Source of the DNA: an uncultured Erysipelotrichaceae bacterium | Lineage (GTDB): Bacteria; Bacillota_I; Bacilli_A; Erysipelotrichales; Erysipelotrichaceae | NCBI GenBank assembly: GCA_944327135.1 | Contig: CALVGQ010000018.1 | Span: 1-39,101, forward strand | Length of the DNA stretch: 39,101 bases | Reading direction: 5' to 3' | Shown here: piece by piece, positions 1 through 39,101 of the stretch | Position numbering within the stretch: position 1 is the stretch's first letter | Layout: each line of letters begins with the position of its first letter | Made by a program: the position numbers and the translations under genes | The notes under the pieces: model-generated | Told to the model about the DNA's origin: nothing | The model's database searches: none | Seen by the model: the letters and a program-made list of their open reading frames with translations, nothing else

Positions 1-609
1 ATCATGAATCACCCTGCAGTCGGCCCCCAGCCGTTCTAAAAGCCGTCTGGCAGTCACCGAAGCACTTCCGTTGGCGCAATCCAAAAGCAGTCGGGTTCCC
101 GCCAGATCCACCGGAAATAAAGCGGCCATCCAATCCAGATAATGATCCAGACCCTGCGGATAAGCAAGGATCTGGCCGATTTGCTCCTCTGTTTTCAGCT
201 CCAGCGTAAACGCTCCATCCAGATACGCCTCAATTTTCTCTTCGCTGGCAGCATCCAGCTTCAATCCCTCTGACGAAAAGACTTTGATCCCGTTATCATA
301 AAATGGATTATGGCTGGCAGAAATCATGACGCCACAGTCAAAATGTTCTGTTTTGGTCAGATAAGCAACCGCTGGCGTCGGACAAACGCCCACAAGATAA
401 ACATCCGCACCCGTGCTGGCCGCTCCCGCCGCGATCGCATGCTCAAACATGCTACCGGAAAGCCGGGTATCTTTTCCTACCAGAATTTTCCCTTTTTTCT
501 TTTCGCTAAACAGCGCTCCCAGACATTTGCCCACGGCAAATGCCCGATCCACATCCAGTGTTCTGTTCGCCTTGCCGCGAATTCCATCTGTTCCAAAGTA
601 TTTTCCCAT
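1..609 (-). CDS. glmM: Phosphoglucosamine mutase GlmM, N-terminal part (cut by left edge)
   Basis: GlmM interconverts glucosamine-6-phosphate and glucosamine-1-phosphate on the cytosolic route to UDP-GlcNAc and peptidoglycan. About 203 residues are visible; the rest lies beyond base 1. The protein opens MGKYFGTDGIRG, the family's N-terminus. Residues 96-102 read ISASHNP, the phosphoserine loop, with the catalytic serine at about residue 99. The start ATG shares one base with the TAA of the upstream cdaR gene, so the two are probably translationally coupled. The order cdaA-cdaR-glmM is the conserved Firmicutes c-di-AMP operon, in which GlmM is known to bind and restrain CdaA. No damage is seen in the visible part. 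Confidence 0.96.
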   Translation of the reverse strand, partial: MGKYFGTDGIRGKANRTLDVDRAFAVGKCLGALFSEKKKGKILVGKDTRLSGSMFEHAIAAGAASTGADVYLVGVCPTPAVAYLTKTEHFDCGVMISASHNPFYDNGIKVFSSEGLKLDAASEEKIEAYLDGAFTLELKTEEQIGQILAYPQGLDHYLDWMAALFPVDLAGTRLLLDCANGSASVTARRLLERLGADCRVIHD

Positions 610-2012
610 TATTCCATTTCCCCCTGTGCCTCTGTATCGCTTTCAACGCTGTCTTCATCCACGATCGTCACCGTCACGGAAGACTGAACCGGTGTAAATT
701 TCACCAACGATGCGCTGTTTTGCGTGATCTGGATCGGAATCTCCTGATTCTCTCCAACCTCCAGATTCTGCAAGTCAATATAAGCATAAATATCGTCCGC
801 CGTAATCAGATCCACGTTGCTTTGGGTACCGGTAATTTCCACATCCACCTTCGACAGGCTTGCCGAGGCCCGTTTGCCTAGCGTGTAATTGCGGTAATTG
901 AGCGGAACATCTTCAATGATCCGGGTCACCGCTTCGCCCAGCTTGATTTCCATATTGATTTTGGTCACGCTCAGCTGTTTGACCCCGGTCGGAAGATTGA
1001 TCCCTTTATATAATCTAGAATCGCTCGTCAGCTGAGAAGCATCAAAGGTCACCGTCACCTGATCGATCTTGCTTAAGACGCTTTCTGGGGCAAATACCGT
1101 TACTGAACTGTGGTCCATCGTGATCGATTCGATCGCCATTCCATTCGGAATCTCGCCCTGAGGCTCAACAACGACTGGAACCTGTTTGTTCGGAGAGGTC
1201 ACCTTGACCGTCACGTTCACGGTTTCCGGTTTGATATCCGCATTCACAATATTTCCATTTTGATCATACGCCACCAGCCGCGCTGCCTGAGTAAAATCTC
1301 CGGTCACTCCGCTGACATCGATCAGGGCCTTGACAAAGGCAACACTGTCCAGTGTGCTCTGCGAAGCCCGCACGGCCACCTTGGTCATTTCAAATTCCGG
1401 CGTTCCCAAAGCATAAATGCTGTCCATCTTGCTGGTATTGATAAAATCGTAGCTGATATCCATGTTCTGAGTTACTTTTTCTTTGATCGTCACCGTAACG
1501 TTCGTTGGATTGATCGTCACTTTTAAGCCGTTGATAAACTTATCTGCAGTCAGTTTGATCGTATGTGTTCCCGCCGTCAGATTAGACAAATTAGCCACCA
1601 CGCTATACCCGCTTGAATTCATCTGCGTTGTCAGCGTCGTCTGATCCCCAGTCAAAATAACCTCACAGGTTTCCGGGATACCAGAAATCTCCCATTTATC
1701 CGAATTATAATCGATCACGATCGGAACATCAGAGAGGGTTAATGCACTTTCAGCCTGAGATTTAAACAGACTTCCAATATCCGACATATTGATCGTCATA
1801 TAGAGCATAATGGCCAGAATCAAAGAAACAAAAATTCCATATTTAGGATTAAACATGAATTTGTCGATCGCATTAGAAAACATTCGGATCAGCCGGAAAA
1901 AGCCGTCCTCAAGGCTTTCATAGGTCCGTGCTACCTTCTGGCTTTGATTTGCGATTTTCTGCGCCAGCTCCAGTTTATTTTCATCCTGACGCTCATGATT
2001 TTTCTTTGCCAT
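609..2012 (-). CDS. cdaR: YbbR-domain protein CdaR, regulator of diadenylate cyclase
   Basis: This 467-residue protein has a polar N-terminus, one membrane segment at about residues 57-76, and a long outer region of repeated beta-rich YbbR modules, up to four by length. B. subtilis CdaR is a similar size and modulates the membrane diadenylate cyclase CdaA from outside the membrane. The gene starts 2 bases after the cdaA stop, behind a GGGAG ribosome site, and its stop overlaps the glmM start. The three genes are therefore very likely one transcript. The assignment rests on the N-terminal anchor, the repeated lipid-free beta modules and the operon position. Start and length look complete. Confidence 0.93.
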   Translation of the reverse strand: MAKKNHERQDENKLELAQKIANQSQKVARTYESLEDGFFRLIRMFSNAIDKFMFNPKYGIFVSLILAIMLYMTINMSDIGSLFKSQAESALTLSDVPIVIDYNSDKWEISGIPETCEVILTGDQTTLTTQMNSSGYSVVANLSNLTAGTHTIKLTADKFINGLKVTINPTNVTVTIKEKVTQNMDISYDFINTSKMDSIYALGTPEFEMTKVAVRASQSTLDSVAFVKALIDVSGVTGDFTQAARLVAYDQNGNIVNADIKPETVNVTVKVTSPNKQVPVVVEPQGEIPNGMAIESITMDHSSVTVFAPESVLSKIDQVTVTFDASQLTSDSRLYKGINLPTGVKQLSVTKINMEIKLGEAVTRIIEDVPLNYRNYTLGKRASASLSKVDVEITGTQSNVDLITADDIYAYIDLQNLEVGENQEIPIQITQNSASLVKFTPVQSSVTVTIVDEDSVESDTEAQGEME

Positions 2013-2014
2013 GG

Positions 2015-3292
2015 TTATTCACTCCCTTCCTTTCTTTCGGTCGGATCATTTTCAGGAGTGGACTCACCTGCAGACCCTTCGCTCTTGATTTCCTCCACCG
2101 ATCCGGAAAATTCGAAGGTCACTTGATTCAATTTTTCTTCCACGGATTCATTAGAGTTCTCAGTTGGCCCCGCCGTTTTTACCTCCAACACCTCTGCCGC
2201 TTCATTTTTCTTACGGCGCTTGCCTTTCTGGGGCAGCTTGACGTTCATTTCCTCATCCTCCAGCTGTTCCATGACATCTTTGCTGCGGGAAGTTTTGCTC
2301 TTGCTGCGATGGGCAAACAGGCCTTTGCCTTTCTGCGCTGCAGCTGGCGTCTGCTTCTTCACTGCCAGCTTGCCAAATAATCCGCTCTTCTCACTTACCA
2401 GACGGCCTTCTTCCACATTGATGGAACCTTTATCTCGCTGAATGACCTCCACCGGCTCTTCCACCACATAAAAGGATTTCCGGTCCACCACCCGGGTCCG
2501 GTTTTTGGAAAGCTCCGTTTCTTCATTGCACAGTGTTCTCAAAAGATACTCCCGCAATTCCTTGGAATTGACCGAACGGATCTTTCCATTTTCCGCAATG
2601 GAAATCCCTCCAGTTTCTTCAGAAACTACGATCGTAATCGAATCAGTAATCTCGCTGATTCCAATGGCCGCCCGATGACGCGCACCATAGCGATTAGGCA
2701 GCTCCAAATTGGTCGGCGGAAAATAAGCACTGGCACAGGCCAGACGATCCCCCTGAATAATGACAGCCCCATCATGCAGCGGAGTAGTCGTCACAAAAAT
2801 CGCTGTTAAAAGCTCGGTAGTCACCAGTGAATTCATTGGCGTACCGGTTTTAATATAATCGGAAAGCGACTGTCCTTGTTCCAAAGTAATCAGGGCCCCG
2901 GTCTGTTCCTTGGAAAGAATCATAGTCGCCTTCACTACTTCATCAACAAGATGTTCCTTCTCATTACCAGAAAGCGTTGAAATCTTAGAAAACATATTGC
3001 TTTTGCCAAGCCGTTCCAAAAGTGAACGAATCTCCGGCTGAAAAATGACGATGACCGCCAAAAATCCATAGGAAATAAAAATATCGGCCAGCCAGCCTAA
3101 TGTCGTCAAGCCAAAAAATTTCGCAATCGACTGAACGACCAGAACCAACACGATTCCTTTAAATATCTGAATCGTACGCGAATTATTCCGCACGATCTTT
3201 ATCGCATAATAAAGTATGAACCAGACGATCACAATGTCCGCAAACGCTCTTGTCCAACTCAATATCTCCTGCCATGTCTGGCTAAAATACAT
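2015..3292 (-). CDS. cdaA: Diadenylate cyclase CdaA with long charged C-terminal extension
   Basis: CdaA condenses two ATP into cyclic di-AMP at the membrane. Three hydrophobic segments lie at about residues 15-33, 41-60 and 66-86. The DAC (DisA_N) domain follows, with the catalytic DGA motif at 174-176 and the RHR motif at 205-207. The family is usually about 270-280 residues, but this protein has 425. From about residue 280 it carries some 145 extra residues rich in Lys, Arg, Glu and Ser with little hydrophobicity, probably disordered. The start is supported by a GGAGGGAGGAG stretch just upstream. It is first in the cdaA-cdaR-glmM operon. The enzyme core is certain; the role of the tail is unknown. 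Confidence 0.96.
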   Translation of the reverse strand: MYFSQTWQEILSWTRAFADIVIVWFILYYAIKIVRNNSRTIQIFKGIVLVLVVQSIAKFFGLTTLGWLADIFISYGFLAVIVIFQPEIRSLLERLGKSNMFSKISTLSGNEKEHLVDEVVKATMILSKEQTGALITLEQGQSLSDYIKTGTPMNSLVTTELLTAIFVTTTPLHDGAVIIQGDRLACASAYFPPTNLELPNRYGARHRAAIGISEITDSITIVVSEETGGISIAENGKIRSVNSKELREYLLRTLCNEETELSKNRTRVVDRKSFYVVEEPVEVIQRDKGSINVEEGRLVSEKSGLFGKLAVKKQTPAAAQKGKGLFAHRSKSKTSRSKDVMEQLEDEEMNVKLPQKGKRRKKNEAAEVLEVKTAGPTENSNESVEEKLNQVTFEFSGSVEEIKSEGSAGESTPENDPTERKEGSE

Positions 3293-3319
3293 TGCAGTCT
3301 CCTCCCTCCATGCCCTGAT

Positions 3320-3348
3320 ATTATACCATAGTTCAAAAAACCGATAAA
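3320..3348 (-). promoter_or_regulatory. Promoter of the cdaA operon
   Basis: On the minus strand a perfect TATAAT (3320-3325) with an extended TGG in front is preceded at 17 bases by a weak -35, TTTATC (3343-3348). It lies about 30 bases upstream of the cdaA start. Confidence 0.6.
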
Positions 3349-3374
3349 CTATTCTTTTCCATTTTATTTTAATC

Positions 3375-3929
3375 CTATTTCACAAGCTGATCCAGCGCTT
3401 TGGAAATATCGCCTTGAATTTCCACACTTTCTTCAAATACCGCTACCTCTTCGATTCCATAAGTTTCAAGCCATTGCGGCAGCTGTTCATTCAGTTGATC
3501 TACTTTTTCGCTGTATACGGAAGAAGGAATCGGAAAACTGCCAATCTGACAGTGATTGACATTTAATCGCATAGTTTCATCCAACGCAATCTCACAGCTG
3601 ATCCGCTCTCCGGCAAACATTCCAACCGCACTGGCCAAGGTCGGATTTTTTTCCAGATCTATCAAGCTGTTCAACTTCTCATCCAGCACAAAGCTGATTT
3701 CGACCCCTTCTTCCTTCAGGTCCACCTTCAAATCGGTTACCCGATCCTGAATCGCATTCTGGATCCATCCGTTGATCTGATCCTGCTGCAGGATCAGCGT
3801 ATCCCGAATCTGAGGCGGCGCCGTATCTTCCAAAGAAGAAGGGGCCTCTTCCCTTTTCCCAGTCTGCCAAATCACCATCCCCATGGCCGCCATCAGGATC
3901 GTCATCAATAAGCCCATGATTTTTTTCAT
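3375..3929 (-). CDS. Small membrane-anchored or secreted protein of unknown function
   Basis: I do not recognise this 184-residue protein. It has a short basic start and a hydrophobic segment at about residues 5-21 without a lipobox, so it is either anchored or exported. The remainder is soluble, acidic and predicted mixed alpha/beta, with a repeated pattern of short amphipathic strands. The ATG at 3929 is chosen because GGAGG lies 8 bases upstream. An in-frame TTG at 3944 overlaps that ribosome site and is less likely. It is a single gene, divergent from the TraB-like gene and upstream of the cdaA promoter. By size and topology it resembles small extracytoplasmic proteins such as the DUF2140 group, but I see no motif that proves this. 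Confidence 0.78.
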   Translation of the reverse strand: MKKIMGLLMTILMAAMGMVIWQTGKREEAPSSLEDTAPPQIRDTLILQQDQINGWIQNAIQDRVTDLKVDLKEEGVEISFVLDEKLNSLIDLEKNPTLASAVGMFAGERISCEIALDETMRLNVNHCQIGSFPIPSSVYSEKVDQLNEQLPQWLETYGIEEVAVFEESVEIQGDISKALDQLVK

Positions 3930-4026
3930 TTTATCATCCTCCAAAGTTATCTTTTTCCTCTTTCGCTGTTCTTATTCACTTCCGCCTTCACTCTTTCTTT
4001 TTATGCCGTTTTCCTTTTAGAAAGAC

Positions 4027-4055
4027 TTAAATTCCCGGTATTTTTATGATATGAT
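4027..4055 (+). promoter_or_regulatory. Promoter of the TraB-like gene
   Basis: TTAAAT (4027-4032), a 17-base spacer and TATGAT (4050-4055) with a TG one base upstream of the -10. It is about 35 bases before the start codon. Confidence 0.6.
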
Positions 4056-4089
4056 CGTTTCGATATAAGAATTGAAAAAGAGGGTATTT

Positions 4090-5244
4090 ATGCAAGAACA
4101 CATCCAAGAACTCAGCCTTGACGGAAAGACGATCACGCTCATTGGAACGGCCCATGTTTCTTTGCGCTCCGCGGACGAGGTTCAAAAGATCATCCATCAA
4201 ACACAGCCGGACTGCATCTGTATCGAGCTGGACAGCGAACGTTTCAACAGTTTGAAAAATCCGAAAAAATGGGAAAATTCCGATATCCTGGAGGTCATCC
4301 GAAAAAAGAAGGTCGGTGCTCTTTTAGTCAATATTATCCTGGCCTCTTACCAAAAACGCATGGCCGAAAAAATGGCCTCTACAGCCGGACAGGAAATGAA
4401 AGAAGCAATCCGGTGTGCCGAAGAAAGCCATACCCATCTGGAATTGGTCGACCGCAATATTCAGACAACCTTTTCCCGCATCTGGCGTAAACATTCCTGG
4501 TGGCAAAAATGCCGTTTGATTGCCTCGCTTTTAGGATCCATCTTTGAAGATGAGGAAATCAGTGAAGAAGAGCTTGAAAAACTAAAACAAAGCGAAATGC
4601 TGGAAAGCGCCCTGCAAGAGGTCCAGGAAGAATTTCCAGTTGTCGCTGAAGTGCTGATCCATGAACGTGATCAGTGCCTGGCCTACAACATCCGGCATGC
4701 CCCTGGAAAAAATATCGTTGCTGTTGTCGGCGCCGCCCACATTCCTGGAATCCTACGGGAAATTGAGCGGCCGATCAATATCGCCGAGCTCAATTCCGTT
4801 CCCAACAAAAGTCTTCTTTCCAAAGTTTCCGGATGGATCATTCCGTTGCTGATCTTAGCGCTGATCGCTGCCGGCTTTTTCCAATCCTCAGCAATCGGGA
4901 TGCAACAATTAAGCGCATGGATCCTCTGGAACGGCTCGCTTTCCGCTTTAGGCGTGCTATTGGCCGCAGGGCATCCGCTTGCGATTTTGACTGCCTTTAT
5001 CGCTGCCCCTATCACCTCGCTCAATCCACTGCTGGCTGCAGGCTGGTTTGCCGGATTAACAGAGGCACTGCTGCGGAAGCCGCGGGTCCGGGATTTTGAA
5101 AATCTCAGCGAAGAAGTCAGTTCATTTAAAGGATTTTATCGCAACCGGGTGACCCATATCCTTCTGGTAGTGATCCTTGCCAATGTCTTCAGCACCTTAG
5201 GAACGATCTTAGGCGGATGGGATGTTTTAAAAGTATTTCTGTAA
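4090..5244 (+). CDS. TraB/PrgY family membrane protein
   Basis: A 384-residue member of the TraB/PrgY (pheromone shutdown) family. The N-terminal half holds the conserved GTAHVS motif near residue 19, an early glutamate in the IELD segment and the second GAAHIPG motif before residue 230; these are the putative metallo-hydrolase residues of the Tiki/TraB fold. The C-terminal part has about four hydrophobic segments. PrgY in Enterococcus reduces peptide pheromone activity, but most chromosomal relatives have no known substrate. The start at 4090 is preferred because AAGAGGG lies 5 bases upstream; an upstream in-frame TTG has no such site. The gene is monocistronic and ends in a terminator shared with the convergent nucleotidyltransferase gene. 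Confidence 0.9.
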   Translation: MQEHIQELSLDGKTITLIGTAHVSLRSADEVQKIIHQTQPDCICIELDSERFNSLKNPKKWENSDILEVIRKKKVGALLVNIILASYQKRMAEKMASTAGQEMKEAIRCAEESHTHLELVDRNIQTTFSRIWRKHSWWQKCRLIASLLGSIFEDEEISEEELEKLKQSEMLESALQEVQEEFPVVAEVLIHERDQCLAYNIRHAPGKNIVAVVGAAHIPGILREIERPINIAELNSVPNKSLLSKVSGWIIPLLILALIAAGFFQSSAIGMQQLSAWILWNGSLSALGVLLAAGHPLAILTAFIAAPITSLNPLLAAGWFAGLTEALLRKPRVRDFENLSEEVSSFKGFYRNRVTHILLVVILANVFSTLGTILGGWDVLKVFL

Positions 5245-5245
5245 A

Positions 5246-5273
5246 AAAAAACGCTTCAGCGAAAGCGTTTTTT
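5246..5273. terminator. Bidirectional rho-independent terminator
   Basis: AAAACGCTT and AAGCGTTTT form a stem around a short CAGCGA loop, with A and T runs on either side. It serves both the TraB-like gene (+) and the nucleotidyltransferase gene (-), whose stop codon lies inside the T run. Confidence 0.87.
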
Positions 5274-6177
5274 ATTTCCAAAGATCAAAAGGATAAAGAC
5301 CTGCTTCCTTATAAGCGTTAAGCTGAGCCACCACTCCCGGTTTATCTTCTCGATAAGTCACCCCAAACCATTTGTCGGTGCTGGCCATGACCTTAACCTG
5401 AATTTTTCCAGCCTGGATCAAATCTCCTACTGCCGTCGGAATGACATGCTCACACTTCAGCGGATTTTCAGCCAGCGAGGCTTTTAAAAAATCACTGAAG
5501 ATCTGTTCGCATTCGGAAAAGATTTGTGGTGTAAATCCCCAAAAATTCATCGAGGCCAATGTGTTCGGTTCCATCAGAACCCATGATCCGTTTTCTTCAG
5601 CTTCCGCCCCCTGGGCCCCTTTGCGAATCTTTTGGACCTCACGGAGCCGGCTTAAAAAGCCCTCTTTCTGCTCACACACTCCACGAGTAACGGTTCCATG
5701 CTCCGTCAAAGTATTTTCCAGGATATAGCCGACCATTCCATAGGCAGAATCTTTGACCTCCTCCTTCAGAAACTGATACATCGTCTTGAATGCATGGGGA
5801 CCGTAATAGTCATCCGCATTGCAGATCATAAATGGACCATCCACTACCTGACGGCAGCTCAACAATGCATGCGTCGTGCCCCATGGCTTTTCTCGTCCTT
5901 CCGGCACGATCGTTCCTTCCGGTACATCCTGAAGGTCCTGATATGCAAAGGCAACTTCGATCTTTCCTGCAATCTTATCGGTCAAATTCTTACGAAAAGC
6001 TTCCTCATGCTCCTTCCGAATGATCAGCACTACTTTTTTAAAGCCTGCCCGAATCGCATCATAGATAGAAAAATCAATAATTGATTCTCCGTTGCTGCCG
6101 ACCGTATCGATCTGCTTCAATCCACCGTAACGGCTGCCCATTCCCGCAGCCAAAATGACTAAAACCGGTTCTTTCAT
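5272..6177 (-). CDS. Sugar-phosphate nucleotidyltransferase family protein
   Basis: This 301-residue protein is a cytosolic nucleotidyltransferase of the NTP_transferase (GT-A-like) fold. The N-terminal LAAGMGSRYGGLKQ loop is the nucleotide-binding signature. An ICNADDYYG segment gives the metal-binding aspartates, and a later HVIPTAVGD stretch matches related enzymes. Such proteins activate a sugar or polyol phosphate with NTP; the exact sugar cannot be read from sequence. The start at 6177 has AAGGAG 9 bases upstream. A longer in-frame ATG at 6207 overlaps the promoter -10 and has no ribosome site. It has its own promoter and ends in a shared terminator. No sugar-pathway partner lies beside it. 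Confidence 0.86.
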   Translation of the reverse strand: MKEPVLVILAAGMGSRYGGLKQIDTVGSNGESIIDFSIYDAIRAGFKKVVLIIRKEHEEAFRKNLTDKIAGKIEVAFAYQDLQDVPEGTIVPEGREKPWGTTHALLSCRQVVDGPFMICNADDYYGPHAFKTMYQFLKEEVKDSAYGMVGYILENTLTEHGTVTRGVCEQKEGFLSRLREVQKIRKGAQGAEAEENGSWVLMEPNTLASMNFWGFTPQIFSECEQIFSDFLKASLAENPLKCEHVIPTAVGDLIQAGKIQVKVMASTDKWFGVTYREDKPGVVAQLNAYKEAGLYPFDLWK

Positions 6178-6205
6178 CTGTTCCTTCTCCTTTTTTACCG
6201 TTTTC

Positions 6206-6233
6206 ATTATATCACGAAACCGCTATCATACAA
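6206..6233 (-). promoter_or_regulatory. Promoter of the nucleotidyltransferase gene
   Basis: On the minus strand TTGTAT (6228-6233), a 16-base spacer and TATAAT (6206-6211). The -10 overlaps the alternative upstream ATG, which argues for the internal start at 6177. Confidence 0.7.
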
Positions 6234-6240
6234 CCAAGGG

Positions 6241-6263
6241 AAAGAAAAAACGGGAAATCCCGT
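6241..6263 (-). terminator. Terminator of the XRE regulator gene
   Basis: Minus-strand hairpin ACGGGA-TT-TCCCGT followed by a T run. It begins within a few bases of the regulator stop codon. Confidence 0.8.
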
Positions 6264-6265
6264 CT

Positions 6266-6568
6266 TTATTCTTTCTTTTTTGTTTTACAATATTTTTCCA
6301 GCTGATATGCGGTCGTACGAACAATCTCGGCCATTTCTTCCGGAAGGTTGGAAACGTTGACAAGTACGCGGTCGTTATAACCGACCAGATAATCCAGAGA
6401 GACGCCAAAGATCCGAGCCAGCTTGATCGCACATTTCAACGAAGGCATCGAATTTCCATTTTCCCAATTAGAAACTGCCTGCTTGCGTTTCACTCCGACC
6501 TTTTGCGCCAGTTCCTCCTGCGTCATTCCAGATGCCTTGCGAAGTTCTTTGCATCGTTCTGAAAACAT
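6266..6568 (-). CDS. XRE-family HTH regulator
   Basis: A 100-residue cytosolic DNA-binding protein. The N-terminal 60 residues form a Cro/CI-type helix-turn-helix: SGMTQEELAQKVGV followed by the recognition helix QAVSNWENGN and the typical IFGVSLDYLVG end. About 35 residues of helical tail follow, with a Lys-rich C-terminus. The ATG at 6568 is favoured because AGGTGAT stands 6 bases before it; the GTG at 6577 overlaps that site. It is monocistronic with a terminator at its end. Target genes are unknown; no neighbour is an obvious partner. Confidence 0.9.
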   Translation of the reverse strand: MFSERCKELRKASGMTQEELAQKVGVKRKQAVSNWENGNSMPSLKCAIKLARIFGVSLDYLVGYNDRVLVNVSNLPEEMAEIVRTTAYQLEKYCKTKKKE

Positions 6569-6634
6569 TTCAATCACCTGCCGAATCTACTTCAAATTAA
6601 AGCATGCTTTGCCCGGTTTTGTCCATAGAAATCT

Positions 6635-7186
6635 TCATTCCGAAAAAAGGATCTGCTTCAGCACCTGATGCTTTAAAGTATAAATGGTAAATCCCTGCTC
6701 ATCCAGGATCCCATAGCTTTGCGGATTATTCTGCTTAGGAAAGGTAATGGATCCAGGATTCAAGATAAAGCGTCCGTCTTTCTTTTCGGCAATCGGCAAA
6801 TGGACATGTCCATACAGAAAAACATCTCCCTCATGCAATAGTGACGGAAGCATTTCCGGCGTACTGCGATGGCCATGGGTCGCATAGATCAGACGGCCTT
6901 CATGCACTAAAATCAGATGATCCTCCATCATGCTGAACTCCAGCATCATCTGATCCACCTCACTGTCGCAATTGCCGCGAACCCCCAGGATAGAAGGGCT
7001 GAGTGTGTTTAAACAAGCGGCTGCCTGTTTTGGATCATAATCCTGCGGCAGCGGATTACGCGGTCCATGATACAGATAATCCCCCAGCAAAATCAGTCGA
7101 TCCGCTTTGCATTGCTGAAATAAACATTCACACTGCTTGGCTCCCTGCAAAGAGCCATGTATATCCGAAACTACCAAAAATTTCAT
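6635..7186 (-). CDS. yfcE: YfcE-type metallophosphoesterase
   Basis: A 183-residue cytosolic phosphodiesterase of the MJ0936/YfcE branch of the calcineurin-like fold. All metal motifs are visible in order: D8-x-H10 in SDIHGS, GDYLYHGPRN near residue 35, GNCDSEVD, THGH, and GHVH followed by NPGS. E. coli YfcE hydrolyses phosphodiester model substrates with Mn; the natural substrate is not known. The length is normal. The start has AGGAGGAAG just upstream. It stands alone between the XRE regulator and the PdaA-like gene, all on the minus strand. Confidence 0.93.
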   Translation of the reverse strand: MKFLVVSDIHGSLQGAKQCECLFQQCKADRLILLGDYLYHGPRNPLPQDYDPKQAAACLNTLSPSILGVRGNCDSEVDQMMLEFSMMEDHLILVHEGRLIYATHGHRSTPEMLPSLLHEGDVFLYGHVHLPIAEKKDGRFILNPGSITFPKQNNPQSYGILDEQGFTIYTLKHQVLKQILFSE

Positions 7187-7240
7187 CGGTTCTTCCTCCT
7201 GAATAGATTATAAAGAAGAACGTTATAAACTGCAATCGCT

Positions 7241-8077
7241 TCAAGATAATTCATCCAAACCGGCAACTTTGTAATTCAGCTCACGCAGTCCATCAATCAA
7301 ATCCCCCAAGATCGCAGTATTTGTATCAGAAACGCTGTGAAGCAGATAAATGGCCCCAGGATGCGCCTGATCCAGCAATTTTTGAAGGCTTTGAGCTGGA
7401 TCAGGCTGATCATTCACATTGTAATCATAATAAGCAATCGACCAAAAAACAGTCGTATAGCCCAACGCTTTTGATACCGCCAGCGACTGCTCATTGTATT
7501 CGCCTTTCGGAGGCCGGATATACTGCATCTTAACCATGAAATTTTGCACCAGCAAGTCATCTAACGACATGATTTCCGTAACTAAATTCGGCATGCTGAT
7601 CTCTGGAAAGCTGTAATGATGATAAGAATGATTCCCGATAAGATGGCCCTCCTCGATCATTCGCTGAACCAGCTCTGGATTCTCACGCACATATTGTGCC
7701 GTCAGAAAAAAGGCAGCTTGGACCTTCTTTTCTTTCAAGGTATCTAAAATTGCTGATGTATTCCCATTTTCATAGCCATTATCAAAGGTCAAAAAAACCT
7801 CATGATTGGCCTGTCCCACAAACACTGCATCATAATCCTGGTACGCTTCATTGGCTGCAACGCAGTCCACCGGCTGGTTGTTCTGATCGCGGCTTTTTCC
7901 AATCCCCCAGGCCTGCTTCGTCTTGCTCAGTCCTTCAAATTGACTGGTATCCAGATCGCGGTCCACAATCGTAAAATCCGGAATATCATCCCAAATATCC
8001 GCTACCGTTACCTCTTTCTGAGCACAGCCGCATATTCCCCACAGCACCATCCATCCGATCAAGATCGTTTTTTTCAT
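7241..8077 (-). CDS. PdaA-like polysaccharide deacetylase lipoprotein
   Basis: A 278-residue exported NodB-fold (CE4) deacetylase. It has a signal peptide with lipobox ICGC and predicted lipid attachment at Cys18. The domain starts at about residue 92 with TFDNGYENG (D99, N100), the motif typical of PdaA rather than the usual TFDDG. The H-S-x-x-H motif is at 150-154 and RPPKGEYN and LLHSVS follow. In B. subtilis PdaA removes acetyl groups from muramic acid on the way to the spore-cortex delta-lactam, so the gene hints at a spore-former, though this is inference. A GGAGGG site precedes the start. It is divergent from the panT operon. Confidence 0.88.
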   Translation of the reverse strand: MKKTILIGWMVLWGICGCAQKEVTVADIWDDIPDFTIVDRDLDTSQFEGLSKTKQAWGIGKSRDQNNQPVDCVAANEAYQDYDAVFVGQANHEVFLTFDNGYENGNTSAILDTLKEKKVQAAFFLTAQYVRENPELVQRMIEEGHLIGNHSYHHYSFPEISMPNLVTEIMSLDDLLVQNFMVKMQYIRPPKGEYNEQSLAVSKALGYTTVFWSIAYYDYNVNDQPDPAQSLQKLLDQAHPGAIYLLHSVSDTNTAILGDLIDGLRELNYKVAGLDELS

Positions 8078-8129
8078 GATTGAACCCTCCTGTAAGCTTT
8101 ATTATGGAAAAACCAAGCGGGCAGCCACT

Positions 8130-8157
8130 TTGAAATTTTTGCCATTGAGAGTATAAT
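8130..8157 (+). promoter_or_regulatory. Promoter of the panT-coaBC-coaX-maf operon
   Basis: TTGAAA (8130-8135), a 16-base spacer and a perfect TATAAT (8152-8157). It predicts a leader of roughly 115 bases before the panT start. Confidence 0.75.
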
Positions 8158-8163
8158 AAAAAC

Positions 8164-8260
8164 GCGCTGAAACCAACGAATCCAAGCCTAGGGGCAGGAT
8201 ATCTGAAAAAAACGTTTCAGTGCTGTGATTTCGTGAAGTTACATTGTATCCCGATGGGAA
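8164..8260 (+). promoter_or_regulatory. Structured 5' leader RNA upstream of panT (candidate cis-regulator)
   Basis: Three helices can be drawn in this leader. P1 pairs 8164-8173 with 8214-8223 (10 pairs, one G-U). It encloses a small hairpin: 8180-8183 with 8197-8200, and 8186-8188 with 8193-8195, with unpaired A residues between the two parts. P2 pairs 8224-8231 with 8236-8243 (8 pairs around a CGTG loop) and directly abuts P1. A third small hairpin, TCCC-GAT-GGGA (8249-8259), lies 8 bases before the AAGGAGG site. The adjacent genes are for pantothenate uptake and CoA synthesis, so a CoA- or pantothenate-linked control element is plausible. I cannot match it to a known class with certainty. 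Confidence 0.5.
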
Positions 8261-8279
8261 TGATAGTAAGGAGGAAATG

Positions 8280-8918
8280 ATGAAATCCAATGCTCTTCGT
8301 ATCCGTCAAATGGTCCTAGTGGCCTTATTTTCTGCCATTGAAATTATTTTATCGCTGACTCCGCTGGGATATATCCCGATTGGACCGATCCGCGCCACAA
8401 CGCTGCATATCCCTGTTATTCTAACAGGGATCCTATTAGGCAAGCGAAGCGGAGCGGCTGTCGGTTTTGTCTTTGGGTTTACCAGTCTGATGATCAATAC
8501 CTTTCAACCTACGATCACATCCTTTGTCTTCTCCCCTTTTATCTCGATTGGAGGATCCGAGGGAAATTTAGCCAGCTTGTGGATCGTTTTCGGTCCGCGA
8601 ATTCTTTTAGGATGGCTAAGCGGAGCCTTTTATGATGGTCTTTCTCGTCTGAAAGTAAATCAGGGTCTCGCCGTCATTTTAACTTCGGTATTGAATACCC
8701 TTTGTCACACGCTGCTGGTCATGGGATCGATTGCCCTTTTCTTTGGTCCCGCCTATGCCGCCGCACGCGGCATCCTTTATACCCAGCTGCTGAGCGTCAT
8801 TCTAGGCGTCATCACCAGCAACGGCATTCTTGAAGCAATCTTAGCCGGTATTCTTTGCGCGGCCATTGTTCGGGCATTATCCCCGGTTTTAAAAGAAAGG
8901 AGCTCTCATGCAAAATAA
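8280..8918 (+). CDS. panT: ECF transporter S component, probably pantothenate (PanT-like)
   Basis: A 212-residue integral membrane protein with about six hydrophobic segments and the ECF S-component pattern: a basic start, then LVALFSAIEIILSLTPLGYIP, a first-helix/loop signature shared by vitamin-binding S subunits. Such proteins bind the vitamin and join a shared EcfA-A'-T energizing module encoded elsewhere. Pantothenate is inferred from context: the next genes are coaBC and coaX, overlapping or a few bases apart. The start is ATG 8280, 5 bases after AAGGAGG; ATG 8277 is one codon earlier and less well spaced. Its 3' end overlaps coaBC by 11 bases. Confidence 0.82.
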   Translation: MKSNALRIRQMVLVALFSAIEIILSLTPLGYIPIGPIRATTLHIPVILTGILLGKRSGAAVGFVFGFTSLMINTFQPTITSFVFSPFISIGGSEGNLASLWIVFGPRILLGWLSGAFYDGLSRLKVNQGLAVILTSVLNTLCHTLLVMGSIALFFGPAYAAARGILYTQLLSVILGVITSNGILEAILAGILCAAIVRALSPVLKERSSHAK

Positions 8919-10104
8919 ACCTTGTATCGTCGTTGGTATCAGCGGCGGCATCGCCGCCTACAAAGCAGCTCAGCTGGTCAGCGATCTGCGCAAAAAAGAC
9001 TACGAGATCCACGTCATCATGACGGCGCATGCCGCGCAGTTCATCACCCCGCTGACGCTGGAAACGCTCAGTCAGAATCGGGTCAGCCTGGATATGTTTG
9101 ACCGTAATTTTGAATACCAGGTCCAGCACGTTTCACTAGCAAAAAAAGCTGACTGTTTCATCATTGTCCCTGCCACCGCCAACGTCATTGCCAAAATCGT
9201 CCATGGCTTGGCCGATGACATGCTGACAACGACGTTTCTAGCCGCCCGCTGTCCTAAGATCATCTGCCCGGCAATGAATACAGGGATGCTTGAAAATCCC
9301 GTTACCCGTCAGAATCTTCAGCTTTGTCAGCAGCTGGGATACACGCTGGTGGAAAGTGAAGCAGGCTTTCTTGCCTGCGGCGATATTGGAAAAGGGCGGT
9401 TGGCCGAGCTGGCTCAGATCGAGGAAATGATCGATCGCTCACTTTACCAGGATCGTTTTTTACTCAACAAAAAAGTCTTGATTACTGCTGGAGCCACTCA
9501 GGAAGCCTTGGACCCAGTACGCTATCTTACCAATCACTCCACCGGAAAGATGGGGTTTGCGCTTGCCAATCAGGCCGCCCGGCTTGGCGCTGAGGTCACA
9601 TTGATTGCTGGAAAAAGCGTACAGCTCAAGCCGCCCTATGGAGTCCGTCTGATTCGTGTCACTTCGGCACAGGAAATGTTTGAACAAGTCACACAGCTCG
9701 CTGAAAATCAAGATATTGTGATCAAGGCAGCCGCCGTAGCAGATTACACCCCATTGAATCCCGTGGATCATAAAATGAAAAAAAGTGATAAAGAACTGGT
9801 CTTACAGCTCAAGCGCACCCCAGACATTCTAGCCTGGCTGGGAGCCCATAAGCGACCGGGGCAGTTTCTTTGCGGATTTGCAATGGAAACTGAACAATTA
9901 ATTGAAAACGCAAAAGAAAAGCTTCATCGCAAAAATGCAGATATGATCGTCGCCAACAGTCTTTGTGAAGCAGGAGCGGGCTTCGGAACCGACACCAACA
10001 AAGTGACCCTCATTACCGCTTCCGAAATTCAGGAAATGGCCCTGCTTTCCAAGGAAGAGGTGGCCTTGGAAATCTTCAAAGCCATCCAAAACAGTCAGGA
10101 GTGA
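8908..10104 (+). CDS. coaBC: Phosphopantothenoylcysteine synthetase/decarboxylase
   Basis: A 398-residue bifunctional enzyme of CoA synthesis. The N-terminal flavoprotein CoaC part (1 to about 185) has GISGGIAAYKA, the active-site His at 74 (VQHVS), PAMNTGM at 121-127 and the catalytic Cys157 in FLACGDIGKGRL. The CoaB part (from about 187) has ITAGATQEALDPVR and NHSTGKMG, and a late KRTPDIL. It converts 4'-phosphopantothenate plus cysteine and a nucleoside triphosphate to 4'-phosphopantetheine. GGAG precedes the start, which lies inside the end of panT. coaX follows 4 bases later, so this is a pantothenate-to-CoA operon. Confidence 0.97.
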   Translation: MQNKPCIVVGISGGIAAYKAAQLVSDLRKKDYEIHVIMTAHAAQFITPLTLETLSQNRVSLDMFDRNFEYQVQHVSLAKKADCFIIVPATANVIAKIVHGLADDMLTTTFLAARCPKIICPAMNTGMLENPVTRQNLQLCQQLGYTLVESEAGFLACGDIGKGRLAELAQIEEMIDRSLYQDRFLLNKKVLITAGATQEALDPVRYLTNHSTGKMGFALANQAARLGAEVTLIAGKSVQLKPPYGVRLIRVTSAQEMFEQVTQLAENQDIVIKAAAVADYTPLNPVDHKMKKSDKELVLQLKRTPDILAWLGAHKRPGQFLCGFAMETEQLIENAKEKLHRKNADMIVANSLCEAGAGFGTDTNKVTLITASEIQEMALLSKEEVALEIFKAIQNSQE

Positions 10105-10108
10105 AACT

Positions 10109-10894
10109 ATGTTATTAACGATCGACGTCGGCAACACCAACATCACCATGGGTATCTATCATCAAGATGAGCTGGTTGCCAGTTTCAGAATGACGACCAA
10201 GACCCCCCGTACCTCGGATGAGCTTGGCTTTCTGCTATGCAACATGATGATCACCAAAGGCATCAATCCCGATGACATTGAAGCAGTCATTATTTCCAGT
10301 GTCGTCCCTAAAATCATGTATTCCCTGACCAGCTCGATTCGTAAATACCTTCATCGTGAACCCATGATCATCGGACCGGGAATCAAGACCGGAATTCGGA
10401 TCCAATCAGACAATCCCAAGGAAGTCGGCGCTGACCGGATCGTCAATGTTGCCGCGGCCTATCATACCTATCAAAAAGCCTGCCTGGTCATCGATTTTGG
10501 AACCGCTACGACGTACGATTATGTTTCCGATGAAGGCGTGTTCGAATATACCGTTATTTCTCCGGGAATTGAAATTGCCGCGCAAGCCTTGGTGTCTCAA
10601 ACAGCCAAGCTGCCTGACATCGAAATCAAGAAACCGGCAAGCATCTTAGCCAAGAATACGATTCAAGGCATGCAGGCCGGATTGGTTTATGGTTATATTG
10701 GTCAGGTCGAATACACAATCAAAAAGATCCAGGAAGAACTGAAACAAAAAATGATGGTCATCGCTACCGGCGGTCTAGGACGGATGATCGCTCCAGAAAC
10801 CAAACTGATCGATCTGTATGACCCTGATCTGGCTTATCGCGGAATGAAGATCATCTTTGAAAAGAACCGGGAGGTTTTCAACCATGAACACTAA
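10109..10894 (+). CDS. coaX: Type III pantothenate kinase
   Basis: A 261-residue cytosolic kinase that phosphorylates pantothenate, the first committed step to CoA. It has the ASKHA-fold motifs: DVGNTN at 6-11, the GADRIVN segment, DFGTATTYD with the catalytic aspartate, and GGLGRMI near the C-terminus. Type III kinases are not feedback-inhibited by CoA in characterised cases, which makes transport or transcript-level control more relevant here. It follows coaBC by 4 bases, with AGGAG overlapping the coaBC end. Its last codons contain the start of maf, giving a short overlap. Confidence 0.97.
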   Translation: MLLTIDVGNTNITMGIYHQDELVASFRMTTKTPRTSDELGFLLCNMMITKGINPDDIEAVIISSVVPKIMYSLTSSIRKYLHREPMIIGPGIKTGIRIQSDNPKEVGADRIVNVAAAYHTYQKACLVIDFGTATTYDYVSDEGVFEYTVISPGIEIAAQALVSQTAKLPDIEIKKPASILAKNTIQGMQAGLVYGYIGQVEYTIKKIQEELKQKMMVIATGGLGRMIAPETKLIDLYDPDLAYRGMKIIFEKNREVFNHEH

Positions 10895-11441
10895 GCTGAT
10901 TCTTGCCAGTCAGTCGCCGCGGCGCCGCGAATTGCTTCAGCTGTTGGCGATCCCCTTTGAAGTCATCCCTGCTAAGGTAGAAGAAAAGATCGATCCTGAT
11001 CGGGATCCGGCAGAGGAGATTCAGCGGCTGGCACAAAAAAAAGCCTCGTGGATCTTTCAAAGCCATCCCGATTCGCTGGTGATTGGAGCGGATACGGTGG
11101 TTGTGATCGACGGCATGATCTTAGGCAAACCCAAAGACCAAAAAGAAGCTCAGGCCATGCTCCATCGCCTTTCCGACCGGACTCACCAGGTCATCACCGG
11201 AGTTTGTCTGATCGATGCAAAACAAACCGACTGCTTTGTTAACATCACCGAAGTAACCTTCTATCCTCTCAGTGAAGAAGAAATCGATCGCTACACGCAA
11301 AGCAATGAACCGTTGGATAAAGCCGGCGCTTACGCAATTCAAGGTGCAGCAGCCCTTTTCATCAAGAAGATCGACGGTGATTATTACTCGGTAATGGGAC
11401 TTCCTATTGCCGAAATTGCCCAGCATCTAAAACACTTTTAA
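10884..11441 (+). CDS. maf: Maf/YhdE-type nucleotide pyrophosphatase
   Basis: A 185-residue cytosolic Maf/Ham1-fold enzyme. Characterised relatives hydrolyse dTTP, UTP and modified pyrimidine triphosphates, acting in nucleotide pool cleaning and septum control. The phosphate loop SQSPRRREL is at about residues 8-16 and GADTVV follows near 70. The DKAGAYAIQG segment is the usual C-terminal signature of the YhdE branch. GGGAGG sits 9 bases before the ATG at 10884, inside the coaX end; the in-frame TTG further upstream has no such support. It is the last gene of the panT operon; no strong terminator is seen before the tRNA promoter. Confidence 0.94.
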   Translation: MNTKLILASQSPRRRELLQLLAIPFEVIPAKVEEKIDPDRDPAEEIQRLAQKKASWIFQSHPDSLVIGADTVVVIDGMILGKPKDQKEAQAMLHRLSDRTHQVITGVCLIDAKQTDCFVNITEVTFYPLSEEEIDRYTQSNEPLDKAGAYAIQGAAALFIKKIDGDYYSVMGLPIAEIAQHLKHF

Positions 11442-11472
11442 GCAATGGATGCATGTTCTTAAAAATTAGGGG

Positions 11473-11501
11473 TTGATTTTTCCCGGGTTATCCTTTAATA
11501 T
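11473..11501 (+). promoter_or_regulatory. Promoter of tRNA-Thr(GGT)
   Basis: TTGATT (11473-11478), a 17-base spacer and TAATAT (11496-11501), 12 bases before the tRNA. Confidence 0.7.
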
Positions 11502-11512
11502 ATTGTGTGCAT

Positions 11513-11586
11513 GCCGCTTTGGTATAGTGGTAACACACATCCATGGTAAGGATGAGCGGGCAGTTCAATTCTGCCAAGCGGCACCA
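11513..11586 (+). tRNA. tRNA-Thr (anticodon GGT)
   Basis: The acceptor stem GCCGCTT pairs with AAGCGGC. The anticodon stem is CATCC/GGATG, with a loop reading A-T-GGT-A-A. The T stem is GGCAG/CTGCC around TTCAATT. CCA is encoded. Length is 74 bases. It is a single-gene unit with its own promoter and terminator. Confidence 0.93.
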
Positions 11587-11597
11587 GAAAACAATTT

Positions 11598-11619
11598 CTA
11601 TGATGGTAATGCATCATAG
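11598..11619 (+). other. Perfect hairpin between tRNA-Thr and its terminator
   Basis: CTATGATG and CATCATAG pair over 8 bases around a 6-base loop, just before the terminator. It may protect the 3' end of the precursor or guide processing; no function can be shown. Confidence 0.5.
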
Positions 11620-11624
11620 TCCAT

Positions 11625-11648
11625 GAGCCTGTTAAGGCTCTTTTTTTT
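11625..11648 (+). terminator. Terminator of tRNA-Thr
   Basis: GAGCC-TGTTAA-GGCTC followed by eight T residues. Confidence 0.88.
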
Positions 11649-11666
11649 CAAAAAAGTACTCCGCAC

Positions 11667-12179
11667 TTAGACTGTCATCGCGATCTTAACCAGCATGACC
11701 ACCACAAAACATCCTGTTAAAAAAATGATTCCCCAGCATCCCAGGGTCAAAGCGGGCAGAGCCCTTTTTTTTGCTTTTTTTTCAAGAAGGATTCCGATTC
11801 CCACCGACAGCAAAAAAATTCCGCCCCAGATTAGCCAGCCGTAATGGCCTTGTCCGATCGCACTTGCATTTGGATTCGCTCCAAACCATTCTCCTGCCAG
11901 CATCCCGCTGACGAAGCCTAAAAATGTAAACCAAGAACAGTATTGTTTGCCCAATAGCGCTGCTGCCATTGAAATTGCCATTGCGATCCAATATATTTTT
12001 TGATGAACCAGCCAGCCGTAGACATAATGCAGCTGCTGCGGATGATTTCCAAAAAGCCATTCCATCAGGCTAACCGATTCCTGTTCTGCCATAAAAAAAC
12101 GACCGGCAAAATAAACAGTCAGATATCCTGCCATCACTGCAAGTGCTGTCTGTCCGTTTTTTTTCGTTCTGTTCACCAA
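11667..12179 (-). CDS. Membrane protein, second half of a split regulator/membrane gene pair
   Basis: This 170-residue frame encodes about five hydrophobic segments and is otherwise unrecognised. It overlaps the end of the XRE regulator by 110 bases in another frame. The possible GTG start at 12179 has only a weak AGAGAAG site. Regulator-plus-membrane-domain fusions are common among XRE proteins in Firmicutes, and the two frames meet at an eight-A run (12157-12164). Losing one A there would join them into a single protein of about 260 residues. So this is either the C-terminal half of a frameshifted or slippage-dependent gene, or a coupled overlapping gene. No export signal other than the membrane segments is seen. 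Confidence 0.72.
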   Translation of the reverse strand: MVNRTKKNGQTALAVMAGYLTVYFAGRFFMAEQESVSLMEWLFGNHPQQLHYVYGWLVHQKIYWIAMAISMAAALLGKQYCSWFTFLGFVSGMLAGEWFGANPNASAIGQGHYGWLIWGGIFLLSVGIGILLEKKAKKRALPALTLGCWGIIFLTGCFVVVMLVKIAMTV

Positions 12180-12447
12180 AAAGCTTCTCTTTTTTTTCCT
12201 TTTCTTTTAGACAGAGCTGAAAAACCTGCTGAACCAGATCATGGTCTTTGTCCTTGTCCGACATCAGCATATCCACCGTGGTTCCAAAAAGCGCTGCTAG
12301 CTTCAAAAGATTTTCGGTGCTAGGGGCCGACTGACCATTTTCCCATTTTGTCACAGCCTGCCGGCTTACGCCCATATATTCCGCAACCTTTTCCTGAGAC
12401 AGTCCGCAATCTTTTCGCAGTTTTTTGATTCGATCTTTTAATTCCAT
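12070..12447 (-). CDS. XRE-family HTH regulator (frame ends early past a poly-A run)
   Basis: A 125-residue frame. Residues 1-60 form a clear Cro/CI helix-turn-helix: CGLSQEKVAEYMGV, then SRQAVTKWENGQSAPS and LAALFGTTVDMLM. A charged Lys/Glu-rich linker follows. The last 25 or so residues (after an eight-A run at 12157-12164) are Cys/Ser-rich and look unlike real protein, while the alternative frame there encodes a membrane domain. This suggests the true product continues in that frame. The ATG at 12447 is chosen over the GTG at 12456, which overlaps the AAAGGGAAG ribosome site. Targets are unknown. Confidence 0.82.
   Translation of the reverse strand: MELKDRIKKLRKDCGLSQEKVAEYMGVSRQAVTKWENGQSAPSTENLLKLAALFGTTVDMLMSDKDKDHDLVQQVFQLCLKEKEKKEKLFGEQNEKKRTDSTCSDGRISDCLFCRSFFYGRTGIG
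12157..12164 (-). other. Eight-A homopolymer at the regulator/membrane frame junction
   Basis: Read on the minus strand as GAAAAAAAAC. With eight A residues the HTH frame runs into a non-protein-like tail; with seven it would enter the membrane-protein frame. A second eight-base run lies at 12190-12197, inside the linker. Confidence 0.6.
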
Positions 12448-12551
12448 GGATTTCACTTCCCTTTATATTGTATAAAAAAACCGTGTTTTTCTACCCACTA
12501 TTGGGCAACTTTTGGTTGCCTTGAAGAAGTTCTCACCACTTTTCCCATTTT

Positions 12552-12585
12552 AAAAAAAGAAGGCACTATGCTTGGCTGTACCTTC
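12552..12585 (-). terminator. Terminator of the alr operon
   Basis: The minus-strand stem GAAGGTA/TGCCTTC (one T-G pair) around a 13-base loop is followed by seven T residues. Confidence 0.78.
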
Positions 12586-12596
12586 CTGTTTTGATT

Positions 12597-13709
12597 TTAT
12601 TGAAAATGCCGATCAAACCGAGGATTTACGGTTTTAATTGCCACTCCTCCGGAATAATAAACTTTAGCCAGACGGTCTGTCAAGCTCGTCATCACTTCAT
12701 ACGGAATCGTCTTAAGTTCTTCCGCGACCTGAGCAATCGGAAGATTCGGTCCAAACAATTCCACCTCATCGCCCACTTCGACGCCTTCAAAGACCCTCAG
12801 CATGGCCTGATCCATGCAAATCCTTCCGACAAATTCGCACGGTCTTCCTTTTACCAATGCCATTCTTCCCTGATTCTTTCGATTCCAACCATCAGCATAC
12901 CCGATCGGAATTGTCGCAATCCATTCTTCCTGAGAAGCCTGATAGGTCCATCCATAGCCCACCGATTCATGCGCCTGTATTTTCTTCACACACACCACGC
13001 GGCTCTTCAGCGCCATTACCGGTTTCAGCGAAAACGGAGCAAACTCATTGATGCCAAACATAGCCAGACCACACCGCGCAGCATTTCCTATTGTTTCATC
13101 CAGCCGCATCGCTCCATCCGAATTGCAAATATGAAGCCACGCCAGATCTGTTTTTATTGCTTCTTTAAATTTTATAAACCGTTCCAGCTGTTCCCGATTG
13201 GCCCTGTCATCTGTCTCTTCCGCGCAGGCAAGATGAGTAAACATTCCTTCTACTTGAACCTGGTGTTGTTTCAGCAAAGCAATCACCCGCTGCATGGCTT
13301 CAGGTTCCTTAATTCCAATCCGGTTCATCCCCGTATCTGCCTTAAGATGAACCTTGCAGCCAGCACAATCCTGACGAACAAATTCGTTTGCCCATTCTTC
13401 GCAAACCACCGTTGTCGTCAGATCATGCTGTCGTAACAACGGTGCAAAAATCGGATTCACATAACCTAAAATCAGGATTTCGGCATGAATGCCCTCATTT
13501 CTTAATGACAACGCCTCATCCAGACTGGAAACTGCCAGCATCTTGGCTCCGGCTTCCAGCACCGCTTGAGCAATCGTTGCATCCCCACATCCATAGCCAT
13601 TGGCTTTAATCACCGCAATCAAATTCTTTCCGATCTTTTTGTTGATTAATGCCACATTTTCTTTTAAATGATCCAGATTGATTTCAATCCAACTATCTCG
13701 ATACAGCAT
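12597..13709 (-). CDS. alr: Alanine racemase
   Basis: A 370-residue PLP enzyme that interconverts L- and D-alanine for peptidoglycan. The PLP lysine is K35 in VIKANGYG, and the second catalytic base is Y252 in SVGYGWTY. HLKADTGMNRIG and FVGRICMDQ are also conserved family motifs. The N-terminal barrel and C-terminal beta domain are full length. A GGAGGAG site precedes the start. It follows a small membrane-protein gene by 18 bases and shares its promoter; a terminator lies beyond the stop. It would supply D-Ala to cytosolic Ddl/MurF. Confidence 0.97.
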   Translation of the reverse strand: MLYRDSWIEINLDHLKENVALINKKIGKNLIAVIKANGYGCGDATIAQAVLEAGAKMLAVSSLDEALSLRNEGIHAEILILGYVNPIFAPLLRQHDLTTTVVCEEWANEFVRQDCAGCKVHLKADTGMNRIGIKEPEAMQRVIALLKQHQVQVEGMFTHLACAEETDDRANREQLERFIKFKEAIKTDLAWLHICNSDGAMRLDETIGNAARCGLAMFGINEFAPFSLKPVMALKSRVVCVKKIQAHESVGYGWTYQASQEEWIATIPIGYADGWNRKNQGRMALVKGRPCEFVGRICMDQAMLRVFEGVEVGDEVELFGPNLPIAQVAEELKTIPYEVMTSLTDRLAKVYYSGGVAIKTVNPRFDRHFQ

Positions 13710-13727
13710 GCTCTCCTCCTATATCTT

Positions 13728-14156
13728 TTAAACGATTCTAGCCTTTAAATAAGCAAAATAAATCCCACCTAGCCGAAACGCCAAAGAAAGCAGAGAATGG
13801 ATATCAGCAGCCAGCAAACGTCCCAGCACTGCCTGCAACGCAAACGGCCAAGCTTTTGGAATCATAAAAAGTTGCAACCCGAACAGCTCGATCTTATCTC
13901 CAAACAAAAAACAAAAGGTTGCCAACACCGCCGCCAGAATGGAAAACTGAATCTGAACTCCACGGCCGTATTTCTGAATGATCCAGCCAATGGCATAGCC
14001 GATCGCTAAATAAACCACTGAAAATTCAATCTGCAGCAGCGACGAAAGCCATCCGTAAACGACCGTGATGACAGCGGTGGCTCCAATTCCAGCTACCAGT
14101 GCATTGTTAAACCGTTCCTGCCGGGTAATCGCTTGTTTATTGTAGACTTTAAACAT
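13728..14156 (-). CDS. Small integral membrane protein upstream of alr
   Basis: I do not recognise this 142-residue protein. It has a short polar start containing a Gln/Arg-rich segment (TRQERFNNA), then about four hydrophobic segments joined by short basic loops. That topology and the tight spacing to alr suggest a membrane partner or a co-regulated transporter-like protein, but no motif supports a function. The ATG at 14156 follows GGAGG by 7 bases. A longer in-frame ATG at 14189 lies inside the palindromic promoter element, so it is unlikely to be translated. The promoter is at 14190-14200 on the minus strand. Confidence 0.8.
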   Translation of the reverse strand: MFKVYNKQAITRQERFNNALVAGIGATAVITVVYGWLSSLLQIEFSVVYLAIGYAIGWIIQKYGRGVQIQFSILAAVLATFCFLFGDKIELFGLQLFMIPKAWPFALQAVLGRLLAADIHSLLSLAFRLGGIYFAYLKARIV

Positions 14157-14178
14157 GCCTGTTCCTCCTGTGCTTAAA

Positions 14179-14194
14179 ATACTATGCATAGTAT
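14179..14194. promoter_or_regulatory. 16-bp perfect palindrome overlapping the -10 of the alr operon
   Basis: ATACTATGCATAGTAT reads the same on both strands. On the minus strand an extended -10 (TGC plus TATACT at 14190-14195) overlaps one edge, and the palindrome covers the expected transcription start. This is the arrangement of a repressor operator. The regulator is unknown. Confidence 0.55.
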
Positions 14195-14199
14195 AGCAC

Positions 14200-14427
14200 A
14201 GAATTGCTGGAATACTGAAAAAACTAACCTAGAAAATCACTTGCAAGGATTCCTTTGAATTCCATTCGCTTTTCATTTCTTCTGGTCTGGATCATAGGAC
14301 AATCGTTCCCCTACAGGTACAAAACAGAAAATTTCATTTCGAATGTAGCCTTCTATTATTAAATCACGCTATTTTCATCTAATTTTTTTTCTTAGCATCG
14401 AATTAAACAAGTTTTTTAAAAAAATGA
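14200..14427. other. AT-rich intergenic region with no gene seen
   Basis: The stretch between the alr operon promoter and the tRNA-cluster promoter. I see no protein-like frame, tRNA or terminator on either strand. Confidence 0.6.
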
Positions 14428-14457
14428 TTGACGAGTTTAAAATAATTGTGGTATATT
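14428..14457 (+). promoter_or_regulatory. Promoter of the six-tRNA cluster
   Basis: TTGACG (14428-14433), an 18-base spacer and TATATT (14452-14457) preceded by TGG. About 32 bases lie between it and the first tRNA. Confidence 0.75.
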
Positions 14458-14489
14458 ATTTAAGCACTGATAAGGTGCAACGATACGAT

Positions 14490-14565
14490 GGAGGTTTAGC
14501 TCAGTTGGGAGAGCGTCTGCCTTACAAGCAGAGGGTCAGCGGTTCGAGCCCGTTAACCTCCACCA
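14490..14565 (+). tRNA. tRNA-Val (anticodon TAC)
   Basis: Acceptor GGAGGTT/AACCTCC; D arm GCTC/GAGC; anticodon stem TCTGC/GCAGA with loop CT-TAC-AA; CCA encoded. First of six tRNAs on one likely transcript. Confidence 0.95.
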
Positions 14566-14574
14566 TTTTTATTT

Positions 14575-14650
14575 GCCGACTTAGCTCAATTGGCAGAGCA
14601 ACTGATTTGTAATCAGTAGGTTGTAGGTTCAGGTCCTATAGTCGGCACCA
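14575..14650 (+). tRNA. tRNA-Thr (anticodon TGT)
   Basis: Acceptor GCCGACT/AGTCGGC; anticodon stem ACTGA/TCAGT with loop TT-TGT-AA; CCA encoded. A different isoacceptor from the tRNA-Thr(GGT) at 11513. Confidence 0.95.
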
Positions 14651-14665
14651 TTCAAAAACGAACAT

Positions 14666-14749
14666 GGAGAGGTAGCGAAGTGGCTAAACGCGGTTGACTG
14701 TAACTCAATTCCTTCGGGTTCGGCAGTTCGAATCTGCCCCTCTCCACCA
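14666..14749 (+). tRNA. tRNA-Tyr (anticodon GTA)
   Basis: Acceptor GGAGAGG/CCTCTCC; anticodon loop CT-GTA-AC; a long variable arm (ATTCCTTCGGGTT) as expected for a class II bacterial tRNA-Tyr; CCA encoded. Confidence 0.95.
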
Positions 14750-14769
14750 TCTTTATGGAAACAAGAACT

Positions 14770-14845
14770 TGGGGTATAGCCAAGCGGTAAGGCACCAGAC
14801 TTTGACTCTGGCATTTCCCTGGTTCGAATCCAGGTACCCCAGCCA
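14770..14845 (+). tRNA. tRNA-Gln (anticodon TTG)
   Basis: Acceptor TGGGGTA/TACCCCA; anticodon stem CCAGA/TCTGG with loop CT-TTG-AC; CCA encoded. Confidence 0.95.
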
Positions 14846-14857
14846 ATTTTTAAGAAT

Positions 14858-14933
14858 GTCCCGGTAGCTCAGGCGGTAGAGCAACTGACTTTTAATCAGT
14901 GGGTCGGAGGTTCGATTCCTCTCCGGGACACCA
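14858..14933 (+). tRNA. tRNA-Lys (anticodon TTT)
   Basis: Acceptor GTCCCGG/CCGGGAC; anticodon stem ACTGA/TCAGT with loop CT-TTT-AA; CCA encoded. Confidence 0.95.
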
Positions 14934-14938
14934 TCGGT

Positions 14939-15012
14939 GCGGATGTAGTTCAATGGTAGAACTTCAGCCTTCCAAGCTGACTACGTGAGTTCGATTCTCA
15001 TCATCCGCTCCA
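14939..15012 (+). tRNA. tRNA-Gly (anticodon TCC)
   Basis: Acceptor GCGGATG/CATCCGC; anticodon stem CAGC/GCTG with loop CT-TCC-AA; CCA encoded. Last tRNA of the cluster. Confidence 0.95.
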
Positions 15013-15020
15013 TTGTACAT

Positions 15021-15054
15021 AACTTGCGAATTTAATTATCGCAAGTTTTTTTTT
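15021..15054 (+). terminator. Terminator of the tRNA cluster
   Basis: AACTTGCGA and TCGCAAGTT form a perfect 9-base stem, followed by a run of T residues. Confidence 0.9.
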
Positions 15055-15151
15055 ATCGAAAATTGTCTTTCAATTTAAATTTCTTTTTTCTCTTCTTTTT
15101 TTCTTGATCTTCTTTATGCTTAAAGCAGCAAACAAGAAGAGGAGAAGAAAA

Positions 15152-15499
15152 ATGAAAACATATCAAAAAGAAAACTTACGATTGCTCCTAAAAAAATTGG
15201 ATGAAATCATCTGTGCTCAAACGGATCTGCCGACTCAAAATCAGCTGAACTGGATTCGTCACGCGCTGCTGAAGCAAATAGAGGACATCAGCTTGGAATT
15301 CGTCCGGGATGCCCTTGACTTTTATCTGCAGCATCATGAAGCAGAACCCTTTTACAGCAGTCTTCGCGAACTCGATAAAGTGAAAATTGCTAAATTGCTG
15401 AACCGCTCTCGTTCCTATGTATATCAAGCCATTCGAAAACGAAGCTTGAGCAGTCAGGAAATCGCACAGATACAGGCGGCCTATTCCCAGCTGCTATGA
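15152..15499 (+). CDS. Small HTH-like protein of unknown function
   Basis: I do not recognise this 115-residue protein. It is predicted almost wholly helical. The C-terminal segment KVKIAKLLNRSRSYVYQAI looks like a DNA-binding helix-turn-helix with recognition helix SRSYVYQAI. The ATG at 15152 has GAGGAG 9 bases upstream; the longer in-frame start at 15104 lies in the intergenic leader. Its TGA overlaps the next start (ATGA), so the two genes are almost certainly co-translated. It sits directly after the tRNA cluster, a common place for acquired genes, but base composition matches the core genome. Confidence 0.78.
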   Translation: MKTYQKENLRLLLKKLDEIICAQTDLPTQNQLNWIRHALLKQIEDISLEFVRDALDFYLQHHEAEPFYSSLRELDKVKIAKLLNRSRSYVYQAIRKRSLSSQEIAQIQAAYSQLL

Positions 15500-15957
15500 C
15501 AGAATTCAATCGGCAGATTGCCCAGATCCTGCATCATCCTACCGCCTCAGTTAAAGAGAAACTGGATCAATTGATCCAAACTCTTCAAAGCTGCAGGGGA
15601 ACCCTTCTTTTAAACGAACACGGAAAACTTGAATTTATCTCTACCACAGAACTAAACGAAGCCCTTTATCCATCCTCTGCACTATTATTTATTCATGCCG
15701 ATCATGGCTCAGACCTTGGCTTTGCGGAAATTAAAAAGAAAGAAGCGGATCTAAGGCTGATCCGCTATCTTCTTCGTACTTTCAATGAAGGAATTCTCAA
15801 GGATGACATGATTCTTTTTTATGAAAATCACATTTTAAAAAAATCATATCGAAAAATCCACGAGCAATACGGTTTTTCAAAAACCAAATGTACTGCGAGC
15901 AATGCCCGAATTTATGCATTTCTAGAAGAAACGCTTTTCCAAAAAACAGTATTGTAA
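15496..15957 (+). CDS. Protein of unknown function, partner of the preceding HTH-like gene
   Basis: A 153-residue protein I do not recognise. The N-terminal 50 residues are helical. The middle contains a short beta-rich stretch ending in LLFIHADHGSDLGF. The C-terminal segment (KSYRKIHEQYGFSKTKCTAS) has the spacing of another helix-turn-helix. The start overlaps the stop of the upstream gene by the ATGA arrangement. A two-protein DNA-binding complex or a regulator pair is possible. It has no membrane segment or signal peptide. No terminator is obvious before the convergent HAD gene. Confidence 0.75.
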   Translation: MTEFNRQIAQILHHPTASVKEKLDQLIQTLQSCRGTLLLNEHGKLEFISTTELNEALYPSSALLFIHADHGSDLGFAEIKKKEADLRLIRYLLRTFNEGILKDDMILFYENHILKKSYRKIHEQYGFSKTKCTASNARIYAFLEETLFQKTVL

Positions 15958-16016
15958 TTGGCTAAAAACCAGCTCTGCAGCTAAATCAGTGATTCTGCAT
16001 CCTTGAAAAAACAATT

Positions 16017-16727
16017 TTAGTATTCTTTCCTGATCTGTTCTAAAAACTCCGCCAGCGTTCCAACAAAATGGGCATTTAAAGGACGATTCTGACGATTGAT
16101 CAGACAATCGGTAATTAAATTGGCCTGAATCTTTAAATCCTGAATCGCAATAAGATCTTCCTCCACATCATTGCCCACCATGATTACCTCGGATGGCTCA
16201 AGCCCGCAAACCTGAAGCACCTCCCGGTAATAGTTTGGATTGGGCTTGCAATAATGACATTTTTCAAACGTTGTGATCCATTCAAAATCTCGTTCATCCA
16301 AACCTGCCCACTCGATCCGCTGTAAGGTCGCAACCTCAGGAAACAGCGGATTAGTCGCACAAATGAGGCGAAAACCTTTTTCTTTAAAAAACCGGACTAC
16401 TTCATGGCTCAACGGATTAAAACCGCAGGCTGACTTTGCCAGGTTGAAATCATTCAAATAAAATTCGTTAAATTCTTCTTCGAGTTCACGACCCTTACGA
16501 TCCATTTTCTGATCAAAAACTTCCCAGAAACATTTCTCATTGGTTTTACCCCCGTTATTTTTAACCATGGCTTCGGTCCCAGCAGCAACAGCCTTGATCA
16601 ATAGATCCGAATCCAACCCATAGCTAGCCATCTTTTGAGCCAAAGCCCCGAAATAGACCTGAATAAAATGATCCTGATCCATGGGCAGCAAGGTCCCATC
16701 CAGATCAAACATTACAGCTCGCAGCAT
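16017..16727 (-). CDS. HAD-family hydrolase
   Basis: A 236-residue haloacid dehalogenase-fold phosphatase with all four motifs in order: FDLDGTLLP (nucleophile Asp) near the start, the ATN segment in the middle (motif II position), a Lys in CKPNPNYY, and MVGNDVEEDL (motif IV acids). A helical cap lies between motif I and II. Substrate is unknown; similar proteins act on small phosphorylated metabolites. The ATG at 16727 has AGGAGG 7 bases upstream; the GTG two codons earlier overlaps the spacing. It is a lone gene after the convergent unknown pair. Confidence 0.92.
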   Translation of the reverse strand: MLRAVMFDLDGTLLPMDQDHFIQVYFGALAQKMASYGLDSDLLIKAVAAGTEAMVKNNGGKTNEKCFWEVFDQKMDRKGRELEEEFNEFYLNDFNLAKSACGFNPLSHEVVRFFKEKGFRLICATNPLFPEVATLQRIEWAGLDERDFEWITTFEKCHYCKPNPNYYREVLQVCGLEPSEVIMVGNDVEEDLIAIQDLKIQANLITDCLINRQNRPLNAHFVGTLAEFLEQIRKEY

Positions 16728-16780
16728 GCTCACTCCTCCTGTCTTTCGGTTAGATTATAGTCGATGACCAAGAAAAAGAA

Positions 16781-16807
16781 AAGAAAAACCATTGCTTCAC
16801 AATGGTT
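16781..16807 (-). terminator. Terminator after the 52-residue gene and yitT
   Basis: On the minus strand AACCATTG-TGAAG-CAATGGTT followed by a T-rich tract. It ends the cyclophilin-yitT-small-protein transcript. Confidence 0.82.
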
Positions 16808-16965
16808 CAAAACTTCAAGACTTCATGAGTAGACACGACGATAATCTCGATCTTCGCGCCATTGACTGTAATCTGAATATCTTCTTGATTTAAATTTCGT
16901 TCTTTCAATACGTTTTCTACTTTTTTCTGCAAAAGTTCATTTAATTGTTCTAACTGTACTACCAT
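16807..16965 (-). CDS. 52-residue protein of unknown function
   Basis: A short protein starting at the ATG preceded by AAGGAGG 5 bases upstream, a strong ribosome site. The N-terminal half (LEQLNELLQKKVENVLKE) is an amphipathic helix with coiled-coil-like spacing. The C-terminal half is a beta-like hydrophobic segment (TVNGAKIEIIVVST). I do not recognise it. A longer frame to 17040 would overlap the yitT stop and lose the ribosome site, so I reject it. It lies about 55 bases after yitT and just before the terminator, so it is likely co-transcribed with yitT and the cyclophilin gene. Confidence 0.75.
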   Translation of the reverse strand: MVVQLEQLNELLQKKVENVLKERNLNQEDIQITVNGAKIEIIVVSTHEVLKF

Positions 16966-17020
16966 GAGATCCTCCTTTTTGATTGTAACACAACTGTCCG
17001 CCAATCCATCTTCCAATTTT

Positions 17021-17893
17021 TTACAGAAGACGCTTTTCATATCCTCCTGATACCTTCAATCCTTCATTTACGATGACAAAAGCATGGGGATCCAGTTCCA
17101 TGACTCGCTTTCTGACCCGATCCAGTTCATATTTGGAAATGATCGTCACCAGCACCTCGGTTTCTGTATTGGTATACGCTCCCTGACCTTTCCAATAGGT
17201 TACCCCACGAACAAATTCTTTCATGATGATCTGCTTAATATTCTGATCATGCGTAAAAATCATCAAGCTGACTTCAATATTTTGCAGATGAACCTTATCC
17301 ATGGCTACCGAATAAATAGCTGCATAAATGATCGAATACAAGGCCGTTGGAATATTGAACAGCACTGCACAGACAAGATAAATCAGAATGTTGATCGCAA
17401 GGCTCAATTTCCCAACCGAAAAATTCTTCGATTTTAATGCCAGATACACGCCCATGATATCGGTTCCACCGGCACAAGTTCCTGTAATCAATACACTTCC
17501 AGCACCGATTCCTCCCAGAATCCCTCCTAAAACGCAAGCCGCAAGAGGGTCCTCAAGAATGGGTACCTGTGGAATCGGAATCAAAGAAAATGCAACGGTC
17601 TGCGCAGCAATGCTCAGCAGTGATCCGTAAAAAAAGCGCTTGCTCAAATAGCGGTAAGCTAGAAAAAATAAGGGAAGATTTAAAATAAAATTGATAATTC
17701 CAGCGATATCGAAGCTTACTTTGATCCTGGCATATTGAACCAGCATCGTTCGAATCAGCTGAGAAATTCCAACAACACCTCCATTATAAAGCCCCAATGG
17801 AACGATAAACACATTCAGGGCAAAGCTGAAAAGCACCGAGCCGCCTAAGATGATCGCAATATCTTTTTTGCTTAATGGCTTATTCATACCCAT
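17021..17893 (-). CDS. YitT family membrane protein (DUF161/DUF2179)
   Basis: A 290-residue protein with about five or six hydrophobic segments in the first 200 residues (YitT_membrane) and a cytosolic C-terminal DUF2179 domain (from about 205: LMIFTHDQNIKQIIMKE, later VRKRVMELDPHAFVIVNE). The loop GTCAGGTDIMGV is a strongly conserved feature of the family. Function is unproven; a transport or sensing role is often suggested. The start ATG overlaps the TAA of the cyclophilin gene by one base, giving likely translational coupling. Confidence 0.93.
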   Translation of the reverse strand: MGMNKPLSKKDIAIILGGSVLFSFALNVFIVPLGLYNGGVVGISQLIRTMLVQYARIKVSFDIAGIINFILNLPLFFLAYRYLSKRFFYGSLLSIAAQTVAFSLIPIPQVPILEDPLAACVLGGILGGIGAGSVLITGTCAGGTDIMGVYLALKSKNFSVGKLSLAINILIYLVCAVLFNIPTALYSIIYAAIYSVAMDKVHLQNIEVSLMIFTHDQNIKQIIMKEFVRGVTYWKGQGAYTNTETEVLVTIISKYELDRVRKRVMELDPHAFVIVNEGLKVSGGYEKRLL

Positions 17894-18333
17894 TAACCTA
17901 AAATTTCAGCTTTTTTGATCACATCACCATTTTTCATTGAAGTGACCGCCTCCATGTTTCCTGTAACCTGACCAAATACCGTATGCACGCCATCCAGATG
18001 AGGCTGAGGCTCATGCACGATAAAGAATTGACAGCACCCGGTATCCTTGCCGCGATGGGCCATCGAGATCGCTCCACGGCCATGTTTATGCGGATTGTTT
18101 TGCGTTTCACAGGGAATTGTATAACCTAAATCTCCGGTTCCATTTCCATAGGGACAACCTCCCTGAGAAACAAATCCCGGAATGACACGGTGAAATGTCT
18201 TTCCGTCATAATACCCTTTTTTTATTAATCCAACAAAGTTTTCCACTGTAATCGGAGCCTCCTCCGGATACAGCTCAAATGGAATGACCTGACCGTTTTC
18301 CATTGTAAACTGACCTAATATTTTTTTCATCAT
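17893..18333 (-). CDS. Cyclophilin-type peptidyl-prolyl cis-trans isomerase
   Basis: A 146-residue cytosolic cyclophilin. Signature segments are [15 protein letters not shown] (with catalytic Arg) near residue 50, and GAISMAHRG followed by CCQFFI; the HTVFGQV end is also typical. There is no signal peptide, so it acts inside the cell in protein folding. The length matches single-domain bacterial cyclophilins. GGAG precedes two tandem ATG codons (18333 and 18330); either could be used. It is first in the operon with yitT, and a TATAAT lies 29 bases upstream. Confidence 0.95.
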
Positions 18334-18361
18334 GTTCTCCTTATTCGTGACTCTGTTGATT

Positions 18362-18367
18362 ATTATA
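18362..18367 (-). promoter_or_regulatory. -10 element of the cyclophilin operon
   Basis: A perfect TATAAT on the minus strand at the expected distance from the start. The -35 is weak (about TGGTAT at 17 bases). Confidence 0.5.
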
Positions 18368-18524
18368 CCTTTATTGCGTCGGCAATACCAGAGATAAATG
18401 CGTTCTTTTAAAAGTTCTTTTTATGATCAGATTTTTTTAACGGATTTCATTTCAAACCATTCAAACGACAGTCTTGTGCCTTTCTTTGCTGCTTTATTCC
18501 CTCGATTTCTCTTTGCCAAAAATC

Positions 18525-18553
18525 TGATTTTTATGATCGAATTGTGATACAAT
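18525..18553 (+). promoter_or_regulatory. Promoter of the rlmA-like gene
   Basis: TGATTT (18525-18530), a 17-base spacer and TACAAT (18548-18553). Confidence 0.55.
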
Positions 18554-18577
18554 ACCCAAGAGAAATGAGGGAAGATC

Positions 18578-19375
18578 ATGAATTATCGCTGTCCGATTTG
18601 TCATGCACCGCTTTTGCCGGTAGAAAAATCTCTGATTTGCGAACATCGTCACTGTTTTGATTTTGCCAAAAGTGGCTATGTTAATCTGCTTTGCGGAAAA
18701 AATTCCTCACGCAGCCATGGTGACAACCGCCAGATGGTCGATGCCCGCCGCCGCTTTTTAGAAAGTGGAGCTTATCACTGTCTTGCTGAACAGGTTTCAT
18801 CATTACTACAACGAAAACAACCCGCAGTCTTAGTGGACGCCGGATGCGGAGAAGGCAGCTATACCCGCCAGATCAAACAGGCCTGTCCAAATACAGAAGT
18901 ATTGGGATTTGATTTATCCAAGGAAGCAATCCTGTACGCCAGCAGAAAAGATCAAAACAGCCGATACGCAATCAGCTCGATCTTTGCGCTGCCGCTTTTT
19001 GATGCTTCTGTTGATGCCGTAGTCAGTATTTTTGCCCCCATCGCTTTAGATGAATTTTCTCGAATCCTTCGTCCGCAAGGATTCCTACTGACTGTAACGC
19101 CTGGCCCCCGCCATCTTCTTGAGCTAAAGCAGCAGCTCTACGAACATCCCTATTTCAATGAATCCTTCACGCTTCAGGATTCACGGTTTCAGCTTGAACA
19201 GCAAAAGCTGCTGGAAGATCAGATCCTGCTTCCCACACAGGAAAGCATTCAGGATCTGTTTACCATGACTCCTTATTTTTATACAACTGCCAAGGATGGA
19301 AAGGAAAAGCTCAAAGCCTTGACTTCATTCAGCACCCGAATTGAATTTCAGATTCAGCTCTGGCGCAAAAACTAA
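18578..19375 (+). CDS. rlmA: 23S rRNA (guanine-N1)-methyltransferase, RlmA family
   Basis: A 265-residue enzyme that methylates N1 of a guanine in helix 35 of 23S rRNA (G745 or G748 depending on subfamily). The N-terminal zinc finger ligands are C5, C8, C21 and H25, exactly spaced as in RlmA. The SAM-binding motif DAGCGEGSYT begins near residue 85, and FAPIALDEFSRIL and the VTPGPRHLLELK segment match the family. Gram-positive members often target G748, but the subfamily cannot be fixed here. GAGGGAAG precedes the start; a terminator follows immediately. Confidence 0.93.
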   Translation: MNYRCPICHAPLLPVEKSLICEHRHCFDFAKSGYVNLLCGKNSSRSHGDNRQMVDARRRFLESGAYHCLAEQVSSLLQRKQPAVLVDAGCGEGSYTRQIKQACPNTEVLGFDLSKEAILYASRKDQNSRYAISSIFALPLFDASVDAVVSIFAPIALDEFSRILRPQGFLLTVTPGPRHLLELKQQLYEHPYFNESFTLQDSRFQLEQQKLLEDQILLPTQESIQDLFTMTPYFYTTAKDGKEKLKALTSFSTRIEFQIQLWRKN

Positions 19376-19376
19376 A

Positions 19377-19400
19377 AAAAGCCGAATGGCTTTTCTTTTT
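19377..19400 (+). terminator. Terminator of rlmA
   Basis: AAAAGCC-GAAT-GGCTTTT followed by CTTTTTT. The A run on the other side may also serve the convergent fumarase operon. Confidence 0.85.
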
Positions 19401-19426
19401 TATGCTTTAGATCAAAGTTTTGATCT

Positions 19427-19951
19427 TCATTCATCATAAATGTCTTGTCCGCAGCAGTCGATACCCACAAAAACCGGCAGATCCACCACTTCCAAGCGAC
19501 GGATCGCCTCACTTTCCAAATCCTCGAATGCAATGCATTCTGCTTTAACCACGCATTGGCCAAGATAAGCGCCCGCTCCTCCCAAAGCAACAAAATAAAC
19601 TGCATGATTACGGCAGATTGCCTCTTTGACAGCTGGACTGCGATAGCCCTTTCCGATCATTGCCCCAAGTCCAAGATCGAGCAATTCCGGCGTATAACTG
19701 TCCATCCGGGAAGAAGTGGTCGGTCCAGCACTGCCAAAGACCGCATTAGGTGGAGTCTGAGTCGGACCGACATAGTAAATGACAGCATCCTTCAGATCGA
19801 AAGGAAGCGGCTCTTTTTTTCGAATCATTTCAGACAGCCGCTTATGAGCCGCATCGCGGGCCGTATAGATCACACCGCTCAAGGCGACTTGTTCTCCCAT
19901 TTTCAGCGTACGGCGCACTTCTTCTGTGATTGGACATTGAATTTTTCTCAT
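19427..19951 (-). CDS. Class I fumarate hydratase, beta subunit
   Basis: A 174-residue protein matching the C-terminal (swivelling) half of iron-sulfur fumarases. Signatures include GVIYTARDAAHKR near residue 26-38, YVGPTQTPPN, the GSAGPTTSSRMD loop and IGKGYRSPAV, with a final FVGIDCCGQDIYD. With the upstream alpha subunit it forms a class I hydratase of fumarate/malate; an L-tartrate dehydratase is the main alternative. The start lies directly after the alpha-subunit stop, with no gap. No other TCA-cycle gene is in the window. Confidence 0.92.
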   Translation of the reverse strand: MRKIQCPITEEVRRTLKMGEQVALSGVIYTARDAAHKRLSEMIRKKEPLPFDLKDAVIYYVGPTQTPPNAVFGSAGPTTSSRMDSYTPELLDLGLGAMIGKGYRSPAVKEAICRNHAVYFVALGGAGAYLGQCVVKAECIAFEDLESEAIRRLEVVDLPVFVGIDCCGQDIYDE

Positions 19952-20797
19952 TTAAAGCACCACCTTATCATGACGAAGCACATGGCAATTGATATTGACA
20001 GCCACTGGCATTCCCGCGATATGAGTCGGGAAATGCTCGATGTTGACCGCCAGAACACTGCATTTTCCTTTTAGTCCGAGCGGACCGATGTTCAGCTGGT
20101 TCGCCCGTTCCAGCAATTCTTCTTCCAGCCGGGCATATTCTTCTATCGCATGACGCTGATCCAACGGCCGCAATAAAGCCTTTTTAGCCAAGACAGCCGC
20201 ATAGTCAAAGGTTCCGCCAATGCCTACTCCAACGACCATAGGCGGACAGGCATTAGGCCCCGCTAAACGGATCGTCTCCAGCACAAAATCCACGACGCCC
20301 TGTCTTCCCTGAGCCGGCTTGCACATCTGGATTCTGGACATGTTTTCAGAACCAAATCCTTTGGCGGCCACTTCGATTTCTACCCGATCACCATCTACAA
20401 TTTCCGTATAAATGACGGCCGGTGTATTATCTGACGTATTTTTTCGTTCAAAAAGCGGATCATCCACCACTGAATTTCGCAGATACTGATTCCGATAGGC
20501 CTGCCGGACGCCTTCCTGAATCGCTTCCTGAAGACTTCCCTCGACAAAATGAACTTCCTGACCAATTTTCAGCCAAACAACAGCCATCCCGGTATCCTGA
20601 CAAATCGGAATATGCTTATCGCGGGCAATCTCTGCATTTTTCAAAAGAATCTGCAGCGCTCCTTGAGCCCGCGGCGTATCCTCCCGCTGAGCTCCTTTTT
20701 CCAATCGCTGCAAAACATCCTTTGGATAAACAAAGGCGATTTCTCCGCACATTTTTTCTACTGCTTCTCTAATTTTCTCAACACTGATTTCACGCAT
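19952..20797 (-). CDS. Class I fumarate hydratase, alpha subunit
   Basis: A 281-residue protein equal to the N-terminal half of E. coli FumA/FumB. The three cysteines expected to hold the [4Fe-4S] cluster are C66 (PICQDTG), C184 (NACPP) and C271 (INCHV); their spacing (118 and 87) is close to that of FumA. VGIGGTFDYAA and THIAGMPVAVN are family motifs. The enzyme should be oxygen-sensitive, suited to an anaerobe. An AGGGAAGGAA site precedes the start. Tartrate dehydratase TtdA is a possible alternative; context does not decide. Confidence 0.93.
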   Translation of the reverse strand: MREISVEKIREAVEKMCGEIAFVYPKDVLQRLEKGAQREDTPRAQGALQILLKNAEIARDKHIPICQDTGMAVVWLKIGQEVHFVEGSLQEAIQEGVRQAYRNQYLRNSVVDDPLFERKNTSDNTPAVIYTEIVDGDRVEIEVAAKGFGSENMSRIQMCKPAQGRQGVVDFVLETIRLAGPNACPPMVVGVGIGGTFDYAAVLAKKALLRPLDQRHAIEEYARLEEELLERANQLNIGPLGLKGKCSVLAVNIEHFPTHIAGMPVAVNINCHVLRHDKVVL

Positions 20798-20884
20798 GTT
20801 CCTTCCCTCTTTTGATTTTTATTTTATCATAAAAATCTGTTTTTTTAAGGACTTTCATCATACAATGAAAAAGAGGTGATTTTT

Positions 20885-21394
20885 ATTCAGACATGGAAAA
20901 AACAAGAGCTTGAGAAGCTCAATGAAAACTTCGTCAAAATCATTCATCAGGATTGGGCCGTTTTGACCGTTGCCGGTCCTGAAAAAACCAATGCAATGAC
21001 CGTCAACTGGGTTCAGATCGGCTGGCTTTGGAACAAACCTGTGGTTACAGTCTATGTCCGGCCGCAGCGCTACACGTATCCGCTGATCAATCACAATGAG
21101 AATTTTTCCCTGGCATTCTTTGAGGAATCAGAGCGTCCGCAATTAGCCTATCTTGGCAAAGCCAGCGGTCAAATGGAAGACAAGCTGGCTCATTGCGGTT
21201 ATACCCTTTTATCGCTTGACCAGATTCCTGCGATCGAACAGGCACGTCTGATCCTGACTTGCCGAATACTGTATCAAAGCGACCTTGTCGCTGAACAGTT
21301 CCATGATCCAACGATTGCCCAGCAATGGTATGACCAGGGCGATTTTCATCGGTCCTATGTTGCGGAGATTTTGAATGTCTGGCAAAAGGAGTGA
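20885..21394 (+). CDS. Flavin reductase-like FMN-binding protein; probable ATT start
   Basis: About 169 residues of the FMN-binding split-barrel (flavin reductase-like) family. The N-terminal region has KIIHQDWAVLTV followed by NAMTVNWVQIGWLW, the usual FMN-contact strand and loop; FSLAFF comes after. Such proteins reduce flavin or act as electron carriers of unknown specificity. No ATG fits: the only upstream in-frame GTG (20876) overlaps the ribosome site AAAGAGGTGAT. An ATT at 20885 lies 8 bases after GAGG and in frame, so a rare ATT start is most likely; a GTG start would add 3 residues. It is divergent from the fumarase operon and followed by a terminator. Confidence 0.85.
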   Translation: MQTWKKQELEKLNENFVKIIHQDWAVLTVAGPEKTNAMTVNWVQIGWLWNKPVVTVYVRPQRYTYPLINHNENFSLAFFEESERPQLAYLGKASGQMEDKLAHCGYTLLSLDQIPAIEQARLILTCRILYQSDLVAEQFHDPTIAQQWYDQGDFHRSYVAEILNVWQKE

Positions 21395-21402
21395 GTTCTT
21401 TC

Positions 21403-21426
21403 GGCTGCGGATGCGCAGTCTTTTTT
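21403..21426 (+). terminator. Terminator after the flavin reductase-like gene
   Basis: GGCTGCG-GATG-CGCAGTC (one G-T pair) followed by six T residues. Confidence 0.88.
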
Positions 21427-21441
21427 ATGAAATCAAAGAAC

Positions 21442-21468
21442 TTAGCAGTGGCTTCTTGACAGTGCTAA
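21442..21468 (+). promoter_or_regulatory. CIRCE-like operator 1 (overlaps the htpG -35)
   Basis: TTAGCAGTG, exactly nine bases, CAGTGCTAA. The CIRCE consensus is TTAGCACTC-N9-GAGTGCTAA, so the left arm has two changes and the right arm one. It spans the TTGACA of the htpG promoter. Confidence 0.65.
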
Positions 21469-21484
21469 ACAGTTGGTTTATACT
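21456..21484 (+). promoter_or_regulatory. htpG promoter
   Basis: A consensus TTGACA (21456-21461), a 17-base spacer and TATACT (21479-21484). It is one of the strongest promoters in the window. Confidence 0.88.
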
Positions 21485-21487
21485 GTA

Positions 21488-21514
21488 TTAGCAATCGCTC
21501 TTTATGAGTGCTAA
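21488..21514 (+). promoter_or_regulatory. CIRCE operator 2 (HrcA site) upstream of htpG
   Basis: TTAGCAATC, nine bases, GAGTGCTAA: one mismatch in 18 to the CIRCE consensus. It lies just after the -10 and ends at the AAGGAGG ribosome site (21513-21519), the classic position for HrcA repression. Confidence 0.88.
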
Positions 21515-21526
21515 GGAGGCGTACTT

Positions 21527-23431
21527 ATGGCAAAAAAACAGTTTAAAGCAGAATCCAAGCGTTTGTTGGATCTGATGATCAATTCCATTTATACCAATCG
21601 GGAAATTTTCCTGCGGGAATTGATTTCCAATGCATCCGACGCTCTGGATAAACGTCATTATCTCTCGTTAACCGATGAAAACAATCGGGTCGACCCGGAA
21701 GAATTAACGATTCGAATCGACTTGGATTCGAAAAACCGAACGCTGACGATTCAGGACCATGGAATCGGAATGACCCAGCAGGAATTAGAAAACAATCTGG
21801 GAACCATTGCCCGCAGCGGATCCCTGGAATTCCGCAAGCAGCTGGAAGAAAATCAGGATATTGATATCATCGGTCAGTTTGGGGTCGGCTTCTATTCTGC
21901 CTTTATGGTCGCTAAAAAAATTACGGTCGATTCCCGCAGCGCTACCGATCCGCAGGCCTATCGCTGGCAGTCTTCGGGCGAAGACGGATACACGATCACT
22001 CCGATCGATCGGGATGAAATCGGCACGACGATCACGCTTGAATTAAAAGATTCAACGGAGGAAGACAATCTGGATGAATTTTTGGATAGCTGGCATGTGC
22101 AGCAGCTGATCAAAAAATATTCTGATTACATTCGCTATCCTATTCAAATGGATGTCGAAACGCAGCGGAAAAAAGAAAATCCTGCAGAAGGAGAAGAAGA
22201 ATATGAAGATGTGATCGAGACACGCACGATCAATTCCATGATCCCGCTGTGGAAGCGTCCGAAAAATGAAATTAAAGCTGAAGAATACAACGAATTCTAT
22301 AAATCCAAATTCATGGATTTTGAAGATCCTGCAGAGGTCATTCATTATTCCCTGGAGGGCGTCCCTTCTTATCGGGCCTTGTTGTATATTCCAAGCCGGA
22401 CTCCTTATAATTTCTATAGCTCAGAATATGAATCCGGACTGCAGCTTTACTGCAAAGGCGTCTTCATCATGGACAAAGCCAAAGATCTGCTTCCAGAGCA
22501 TTTCCGGTTTGTAAAGGGACTGGTTGACAGTGATGATCTGAATTTGAATATCTCCCGTGAAATCCTGCAGCAGGATCGGCAGATGAAAGCCATCGCCCGC
22601 AGTCTGGAAAAGAAGATCAAAAGCGCGCTGGAATCCATGCTGAAAAATGAACGTGAAAAGTATGAGCAATTCTTTGATCATTTTGGACTGCAGCTAAAAT
22701 ACGGAATCTATGATAAATTCGGTGCCAACAAAGATACCTTGAAAGATCTTGTCATGTGGAAATCCTCTTATGAAGGAAAATATGCCACTTTGAAAGAATA
22801 TGTCGAACGGATGAAGGAAGACCAGAAATACATCTACTATGCGGCAAAAGAAAGCATCGAAATGATCGATCAGCTGCCGCAGATGGAGCGTCTGAAAGAA
22901 AAAGGCTACGAGGTTCTTTATTTTACAGATGACATTGATGAATTCGCCATTCGTGCCATGATGAATTATGAAGAAAAAGAATTCAAATCCATCACTCAAG
23001 GCGATTTGGAGCTGGAAAGCGAAGAAGAAAAGAAAGCCAAGGAAGAAATGGCCACAGAAAACAAATCGCTGCTGGAGTCCATGAGCCAAACCCTGAAAGA
23101 CAAAGTCAAAGAGGTCCGTTTAAGCAGCCGATTGAAATCTCATCCGGTCTGCCTGGTTTCTGATGAGGGCATCTCCATGGAAATGGAAAAGGTCTTAGCG
23201 CAGAACCCAGAAGGAAGCATGGTCAAAGCCAGCCGGATCCTGGAAATCAATCCAAATCATCCAATTTTCAAACTGCTTCAGGATACTTATACCGAGCATC
23301 CGGATCAGGTCGATGAATACACAAATCTGCTTTATGATCAGGCGCTGTTGATCGAAGGCCTGGATATTGAAAACCCAGTGGAATATGCCAATCGCATCTG
23401 CGATCTGATGATTAAAGCCAATCAGAAATAA
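21527..23431 (+). CDS. htpG: Molecular chaperone HtpG (Hsp90)
   Basis: A 634-residue Hsp90. The N-terminal GHKL ATPase domain has the ATP-lid motifs NREIFLRELISNASDALDK, DHGIGMT and GQFGVGFYSAF; the middle domain has RPKNEIKAEEYNEFYK and the DDLNLNISREILQ segment with the catalytic Arg. The C-terminal dimer domain is complete. It acts as a cytosolic ATP-dependent chaperone for stressed and client proteins. A ribosome site AAGGAGG overlaps the end of a CIRCE element, so HrcA control is strongly suggested; in B. subtilis htpG is not an HrcA gene. It is monocistronic. Confidence 0.98.
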   Translation: MAKKQFKAESKRLLDLMINSIYTNREIFLRELISNASDALDKRHYLSLTDENNRVDPEELTIRIDLDSKNRTLTIQDHGIGMTQQELENNLGTIARSGSLEFRKQLEENQDIDIIGQFGVGFYSAFMVAKKITVDSRSATDPQAYRWQSSGEDGYTITPIDRDEIGTTITLELKDSTEEDNLDEFLDSWHVQQLIKKYSDYIRYPIQMDVETQRKKENPAEGEEEYEDVIETRTINSMIPLWKRPKNEIKAEEYNEFYKSKFMDFEDPAEVIHYSLEGVPSYRALLYIPSRTPYNFYSSEYESGLQLYCKGVFIMDKAKDLLPEHFRFVKGLVDSDDLNLNISREILQQDRQMKAIARSLEKKIKSALESMLKNEREKYEQFFDHFGLQLKYGIYDKFGANKDTLKDLVMWKSSYEGKYATLKEYVERMKEDQKYIYYAAKESIEMIDQLPQMERLKEKGYEVLYFTDDIDEFAIRAMMNYEEKEFKSITQGDLELESEEEKKAKEEMATENKSLLESMSQTLKDKVKEVRLSSRLKSHPVCLVSDEGISMEMEKVLAQNPEGSMVKASRILEINPNHPIFKLLQDTYTEHPDQVDEYTNLLYDQALLIEGLDIENPVEYANRICDLMIKANQK

Positions 23432-23451
23432 CGCTGCTTGATCGAATAAAA

Positions 23452-23482
23452 GGCTACCCATCCGTTAGTAGCCAATCTCTTT
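23452..23482 (+). terminator. Weak terminator after htpG
   Basis: GGCTAC and GTAGCC pair around a 10-base loop, followed after AATCTC by five T residues. Confidence 0.55.
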
Positions 23483-23517
23483 TTCCCTCGTATAGCTATA
23501 TCAAGCAACCCTAAATA

Positions 23518-23569
23518 AAAAAGGCTGTGAACGATTCTTGCTCAAAAAGAATCGCTCGCAGCCTTTTTT
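23518..23569. terminator. Strong bidirectional terminator
   Basis: A long interrupted stem: GGCTG/CAGCC at the base and CGATTCTT/AAGAATCG near the loop, with A and T runs on either side. It terminates both htpG (+) and the convergent membrane-protein gene (-). Confidence 0.9.
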
Positions 23570-24312
23570 CAATAAGGCAGCTGAATCACAGAAGTCCGAC
23601 TTTTAGGCATTGCTTCGACCATCAAGGGCTCTGTTCCAATATGCAATTCAAACCGATAAACATGATCAGCATAGCCATACAATGTCTTTTTTCGAATCGT
23701 CAGGATCAAGGAGATTCGATTCAAGGAAACCGACTCATCCCAATGATAGCTCAACTGACAGAAAATCGGTGCGGAAAATCGTTCTTCGAATCTTTCTGTT
23801 AGCTTCTGTCCATTCATTTCTTTCAATTGGGAAGCATCCGGCACCTCCCACTCCGCCTTTTCAATTCCTTCCGCTTCCAAAGCAAGATGGTCTCCGGATC
23901 GTAAGTCCTCTTCAAGCAGCAAATAAACCTCAAGGTTTGCTCCATCAAAAGCAGCATAAACTTCCGAATCATTAAACACCTCGTGCTGGTATAAAGCCAA
24001 TTCCTCTTTTTTAACCAGAGCCGGATCAATTGCCAGTCTGATCTCACGTTCATCGGGAGAAATCGCTGAAGAAATTTCCTGATTTTGTAACAGTCCTCCC
24101 TCTTCTGTCTGAGGATAGATCCAAGGCACATCCCATCGGATCCAAAGCCAGCTCATTCCTAAAACAAACAGCAAATAAAGAAAAAACACCGTCCGAAAAG
24201 AAGGCAGCCGAAGCCAGCTCTTTTGTTTCAGCTTAAAATTCAGATAAATTTCATAGATCACCGGATAAATGGTAAACAGAAGAACACCGAGAATCAAAAT
24301 CAGAATCAGCAT
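23569..24312 (-). CDS. Membrane protein co-transcribed with a LytTR regulator
   Basis: A 247-residue protein I do not recognise. It has a hydrophobic N-terminal segment (about residues 1-20), a basic cytosolic loop, a second membrane segment (about 42-61, rich in Leu and Trp), then an extracellular or soluble beta-rich domain of 170 residues with many acidic residues. The ATG at 24312 has GGAGG upstream; the earlier in-frame start at 24336 overlaps the preceding gene end. It follows a LytTR DNA-binding protein by about 13 bases, so the pair is probably an operon in which the regulator controls the membrane protein. Confidence 0.8.
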   Translation of the reverse strand: MLILILILGVLLFTIYPVIYEIYLNFKLKQKSWLRLPSFRTVFFLYLLFVLGMSWLWIRWDVPWIYPQTEEGGLLQNQEISSAISPDEREIRLAIDPALVKKEELALYQHEVFNDSEVYAAFDGANLEVYLLLEEDLRSGDHLALEAEGIEKAEWEVPDASQLKEMNGQKLTERFEERFSAPIFCQLSYHWDESVSLNRISLILTIRKKTLYGYADHVYRFELHIGTEPLMVEAMPKSRTSVIQLPY

Positions 24313-24325
24313 GCTTCCCCCTCCT

Positions 24326-24772
24326 TCAAAAACCAATCTCCGCTTTAAATTGGGTATAATAATTTCGTGAAACCTCGACCCGATCCTGATTGGAAAGGAT
24401 CAGCGTCAATTTCATATTGAATGAGCTGCGAATGCGAACAATCTTGCTCCGGTTCACCAAAAAAGCACGATGGATCCGTATAAACCCGAATTCCCGCAGT
24501 TCTGCTTCCAGCTGGGTCAGCGTCTTTCGGATTTCATATACCGTTTTCTCGGTATGAACCAGTACCTTGCTTTGAAGGCTTTCAAAATAAACAATTTGTT
24601 CCAAAGAAAGCGGAATCAGGTCATCATTCTCTTTTACCAAAACTGTTTTTCGATCCAGCGTCTGTTCCATTAAGACCAGCGGCGCTTCATCAGAAAACTC
24701 CAGCTGATCCTGCTTCACTGCCGAAATAAGCTCCTGAAGCATTTTCTGGGTACAGAGAATTTTGACTTTCAT
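24326..24772 (-). CDS. LytTR-type DNA-binding regulator
   Basis: A 148-residue protein. The C-terminal 100 residues are a LytTR domain: IVYFESLQSKVLVHTEK, then FGFIRIHRAFLVNRSKIVRI, the highly conserved strand-loop, and VEVSRNYYTQFK at the end. The N-terminal 45 residues carry no receiver domain, so it is not a standard two-component response regulator. It is first in a two-gene operon with a two-segment membrane protein; in related pairs of this kind the membrane protein inhibits the LytTR protein. Direct repeats for binding were not identified. Confidence 0.9.
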   Translation of the reverse strand: MKVKILCTQKMLQELISAVKQDQLEFSDEAPLVLMEQTLDRKTVLVKENDDLIPLSLEQIVYFESLQSKVLVHTEKTVYEIRKTLTQLEAELREFGFIRIHRAFLVNRSKIVRIRSSFNMKLTLILSNQDRVEVSRNYYTQFKAEIGF

Positions 24773-24865
24773 ATCCTTTCCCTCCCGCTCTTATTATCAA
24801 AAAGAACCCTCTTTTTTTTCGATAGATTGCAAGAAAACAGAACCATCCTGCAATCGATCCGTTTC

Positions 24866-24889
24866 AAAAAGCCGGAATTTCCGGCTTTT
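24866..24889 (-). terminator. Terminator of the fucosidase gene
   Basis: AAAAGCCGGAA paired with TTCCGGCTTTT, just after the fucosidase stop codon and followed by T residues on the minus strand. Confidence 0.85.
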
Positions 24890-24892
24890 GCA

Positions 24893-26137
24893 TTAATCTT
24901 CAAACTCAATCTTCCCGACTCGAACGATCCAATGCGTTCCATAAGGGAACCCTACAGCCCGATAGCTTACTTCATCCGCTTTTTGAGAAAAGAGCAGTTC
25001 CTCATCATTATCCACCCAGCGAATCGATCGAACCTTGCGTTTCACATTCTGGATCGCATGATCCTCATTAGTATTTTCATAAGCAGCAACAACATCCTTC
25101 GGTCCCAAAAGCGGAAGATCATGCACATAGACATAAGCCGCGCCATCTTTTTCCAAAACAAAATCTTTCGAATGACTGCAGATCATTTCACTAGGTTTTC
25201 CTTCATACAAAGATTCGCTTGCCATCGCTGTCCATTGTCCGATAATCTCCAGCAGCGCTTCGGTAATTTTGGTTACTTTGCCCTGTCCGGTCAACCCAAT
25301 ATTCAAAAGATAATTGGCTCCTACCTTACGCGCATGGCATAGCCGCTCGATCATCTGGCGCGGGCTCTTGTAATCCAGATCATGGATCGCAATGCCCCAA
25401 TGACGGTTCATGGTCTGGCACATCTCGGCCGTTACGTATTTGTCCATCCCTTCCCGATTCATCGGAGTGGCCTGTCCCTGCTCAAAAGTCACGCTATCAA
25501 TTTCCGGATGTCCGGTTTTTCCCTGCTGGCTTAGTCCGGTATTATTGATGATCATCGCATCCGGCTGAAGACGATGGATCATGCCATAGAGCTCATCCAG
25601 CTTCCAGTCGGCATGCCGCTTGCTCCAGTTTCCATCAAACCAGAGCCCGCCGATAGGTCCATACTGCGTACAAAGGATCTCCACTGATTTTCTCAGATAT
25701 TCCAGATAAGCATCGAAATCCCGATCAAAATCCGGATGGACCCAATCCAGAGTCGTGTGATAAAGCATCGGAAGGATTCCTTCTTGACGGCAAGCCTCAA
25801 TCAATTCTTTGACCAGATCCCTTTTGCACGGAGTATGCATGACATCATACTCAGACAGTCCCCGTGTATCATACAAGGAAAAGCCATCATGATGACGGGT
25901 CGTGAAGGTAATGTACTTCATTCCAGCCTGCTTCGCCAGACACACGATCGCTTTGGCGTCAAAATCCTCTGCTGTAAAATGATCAAAACAGCGTCGGTAG
26001 TCCTTTTCTTCGATGTGATGCAGATTCAGCGTCCATTCACCCTGTTCCAGCTGCGAATACAGCCCCCAGTGAATAAACATTCCAAAGCCACGTTTTTCAA
26101 ATTCCGCAATTCTTTTTTCCGGTATCAGATTCCCCAT
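24893..26137 (-). CDS. GH29 family alpha-L-fucosidase
   Basis: A 414-residue glycoside hydrolase of family GH29. The barrel has FGMFIHWGLYS near 18-28, TRHHDGFSLYD at 80-90 and LWFDGNW at 165-171, where D168 is the likely nucleophile. The acid/base residue cannot be placed with certainty. There is no signal peptide, so it acts in the cytosol on imported fucosylated oligosaccharides; this fits a gut or mucosal lifestyle. GGAGG precedes the start. No sugar transporter lies beside it, and it appears monocistronic with its own terminator. Confidence 0.92.
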   Translation of the reverse strand: MGNLIPEKRIAEFEKRGFGMFIHWGLYSQLEQGEWTLNLHHIEEKDYRRCFDHFTAEDFDAKAIVCLAKQAGMKYITFTTRHHDGFSLYDTRGLSEYDVMHTPCKRDLVKELIEACRQEGILPMLYHTTLDWVHPDFDRDFDAYLEYLRKSVEILCTQYGPIGGLWFDGNWSKRHADWKLDELYGMIHRLQPDAMIINNTGLSQQGKTGHPEIDSVTFEQGQATPMNREGMDKYVTAEMCQTMNRHWGIAIHDLDYKSPRQMIERLCHARKVGANYLLNIGLTGQGKVTKITEALLEIIGQWTAMASESLYEGKPSEMICSHSKDFVLEKDGAAYVYVHDLPLLGPKDVVAAYENTNEDHAIQNVKRKVRSIRWVDNDEELLFSQKADEVSYRAVGFPYGTHWIVRVGKIEFED

Positions 26138-26195
26138 AGGATCCTCCTTCTTTAGACGTTTTTATCATACCTGTTTCCGATCAGCCGCACAAGAC

Positions 26196-27365
26196 CTAAA
26201 TGAAGCAACGATCAAAGGTGATAACCGTATAATAGGTTCCATTCTCGTTTTTTAAGCGTTCATCGATCGCTTTTTGAATCTGTTCATTGCTCAAGCGGCA
26301 TTCATATGGAACCATGATATCAAAGATCAGATTGGTATGCGTTTCCCCTGCAACAATTCGAAAATCATGCAAGCTCAGCACAGGATCCAGCTCCCGCAGA
26401 ATCGTTTCCATTTGTTCTCGGCAAGTGTTGACCAGCTGATTGTCTGTTTCCACCGGATCCATATGCAAGGTCATCATGATTTTCAGTTCCTCATAGATCT
26501 TCCGCTCCAATTCATCCACAACATCATGCGCTTTCAAGAAATCCATCTTTGCGCTGACCTCGACATGCGCGCTTCCCAAAAGTTTTCCCGGTCCATAGTC
26601 ATGAATGATCATATCATGAATGCCAATGATGATCGGATTTGACAAGATCAGCTTTTCAATCTGCTGGCTTAGCAGTTTATCAGCCGGTTTTCCCAACAAT
26701 TCATCCACCGTTCCGCGAATGATTCCATATCCGGAGAAAAGAATAAAAAATGAAACCAGACAGCCCATCAACCCATCGATCGGCAAAGAAGTAAACCGGC
26801 TCAAGATCAAGGCAAGCGCGCTAGCTCCTGTTGCAATACAATCATTCAAGCTATCCTGCGCCGTAGCAAACAACACTCCGGATTGGATCCGTTCTCCCAG
26901 ATTTCGATAAAAGCCAGCCATCCAAAACTTAAGCAGGATCGAAAAAATCAGCGATCCCAAGACCCACCCGCTAAAGCGCAAAGGCTCTGGATTCAGTACC
27001 TTTGCCAGCGATCCCTTCAGCAGTTCCACTCCGACTAAAAGAATCATCACGGCAATCACCAAAGACGTCAGATATTCTGCCCGCCCATGTCCAAACGGGT
27101 GATTCTTATCTGCCGGCTTAGAGGCCATTTTATATCCAAATAAAGTAATCAGATTGCTGGCGCAATCAGAAAGATTATTAAAAGCATCGGAAACAATCGC
27201 AATCGAATTGGCCAACAGCCCCATTGTTACCTTCAACATAAACAGAATCAAATTACAAGCCATGCCCACAAAGCTGGCAGCCGACCCCACTTTTTTACGA
27301 GTCTTGGCATTTTGTACATCCGCATCTTTGATCAACCAGTGAGCTAACCATTGTGTCACATTCAT
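26196..27365 (-). CDS. Cation diffusion facilitator (CDF) family transporter
   Basis: A 389-residue protein with the CDF fold: about six membrane segments up to residue 210, then a cytosolic domain. Metal-site motifs are SDAFNNLSDCASN, HPFGHGRAEY and DSLNDC; the first and third supply the transmembrane Asp/His-type ligands. CDF proteins export Zn, Mn, Fe or related ions against a proton gradient; the ion is not fixed by sequence here. The protein is longer than the typical 290-310 residues: the C-terminus has an extended region of about 90 residues after the usual cytosolic domain. It is monocistronic. Confidence 0.93.
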   Translation of the reverse strand: MNVTQWLAHWLIKDADVQNAKTRKKVGSAASFVGMACNLILFMLKVTMGLLANSIAIVSDAFNNLSDCASNLITLFGYKMASKPADKNHPFGHGRAEYLTSLVIAVMILLVGVELLKGSLAKVLNPEPLRFSGWVLGSLIFSILLKFWMAGFYRNLGERIQSGVLFATAQDSLNDCIATGASALALILSRFTSLPIDGLMGCLVSFFILFSGYGIIRGTVDELLGKPADKLLSQQIEKLILSNPIIIGIHDMIIHDYGPGKLLGSAHVEVSAKMDFLKAHDVVDELERKIYEELKIMMTLHMDPVETDNQLVNTCREQMETILRELDPVLSLHDFRIVAGETHTNLIFDIMVPYECRLSNEQIQKAIDERLKNENGTYYTVITFDRCFI

Positions 27366-27407
27366 CCCTCCATCGTTTTGATGAATATTTTACCACAATT
27401 CTGCTAT

Positions 27408-27956
27408 TTAAGAACAGCGATGCATCATTCCTTGCCGTTTTTTCGCCAGGCGAACCTCTGGAGCAATCAATAAAATGGGAAAAAACATCATCAGAATCAA
27501 CCCCATCAGACTGGCTCGTTCCATTCCTTCAGGGAAACCAGAGATCCAAGCCAAAGCTTCCTGCGGAAGCCAATACGCTGCCGCTAGAAACAAGCCCAGC
27601 ATGCCCCAGCCTCCTTGCTCCATTTTTCGCCAGATCAGATTCATCAAGCACAGCGGAAGCCTCCAGGTTGCCAGCTTTAATGCTGCCGCTGTGAAGCAGT
27701 ACATCAGATAAATCGAGATAAACTCTGAATCCAGCCATTTCCATCCGGTCATTTGCGCAATCAAAACAAACATCATGAACCACATCATTGCAAAAAGGAT
27801 CAACCGCATCATCTCTTTTTTCCAAAGTGAAGCACCGCATACCCAAAAGCCACAGATCATCAAAAAACAACCGGCCTCATGAAAGCCTGAAAACCAGTAA
27901 TAAAATCCAGCACTGACTGCACAAATGGTCATAAAAAACTTTTTTTCACTTTTCAT
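27408..27956 (-). CDS. Integral membrane protein of unknown function
   Basis: A 182-residue protein with five or more hydrophobic segments rich in Met and Trp (for example GFWVCGASLW and LILFAMMWFMMFVLIAQM). I do not recognise it. The ATG at 27956 has GAGG 8 bases upstream. It is divergent from the WYL regulator gene, with only about 90 bases between starts; that gap carries a 9-base inverted repeat, so this gene could be controlled by the WYL protein. It is not clearly in operon with the CDF gene downstream (about 40 bases apart), although read-through is possible. Confidence 0.78.
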   Translation of the reverse strand: MKSEKKFFMTICAVSAGFYYWFSGFHEAGCFLMICGFWVCGASLWKKEMMRLILFAMMWFMMFVLIAQMTGWKWLDSEFISIYLMYCFTAAALKLATWRLPLCLMNLIWRKMEQGGWGMLGLFLAAAYWLPQEALAWISGFPEGMERASLMGLILMMFFPILLIAPEVRLAKKRQGMMHRCS

Positions 27957-27990
27957 CTTCGTCACCTCATTGGCATCAGTGTAACAGATT

Positions 27991-28019
27991 TCCTAAAAAC
28001 CATTGTCCCATTTTTAGGA
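27991..28019. promoter_or_regulatory. Inverted repeat, probable operator between divergent genes
   Basis: TCCTAAAAA, 11 bases, TTTTTAGGA. It overlaps the -35 of the WYL gene promoter and lies about 35 bases upstream of the divergent membrane-protein gene. Confidence 0.6.
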
Positions 28020-28031
28020 CAGTGATACACT
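28003..28031 (+). promoter_or_regulatory. Promoter of the WYL regulator gene
   Basis: TTGTCC (28003-28008), a 17-base spacer and TACACT (28026-28031). Transcription should begin around 28038, almost at the start codon. Confidence 0.65.
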
Positions 28032-28047
28032 GTAACCGGTGATGAAT

Positions 28048-29034
28048 ATGGCTCAATCCAACCACAAGCTTCGACTGCTGCTGATTCGGCAGGCATTGAT
28101 CCAGAAATCTGATGAAAACCATCCGCTGTCTTTGTCCGATTTGATCCAGCTTTGTTACGACCATGGTCTTAGCGCCGAGCGTAAAGCAATCTATGATGAC
28201 CTAAGAGCACTGCGGGAATCCGGATTGGATATCTTGCTGACACGGCAGCCTAAAACCGGCTATTTTTTAGCAGATGCCCCTTTTGAAACTGCTGAATTGC
28301 GCTTGCTGATCGATGCGGTCCAAGCAGCCAGTTTTATTTCTGTCAAAAAGACCCAACAGTTAATTGCCAAGCTTTCCTCCTTAACGAACGACTATGCGGC
28401 CAAAAAACTGCTTCGAACCATTGCCTATCCAAAAAATAAAGCGTCCAATGAAAATATTTTCTATACGATCGATGCTTTGCAGGAGGCGATTGACGGTCAT
28501 CATCCGGTCAGCTTTCTCTATTTCGATATGACCGTAGAAAGGCAAAAACAGTATCGCCGCTCGCGGTTTCGATATACCTTGATTCCCTACGCCATGATCT
28601 GGGAAAATCAGCGATATTACTGTATCGGCATGGATCAGAAACATCGCGGTTTCAGTCATTACCGCATCGATAAGATGGATCAGCTGACTCTTTCCACAGA
28701 AGTGGTCGAAAAACAGCCCTTTGACTGCAATGAATACATTTCTCGTATTTTCCGCATGTATTCTGGAGAAGCCGAATCTGTAACCTTGAAAGTAAATCGT
28801 TCCCTGGCAAACGCGATCTTTGATCAATTCGGTCAGGAAGTTTTAATCAGTGAAGTTACAGCAGACAGTTTTCTGGTACACCTGACCCTCAGCATTGCTC
28901 CGCCTTTTCTGAGCTGGCTTTTTCAATTTGGAAATCAGATCCAGGTCATCTCGCCTGCGTCTCTTAAAGAAACCCTGAAAAAAACAGCCCAAGAGGTGCT
29001 TCAGCTGTATGCTTCAGAAGAAAAAGGCTCATGA
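28048..29034 (+). CDS. WYL-domain transcriptional regulator
   Basis: A 328-residue cytosolic regulator. The N-terminal 80 residues form an HTH (LSDLIQLCYDHG, then SAERKAIYDDLRALRESG), the DeoR/WYL-type arrangement. The WYL domain (about residues 130-215) has the SFLYFDM strand, then IPYAMIWENQRYYCIG and a HYRIDKM strand. A C-terminal WCX-like extension follows. WYL domains sense small ligands or nucleic acids, often in stress or phage defence. The start at 28048 is chosen because GGTGAT pairs perfectly with the 16S tail 4 bases upstream; the mRNA leader may be only about 10 bases. Alternative starts are 28039 (GTG) and 28042 (ATG). Confidence 0.92.
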   Translation: MAQSNHKLRLLLIRQALIQKSDENHPLSLSDLIQLCYDHGLSAERKAIYDDLRALRESGLDILLTRQPKTGYFLADAPFETAELRLLIDAVQAASFISVKKTQQLIAKLSSLTNDYAAKKLLRTIAYPKNKASNENIFYTIDALQEAIDGHHPVSFLYFDMTVERQKQYRRSRFRYTLIPYAMIWENQRYYCIGMDQKHRGFSHYRIDKMDQLTLSTEVVEKQPFDCNEYISRIFRMYSGEAESVTLKVNRSLANAIFDQFGQEVLISEVTADSFLVHLTLSIAPPFLSWLFQFGNQIQVISPASLKETLKKTAQEVLQLYASEEKGS

Positions 29035-29115
29035 AGCCAAGACAGCGGCACAATCCAACCAAGCCTCTTTCCACTATATTGATAGGGAACAGCGAGCTTG
29101 GAAAGGAGAATGCTC

Positions 29116-29634
29116 ATGAAGCCCTGTCTTGTCTTTGACTTATTAAAAAAACGCTGCTGGATTTTCCCCATTTTCTTCTTATTTGCGTTGCTGCTATGGC
29201 TTTGCTGCTTTCGCATCCAGGAGCGTGATGAAAAAGGCGCCGCAGCGCAAGTAAATTTAACAGGCGTCTATTACTCTGAGGATCTAATGGCCATGCCGGA
29301 AGAATTTTGCACCGGTACGCTAATTACGCTTGATCCAGCACAAAAATCCATGCATCTAACAGAAGGTTATGTTTATCTTGTAACCTTTTCAGTCACTTCG
29401 CTCATTGGAAAAGAACACATGATCATCTTAATTCCTGAGGTCAATGAAGAACCGCTTTACCTTTATGAAAATGTAGTACAAACCGCGCTGGACGGATCGA
29501 TAACCAATTCCGGAAGCTTCATGATCCAGGCCGATCAACCGATGAGCTTGCAGATGCGTTTCACAACCGATGATATGACCCGGACCCAAGCCATTGGTAC
29601 CCTTTCCGTATCCGCTCAAGCCAAGCTGGAATAA
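29116..29634 (+). CDS. Membrane-anchored protein of unknown function
   Basis: A 172-residue protein with a basic start and one hydrophobic segment at about residues 16-33, so it is anchored with the rest outside. The outer region is mainly beta-like and acidic. I do not recognise a domain. AAGGAG is 7 bases before the ATG at 29116; a nearer ATG (29110) leaves only 1 base of spacing. It follows the WYL regulator by about 80 bases on the same strand and may be its target. Downstream the terminator hairpin favours the minus strand, so this gene's own end is not well defined. Confidence 0.75.
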   Translation: MKPCLVFDLLKKRCWIFPIFFLFALLLWLCCFRIQERDEKGAAAQVNLTGVYYSEDLMAMPEEFCTGTLITLDPAQKSMHLTEGYVYLVTFSVTSLIGKEHMIILIPEVNEEPLYLYENVVQTALDGSITNSGSFMIQADQPMSLQMRFTTDDMTRTQAIGTLSVSAQAKLE

Positions 29635-29638
29635 AAAA

Positions 29639-29660
29639 ATCCTGCCTCATGGGGCAGGAT
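29639..29660 (-). terminator. Terminator of the DUF1294/M24/mutY operon
   Basis: ATCCTGCC and GGCAGGAT pair around a 6-base loop; on the minus strand a run of T residues follows. The stop of DUF1294 lies at its base. Confidence 0.85.
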
Positions 29661-29926
29661 CAAAGAAACAGCCAAAAAATCAAGACTGCCGCCTGCAATC
29701 CAAGCGCCAGATCAATGACCCGGAAAAAAGAACTTTTCCGGGTTTTATGATGAAAAAAACGCATGCCAAGCCGAATTCCAAAAGCTCCTCCCAAAAAAGC
29801 CAGCAGAAAAAAGGTTTTTTCCGGGATCCGCCAACGATGCTTTAACGCTTGCTGCTTATCCCAAAAGCACAAACAAAAGCCCCATCCCGAACTCACGATC
29901 AGCCACAGCTTTACGATTGCTTCCAT
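29660..29926 (-). CDS. DUF1294 family membrane protein
   Basis: An 88-residue protein with three or four hydrophobic segments. The RIPEKTFFLLAFLGGAFGIRLGM segment is typical of DUF1294: the core is PE-x-x-L with GG-x-x-G and a basic HHKT motif. Function of the family is unknown. The start overlaps the end of the M24 peptidase gene by 16 bases, so it belongs to the mutY-M24-DUF1294 operon. No strong ribosome site is seen; coupling to the upstream gene is likely. Confidence 0.88.
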   Translation of the reverse strand: MEAIVKLWLIVSSGWGFCLCFWDKQQALKHRWRIPEKTFFLLAFLGGAFGIRLGMRFFHHKTRKSSFFRVIDLALGLQAAVLIFWLFL

Positions 29927-30984
29927 GAAATGACCGGCTGATCCTTCGGATCATGATTCAAAACTTCACAGCCGTCTTCGGTGACCAGCACTAAGTCTTC
30001 AATACGCACACCGCCTTGATGTGGAAGATAAACCCCCGGTTCGATCGAAAAGCACATTCCCGGCTGAAGCGGTGCATCGTTCACGCTGCTGACATCATAA
30101 GGCTCATGAACGCTCAGCCCGATTCCATGACCGGTTCGATGAATAAAATAAGGACCATAGCCGGCTTCTTCGATCACCCGACGGGCCGCCAGGTCAACAT
30201 CCCGAAATGTCGCATGCGGGCCAACCGCGGCAATCGCAGCCAGATTGGCCTTCAATACGATCTGATAAATTTCCTCCATGGTGTTTTCTTCCAGAAAAAA
30301 GGTCCTCGTCATATCAGAACAATATCCCTCAAAACGGCAGCCCATATCAACGATCACGGACATGCCCGCCTCCAGGACCTTCGATCCCGGGGTTGCATGC
30401 GGATCCGCACAGTTCTCCTGAAAGGCGACAATCGTATCGAAGCTTGGTTCACTTTGGGCAATCTGACGAAATGCCTCACGAATCTGCTCAGCCACCTGTT
30501 TCTCTGTAACTCCCGGGCGTAAAAAGGTTCTAACTTTCTGCATCACCGCATCATTCAGCTGACTGGCCCGACGCATCTTCTGCTGTTCCTGTTGCGATTT
30601 GATGGAACGAATCTGATCGCTGAGCGCGGCCCCGTCTGTAAACTGACATTCCGGAAGCAGCTGCATCAGACGAAGTAAAAACCCGGAAGGCCATGCTTTA
30701 TCGATCCCGATTACCGGTCCGGTGCAATGCTCTTTAAGAAGCAAAACGCTGTCATCCGTATCCTTGAAGCGGATCAGTTCTACGCCTTCCAGCTGCTCAG
30801 CTGGAAACAATTCATTTAAAAACAAAAGCGAACGTCCCTGTTGCTTGACCGCTAAAACGACCATCCGCTCTCCGCAGGAAAATCCTTTCTGAATGAAGTA
30901 CTGCATGGCATCCCGATCGCTGATCAAACAGGTATCCACTTGTTGTTCTTTCATCCGCTGCTGAAGCTTTTCAATTCTGTTCAT
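29911..30984 (-). CDS. M24 family metallopeptidase (Xaa-Pro aminopeptidase)
   Basis: A 357-residue cytosolic peptidase of the pita-bread fold. The N-terminal 125 residues are the creatinase-N domain. The five metal ligands are in place: D213 (VDMG), D224 (CSDMTRTF), H286 (RTGHGIG), E315 (SIEPGVY) and E329 (GVRIEDL). The enzyme removes N-terminal residues from Xaa-Pro peptides. GGAGG stands 9 bases before the ATG, inside the mutY end (14-base overlap). Specificity for prolidase versus aminopeptidase cannot be resolved from sequence alone. Confidence 0.95.
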   Translation of the reverse strand: MNRIEKLQQRMKEQQVDTCLISDRDAMQYFIQKGFSCGERMVVLAVKQQGRSLLFLNELFPAEQLEGVELIRFKDTDDSVLLLKEHCTGPVIGIDKAWPSGFLLRLMQLLPECQFTDGAALSDQIRSIKSQQEQQKMRRASQLNDAVMQKVRTFLRPGVTEKQVAEQIREAFRQIAQSEPSFDTIVAFQENCADPHATPGSKVLEAGMSVIVDMGCRFEGYCSDMTRTFFLEENTMEEIYQIVLKANLAAIAAVGPHATFRDVDLAARRVIEEAGYGPYFIHRTGHGIGLSVHEPYDVSSVNDAPLQPGMCFSIEPGVYLPHQGGVRIEDLVLVTEDGCEVLNHDPKDQPVISWKQS

Positions 30985-31981
30985 GCTGTTTCGCCTCCAT
31001 CATTTTTTTTAACCATTTGCGATGTGCCGTGACCAACGCAATCGAGTCCAGCTGATCGCAATCGACCCAATGGGTCTTTTCCAACACTACATCCTCGCAT
31101 TCCAGCTGATAACAGGCCATCCGCCAGATGCGATGACTGAAAACATGCTTGCGATTTTCCACAAAAACTGCTGTTTTTACTGATTCTGGAATCTGTGCAT
31201 ACTGCGGAAGCCGAAGCAGCCCTTCCATCAGCCCATCGCTATGATCTTCACTAAGCAGGATCTGATTTTTGCGGTTGCGGATCAAAAAAGTATACACCTG
31301 CAATTCCTGCGGCTTTTTGGCGCTCTTTTTAATCGGATACTGCTCCATCGTTCCTCGCGCAAAGCTCTGGCAAAAAGAGGACAGCGGACAAAGCAGACAG
31401 CTGGGTTTTTTAAAAGTACAGATCAAAGCACCAATTTCCATCAGTCCTTGGGTAAATACGCTTGGGTCACAGTCTTCCATCCATTCGTAAACCTGTTGGC
31501 TTACCCGATCCACAGTCGTTTTCTTCGTAATATCCTCTTCCATTTCCAGAATTCGAGCTGTTACGCGCAAAACATTGCCATCCACTGCCGGCGCTCTTTT
31601 CCCAAAAGCGATACTGGCAATCGCTCCGGCTGTATAAGCCCCGATGCCCGGAATCGTCTGCAGCACTTTCTGATCATCAGGCAGCTTCCCTCCATATTTT
31701 TCTACAACCAGCTGAGCTCCCTGGTGCAGCTTGCGGGCCCGATTGTAGTACCCCAGCCCCTGCCAGAGCTGAAGCACATCCTGTAATGGCGCTTGAGCCA
31801 AGGCTTCTACGGTCGGCCATTGCTCGATCCAGCGCAGATAGTACGGAATCATGCTGTCGATGCGGGTCTGCTGAGCCATGATTTCACTGACCCAGATCGC
31901 ATAAGGATCACGACTTTCTCGAAAAGGAAGAGGACGTTGATTTTCTAGGTACCATTGACTTAATGCTTCACTCAATTTCAT
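30971..31981 (-). CDS. mutY: A/G-specific adenine glycosylase
   Basis: A 336-residue DNA repair enzyme removing adenine opposite 8-oxoguanine. The catalytic Glu33 lies in SEIMAQQTR, the helix-hairpin-helix is LQTIPGIGAYTAGAIA (residues 107-122), and the second catalytic Asp134 follows in AVDGN. The [4Fe-4S] ligands are C188, C195, C198 and C204, in the classic C-x6-C-x2-C-x5-C spacing. The C-terminal MutT-like domain is present. It starts an operon with the M24 peptidase and DUF1294 genes. GAGG precedes the ATG. Confidence 0.97.
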   Translation of the reverse strand: MKLSEALSQWYLENQRPLPFRESRDPYAIWVSEIMAQQTRIDSMIPYYLRWIEQWPTVEALAQAPLQDVLQLWQGLGYYNRARKLHQGAQLVVEKYGGKLPDDQKVLQTIPGIGAYTAGAIASIAFGKRAPAVDGNVLRVTARILEMEEDITKKTTVDRVSQQVYEWMEDCDPSVFTQGLMEIGALICTFKKPSCLLCPLSSFCQSFARGTMEQYPIKKSAKKPQELQVYTFLIRNRKNQILLSEDHSDGLMEGLLRLPQYAQIPESVKTAVFVENRKHVFSHRIWRMACYQLECEDVVLEKTHWVDCDQLDSIALVTAHRKWLKKMMEAKQHEQN

Positions 31982-32048
31982 GCATAACCTCTTTCTGTGT
32001 TATTTTAGCACATCCTGCAATCACCATCAATTTAGAAGCCTTCCGTGA

Positions 32049-32054
32049 TATAAT
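32049..32054 (+). promoter_or_regulatory. -10 element of the sirtuin gene
   Basis: TATAAT with a TG one base upstream (extended -10), 25 bases before the start codon. No good -35 is seen. Confidence 0.55.
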
Positions 32055-32078
32055 AAAAAAAGAAAAGAGGGCCATGCT

Positions 32079-32801
32079 ATGAACAGGATCGAACAGCTGC
32101 AAAGCATCATCGAAAAATCAAGCAACATTGTTTTTTTCACCGGCGCCGGAGTTTCCGTGGACTCCGCCATTCCAGACTTTCGAAGTCAGGATGGGATCTA
32201 TCATCAAACCAGTGAGATTCCTCCGGAAACAATTCTCAGTCATTCTTTTTTCCTGCAACATCCGGATCATTTTTATCAATTCTATCGTGAAAAAATGCTC
32301 TATCCTGAAGCAAAGCCCAACCTGACCCACACATGGATCGCCGCCTTGGAGAAAAAGGGAAAAGTACTTGGAGTCATTACCCAAAATATCGACGGACTGC
32401 ATCAGGAAGCAGGAAGCCGCCGCGTTGTAGAGCTGCATGGCTCTGTCCACCGCAACACCTGCATGAAGTGTCATCAGCATTATGGATGGGAAGTCATCCT
32501 TCGCTCCTCAGGAATTCCGACCTGCTCTTGCGGAGGAATAATCAAGCCGGATGTGGTGCTCTATGAAGAACCGCTTGATGAGCAGGATCAATTGACTGCG
32601 ATCCGCTGGATCCGTCAGGCCGACTGCCTGATCATCTGCGGAACGTCACTGCAAGTCTATCCAGCGGCAGGATACATCGATTTTTTTCAGGGAAAACACC
32701 TGATCGTTATCAACAAATCTGCCACCTTTGCTGATCAAAAAGCAGAACTATGCTTCAATTGCGGGCTGAAAGAGGTCATTGAACAGCTTCATTTCGCATG
32801 A
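32079..32801 (+). CDS. cobB: Sir2 family NAD-dependent protein deacylase
   Basis: A 240-residue cytosolic sirtuin that removes acetyl or related groups from lysine using NAD. Motifs in order: GAGVS (22-26) with DFRSQDGIY, TQNIDGLHQEAG (101-112), catalytic H120 in ELHGSV, and zinc cysteines C128, C131, C149 and C151. The zinc module is compact, as in bacterial CobB/SrtN. An AGAGGG site precedes the start. Its natural 3' terminator has been split by the IS element just downstream: only its left arm is left next to this gene. Confidence 0.96.
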   Translation: MNRIEQLQSIIEKSSNIVFFTGAGVSVDSAIPDFRSQDGIYHQTSEIPPETILSHSFFLQHPDHFYQFYREKMLYPEAKPNLTHTWIAALEKKGKVLGVITQNIDGLHQEAGSRRVVELHGSVHRNTCMKCHQHYGWEVILRSSGIPTCSCGGIIKPDVVLYEEPLDEQDQLTAIRWIRQADCLIICGTSLQVYPAAGYIDFFQGKHLIVINKSATFADQKAELCFNCGLKEVIEQLHFA

Positions 32802-32814
32802 TCCATATAAAAAG

Positions 32815-32823
32815 CGAGCTCCA
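32815..32823 (+). repeat. Left arm of a terminator broken by IS insertion
   Basis: CGAGCTCCA, preceded by an A run. Its partner TGGAGCTCG with TTTT lies across the IS at 34329-34341. Rejoined, the two give a perfect 9-base stem with a 5-base loop (GCAGT). Confidence 0.85.
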
Positions 32824-32827
32824 GCAG

Positions 32828-32830
32828 TTG
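32828..32830. repeat. Target site duplication TTG (left copy)
   Basis: TTG directly precedes the left IS end; an identical TTG follows the right end at 34328-34330. Confidence 0.75.
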
Positions 32831-32855
32831 TGAACTGAACCCACTTTCTTGGACA
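32831..32855 (+). repeat. IS terminal inverted repeat (orfB side)
   Basis: Starts TGAACTGAACCC and ends TTGGACA; the same core in reverse complement closes the other end (34303-34327). Confidence 0.75.
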
Positions 32856-32869
32856 TTAAAATAAGTATG

Positions 32870-33766
32870 CTACTTATTTGTATTTAAGGATTGATTTCTG
32901 TATTCTACAGGAGTTAATCCTTTTAATTTTTCTGTGATTCTTTGATTATTATAGTAATAGATATAATCTTCCATTTCTTTTTGTAATTCTTCTAATGTAT
33001 TAAATGTATATTCATATCCATAGAACATTTCGTTTTTCATCTTGCCAAAGAAGTTTTCCATGGGTGAATTATCTAGACAATTCCCTTTTCTTGACATTGA
33101 TTGAATAATACCTTTATCTTTTAGCTTCTTATGATAAGACTGCATTTGGTATTGCCAACCCTGATCAGAATGAAATATTAATCCTTTTAAATTATTGTGT
33201 TTTTCAAAAGCTTTATCTAACATATCTTTAGTCTGTTCGTAGTTTGGTGTTCTTGAAATACTGTACGATACTATTTCTCTATTGTGTAAATCAAGAATAG
33301 GAGATAAATATAGCTTGCCTGCAGCTATATGGAACTCTGATACATCGGTAGACCAAATCTCATTGCATTTAACTGTGCTGAAGTTTCTTTCGTAATAGGT
33401 TTTATGATTTTCTTTATCAATCACTTTGTCAAGTAAGATATTCTTAACAGTTCCATTCATATCACCTTTATAAGATTTATATTTAGCTTTCGGTGTTTTG
33501 GCATATAATCCCATCTTAGACATTAATCTTTTAACTTTCTTATGATTTACTCTATATCCTCTATTAATAAGTTCTAAAGTAATTCTACGATATCCATAAC
33601 GGGCTTTATGAGTGTAGTAGATACCTATAATAGTATTCATGATATCATCATTCTTAATGTCTTTATCGGACTTATTTAAGGTGTAATAATATGTCGACTT
33701 TTTAAGCTTTGAAATATCAAGAAGGACCACTAATGGATACTTATGCTGCAACTCATGCACAACCAT
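32870..33766 (-). CDS. IS3-family transposase OrfB (integrase core)
   Basis: A 298-residue DDE transposase. The catalytic residues are D141 (STDVSEF), D201 (FHSDQGWQY) and E237 (SPMENFFG), the last two separated by 35 residues as in the IS3 family; the N-terminal part carries the RYGYRRIT segment typical of the HTH_21/IS150 group. Its ATG overlaps the orfA stop (TAATG), but the frame is open further upstream to a slippery run. It is likely made mainly as an OrfAB fusion by -1 frameshifting. Confidence 0.95.
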   Translation of the reverse strand: MVVHELQHKYPLVVLLDISKLKKSTYYYTLNKSDKDIKNDDIMNTIIGIYYTHKARYGYRRITLELINRGYRVNHKKVKRLMSKMGLYAKTPKAKYKSYKGDMNGTVKNILLDKVIDKENHKTYYERNFSTVKCNEIWSTDVSEFHIAAGKLYLSPILDLHNREIVSYSISRTPNYEQTKDMLDKAFEKHNNLKGLIFHSDQGWQYQMQSYHKKLKDKGIIQSMSRKGNCLDNSPMENFFGKMKNEMFYGYEYTFNTLEELQKEMEDYIYYYNNQRITEKLKGLTPVEYRNQSLNTNK

Positions 33767-34275
33767 TACTTTGTCTTTGGTTGTTGGCCCTTCCTTGATT
33801 GAATTACAGCCCTCAATTTTTTTAAGTATTCATTCTCCGCTTTAAGCCTTAATATTTCCTCATCTTTAGCTTTAATGATGGCATCTTTATCGTTTGGATT
33901 AATTGGTTTAGTTACTTTTTTCATAGTAGGAGATCTCCCTTTGCGTTTCTCTACTATAGTATAACCATTTTCTTTATAGGATTTGATCCAATTGCGCAAG
34001 ATTCCTTCGGATGTTAATCCATATTCAATGGCTGTTTGATAGGTAGACTTTTTATCTATTAAAACTTTATTGATTATTTCAAGTTTTAATTCTGGACTGT
34101 AATATCTATTTTTACCTTTTCTTAAAATATCTTCGCCTTTAAAATCAATAAGTTTGACAAGATATTTTATGTTAGATTTATTTATTCTGTATTGTTTGGA
34201 TAAAACTGAAATGCTAACTCCAGATTTTCTTTTATGATATATCTCTATTTTCTGTTCTCTTGTATGCTTTGTCAT
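33766..34275 (-). CDS. IS3-family OrfA (helix-turn-helix protein)
   Basis: A 169-residue DNA-binding protein with two HTH motifs: QEKIEIYHKRKS-like N-terminus (REQKIEIYHKRKSGVSISVL) and QTAIEYGLTSEGILRNWIKS in the middle. The C-terminal leucine-rich helix (EEILRLKAENEYLKKL) is the leucine zipper for OrfA/OrfAB pairing. AGGAGG precedes the start at 12 bases. It ends just past a seven-A slippery site that joins it to OrfB. GC content is far below that of nearby genes. Confidence 0.92.
   Translation of the reverse strand: MTKHTREQKIEIYHKRKSGVSISVLSKQYRINKSNIKYLVKLIDFKGEDILRKGKNRYYSPELKLEIINKVLIDKKSTYQTAIEYGLTSEGILRNWIKSYKENGYTIVEKRKGRSPTMKKVTKPINPNDKDAIIKAKDEEILRLKAENEYLKKLRAVIQSRKGQQPKTK
33817..33823 (-). 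promoter_or_regulatory. Programmed -1 frameshift site (A-AAA-AAA)
   Basis: Read as TTA AAA AAA TTG in the OrfA frame; the heptamer A AAA AAA is in the correct phase. After a -1 slip the frame stays open through the OrfB start, giving an OrfAB fusion. Confidence 0.8.
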
Positions 34276-34302
34276 AATAAAAGTGAACCTCCTTTAATTG
34301 AT

Positions 34303-34327
34303 AGTCCAATTATTGGGGTTCACTTTA
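34303..34327 (-). repeat. IS terminal inverted repeat (orfA side)
   Basis: Reverse complement begins TAAAGTGAACCCC and ends TTGGACT; it matches the other end at 17 of 25 positions. Confidence 0.75.
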
Positions 34328-34330
34328 TTG
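34328..34330. repeat. Target site duplication TTG (right copy)
   Basis: Second copy of TTG, right after the IS end. Confidence 0.75.
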
Positions 34331-34341
34331 GAGCTCGTTTT
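34329..34341 (+). repeat. Right arm of the broken terminator, with T run
   Basis: TGGAGCTCG plus TTTT. It pairs with CGAGCTCCA at 32815-32823 in the ancestral sequence without the IS. The PdaC-like gene ends 2 bases beyond. Confidence 0.85.
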
Positions 34342-34342
34342 C

Positions 34343-35716
34343 TTAAGAATGGGCACTGCGGTAGCAAACTCCCGCTTCCATTGAAATTCCCTTATATTCC
34401 ATCAGCTCACTTACCGTTACCAGCTGATATCCTGCATCGATCAGCTGAGGAATGACTTGCTCCGCCGCCTCAACACTAGCTTGATGAATTTCATGCATCA
34501 GAATGATGTCCCCATCTTTGACATTTTCCATGATCGTTTTCACCGTGTTCTGAGCATCTTTGGTTTTCCAGTCCAGCGTATCAATACTCCACAGCACCAG
34601 CGGATAAGGGCTGGCCGCTTTCACCGAACTATTTACAGCCCCATAAGGCGGACGAACCGTTTTAACTTCATAGATCCCTTGAGTCAGCTCTCGGATCAAA
34701 CGCGAGGTTTCACTGAACTGAAAGGCCAGGTCACTGCTGTTCAGTTTTGTTAATTTTGGATGAGAATAAGAATGGCTGGCCGCTTCGTTACCATTGCTGA
34801 TCATTTCACGAATGATCTCCTCATTTCCGGAAATCCGGTTTCCCACCAGATAAAACGTGGCAACCTGTCCATATTGCTCCAAAAGATCTACTAATAATGG
34901 CATATTCTGTTTGTGCGGGCCATCGTCAAAGGTCAAGGCGACCATTGGACGATCCGGATCGATCACCCGTTCGGGAAGTTCAACCGGAGCATCCGCCACA
35001 GTCTGCTCCACCCCAAAATCAGCGTTTAAATGATTCGCAATCTGCGCAAGTGAAAGATCGATCTGCAAAGCGGGATGATTTCCGAACAGATTGGCATCAA
35101 AGTAAAACGAAAGCGTATTTTCTGTCAACCCAAAAGTTTCAAAATGCTGCGGGATCGAAGAAGTTTCACGGTAAAAGTCCAATGTATAGGCACTTTCCTG
35201 CATGCTGTCCATTTTCTTCAGCGTATTCCGCAGCTGAAGGCTGATTTTGCGCAAAATGGTCTGATCCAGCAGATCTTGCGAAGAAACGATGCTCTGTGTT
35301 TTTTGATCAAACAAAAGACTTCTATAATACACTTCATCATTTAAATTACTTGTAGCATCAAAAACCAGCGAGAGGTAGCGGTCGTTGATTTCTGTCATCG
35401 TATAATCTACTTTCAAAATCGCTTCTTCTTCAAACGACAGCCGCTCTTTTAGCTCCTTGCAGCTCTGTTGAATTTTCTGATCTGCTGCTGCAGAGTTCAA
35501 AACCGGATAGAACACGGCGGCAATGGCACCGTCCTGTCGGATTCGCTCTACTTCAATGGTCTCTTCGCTGCCTTGATTTCTTGATTTTTTCAAAGATTCC
35601 GGAATCTGCGGCATCAAAGCATAAAATCCCACTGCCGCCAGCGTGATCAAGGCTAAAAAAAGAATCATCATTCTTTTCGCAAAACCATTTAATCTTCTTC
35701 TTTCTCTTCGTTTCAT
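34343..35716 (-). CDS. PdaC/PgdA-like membrane-anchored polysaccharide deacetylase
   Basis: A 457-residue exported CE4 deacetylase. It has a strongly basic start, one membrane anchor at about residues 16-35, a middle region (about 55-235) resembling DUF4163/DUF3298 of B. subtilis PdaC, and a NodB domain from 255. Catalytic motifs are TFDDGP (D264, D265), H315-S-x-x-H319, RPPYGA, LWSIDTLDW and ILMHEIH. It probably deacetylates cell-wall glycans, giving lysozyme resistance. The stop lies 15 bases from the IS end; the reading frame is not damaged, but its terminator is. Ribosome site AAAGGA is at a longish distance from the start. Confidence 0.93.
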   Translation of the reverse strand: MKRRERRRLNGFAKRMMILFLALITLAAVGFYALMPQIPESLKKSRNQGSEETIEVERIRQDGAIAAVFYPVLNSAAADQKIQQSCKELKERLSFEEEAILKVDYTMTEINDRYLSLVFDATSNLNDEVYYRSLLFDQKTQSIVSSQDLLDQTILRKISLQLRNTLKKMDSMQESAYTLDFYRETSSIPQHFETFGLTENTLSFYFDANLFGNHPALQIDLSLAQIANHLNADFGVEQTVADAPVELPERVIDPDRPMVALTFDDGPHKQNMPLLVDLLEQYGQVATFYLVGNRISGNEEIIREMISNGNEAASHSYSHPKLTKLNSSDLAFQFSETSRLIRELTQGIYEVKTVRPPYGAVNSSVKAASPYPLVLWSIDTLDWKTKDAQNTVKTIMENVKDGDIILMHEIHQASVEAAEQVIPQLIDAGYQLVTVSELMEYKGISMEAGVCYRSAHS

Positions 35717-35751
35717 CCTGTTTTTGCATCCTTTCTAGATTACTTCAATTT

Positions 35752-35765
35752 ATTTCCTAGGAAAT
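35752..35765. promoter_or_regulatory. 14-bp perfect palindrome upstream of the PdaC-like gene
   Basis: ATTTCCTAGGAAAT is self-complementary and lies about 36 bases upstream of the start codon, in the likely promoter region. No clear -35/-10 pair could be fixed. Confidence 0.4.
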
Positions 35766-35937
35766 TCTTTTCTCGCTCACCTCTATTAGACGAAAGGCTT
35801 AAAGGAAAAGTTGAAATTAAATTATTTTTTCAATCATCTTTAAAAAAGATCAAAAAATAAGTCTCACTGATTGATCAGAAAATAAATAAAACAGGGCCAC
35901 AAGCCTAAAGTGATTTAGGTTTAGCATTGCTCTTTTC

Positions 35938-36150
35938 TCAAACATTCTTTGTTAAAACTCTTAATAATGACAATGTTTCCGGATTTTTCAATAATTTTAT
36001 AATAAGTTCAATATCTGAAGTTTTTTCTGATACTGCAGTGTCTTCTAGTTTTTCACCATATATTTCTTTCTTTATTCTTTTCATTTCTTTAACAATTTGC
36101 AGCGAGGAAGCGCCATCATTAATAGCTTCCTTAGAAACATCGACACCATC
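35938..36150 (-). pseudogene. Remnant of an unknown gene, C-terminal part
   Basis: A 70-codon open stretch on the minus strand ends in TGA. It encodes a helical, Lys/Glu-rich C-terminus (for example LQIVKEMKRIKKEIYGEKLE, then a final LLRVLTKNV) with no usable start codon; an in-frame stop lies directly upstream. The composition looks like genuine protein. It may belong with the remnant at 36203-36367 in a different frame. Identity is unknown. Confidence 0.5.
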
Positions 36151-36202
36151 TCAAGTTAAAGCCAATCATTCTCCAATTTACAGCAAGCAAGAAAAAGATA
36201 AA

Positions 36203-36367
36203 TTAATAGCTAAGGCAAGAACCTTCATATACTTCGAGGGCGTGCAGCAACGTTTCGACTGTCCGTATTTCTCTTTTTTTACTTTCGTATTTATTTTGGT
36301 AAAGAGCCTCTAAACAAGGATTGCAAAATATTAATTCCCATTTGACAGCTTGATTAAGTGAAATTTT
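36203..36367 (-). pseudogene. Remnant of an unknown gene, internal part
   Basis: A stop-to-stop minus-strand stretch of 54 codons with protein-like content (WELIFCNPCLEALYQNKYE, then VETLLHALEVYEG) but no start codon. It is in a different frame from the remnant downstream, as expected after an indel. I cannot assign a family. Confidence 0.5.
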
Positions 36368-36375
36368 TTAATAAT

Positions 36376-36512
36376 TGACGTATTTTATTGATACTTTTAG
36401 TAGTAAACCTATTTAGTTCTTGCTTTTCTTTTTTATCGATTTCATTTTTACTTTAGCTAGACTCGCGTAGAATTTATCGATCATTCTAAGAGTCATATCA
36501 TCAAGTTTGATA
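36376..36512 (-). other. Eroded AT-rich segment with short frame pieces
   Basis: Two short overlapping minus-strand frames (one containing DDMTLRMIDKFYASLAK, the other QELNRFTTKSINKIRQLL) look like broken coding sequence between the two remnants. No intact gene is present. Confidence 0.4.
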
Positions 36513-36705
36513 TCATCTATTAAAGAAAAGAATAGAATTATATATCATTCCAACACGAGCACTATGTGAAGACATGGACCAAAAAGCTGGGTGAATACCG
36601 GCCATGAGCATGGATGCGAAATTAATGACAAAGCAAATTGCGAAAAAAATACCGATAGTAGTTAGATCTTTTACTTTCATTTTTTTCAGTACTTATATCA
36701 GACAT
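36513..36705 (-). pseudogene. Broken Trep_Strep/MptD-type ECF S component (N-terminal fragment)
   Basis: Only about 45 of the usual 190 or so residues remain: an N-terminal MSDISTEK, then (after a seven-A run at 36680-36686 with one A too many) MKVKDLTTIGIFFAICFVIN and FASMLMAG, a pattern I associate with the first helix of MptD/Trep_Strep S components. Removing one A restores the two parts into one frame. The rest of the gene is gone. The stop falls in unrelated sequence, so the gene is both frameshifted and truncated. Confidence 0.68.
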
Positions 36706-36719
36706 GATAAATTTTTTCT

Positions 36720-36875
36720 TTAGTTAGTCGCCGCTAACTTTTTCAGTTTTTCAAAAGTATCTTTTGGCACTTTTAGTAATTATCCTAACAGACTTAAAAA
36801 TTCTTTTCCGATCCAATCGATCTTTTTTATTCCGACCGATAGGATTTTTTTATTACATTTAAAAAATTTTTACTT
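36720..36875 (-). pseudogene. Remnant of a short C-terminal coding segment
   Basis: Minus-strand stretch with an internal stop: KKILSVGIKKIDWIGKEFLS before it, then KVPKDTFEKLKKLAATN to a final TAA about 14 bases before the S-component fragment. It looks like the tail of a regulator or other protein upstream of the S component. Identification is only a guess. Confidence 0.4.
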
Positions 36876-36934
36876 TTTCTCAAGTTTTGATTTATTTTTT
36901 TATAATTACAAAAATTATTATGTGTTAAAAAATT

Positions 36935-37741
36935 TTAAGTTTTTAAACAAATCATCTTTACCATCTTGAATTGATCAGAAATTGCCATACTGACCTTTGT
37001 GGATAGCCTTAAGCCGTTTTTAGGGATGTAACGATAGTATGGTTCCTCCGCAATCACCTTCACATTACTCCCGATCTTTGCTGCTAGTTCTTCCGCTGAA
37101 TCCACATAAAAGAACATTTGTGCATCGGCATGGCCAACCTGTTTCATATATTTTTTCTTCATCATGGTCATGCCTCTTTTGTTCACCGTATCAAAAACAA
37201 CTTCCATATTTCCAAATTGCCCAATCATACGCAGAAGGGCAACGACCTTATGTTCCTCAAAATAATGGAATAATCCGCCCACAGTAACGAGAATAGGGGC
37301 ATCCAGTACATCATTGCAAACTTTTTTGATCCATTCCTTCACAAAAGCATCCCCGGAAATATAAAGTTCCCGCTCCGTTTCGGGAAGAAGTCCTCGCCGG
37401 TATTCGATTACATGAGGCAGATCCACAGCATACCAACGTGTCCTTCCGTTATCACAACGGTAATAGGTTGTCTCCAGGCCACAGCCCAGCTGGACAATCA
37501 CACCGTTTGGCCCTCGTTTCAAAAAAGACCGGATAAAACGATCCATATTAGCAGACCGGGAAGCAGAGGCCAAGAGGATATACTGGTTCTGCTTTTTCTG
37601 CTCAATCAAGTCCGAGGGCAGCTTATTTTTTAATTCCAATGCTTTTTTATCATATAAAATCTGCGGGCAGTGCTCACTGGCATAGATTCTGCCCAGCATA
37701 GGGACAAACAGAGTATCCTCCACAACGCCTAATGTTTGCAT
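36935..37741 (-). CDS. LCMT-like SAM-dependent methyltransferase
   Basis: A 268-residue cytosolic protein of the leucine carboxyl methyltransferase-like (PF04072-type) class. The N-terminal region binds SAM: RSANMDRFIRSF followed by VIVQLGCGLETTYYR (the GCGLET signature), then WYAVDLPHVIEYR. The TVGGLFHYF segment is also typical. Members methylate small secondary metabolites or unknown targets. AGGAGG precedes the start. It is second in a run of minus-strand genes after another methyltransferase and an ABC exporter; spacing (23 bases) fits an operon. Confidence 0.92.
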   Translation of the reverse strand: MQTLGVVEDTLFVPMLGRIYASEHCPQILYDKKALELKNKLPSDLIEQKKQNQYILLASASRSANMDRFIRSFLKRGPNGVIVQLGCGLETTYYRCDNGRTRWYAVDLPHVIEYRRGLLPETERELYISGDAFVKEWIKKVCNDVLDAPILVTVGGLFHYFEEHKVVALLRMIGQFGNMEVVFDTVNKRGMTMMKKKYMKQVGHADAQMFFYVDSAEELAAKIGSNVKVIAEEPYYRYIPKNGLRLSTKVSMAISDQFKMVKMICLKT

Positions 37742-37764
37742 AACCAGTCCTCCTTATGGTGAGA

Positions 37765-38580
37765 TTATTTCCGGCCTACCAGGAGTCTGGAAGATCCCAG
37801 CATCATCATGGCAGCCCGGCGATGGGAACCAAAAGCTTCCTGTGCAGTGTCAACGAGCCGAACATCCTGATACCCCATATCCCGCAGCTTCCGCGCGAAA
37901 TCTTCCATATCACCATACAGCTTTGGCTTCATATCATCGTTAAGGGCAAAGACGCCGCCTTTTTTCAGCACCCGCAGGCTTTCCAGCAGCAATTTATGCA
38001 TATCGGCTCCCATGACATTGTGATAGACATAGTTGCTGATGACCACATCAAAGCTCTCATCAGGAAAATCCAGATGCTTCGCATCACCATGCTGAAATGC
38101 ACAATGGGAAGCCACGCCCTCACTGGCAGCATTTTTCTCGCAGAGCGCCTTGCTGTAATTGTACACAGCGCCCCAGTAATCAACACCGACCACTTTTGCT
38201 TTCGGCCATGTCAGAGCCGCACGAATTGCCAGTGCTCCGGAGCCACATCCAACTTCCAGAATCTTTCCATCACCAACATAGTCCAGATGGGAGAGAACAA
38301 CCCTATGAACCTGTTCCATGATTCCGCCGCCGCCAAAGGCATACTGCCGTCTGATCCATGTGATCCAGATCAGCAAAATCACAAGTGCGATTGTGATGAC
38401 GGCAAACAGCACACCGAGAACAGCGACATGAAATACATAAAAAGAGAGGACAGTCAGCACAGCGGTCAAAACTCCGATTCCGCCAATGATGTAAAAGACA
38501 GGATTGGACATCCAGCTTCCATAGTCTTCCCCGTGAGTTCCAAGTCGAATATTCTCCTGCTTCCATTGGTTCCTTTTCAT
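37765..38580 (-). CDS. Class I SAM-dependent methyltransferase with membrane anchor
   Basis: A 271-residue protein. Two hydrophobic segments (about residues 29-48 and 52-72) precede the enzyme part. The Rossmann core has ILEVGCGSGALAI (motif I), VVGVDYWG, FDVVISNYVYHNV and VLKKGGVFAL. The substrate is unknown. GGAGG is 7 bases before the start. It follows the ABC exporter by about 15 bases and precedes the LCMT-like enzyme, in one operon. The membrane anchor suggests it acts at the membrane next to the exporter. Confidence 0.93.
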   Translation of the reverse strand: MKRNQWKQENIRLGTHGEDYGSWMSNPVFYIIGGIGVLTAVLTVLSFYVFHVAVLGVLFAVITIALVILLIWITWIRRQYAFGGGGIMEQVHRVVLSHLDYVGDGKILEVGCGSGALAIRAALTWPKAKVVGVDYWGAVYNYSKALCEKNAASEGVASHCAFQHGDAKHLDFPDESFDVVISNYVYHNVMGADMHKLLLESLRVLKKGGVFALNDDMKPKLYGDMEDFARKLRDMGYQDVRLVDTAQEAFGSHRRAAMMMLGSSRLLVGRK

Positions 38581-38595
38581 TGCACTACCTCCATT

Positions 38596-39101
38596 TCACG
38601 CAAGTTTCCAGTTCTGGCTTCCTGTCTGCAGTTTTACCATATGAGTATACACTCCATTTTTCTCTGCCAGATCCTTCGGTGATCCTTCTTCTGCCACGGT
38701 GCCATCAGAAAGGACAACGATCTTATCTGCTCCGGCTACGGTACGCATCCTGTGAGCGATCACCAGAACCGTTTTATCTGCAATCAGACGGGAAAGGGCT
38801 GTCTGTATCAGAGTTTCATTCTCCACATCCAGGGAAGCAGTGGCTTCATCCAAAAGAATGATCGGCGCATTTTTCAGAAATGCACGGGCAATAGAGATCC
38901 GCTGGCGCTCTCCGCCGGAAAGTTCACAGCCATTTTCCCCGATATTGGTATGCCATCCATCCGGCATTTTTTTGGCAAATTCATCCACATTGGCAAGTTT
39001 CGCAGCCGCAATGACCTGTTCATCTGTGGCGTCTTTGTTTCCGATTCGGATATTTTCCAGAATCGTATTGTCAAACAGCGTAACATCCTGAAATACGATG
39101 G
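38596..39101 (-). CDS. ABC exporter ATP-binding domain, C-terminal part (cut by right edge)
   Basis: About 168 codons of an ABC nucleotide-binding domain are visible; the transmembrane half would lie beyond base 39101. Motifs: Q-loop VFQDVTLF, signature LSGGE, Walker [13 protein letters not shown] with D-loop, and H-loop IAHR. The frame is open to the edge. The sequence is that of ABCB-type exporters, which typically act as dimers or heterodimers for peptides, lipids or drugs. It leads the operon with two methyltransferases, as in many gut Firmicutes cassettes. Confidence 0.95.

Follow-up and report, generated by a model that had tools for sequence, protein, structure and literature searches.

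The 117-nt leader in front of panT-coaBC-coaX-maf is, on comparison with its relatives, a new pan RNA variant with a diverged sequence, and it probably places pantothenate uptake and CoA synthesis under feedback control in a pantothenate-auxotrophic Erysipelotrichaceae bacterium. The leader is flanked by a promoter-like sequence at 8130-8157 and by these genes. Positions refer to the window, namely, the whole stretch of 39,101 nt that was analysed. The features of the region are as follows.

8130-8157, + strand: predicted sigma-70-type promoter, TTGAAA-16-TATAAT, matching 11 of 12 consensus positions
8164-8223, + strand: P1, 10-pair enclosing helix (8164-8173 with 8214-8223), from the fold and a flank-pairing test in 62 leaders
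8178-8203, + strand: unit 1, diverged pan-type hairpin GA-AUCCA-[A]-GC..GC-AGGAU-[A]-UC, from its place and spacing
8225-8242, + strand: CGTG-loop helix (8225-8231 with 8236-8242; eight pairs including 8224-8243), from the longer fold
8240-8269, + strand: unit 2, pan-type hairpin UUAC-AUUGU-[A8248]-UC..GA-AUGAU-[A8265]-GUAA, from model R3, a genome scan and the consensus pattern
8270-8274, + strand: Shine-Dalgarno sequence GGAGG, directly after unit 2, from the sequence
8280-8918 (start 8277 or 8280), + strand: panT-like ECF transporter S component (PF12822, E 1.8e-19), with coaBC next
8908-10104, + strand: coaBC (PF02441 and PF04127)
10109-10894, + strand: coaX, type III pantothenate kinase (PF03309)
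10884-11441, + strand: maf-like gene (PF02545), last in the operon

The original prediction held that the genes behind the leader import pantothenate and make CoA, and the PF12822 domain of the panT-like protein and the domains of coaBC and coaX agree with this. No panB, panC or panD was found in the genome of the window, which comprises 2.05 Mb and is 96% complete. Among 146 related genomes, panB exceeded the cut-off in one and was missing from the other 145. The targets of the element were always CoA-salvage genes, namely, panT, a second panT copy (locus L167) and standalone coaBC-coaX (L172 and L173). In L167, the panT copies lie 2.8 kb apart, and tandem pan-type leaders occupy 390-483 and 3242-3336; the first precedes panT-coaBC-coaX, and the second is situated just upstream of groES-groEL-like genes. 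In the window itself, a seventh tRNA gene (11513-11583) is located just past the maf-like gene, and a six-tRNA array is found at 14490-15009.

A transcription start downstream of the helices had been named as one finding that would speak against a leader. From the promoter at 8130-8157, transcription is predicted to start near 8163-8165, just ahead of the first helix and upstream of all of them. In 56 of 64 relatives, an exact TATAAT occurred in the 70 nt preceding unit 1; 10.6 were expected from shuffles. The three helices that had been proposed for the leader were all recovered by folding and by inspection of the sequence, including the third hairpin just before the ribosome site, which corresponds to 8240-8269 and is followed by GGAGG at 8270-8274. 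Folding alone was only moderately better than chance and gave modest support, with z of −1.9 for 8130-8290 and −2.3 for 8163-8279, 7 of 200 shuffles folding as well in each case. The hairpin inside the 10-pair helix (8178-8203) exists as proposed; in the fold, its stem is interrupted by an AA/A internal loop and by the bulged A8201. The original prediction saw bulged As in this hairpin, but the two that are conserved, A8248 and A8265, belong to the third one. The 8-pair helix with the CGTG loop was present in the longer fold but was absent from the minimum-energy fold computed from the predicted start site, in which the third hairpin formed with both bulged As. The CGTG helix and the outer pairs of unit 2 share nucleotides and compete with each other. 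A role as a switching element was considered for it and rejected because the helix is not conserved, no counterpart being visible in the linkers of relatives. It is probably incidental, specific to the window and outside the pan-type element.

In unit 2, each strand has a bulged A, the bulges are five pairs apart and the inner pairs are UC/GA. A model of unit 2 built without the window (R3) assigned 32.4 bits to 8240-8274, with an E-value of 9.4e-7 for a search of the window. When the full unit-2 model (R1) was run across the 2.05-Mb genome, unit 2 was the only real match, and the runner-up (18.7 bits) fell inside a phosphate-transport gene. R1 also matched pstA of the same genome as well as nfo-, rsmE- and nadE-like genes, but these matches lie inside coding sequence and were discarded as chance. 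The consensus pattern of unit 2 occurred once in the window, compared with 0.02 expected. The position of the hairpin relative to the ribosome site was also fixed: an SD-like core starts right where unit 2 ends in 63 of 88 relatives.

For the comparison, panT-like proteins were identified in 128 of the 146 related genomes, and 120 upstream regions were examined. Most of these carry the consensus CRUYGYAUCY..RGARYGAYAGURGGAGG before the ribosome site. The design that was searched consisted of two outer pairs, an A on each side, five pairs and two inner pairs, which are mostly UC/GA in relatives. It was present in 82 of the 120 regions versus 4-11 of 120 in dinucleotide shuffles, and the other 15 bulge-letter pairs matched 0-6 of 120 regions; the design was drawn up after the sequences had been viewed, and the bulge-letter control treats all sixteen combinations alike. 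Pairing was observed in 97.2% of cells in unit 2 (85.0 ± 0.8% with shuffled partners, 25-62% with slid partners) and in 92.5% in unit 1 (57.7 ± 1.7% shuffled), percentages that are inflated by the limit of one mismatch placed on the covariation sequences. The variety of compensating pairs is not inflated by this limit. Both sides had changed at 8 of the 9 pairs of unit 2 and at all 11 pairs of unit 1, for which the covariation score was 0.935 versus 0.253. Compensatory changes, the check that had been suggested for the relatives, are thus plentiful in both hairpin units, and the comparative support for unit 2 is overwhelming.

Unit 1 was also present in 57 of 83 relatives that have unit 2, while unit 2 alone forms the whole element in several relatives (L004, L026 and L050). 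In most Solobacterium/Erysipelotrichaceae MAG loci (L032, L033 and L035-L041), the element was not found near panT. A phylum sample of 392 genomes yielded matches in 48, of which the convincing matches belong to families f1, f2, f13 and f10. The alignments and models demonstrate a predicted bulged-A hairpin at the ribosome site before panT-coaBC-coaX, usually accompanied by a second one on an enclosing helix, in at least four families. Two side observations were made in these loci. In L090 and L096, the pan-type hairpin (about −52 to −26 relative to the panT match) seems to share sequence with the tail of the preceding coding region, and no promoter is obvious between the two; L005 contains a ribosomal protein L20 leader at 2804-2922 (54.8 bits, slightly under Rfam's cut-off of 58.7).

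The first hairpin of the window is more diverged. It has the exact spacing and the expected place, GC inner pairs and one A.A mismatch (8184.8196). A unit-1 model that left the window out gave it 3.8 bits, which is not above background, and it is a probable degenerate copy of a pan-type hairpin. The evidence for the helix around it is good. Across 62 leaders, the sequences flanking unit 1 paired with their own partners at a mean of −12.5 kcal/mol versus −8.84 ± 0.34 kcal/mol with swapped partners, and the pairing of the window's own flanks ranked first of the 62. By this comparison, the 10-pair helix of the window is the conserved enclosing helix of unit 1.

The pan motif (RF01749; Weinberg et al. 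2010, PMC2864571) has the consensus uGGgcgGU-A-UC..GA-ACcgc-A-CCa, a linker, CuGCCUgG-A-UCc..gGA-CcGGG-A-CaG and AaGG. Bulged As on opposite strands, the five-pair spacing and the UC/GA inner pairs are common to this motif and unit 2. The panT leaders also share with it the contact between the second hairpin and the Shine-Dalgarno sequence and the pantothenate pathway. The tandem order, which most but not all pan RNAs have, recurs in many relatives, whereas in the window the first copy is only a probable one. They differ from it in that the first hairpin stands on an additional enclosing helix and in that a terminator form occurs in two relatives. Moreover, the pan motif is located ahead of panB, panC or panD, whereas the leader described here precedes panT-coaBC-coaX-maf in a genome without these three genes. 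A possible relation to pan had been raised in the original prediction and was supported in substance, although the match is carried by the geometry of the third hairpin and not of the first.

The covariance search against Rfam that had been proposed gave a divided result, as the pan model was silent on the window and scored 21-32 bits, below the cut-off, in relatives. For the leader, nothing reached a gathering cut-off, and at E 10 only chance matches were returned, without pan. RF01749, the gathering cut-off of which is 36.2 bits, had no match above it across the 146 family genomes or over the class and phylum samples. In the same 146-genome scan, two of the three best matches lay directly upstream of panT. 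With the same model, the panT leaders of L123, L096, L066 and L090 scored 32.0, 23.4, 22.5 and 21.3 bits, respectively. Weak matches in L133, which is not beside pantothenate/CoA genes and looks like chance, and in L124, which does not adjoin panT, were dropped. The two leader types are joined by L177, a locus of genome G097 from the same order, in which two perfect bulged-A hairpins (about 2362-2466, minus strand) precede panB-panC-panD. This genome holds the only panB above the cut-off among the 146 relatives, and no other panBCD leader was found within the order. One of the two hairpins is matched by RF01749 (25.9 bits, its sole match) and the other by the panT-trained model R2 (22.1 bits), so the panBCD and panT leaders were linked through recognition by both models. 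Since the leader of the window falls below the Rfam cut-off and precedes genes other than panBCD, it was filed as a diverged pan variant and not as a member of RF01749.

THF, TPP and FMN riboswitches precede ECF vitamin transporter S components, where a leader RNA with a large, validated aptamer provides feedback on vitamin uptake. The leader described here resembles them in this role but not in structure, and no Rfam matches to THF, TPP or FMN riboswitches were obtained in it. Pan leaders of panBCD operons have been detected by RNA-seq in the 5' UTRs of Bacillus methanolicus (PMC4342826) and Paenibacillus riograndensis (PMC5670726); as here, the element is transcribed in the 5' UTR of a pantothenate operon, but those operons serve biosynthesis in vitamin makers, unlike in the auxotroph. 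In the literature searched, which was largely without subscription papers, neither a pan effector nor a pan RNA ahead of panT or coaBC was reported.

An unrelated RNA element that converged on the same bulged-A hairpin, without homology to pan, could account for scores of RF01749 that stay below the curated cut-off throughout the family and for genes that differ from the classic panBCD set. It would have to arrive independently at the same bulge letters, five-pair spacing, UC/GA pairs, tandem layout, Shine-Dalgarno contact and vitamin pathway, and the panBCD leader in the same order is recognised by both models. Accordingly, convergence is considered very unlikely. The modest folding energy (z about −2) would also suit a structured 5' UTR without a regulatory role, for example, one that only stabilises the mRNA. 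Such a UTR would hardly be expected to show invariant bulged As, compensatory changes and a fixed distance to the Shine-Dalgarno sequence in dozens of genera, nor to be reused ahead of other CoA genes, and this explanation is regarded as extremely improbable. Conservation, compensatory change and the predicted start upstream of the helices all favor the cis-regulatory leader for pantothenate/CoA genes that had originally been suspected.

As for the mode of action of this diverged pan RNA, an effector would bind the bulged-A hairpins when pantothenate or CoA is plentiful; the effector is most likely a protein, possibly dimeric, with the metabolite itself as the less likely candidate. The bound effector would keep the second hairpin closed beside the Shine-Dalgarno sequence, and translation of panT would be blocked. 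No helix that directly covers the Shine-Dalgarno sequence was found in the leader; therefore, we infer repression by an effector bound next to it. A different output is suggested by L172 (455-540) and L173 (409-500), two genomes of one genus, in which a tandem pan-type leader is followed by an intrinsic terminator ahead of standalone coaBC-coaX. Pairing is possible between the 5' arm of the terminator and the 3' arm of unit 2, with duplex energies of −9.4 and −8.1 kcal/mol, respectively. With unit 2 closed, the terminator is free to form, so transcription should be switched off whenever the hairpin is present, which fits feedback repression.

Whether the effector is a protein or a metabolite bears on the main alternative, a pan-type riboswitch in which pantothenate, phosphopantothenate or CoA would itself be the ligand of the bulged-A hairpins and no protein would take part. 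Conserved single-stranded As next to a Shine-Dalgarno sequence or a terminator are suited to a switch, all targets belong to CoA salvage, and genomes without panBCD leave pantothenate and downstream compounds as the sole signals. However, an aptamer of only 25 nt, formed by one hairpin with two bulged As, would be very small, the leader consists of unit 2 alone in the several relatives named above, which favors a bound protein, and the tandem pan form has been read as pointing to a dimeric protein (Weinberg et al. 2010). In addition, as of 2022, riboswitches for CoA were not known (PMC9971707). A protein effector is thus at least as likely as a metabolite ligand, and the riboswitch is an unlikely reading. 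Its fullest form, with the hairpins as the receptor of the first known pantothenate/CoA riboswitch and one 25-nt hairpin next to the ribosome site as the simplest example, is quite unlikely. CoA was described as a missing riboswitch ligand in reviews from 2022 (PMC9971707, PMC10043782), and a CoA-sensing RNA, if true, would fill this gap in the riboswitch list.

Since panB, panC and panD were missing from the genome and panB was found in a single relative, a signal made only during pantothenate synthesis is unlikely for the diverged pan RNA, and pantothenate or a downstream compound, such as its phosphorylated products or CoA, is the most likely signal. Rfam's pan model misses this whole clade. 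The panT leaders display both likely outputs, at the translation start and at a terminator, and provide very small natural constructs. The occurrence of the variant in pantothenate auxotrophs argues against pantoate, ketopantoate and beta-alanine as the pan signal. For the pan RNA, which has been unexplained since 2010, the panT variant would therefore narrow the candidates to the compounds from pantothenate onward to CoA.
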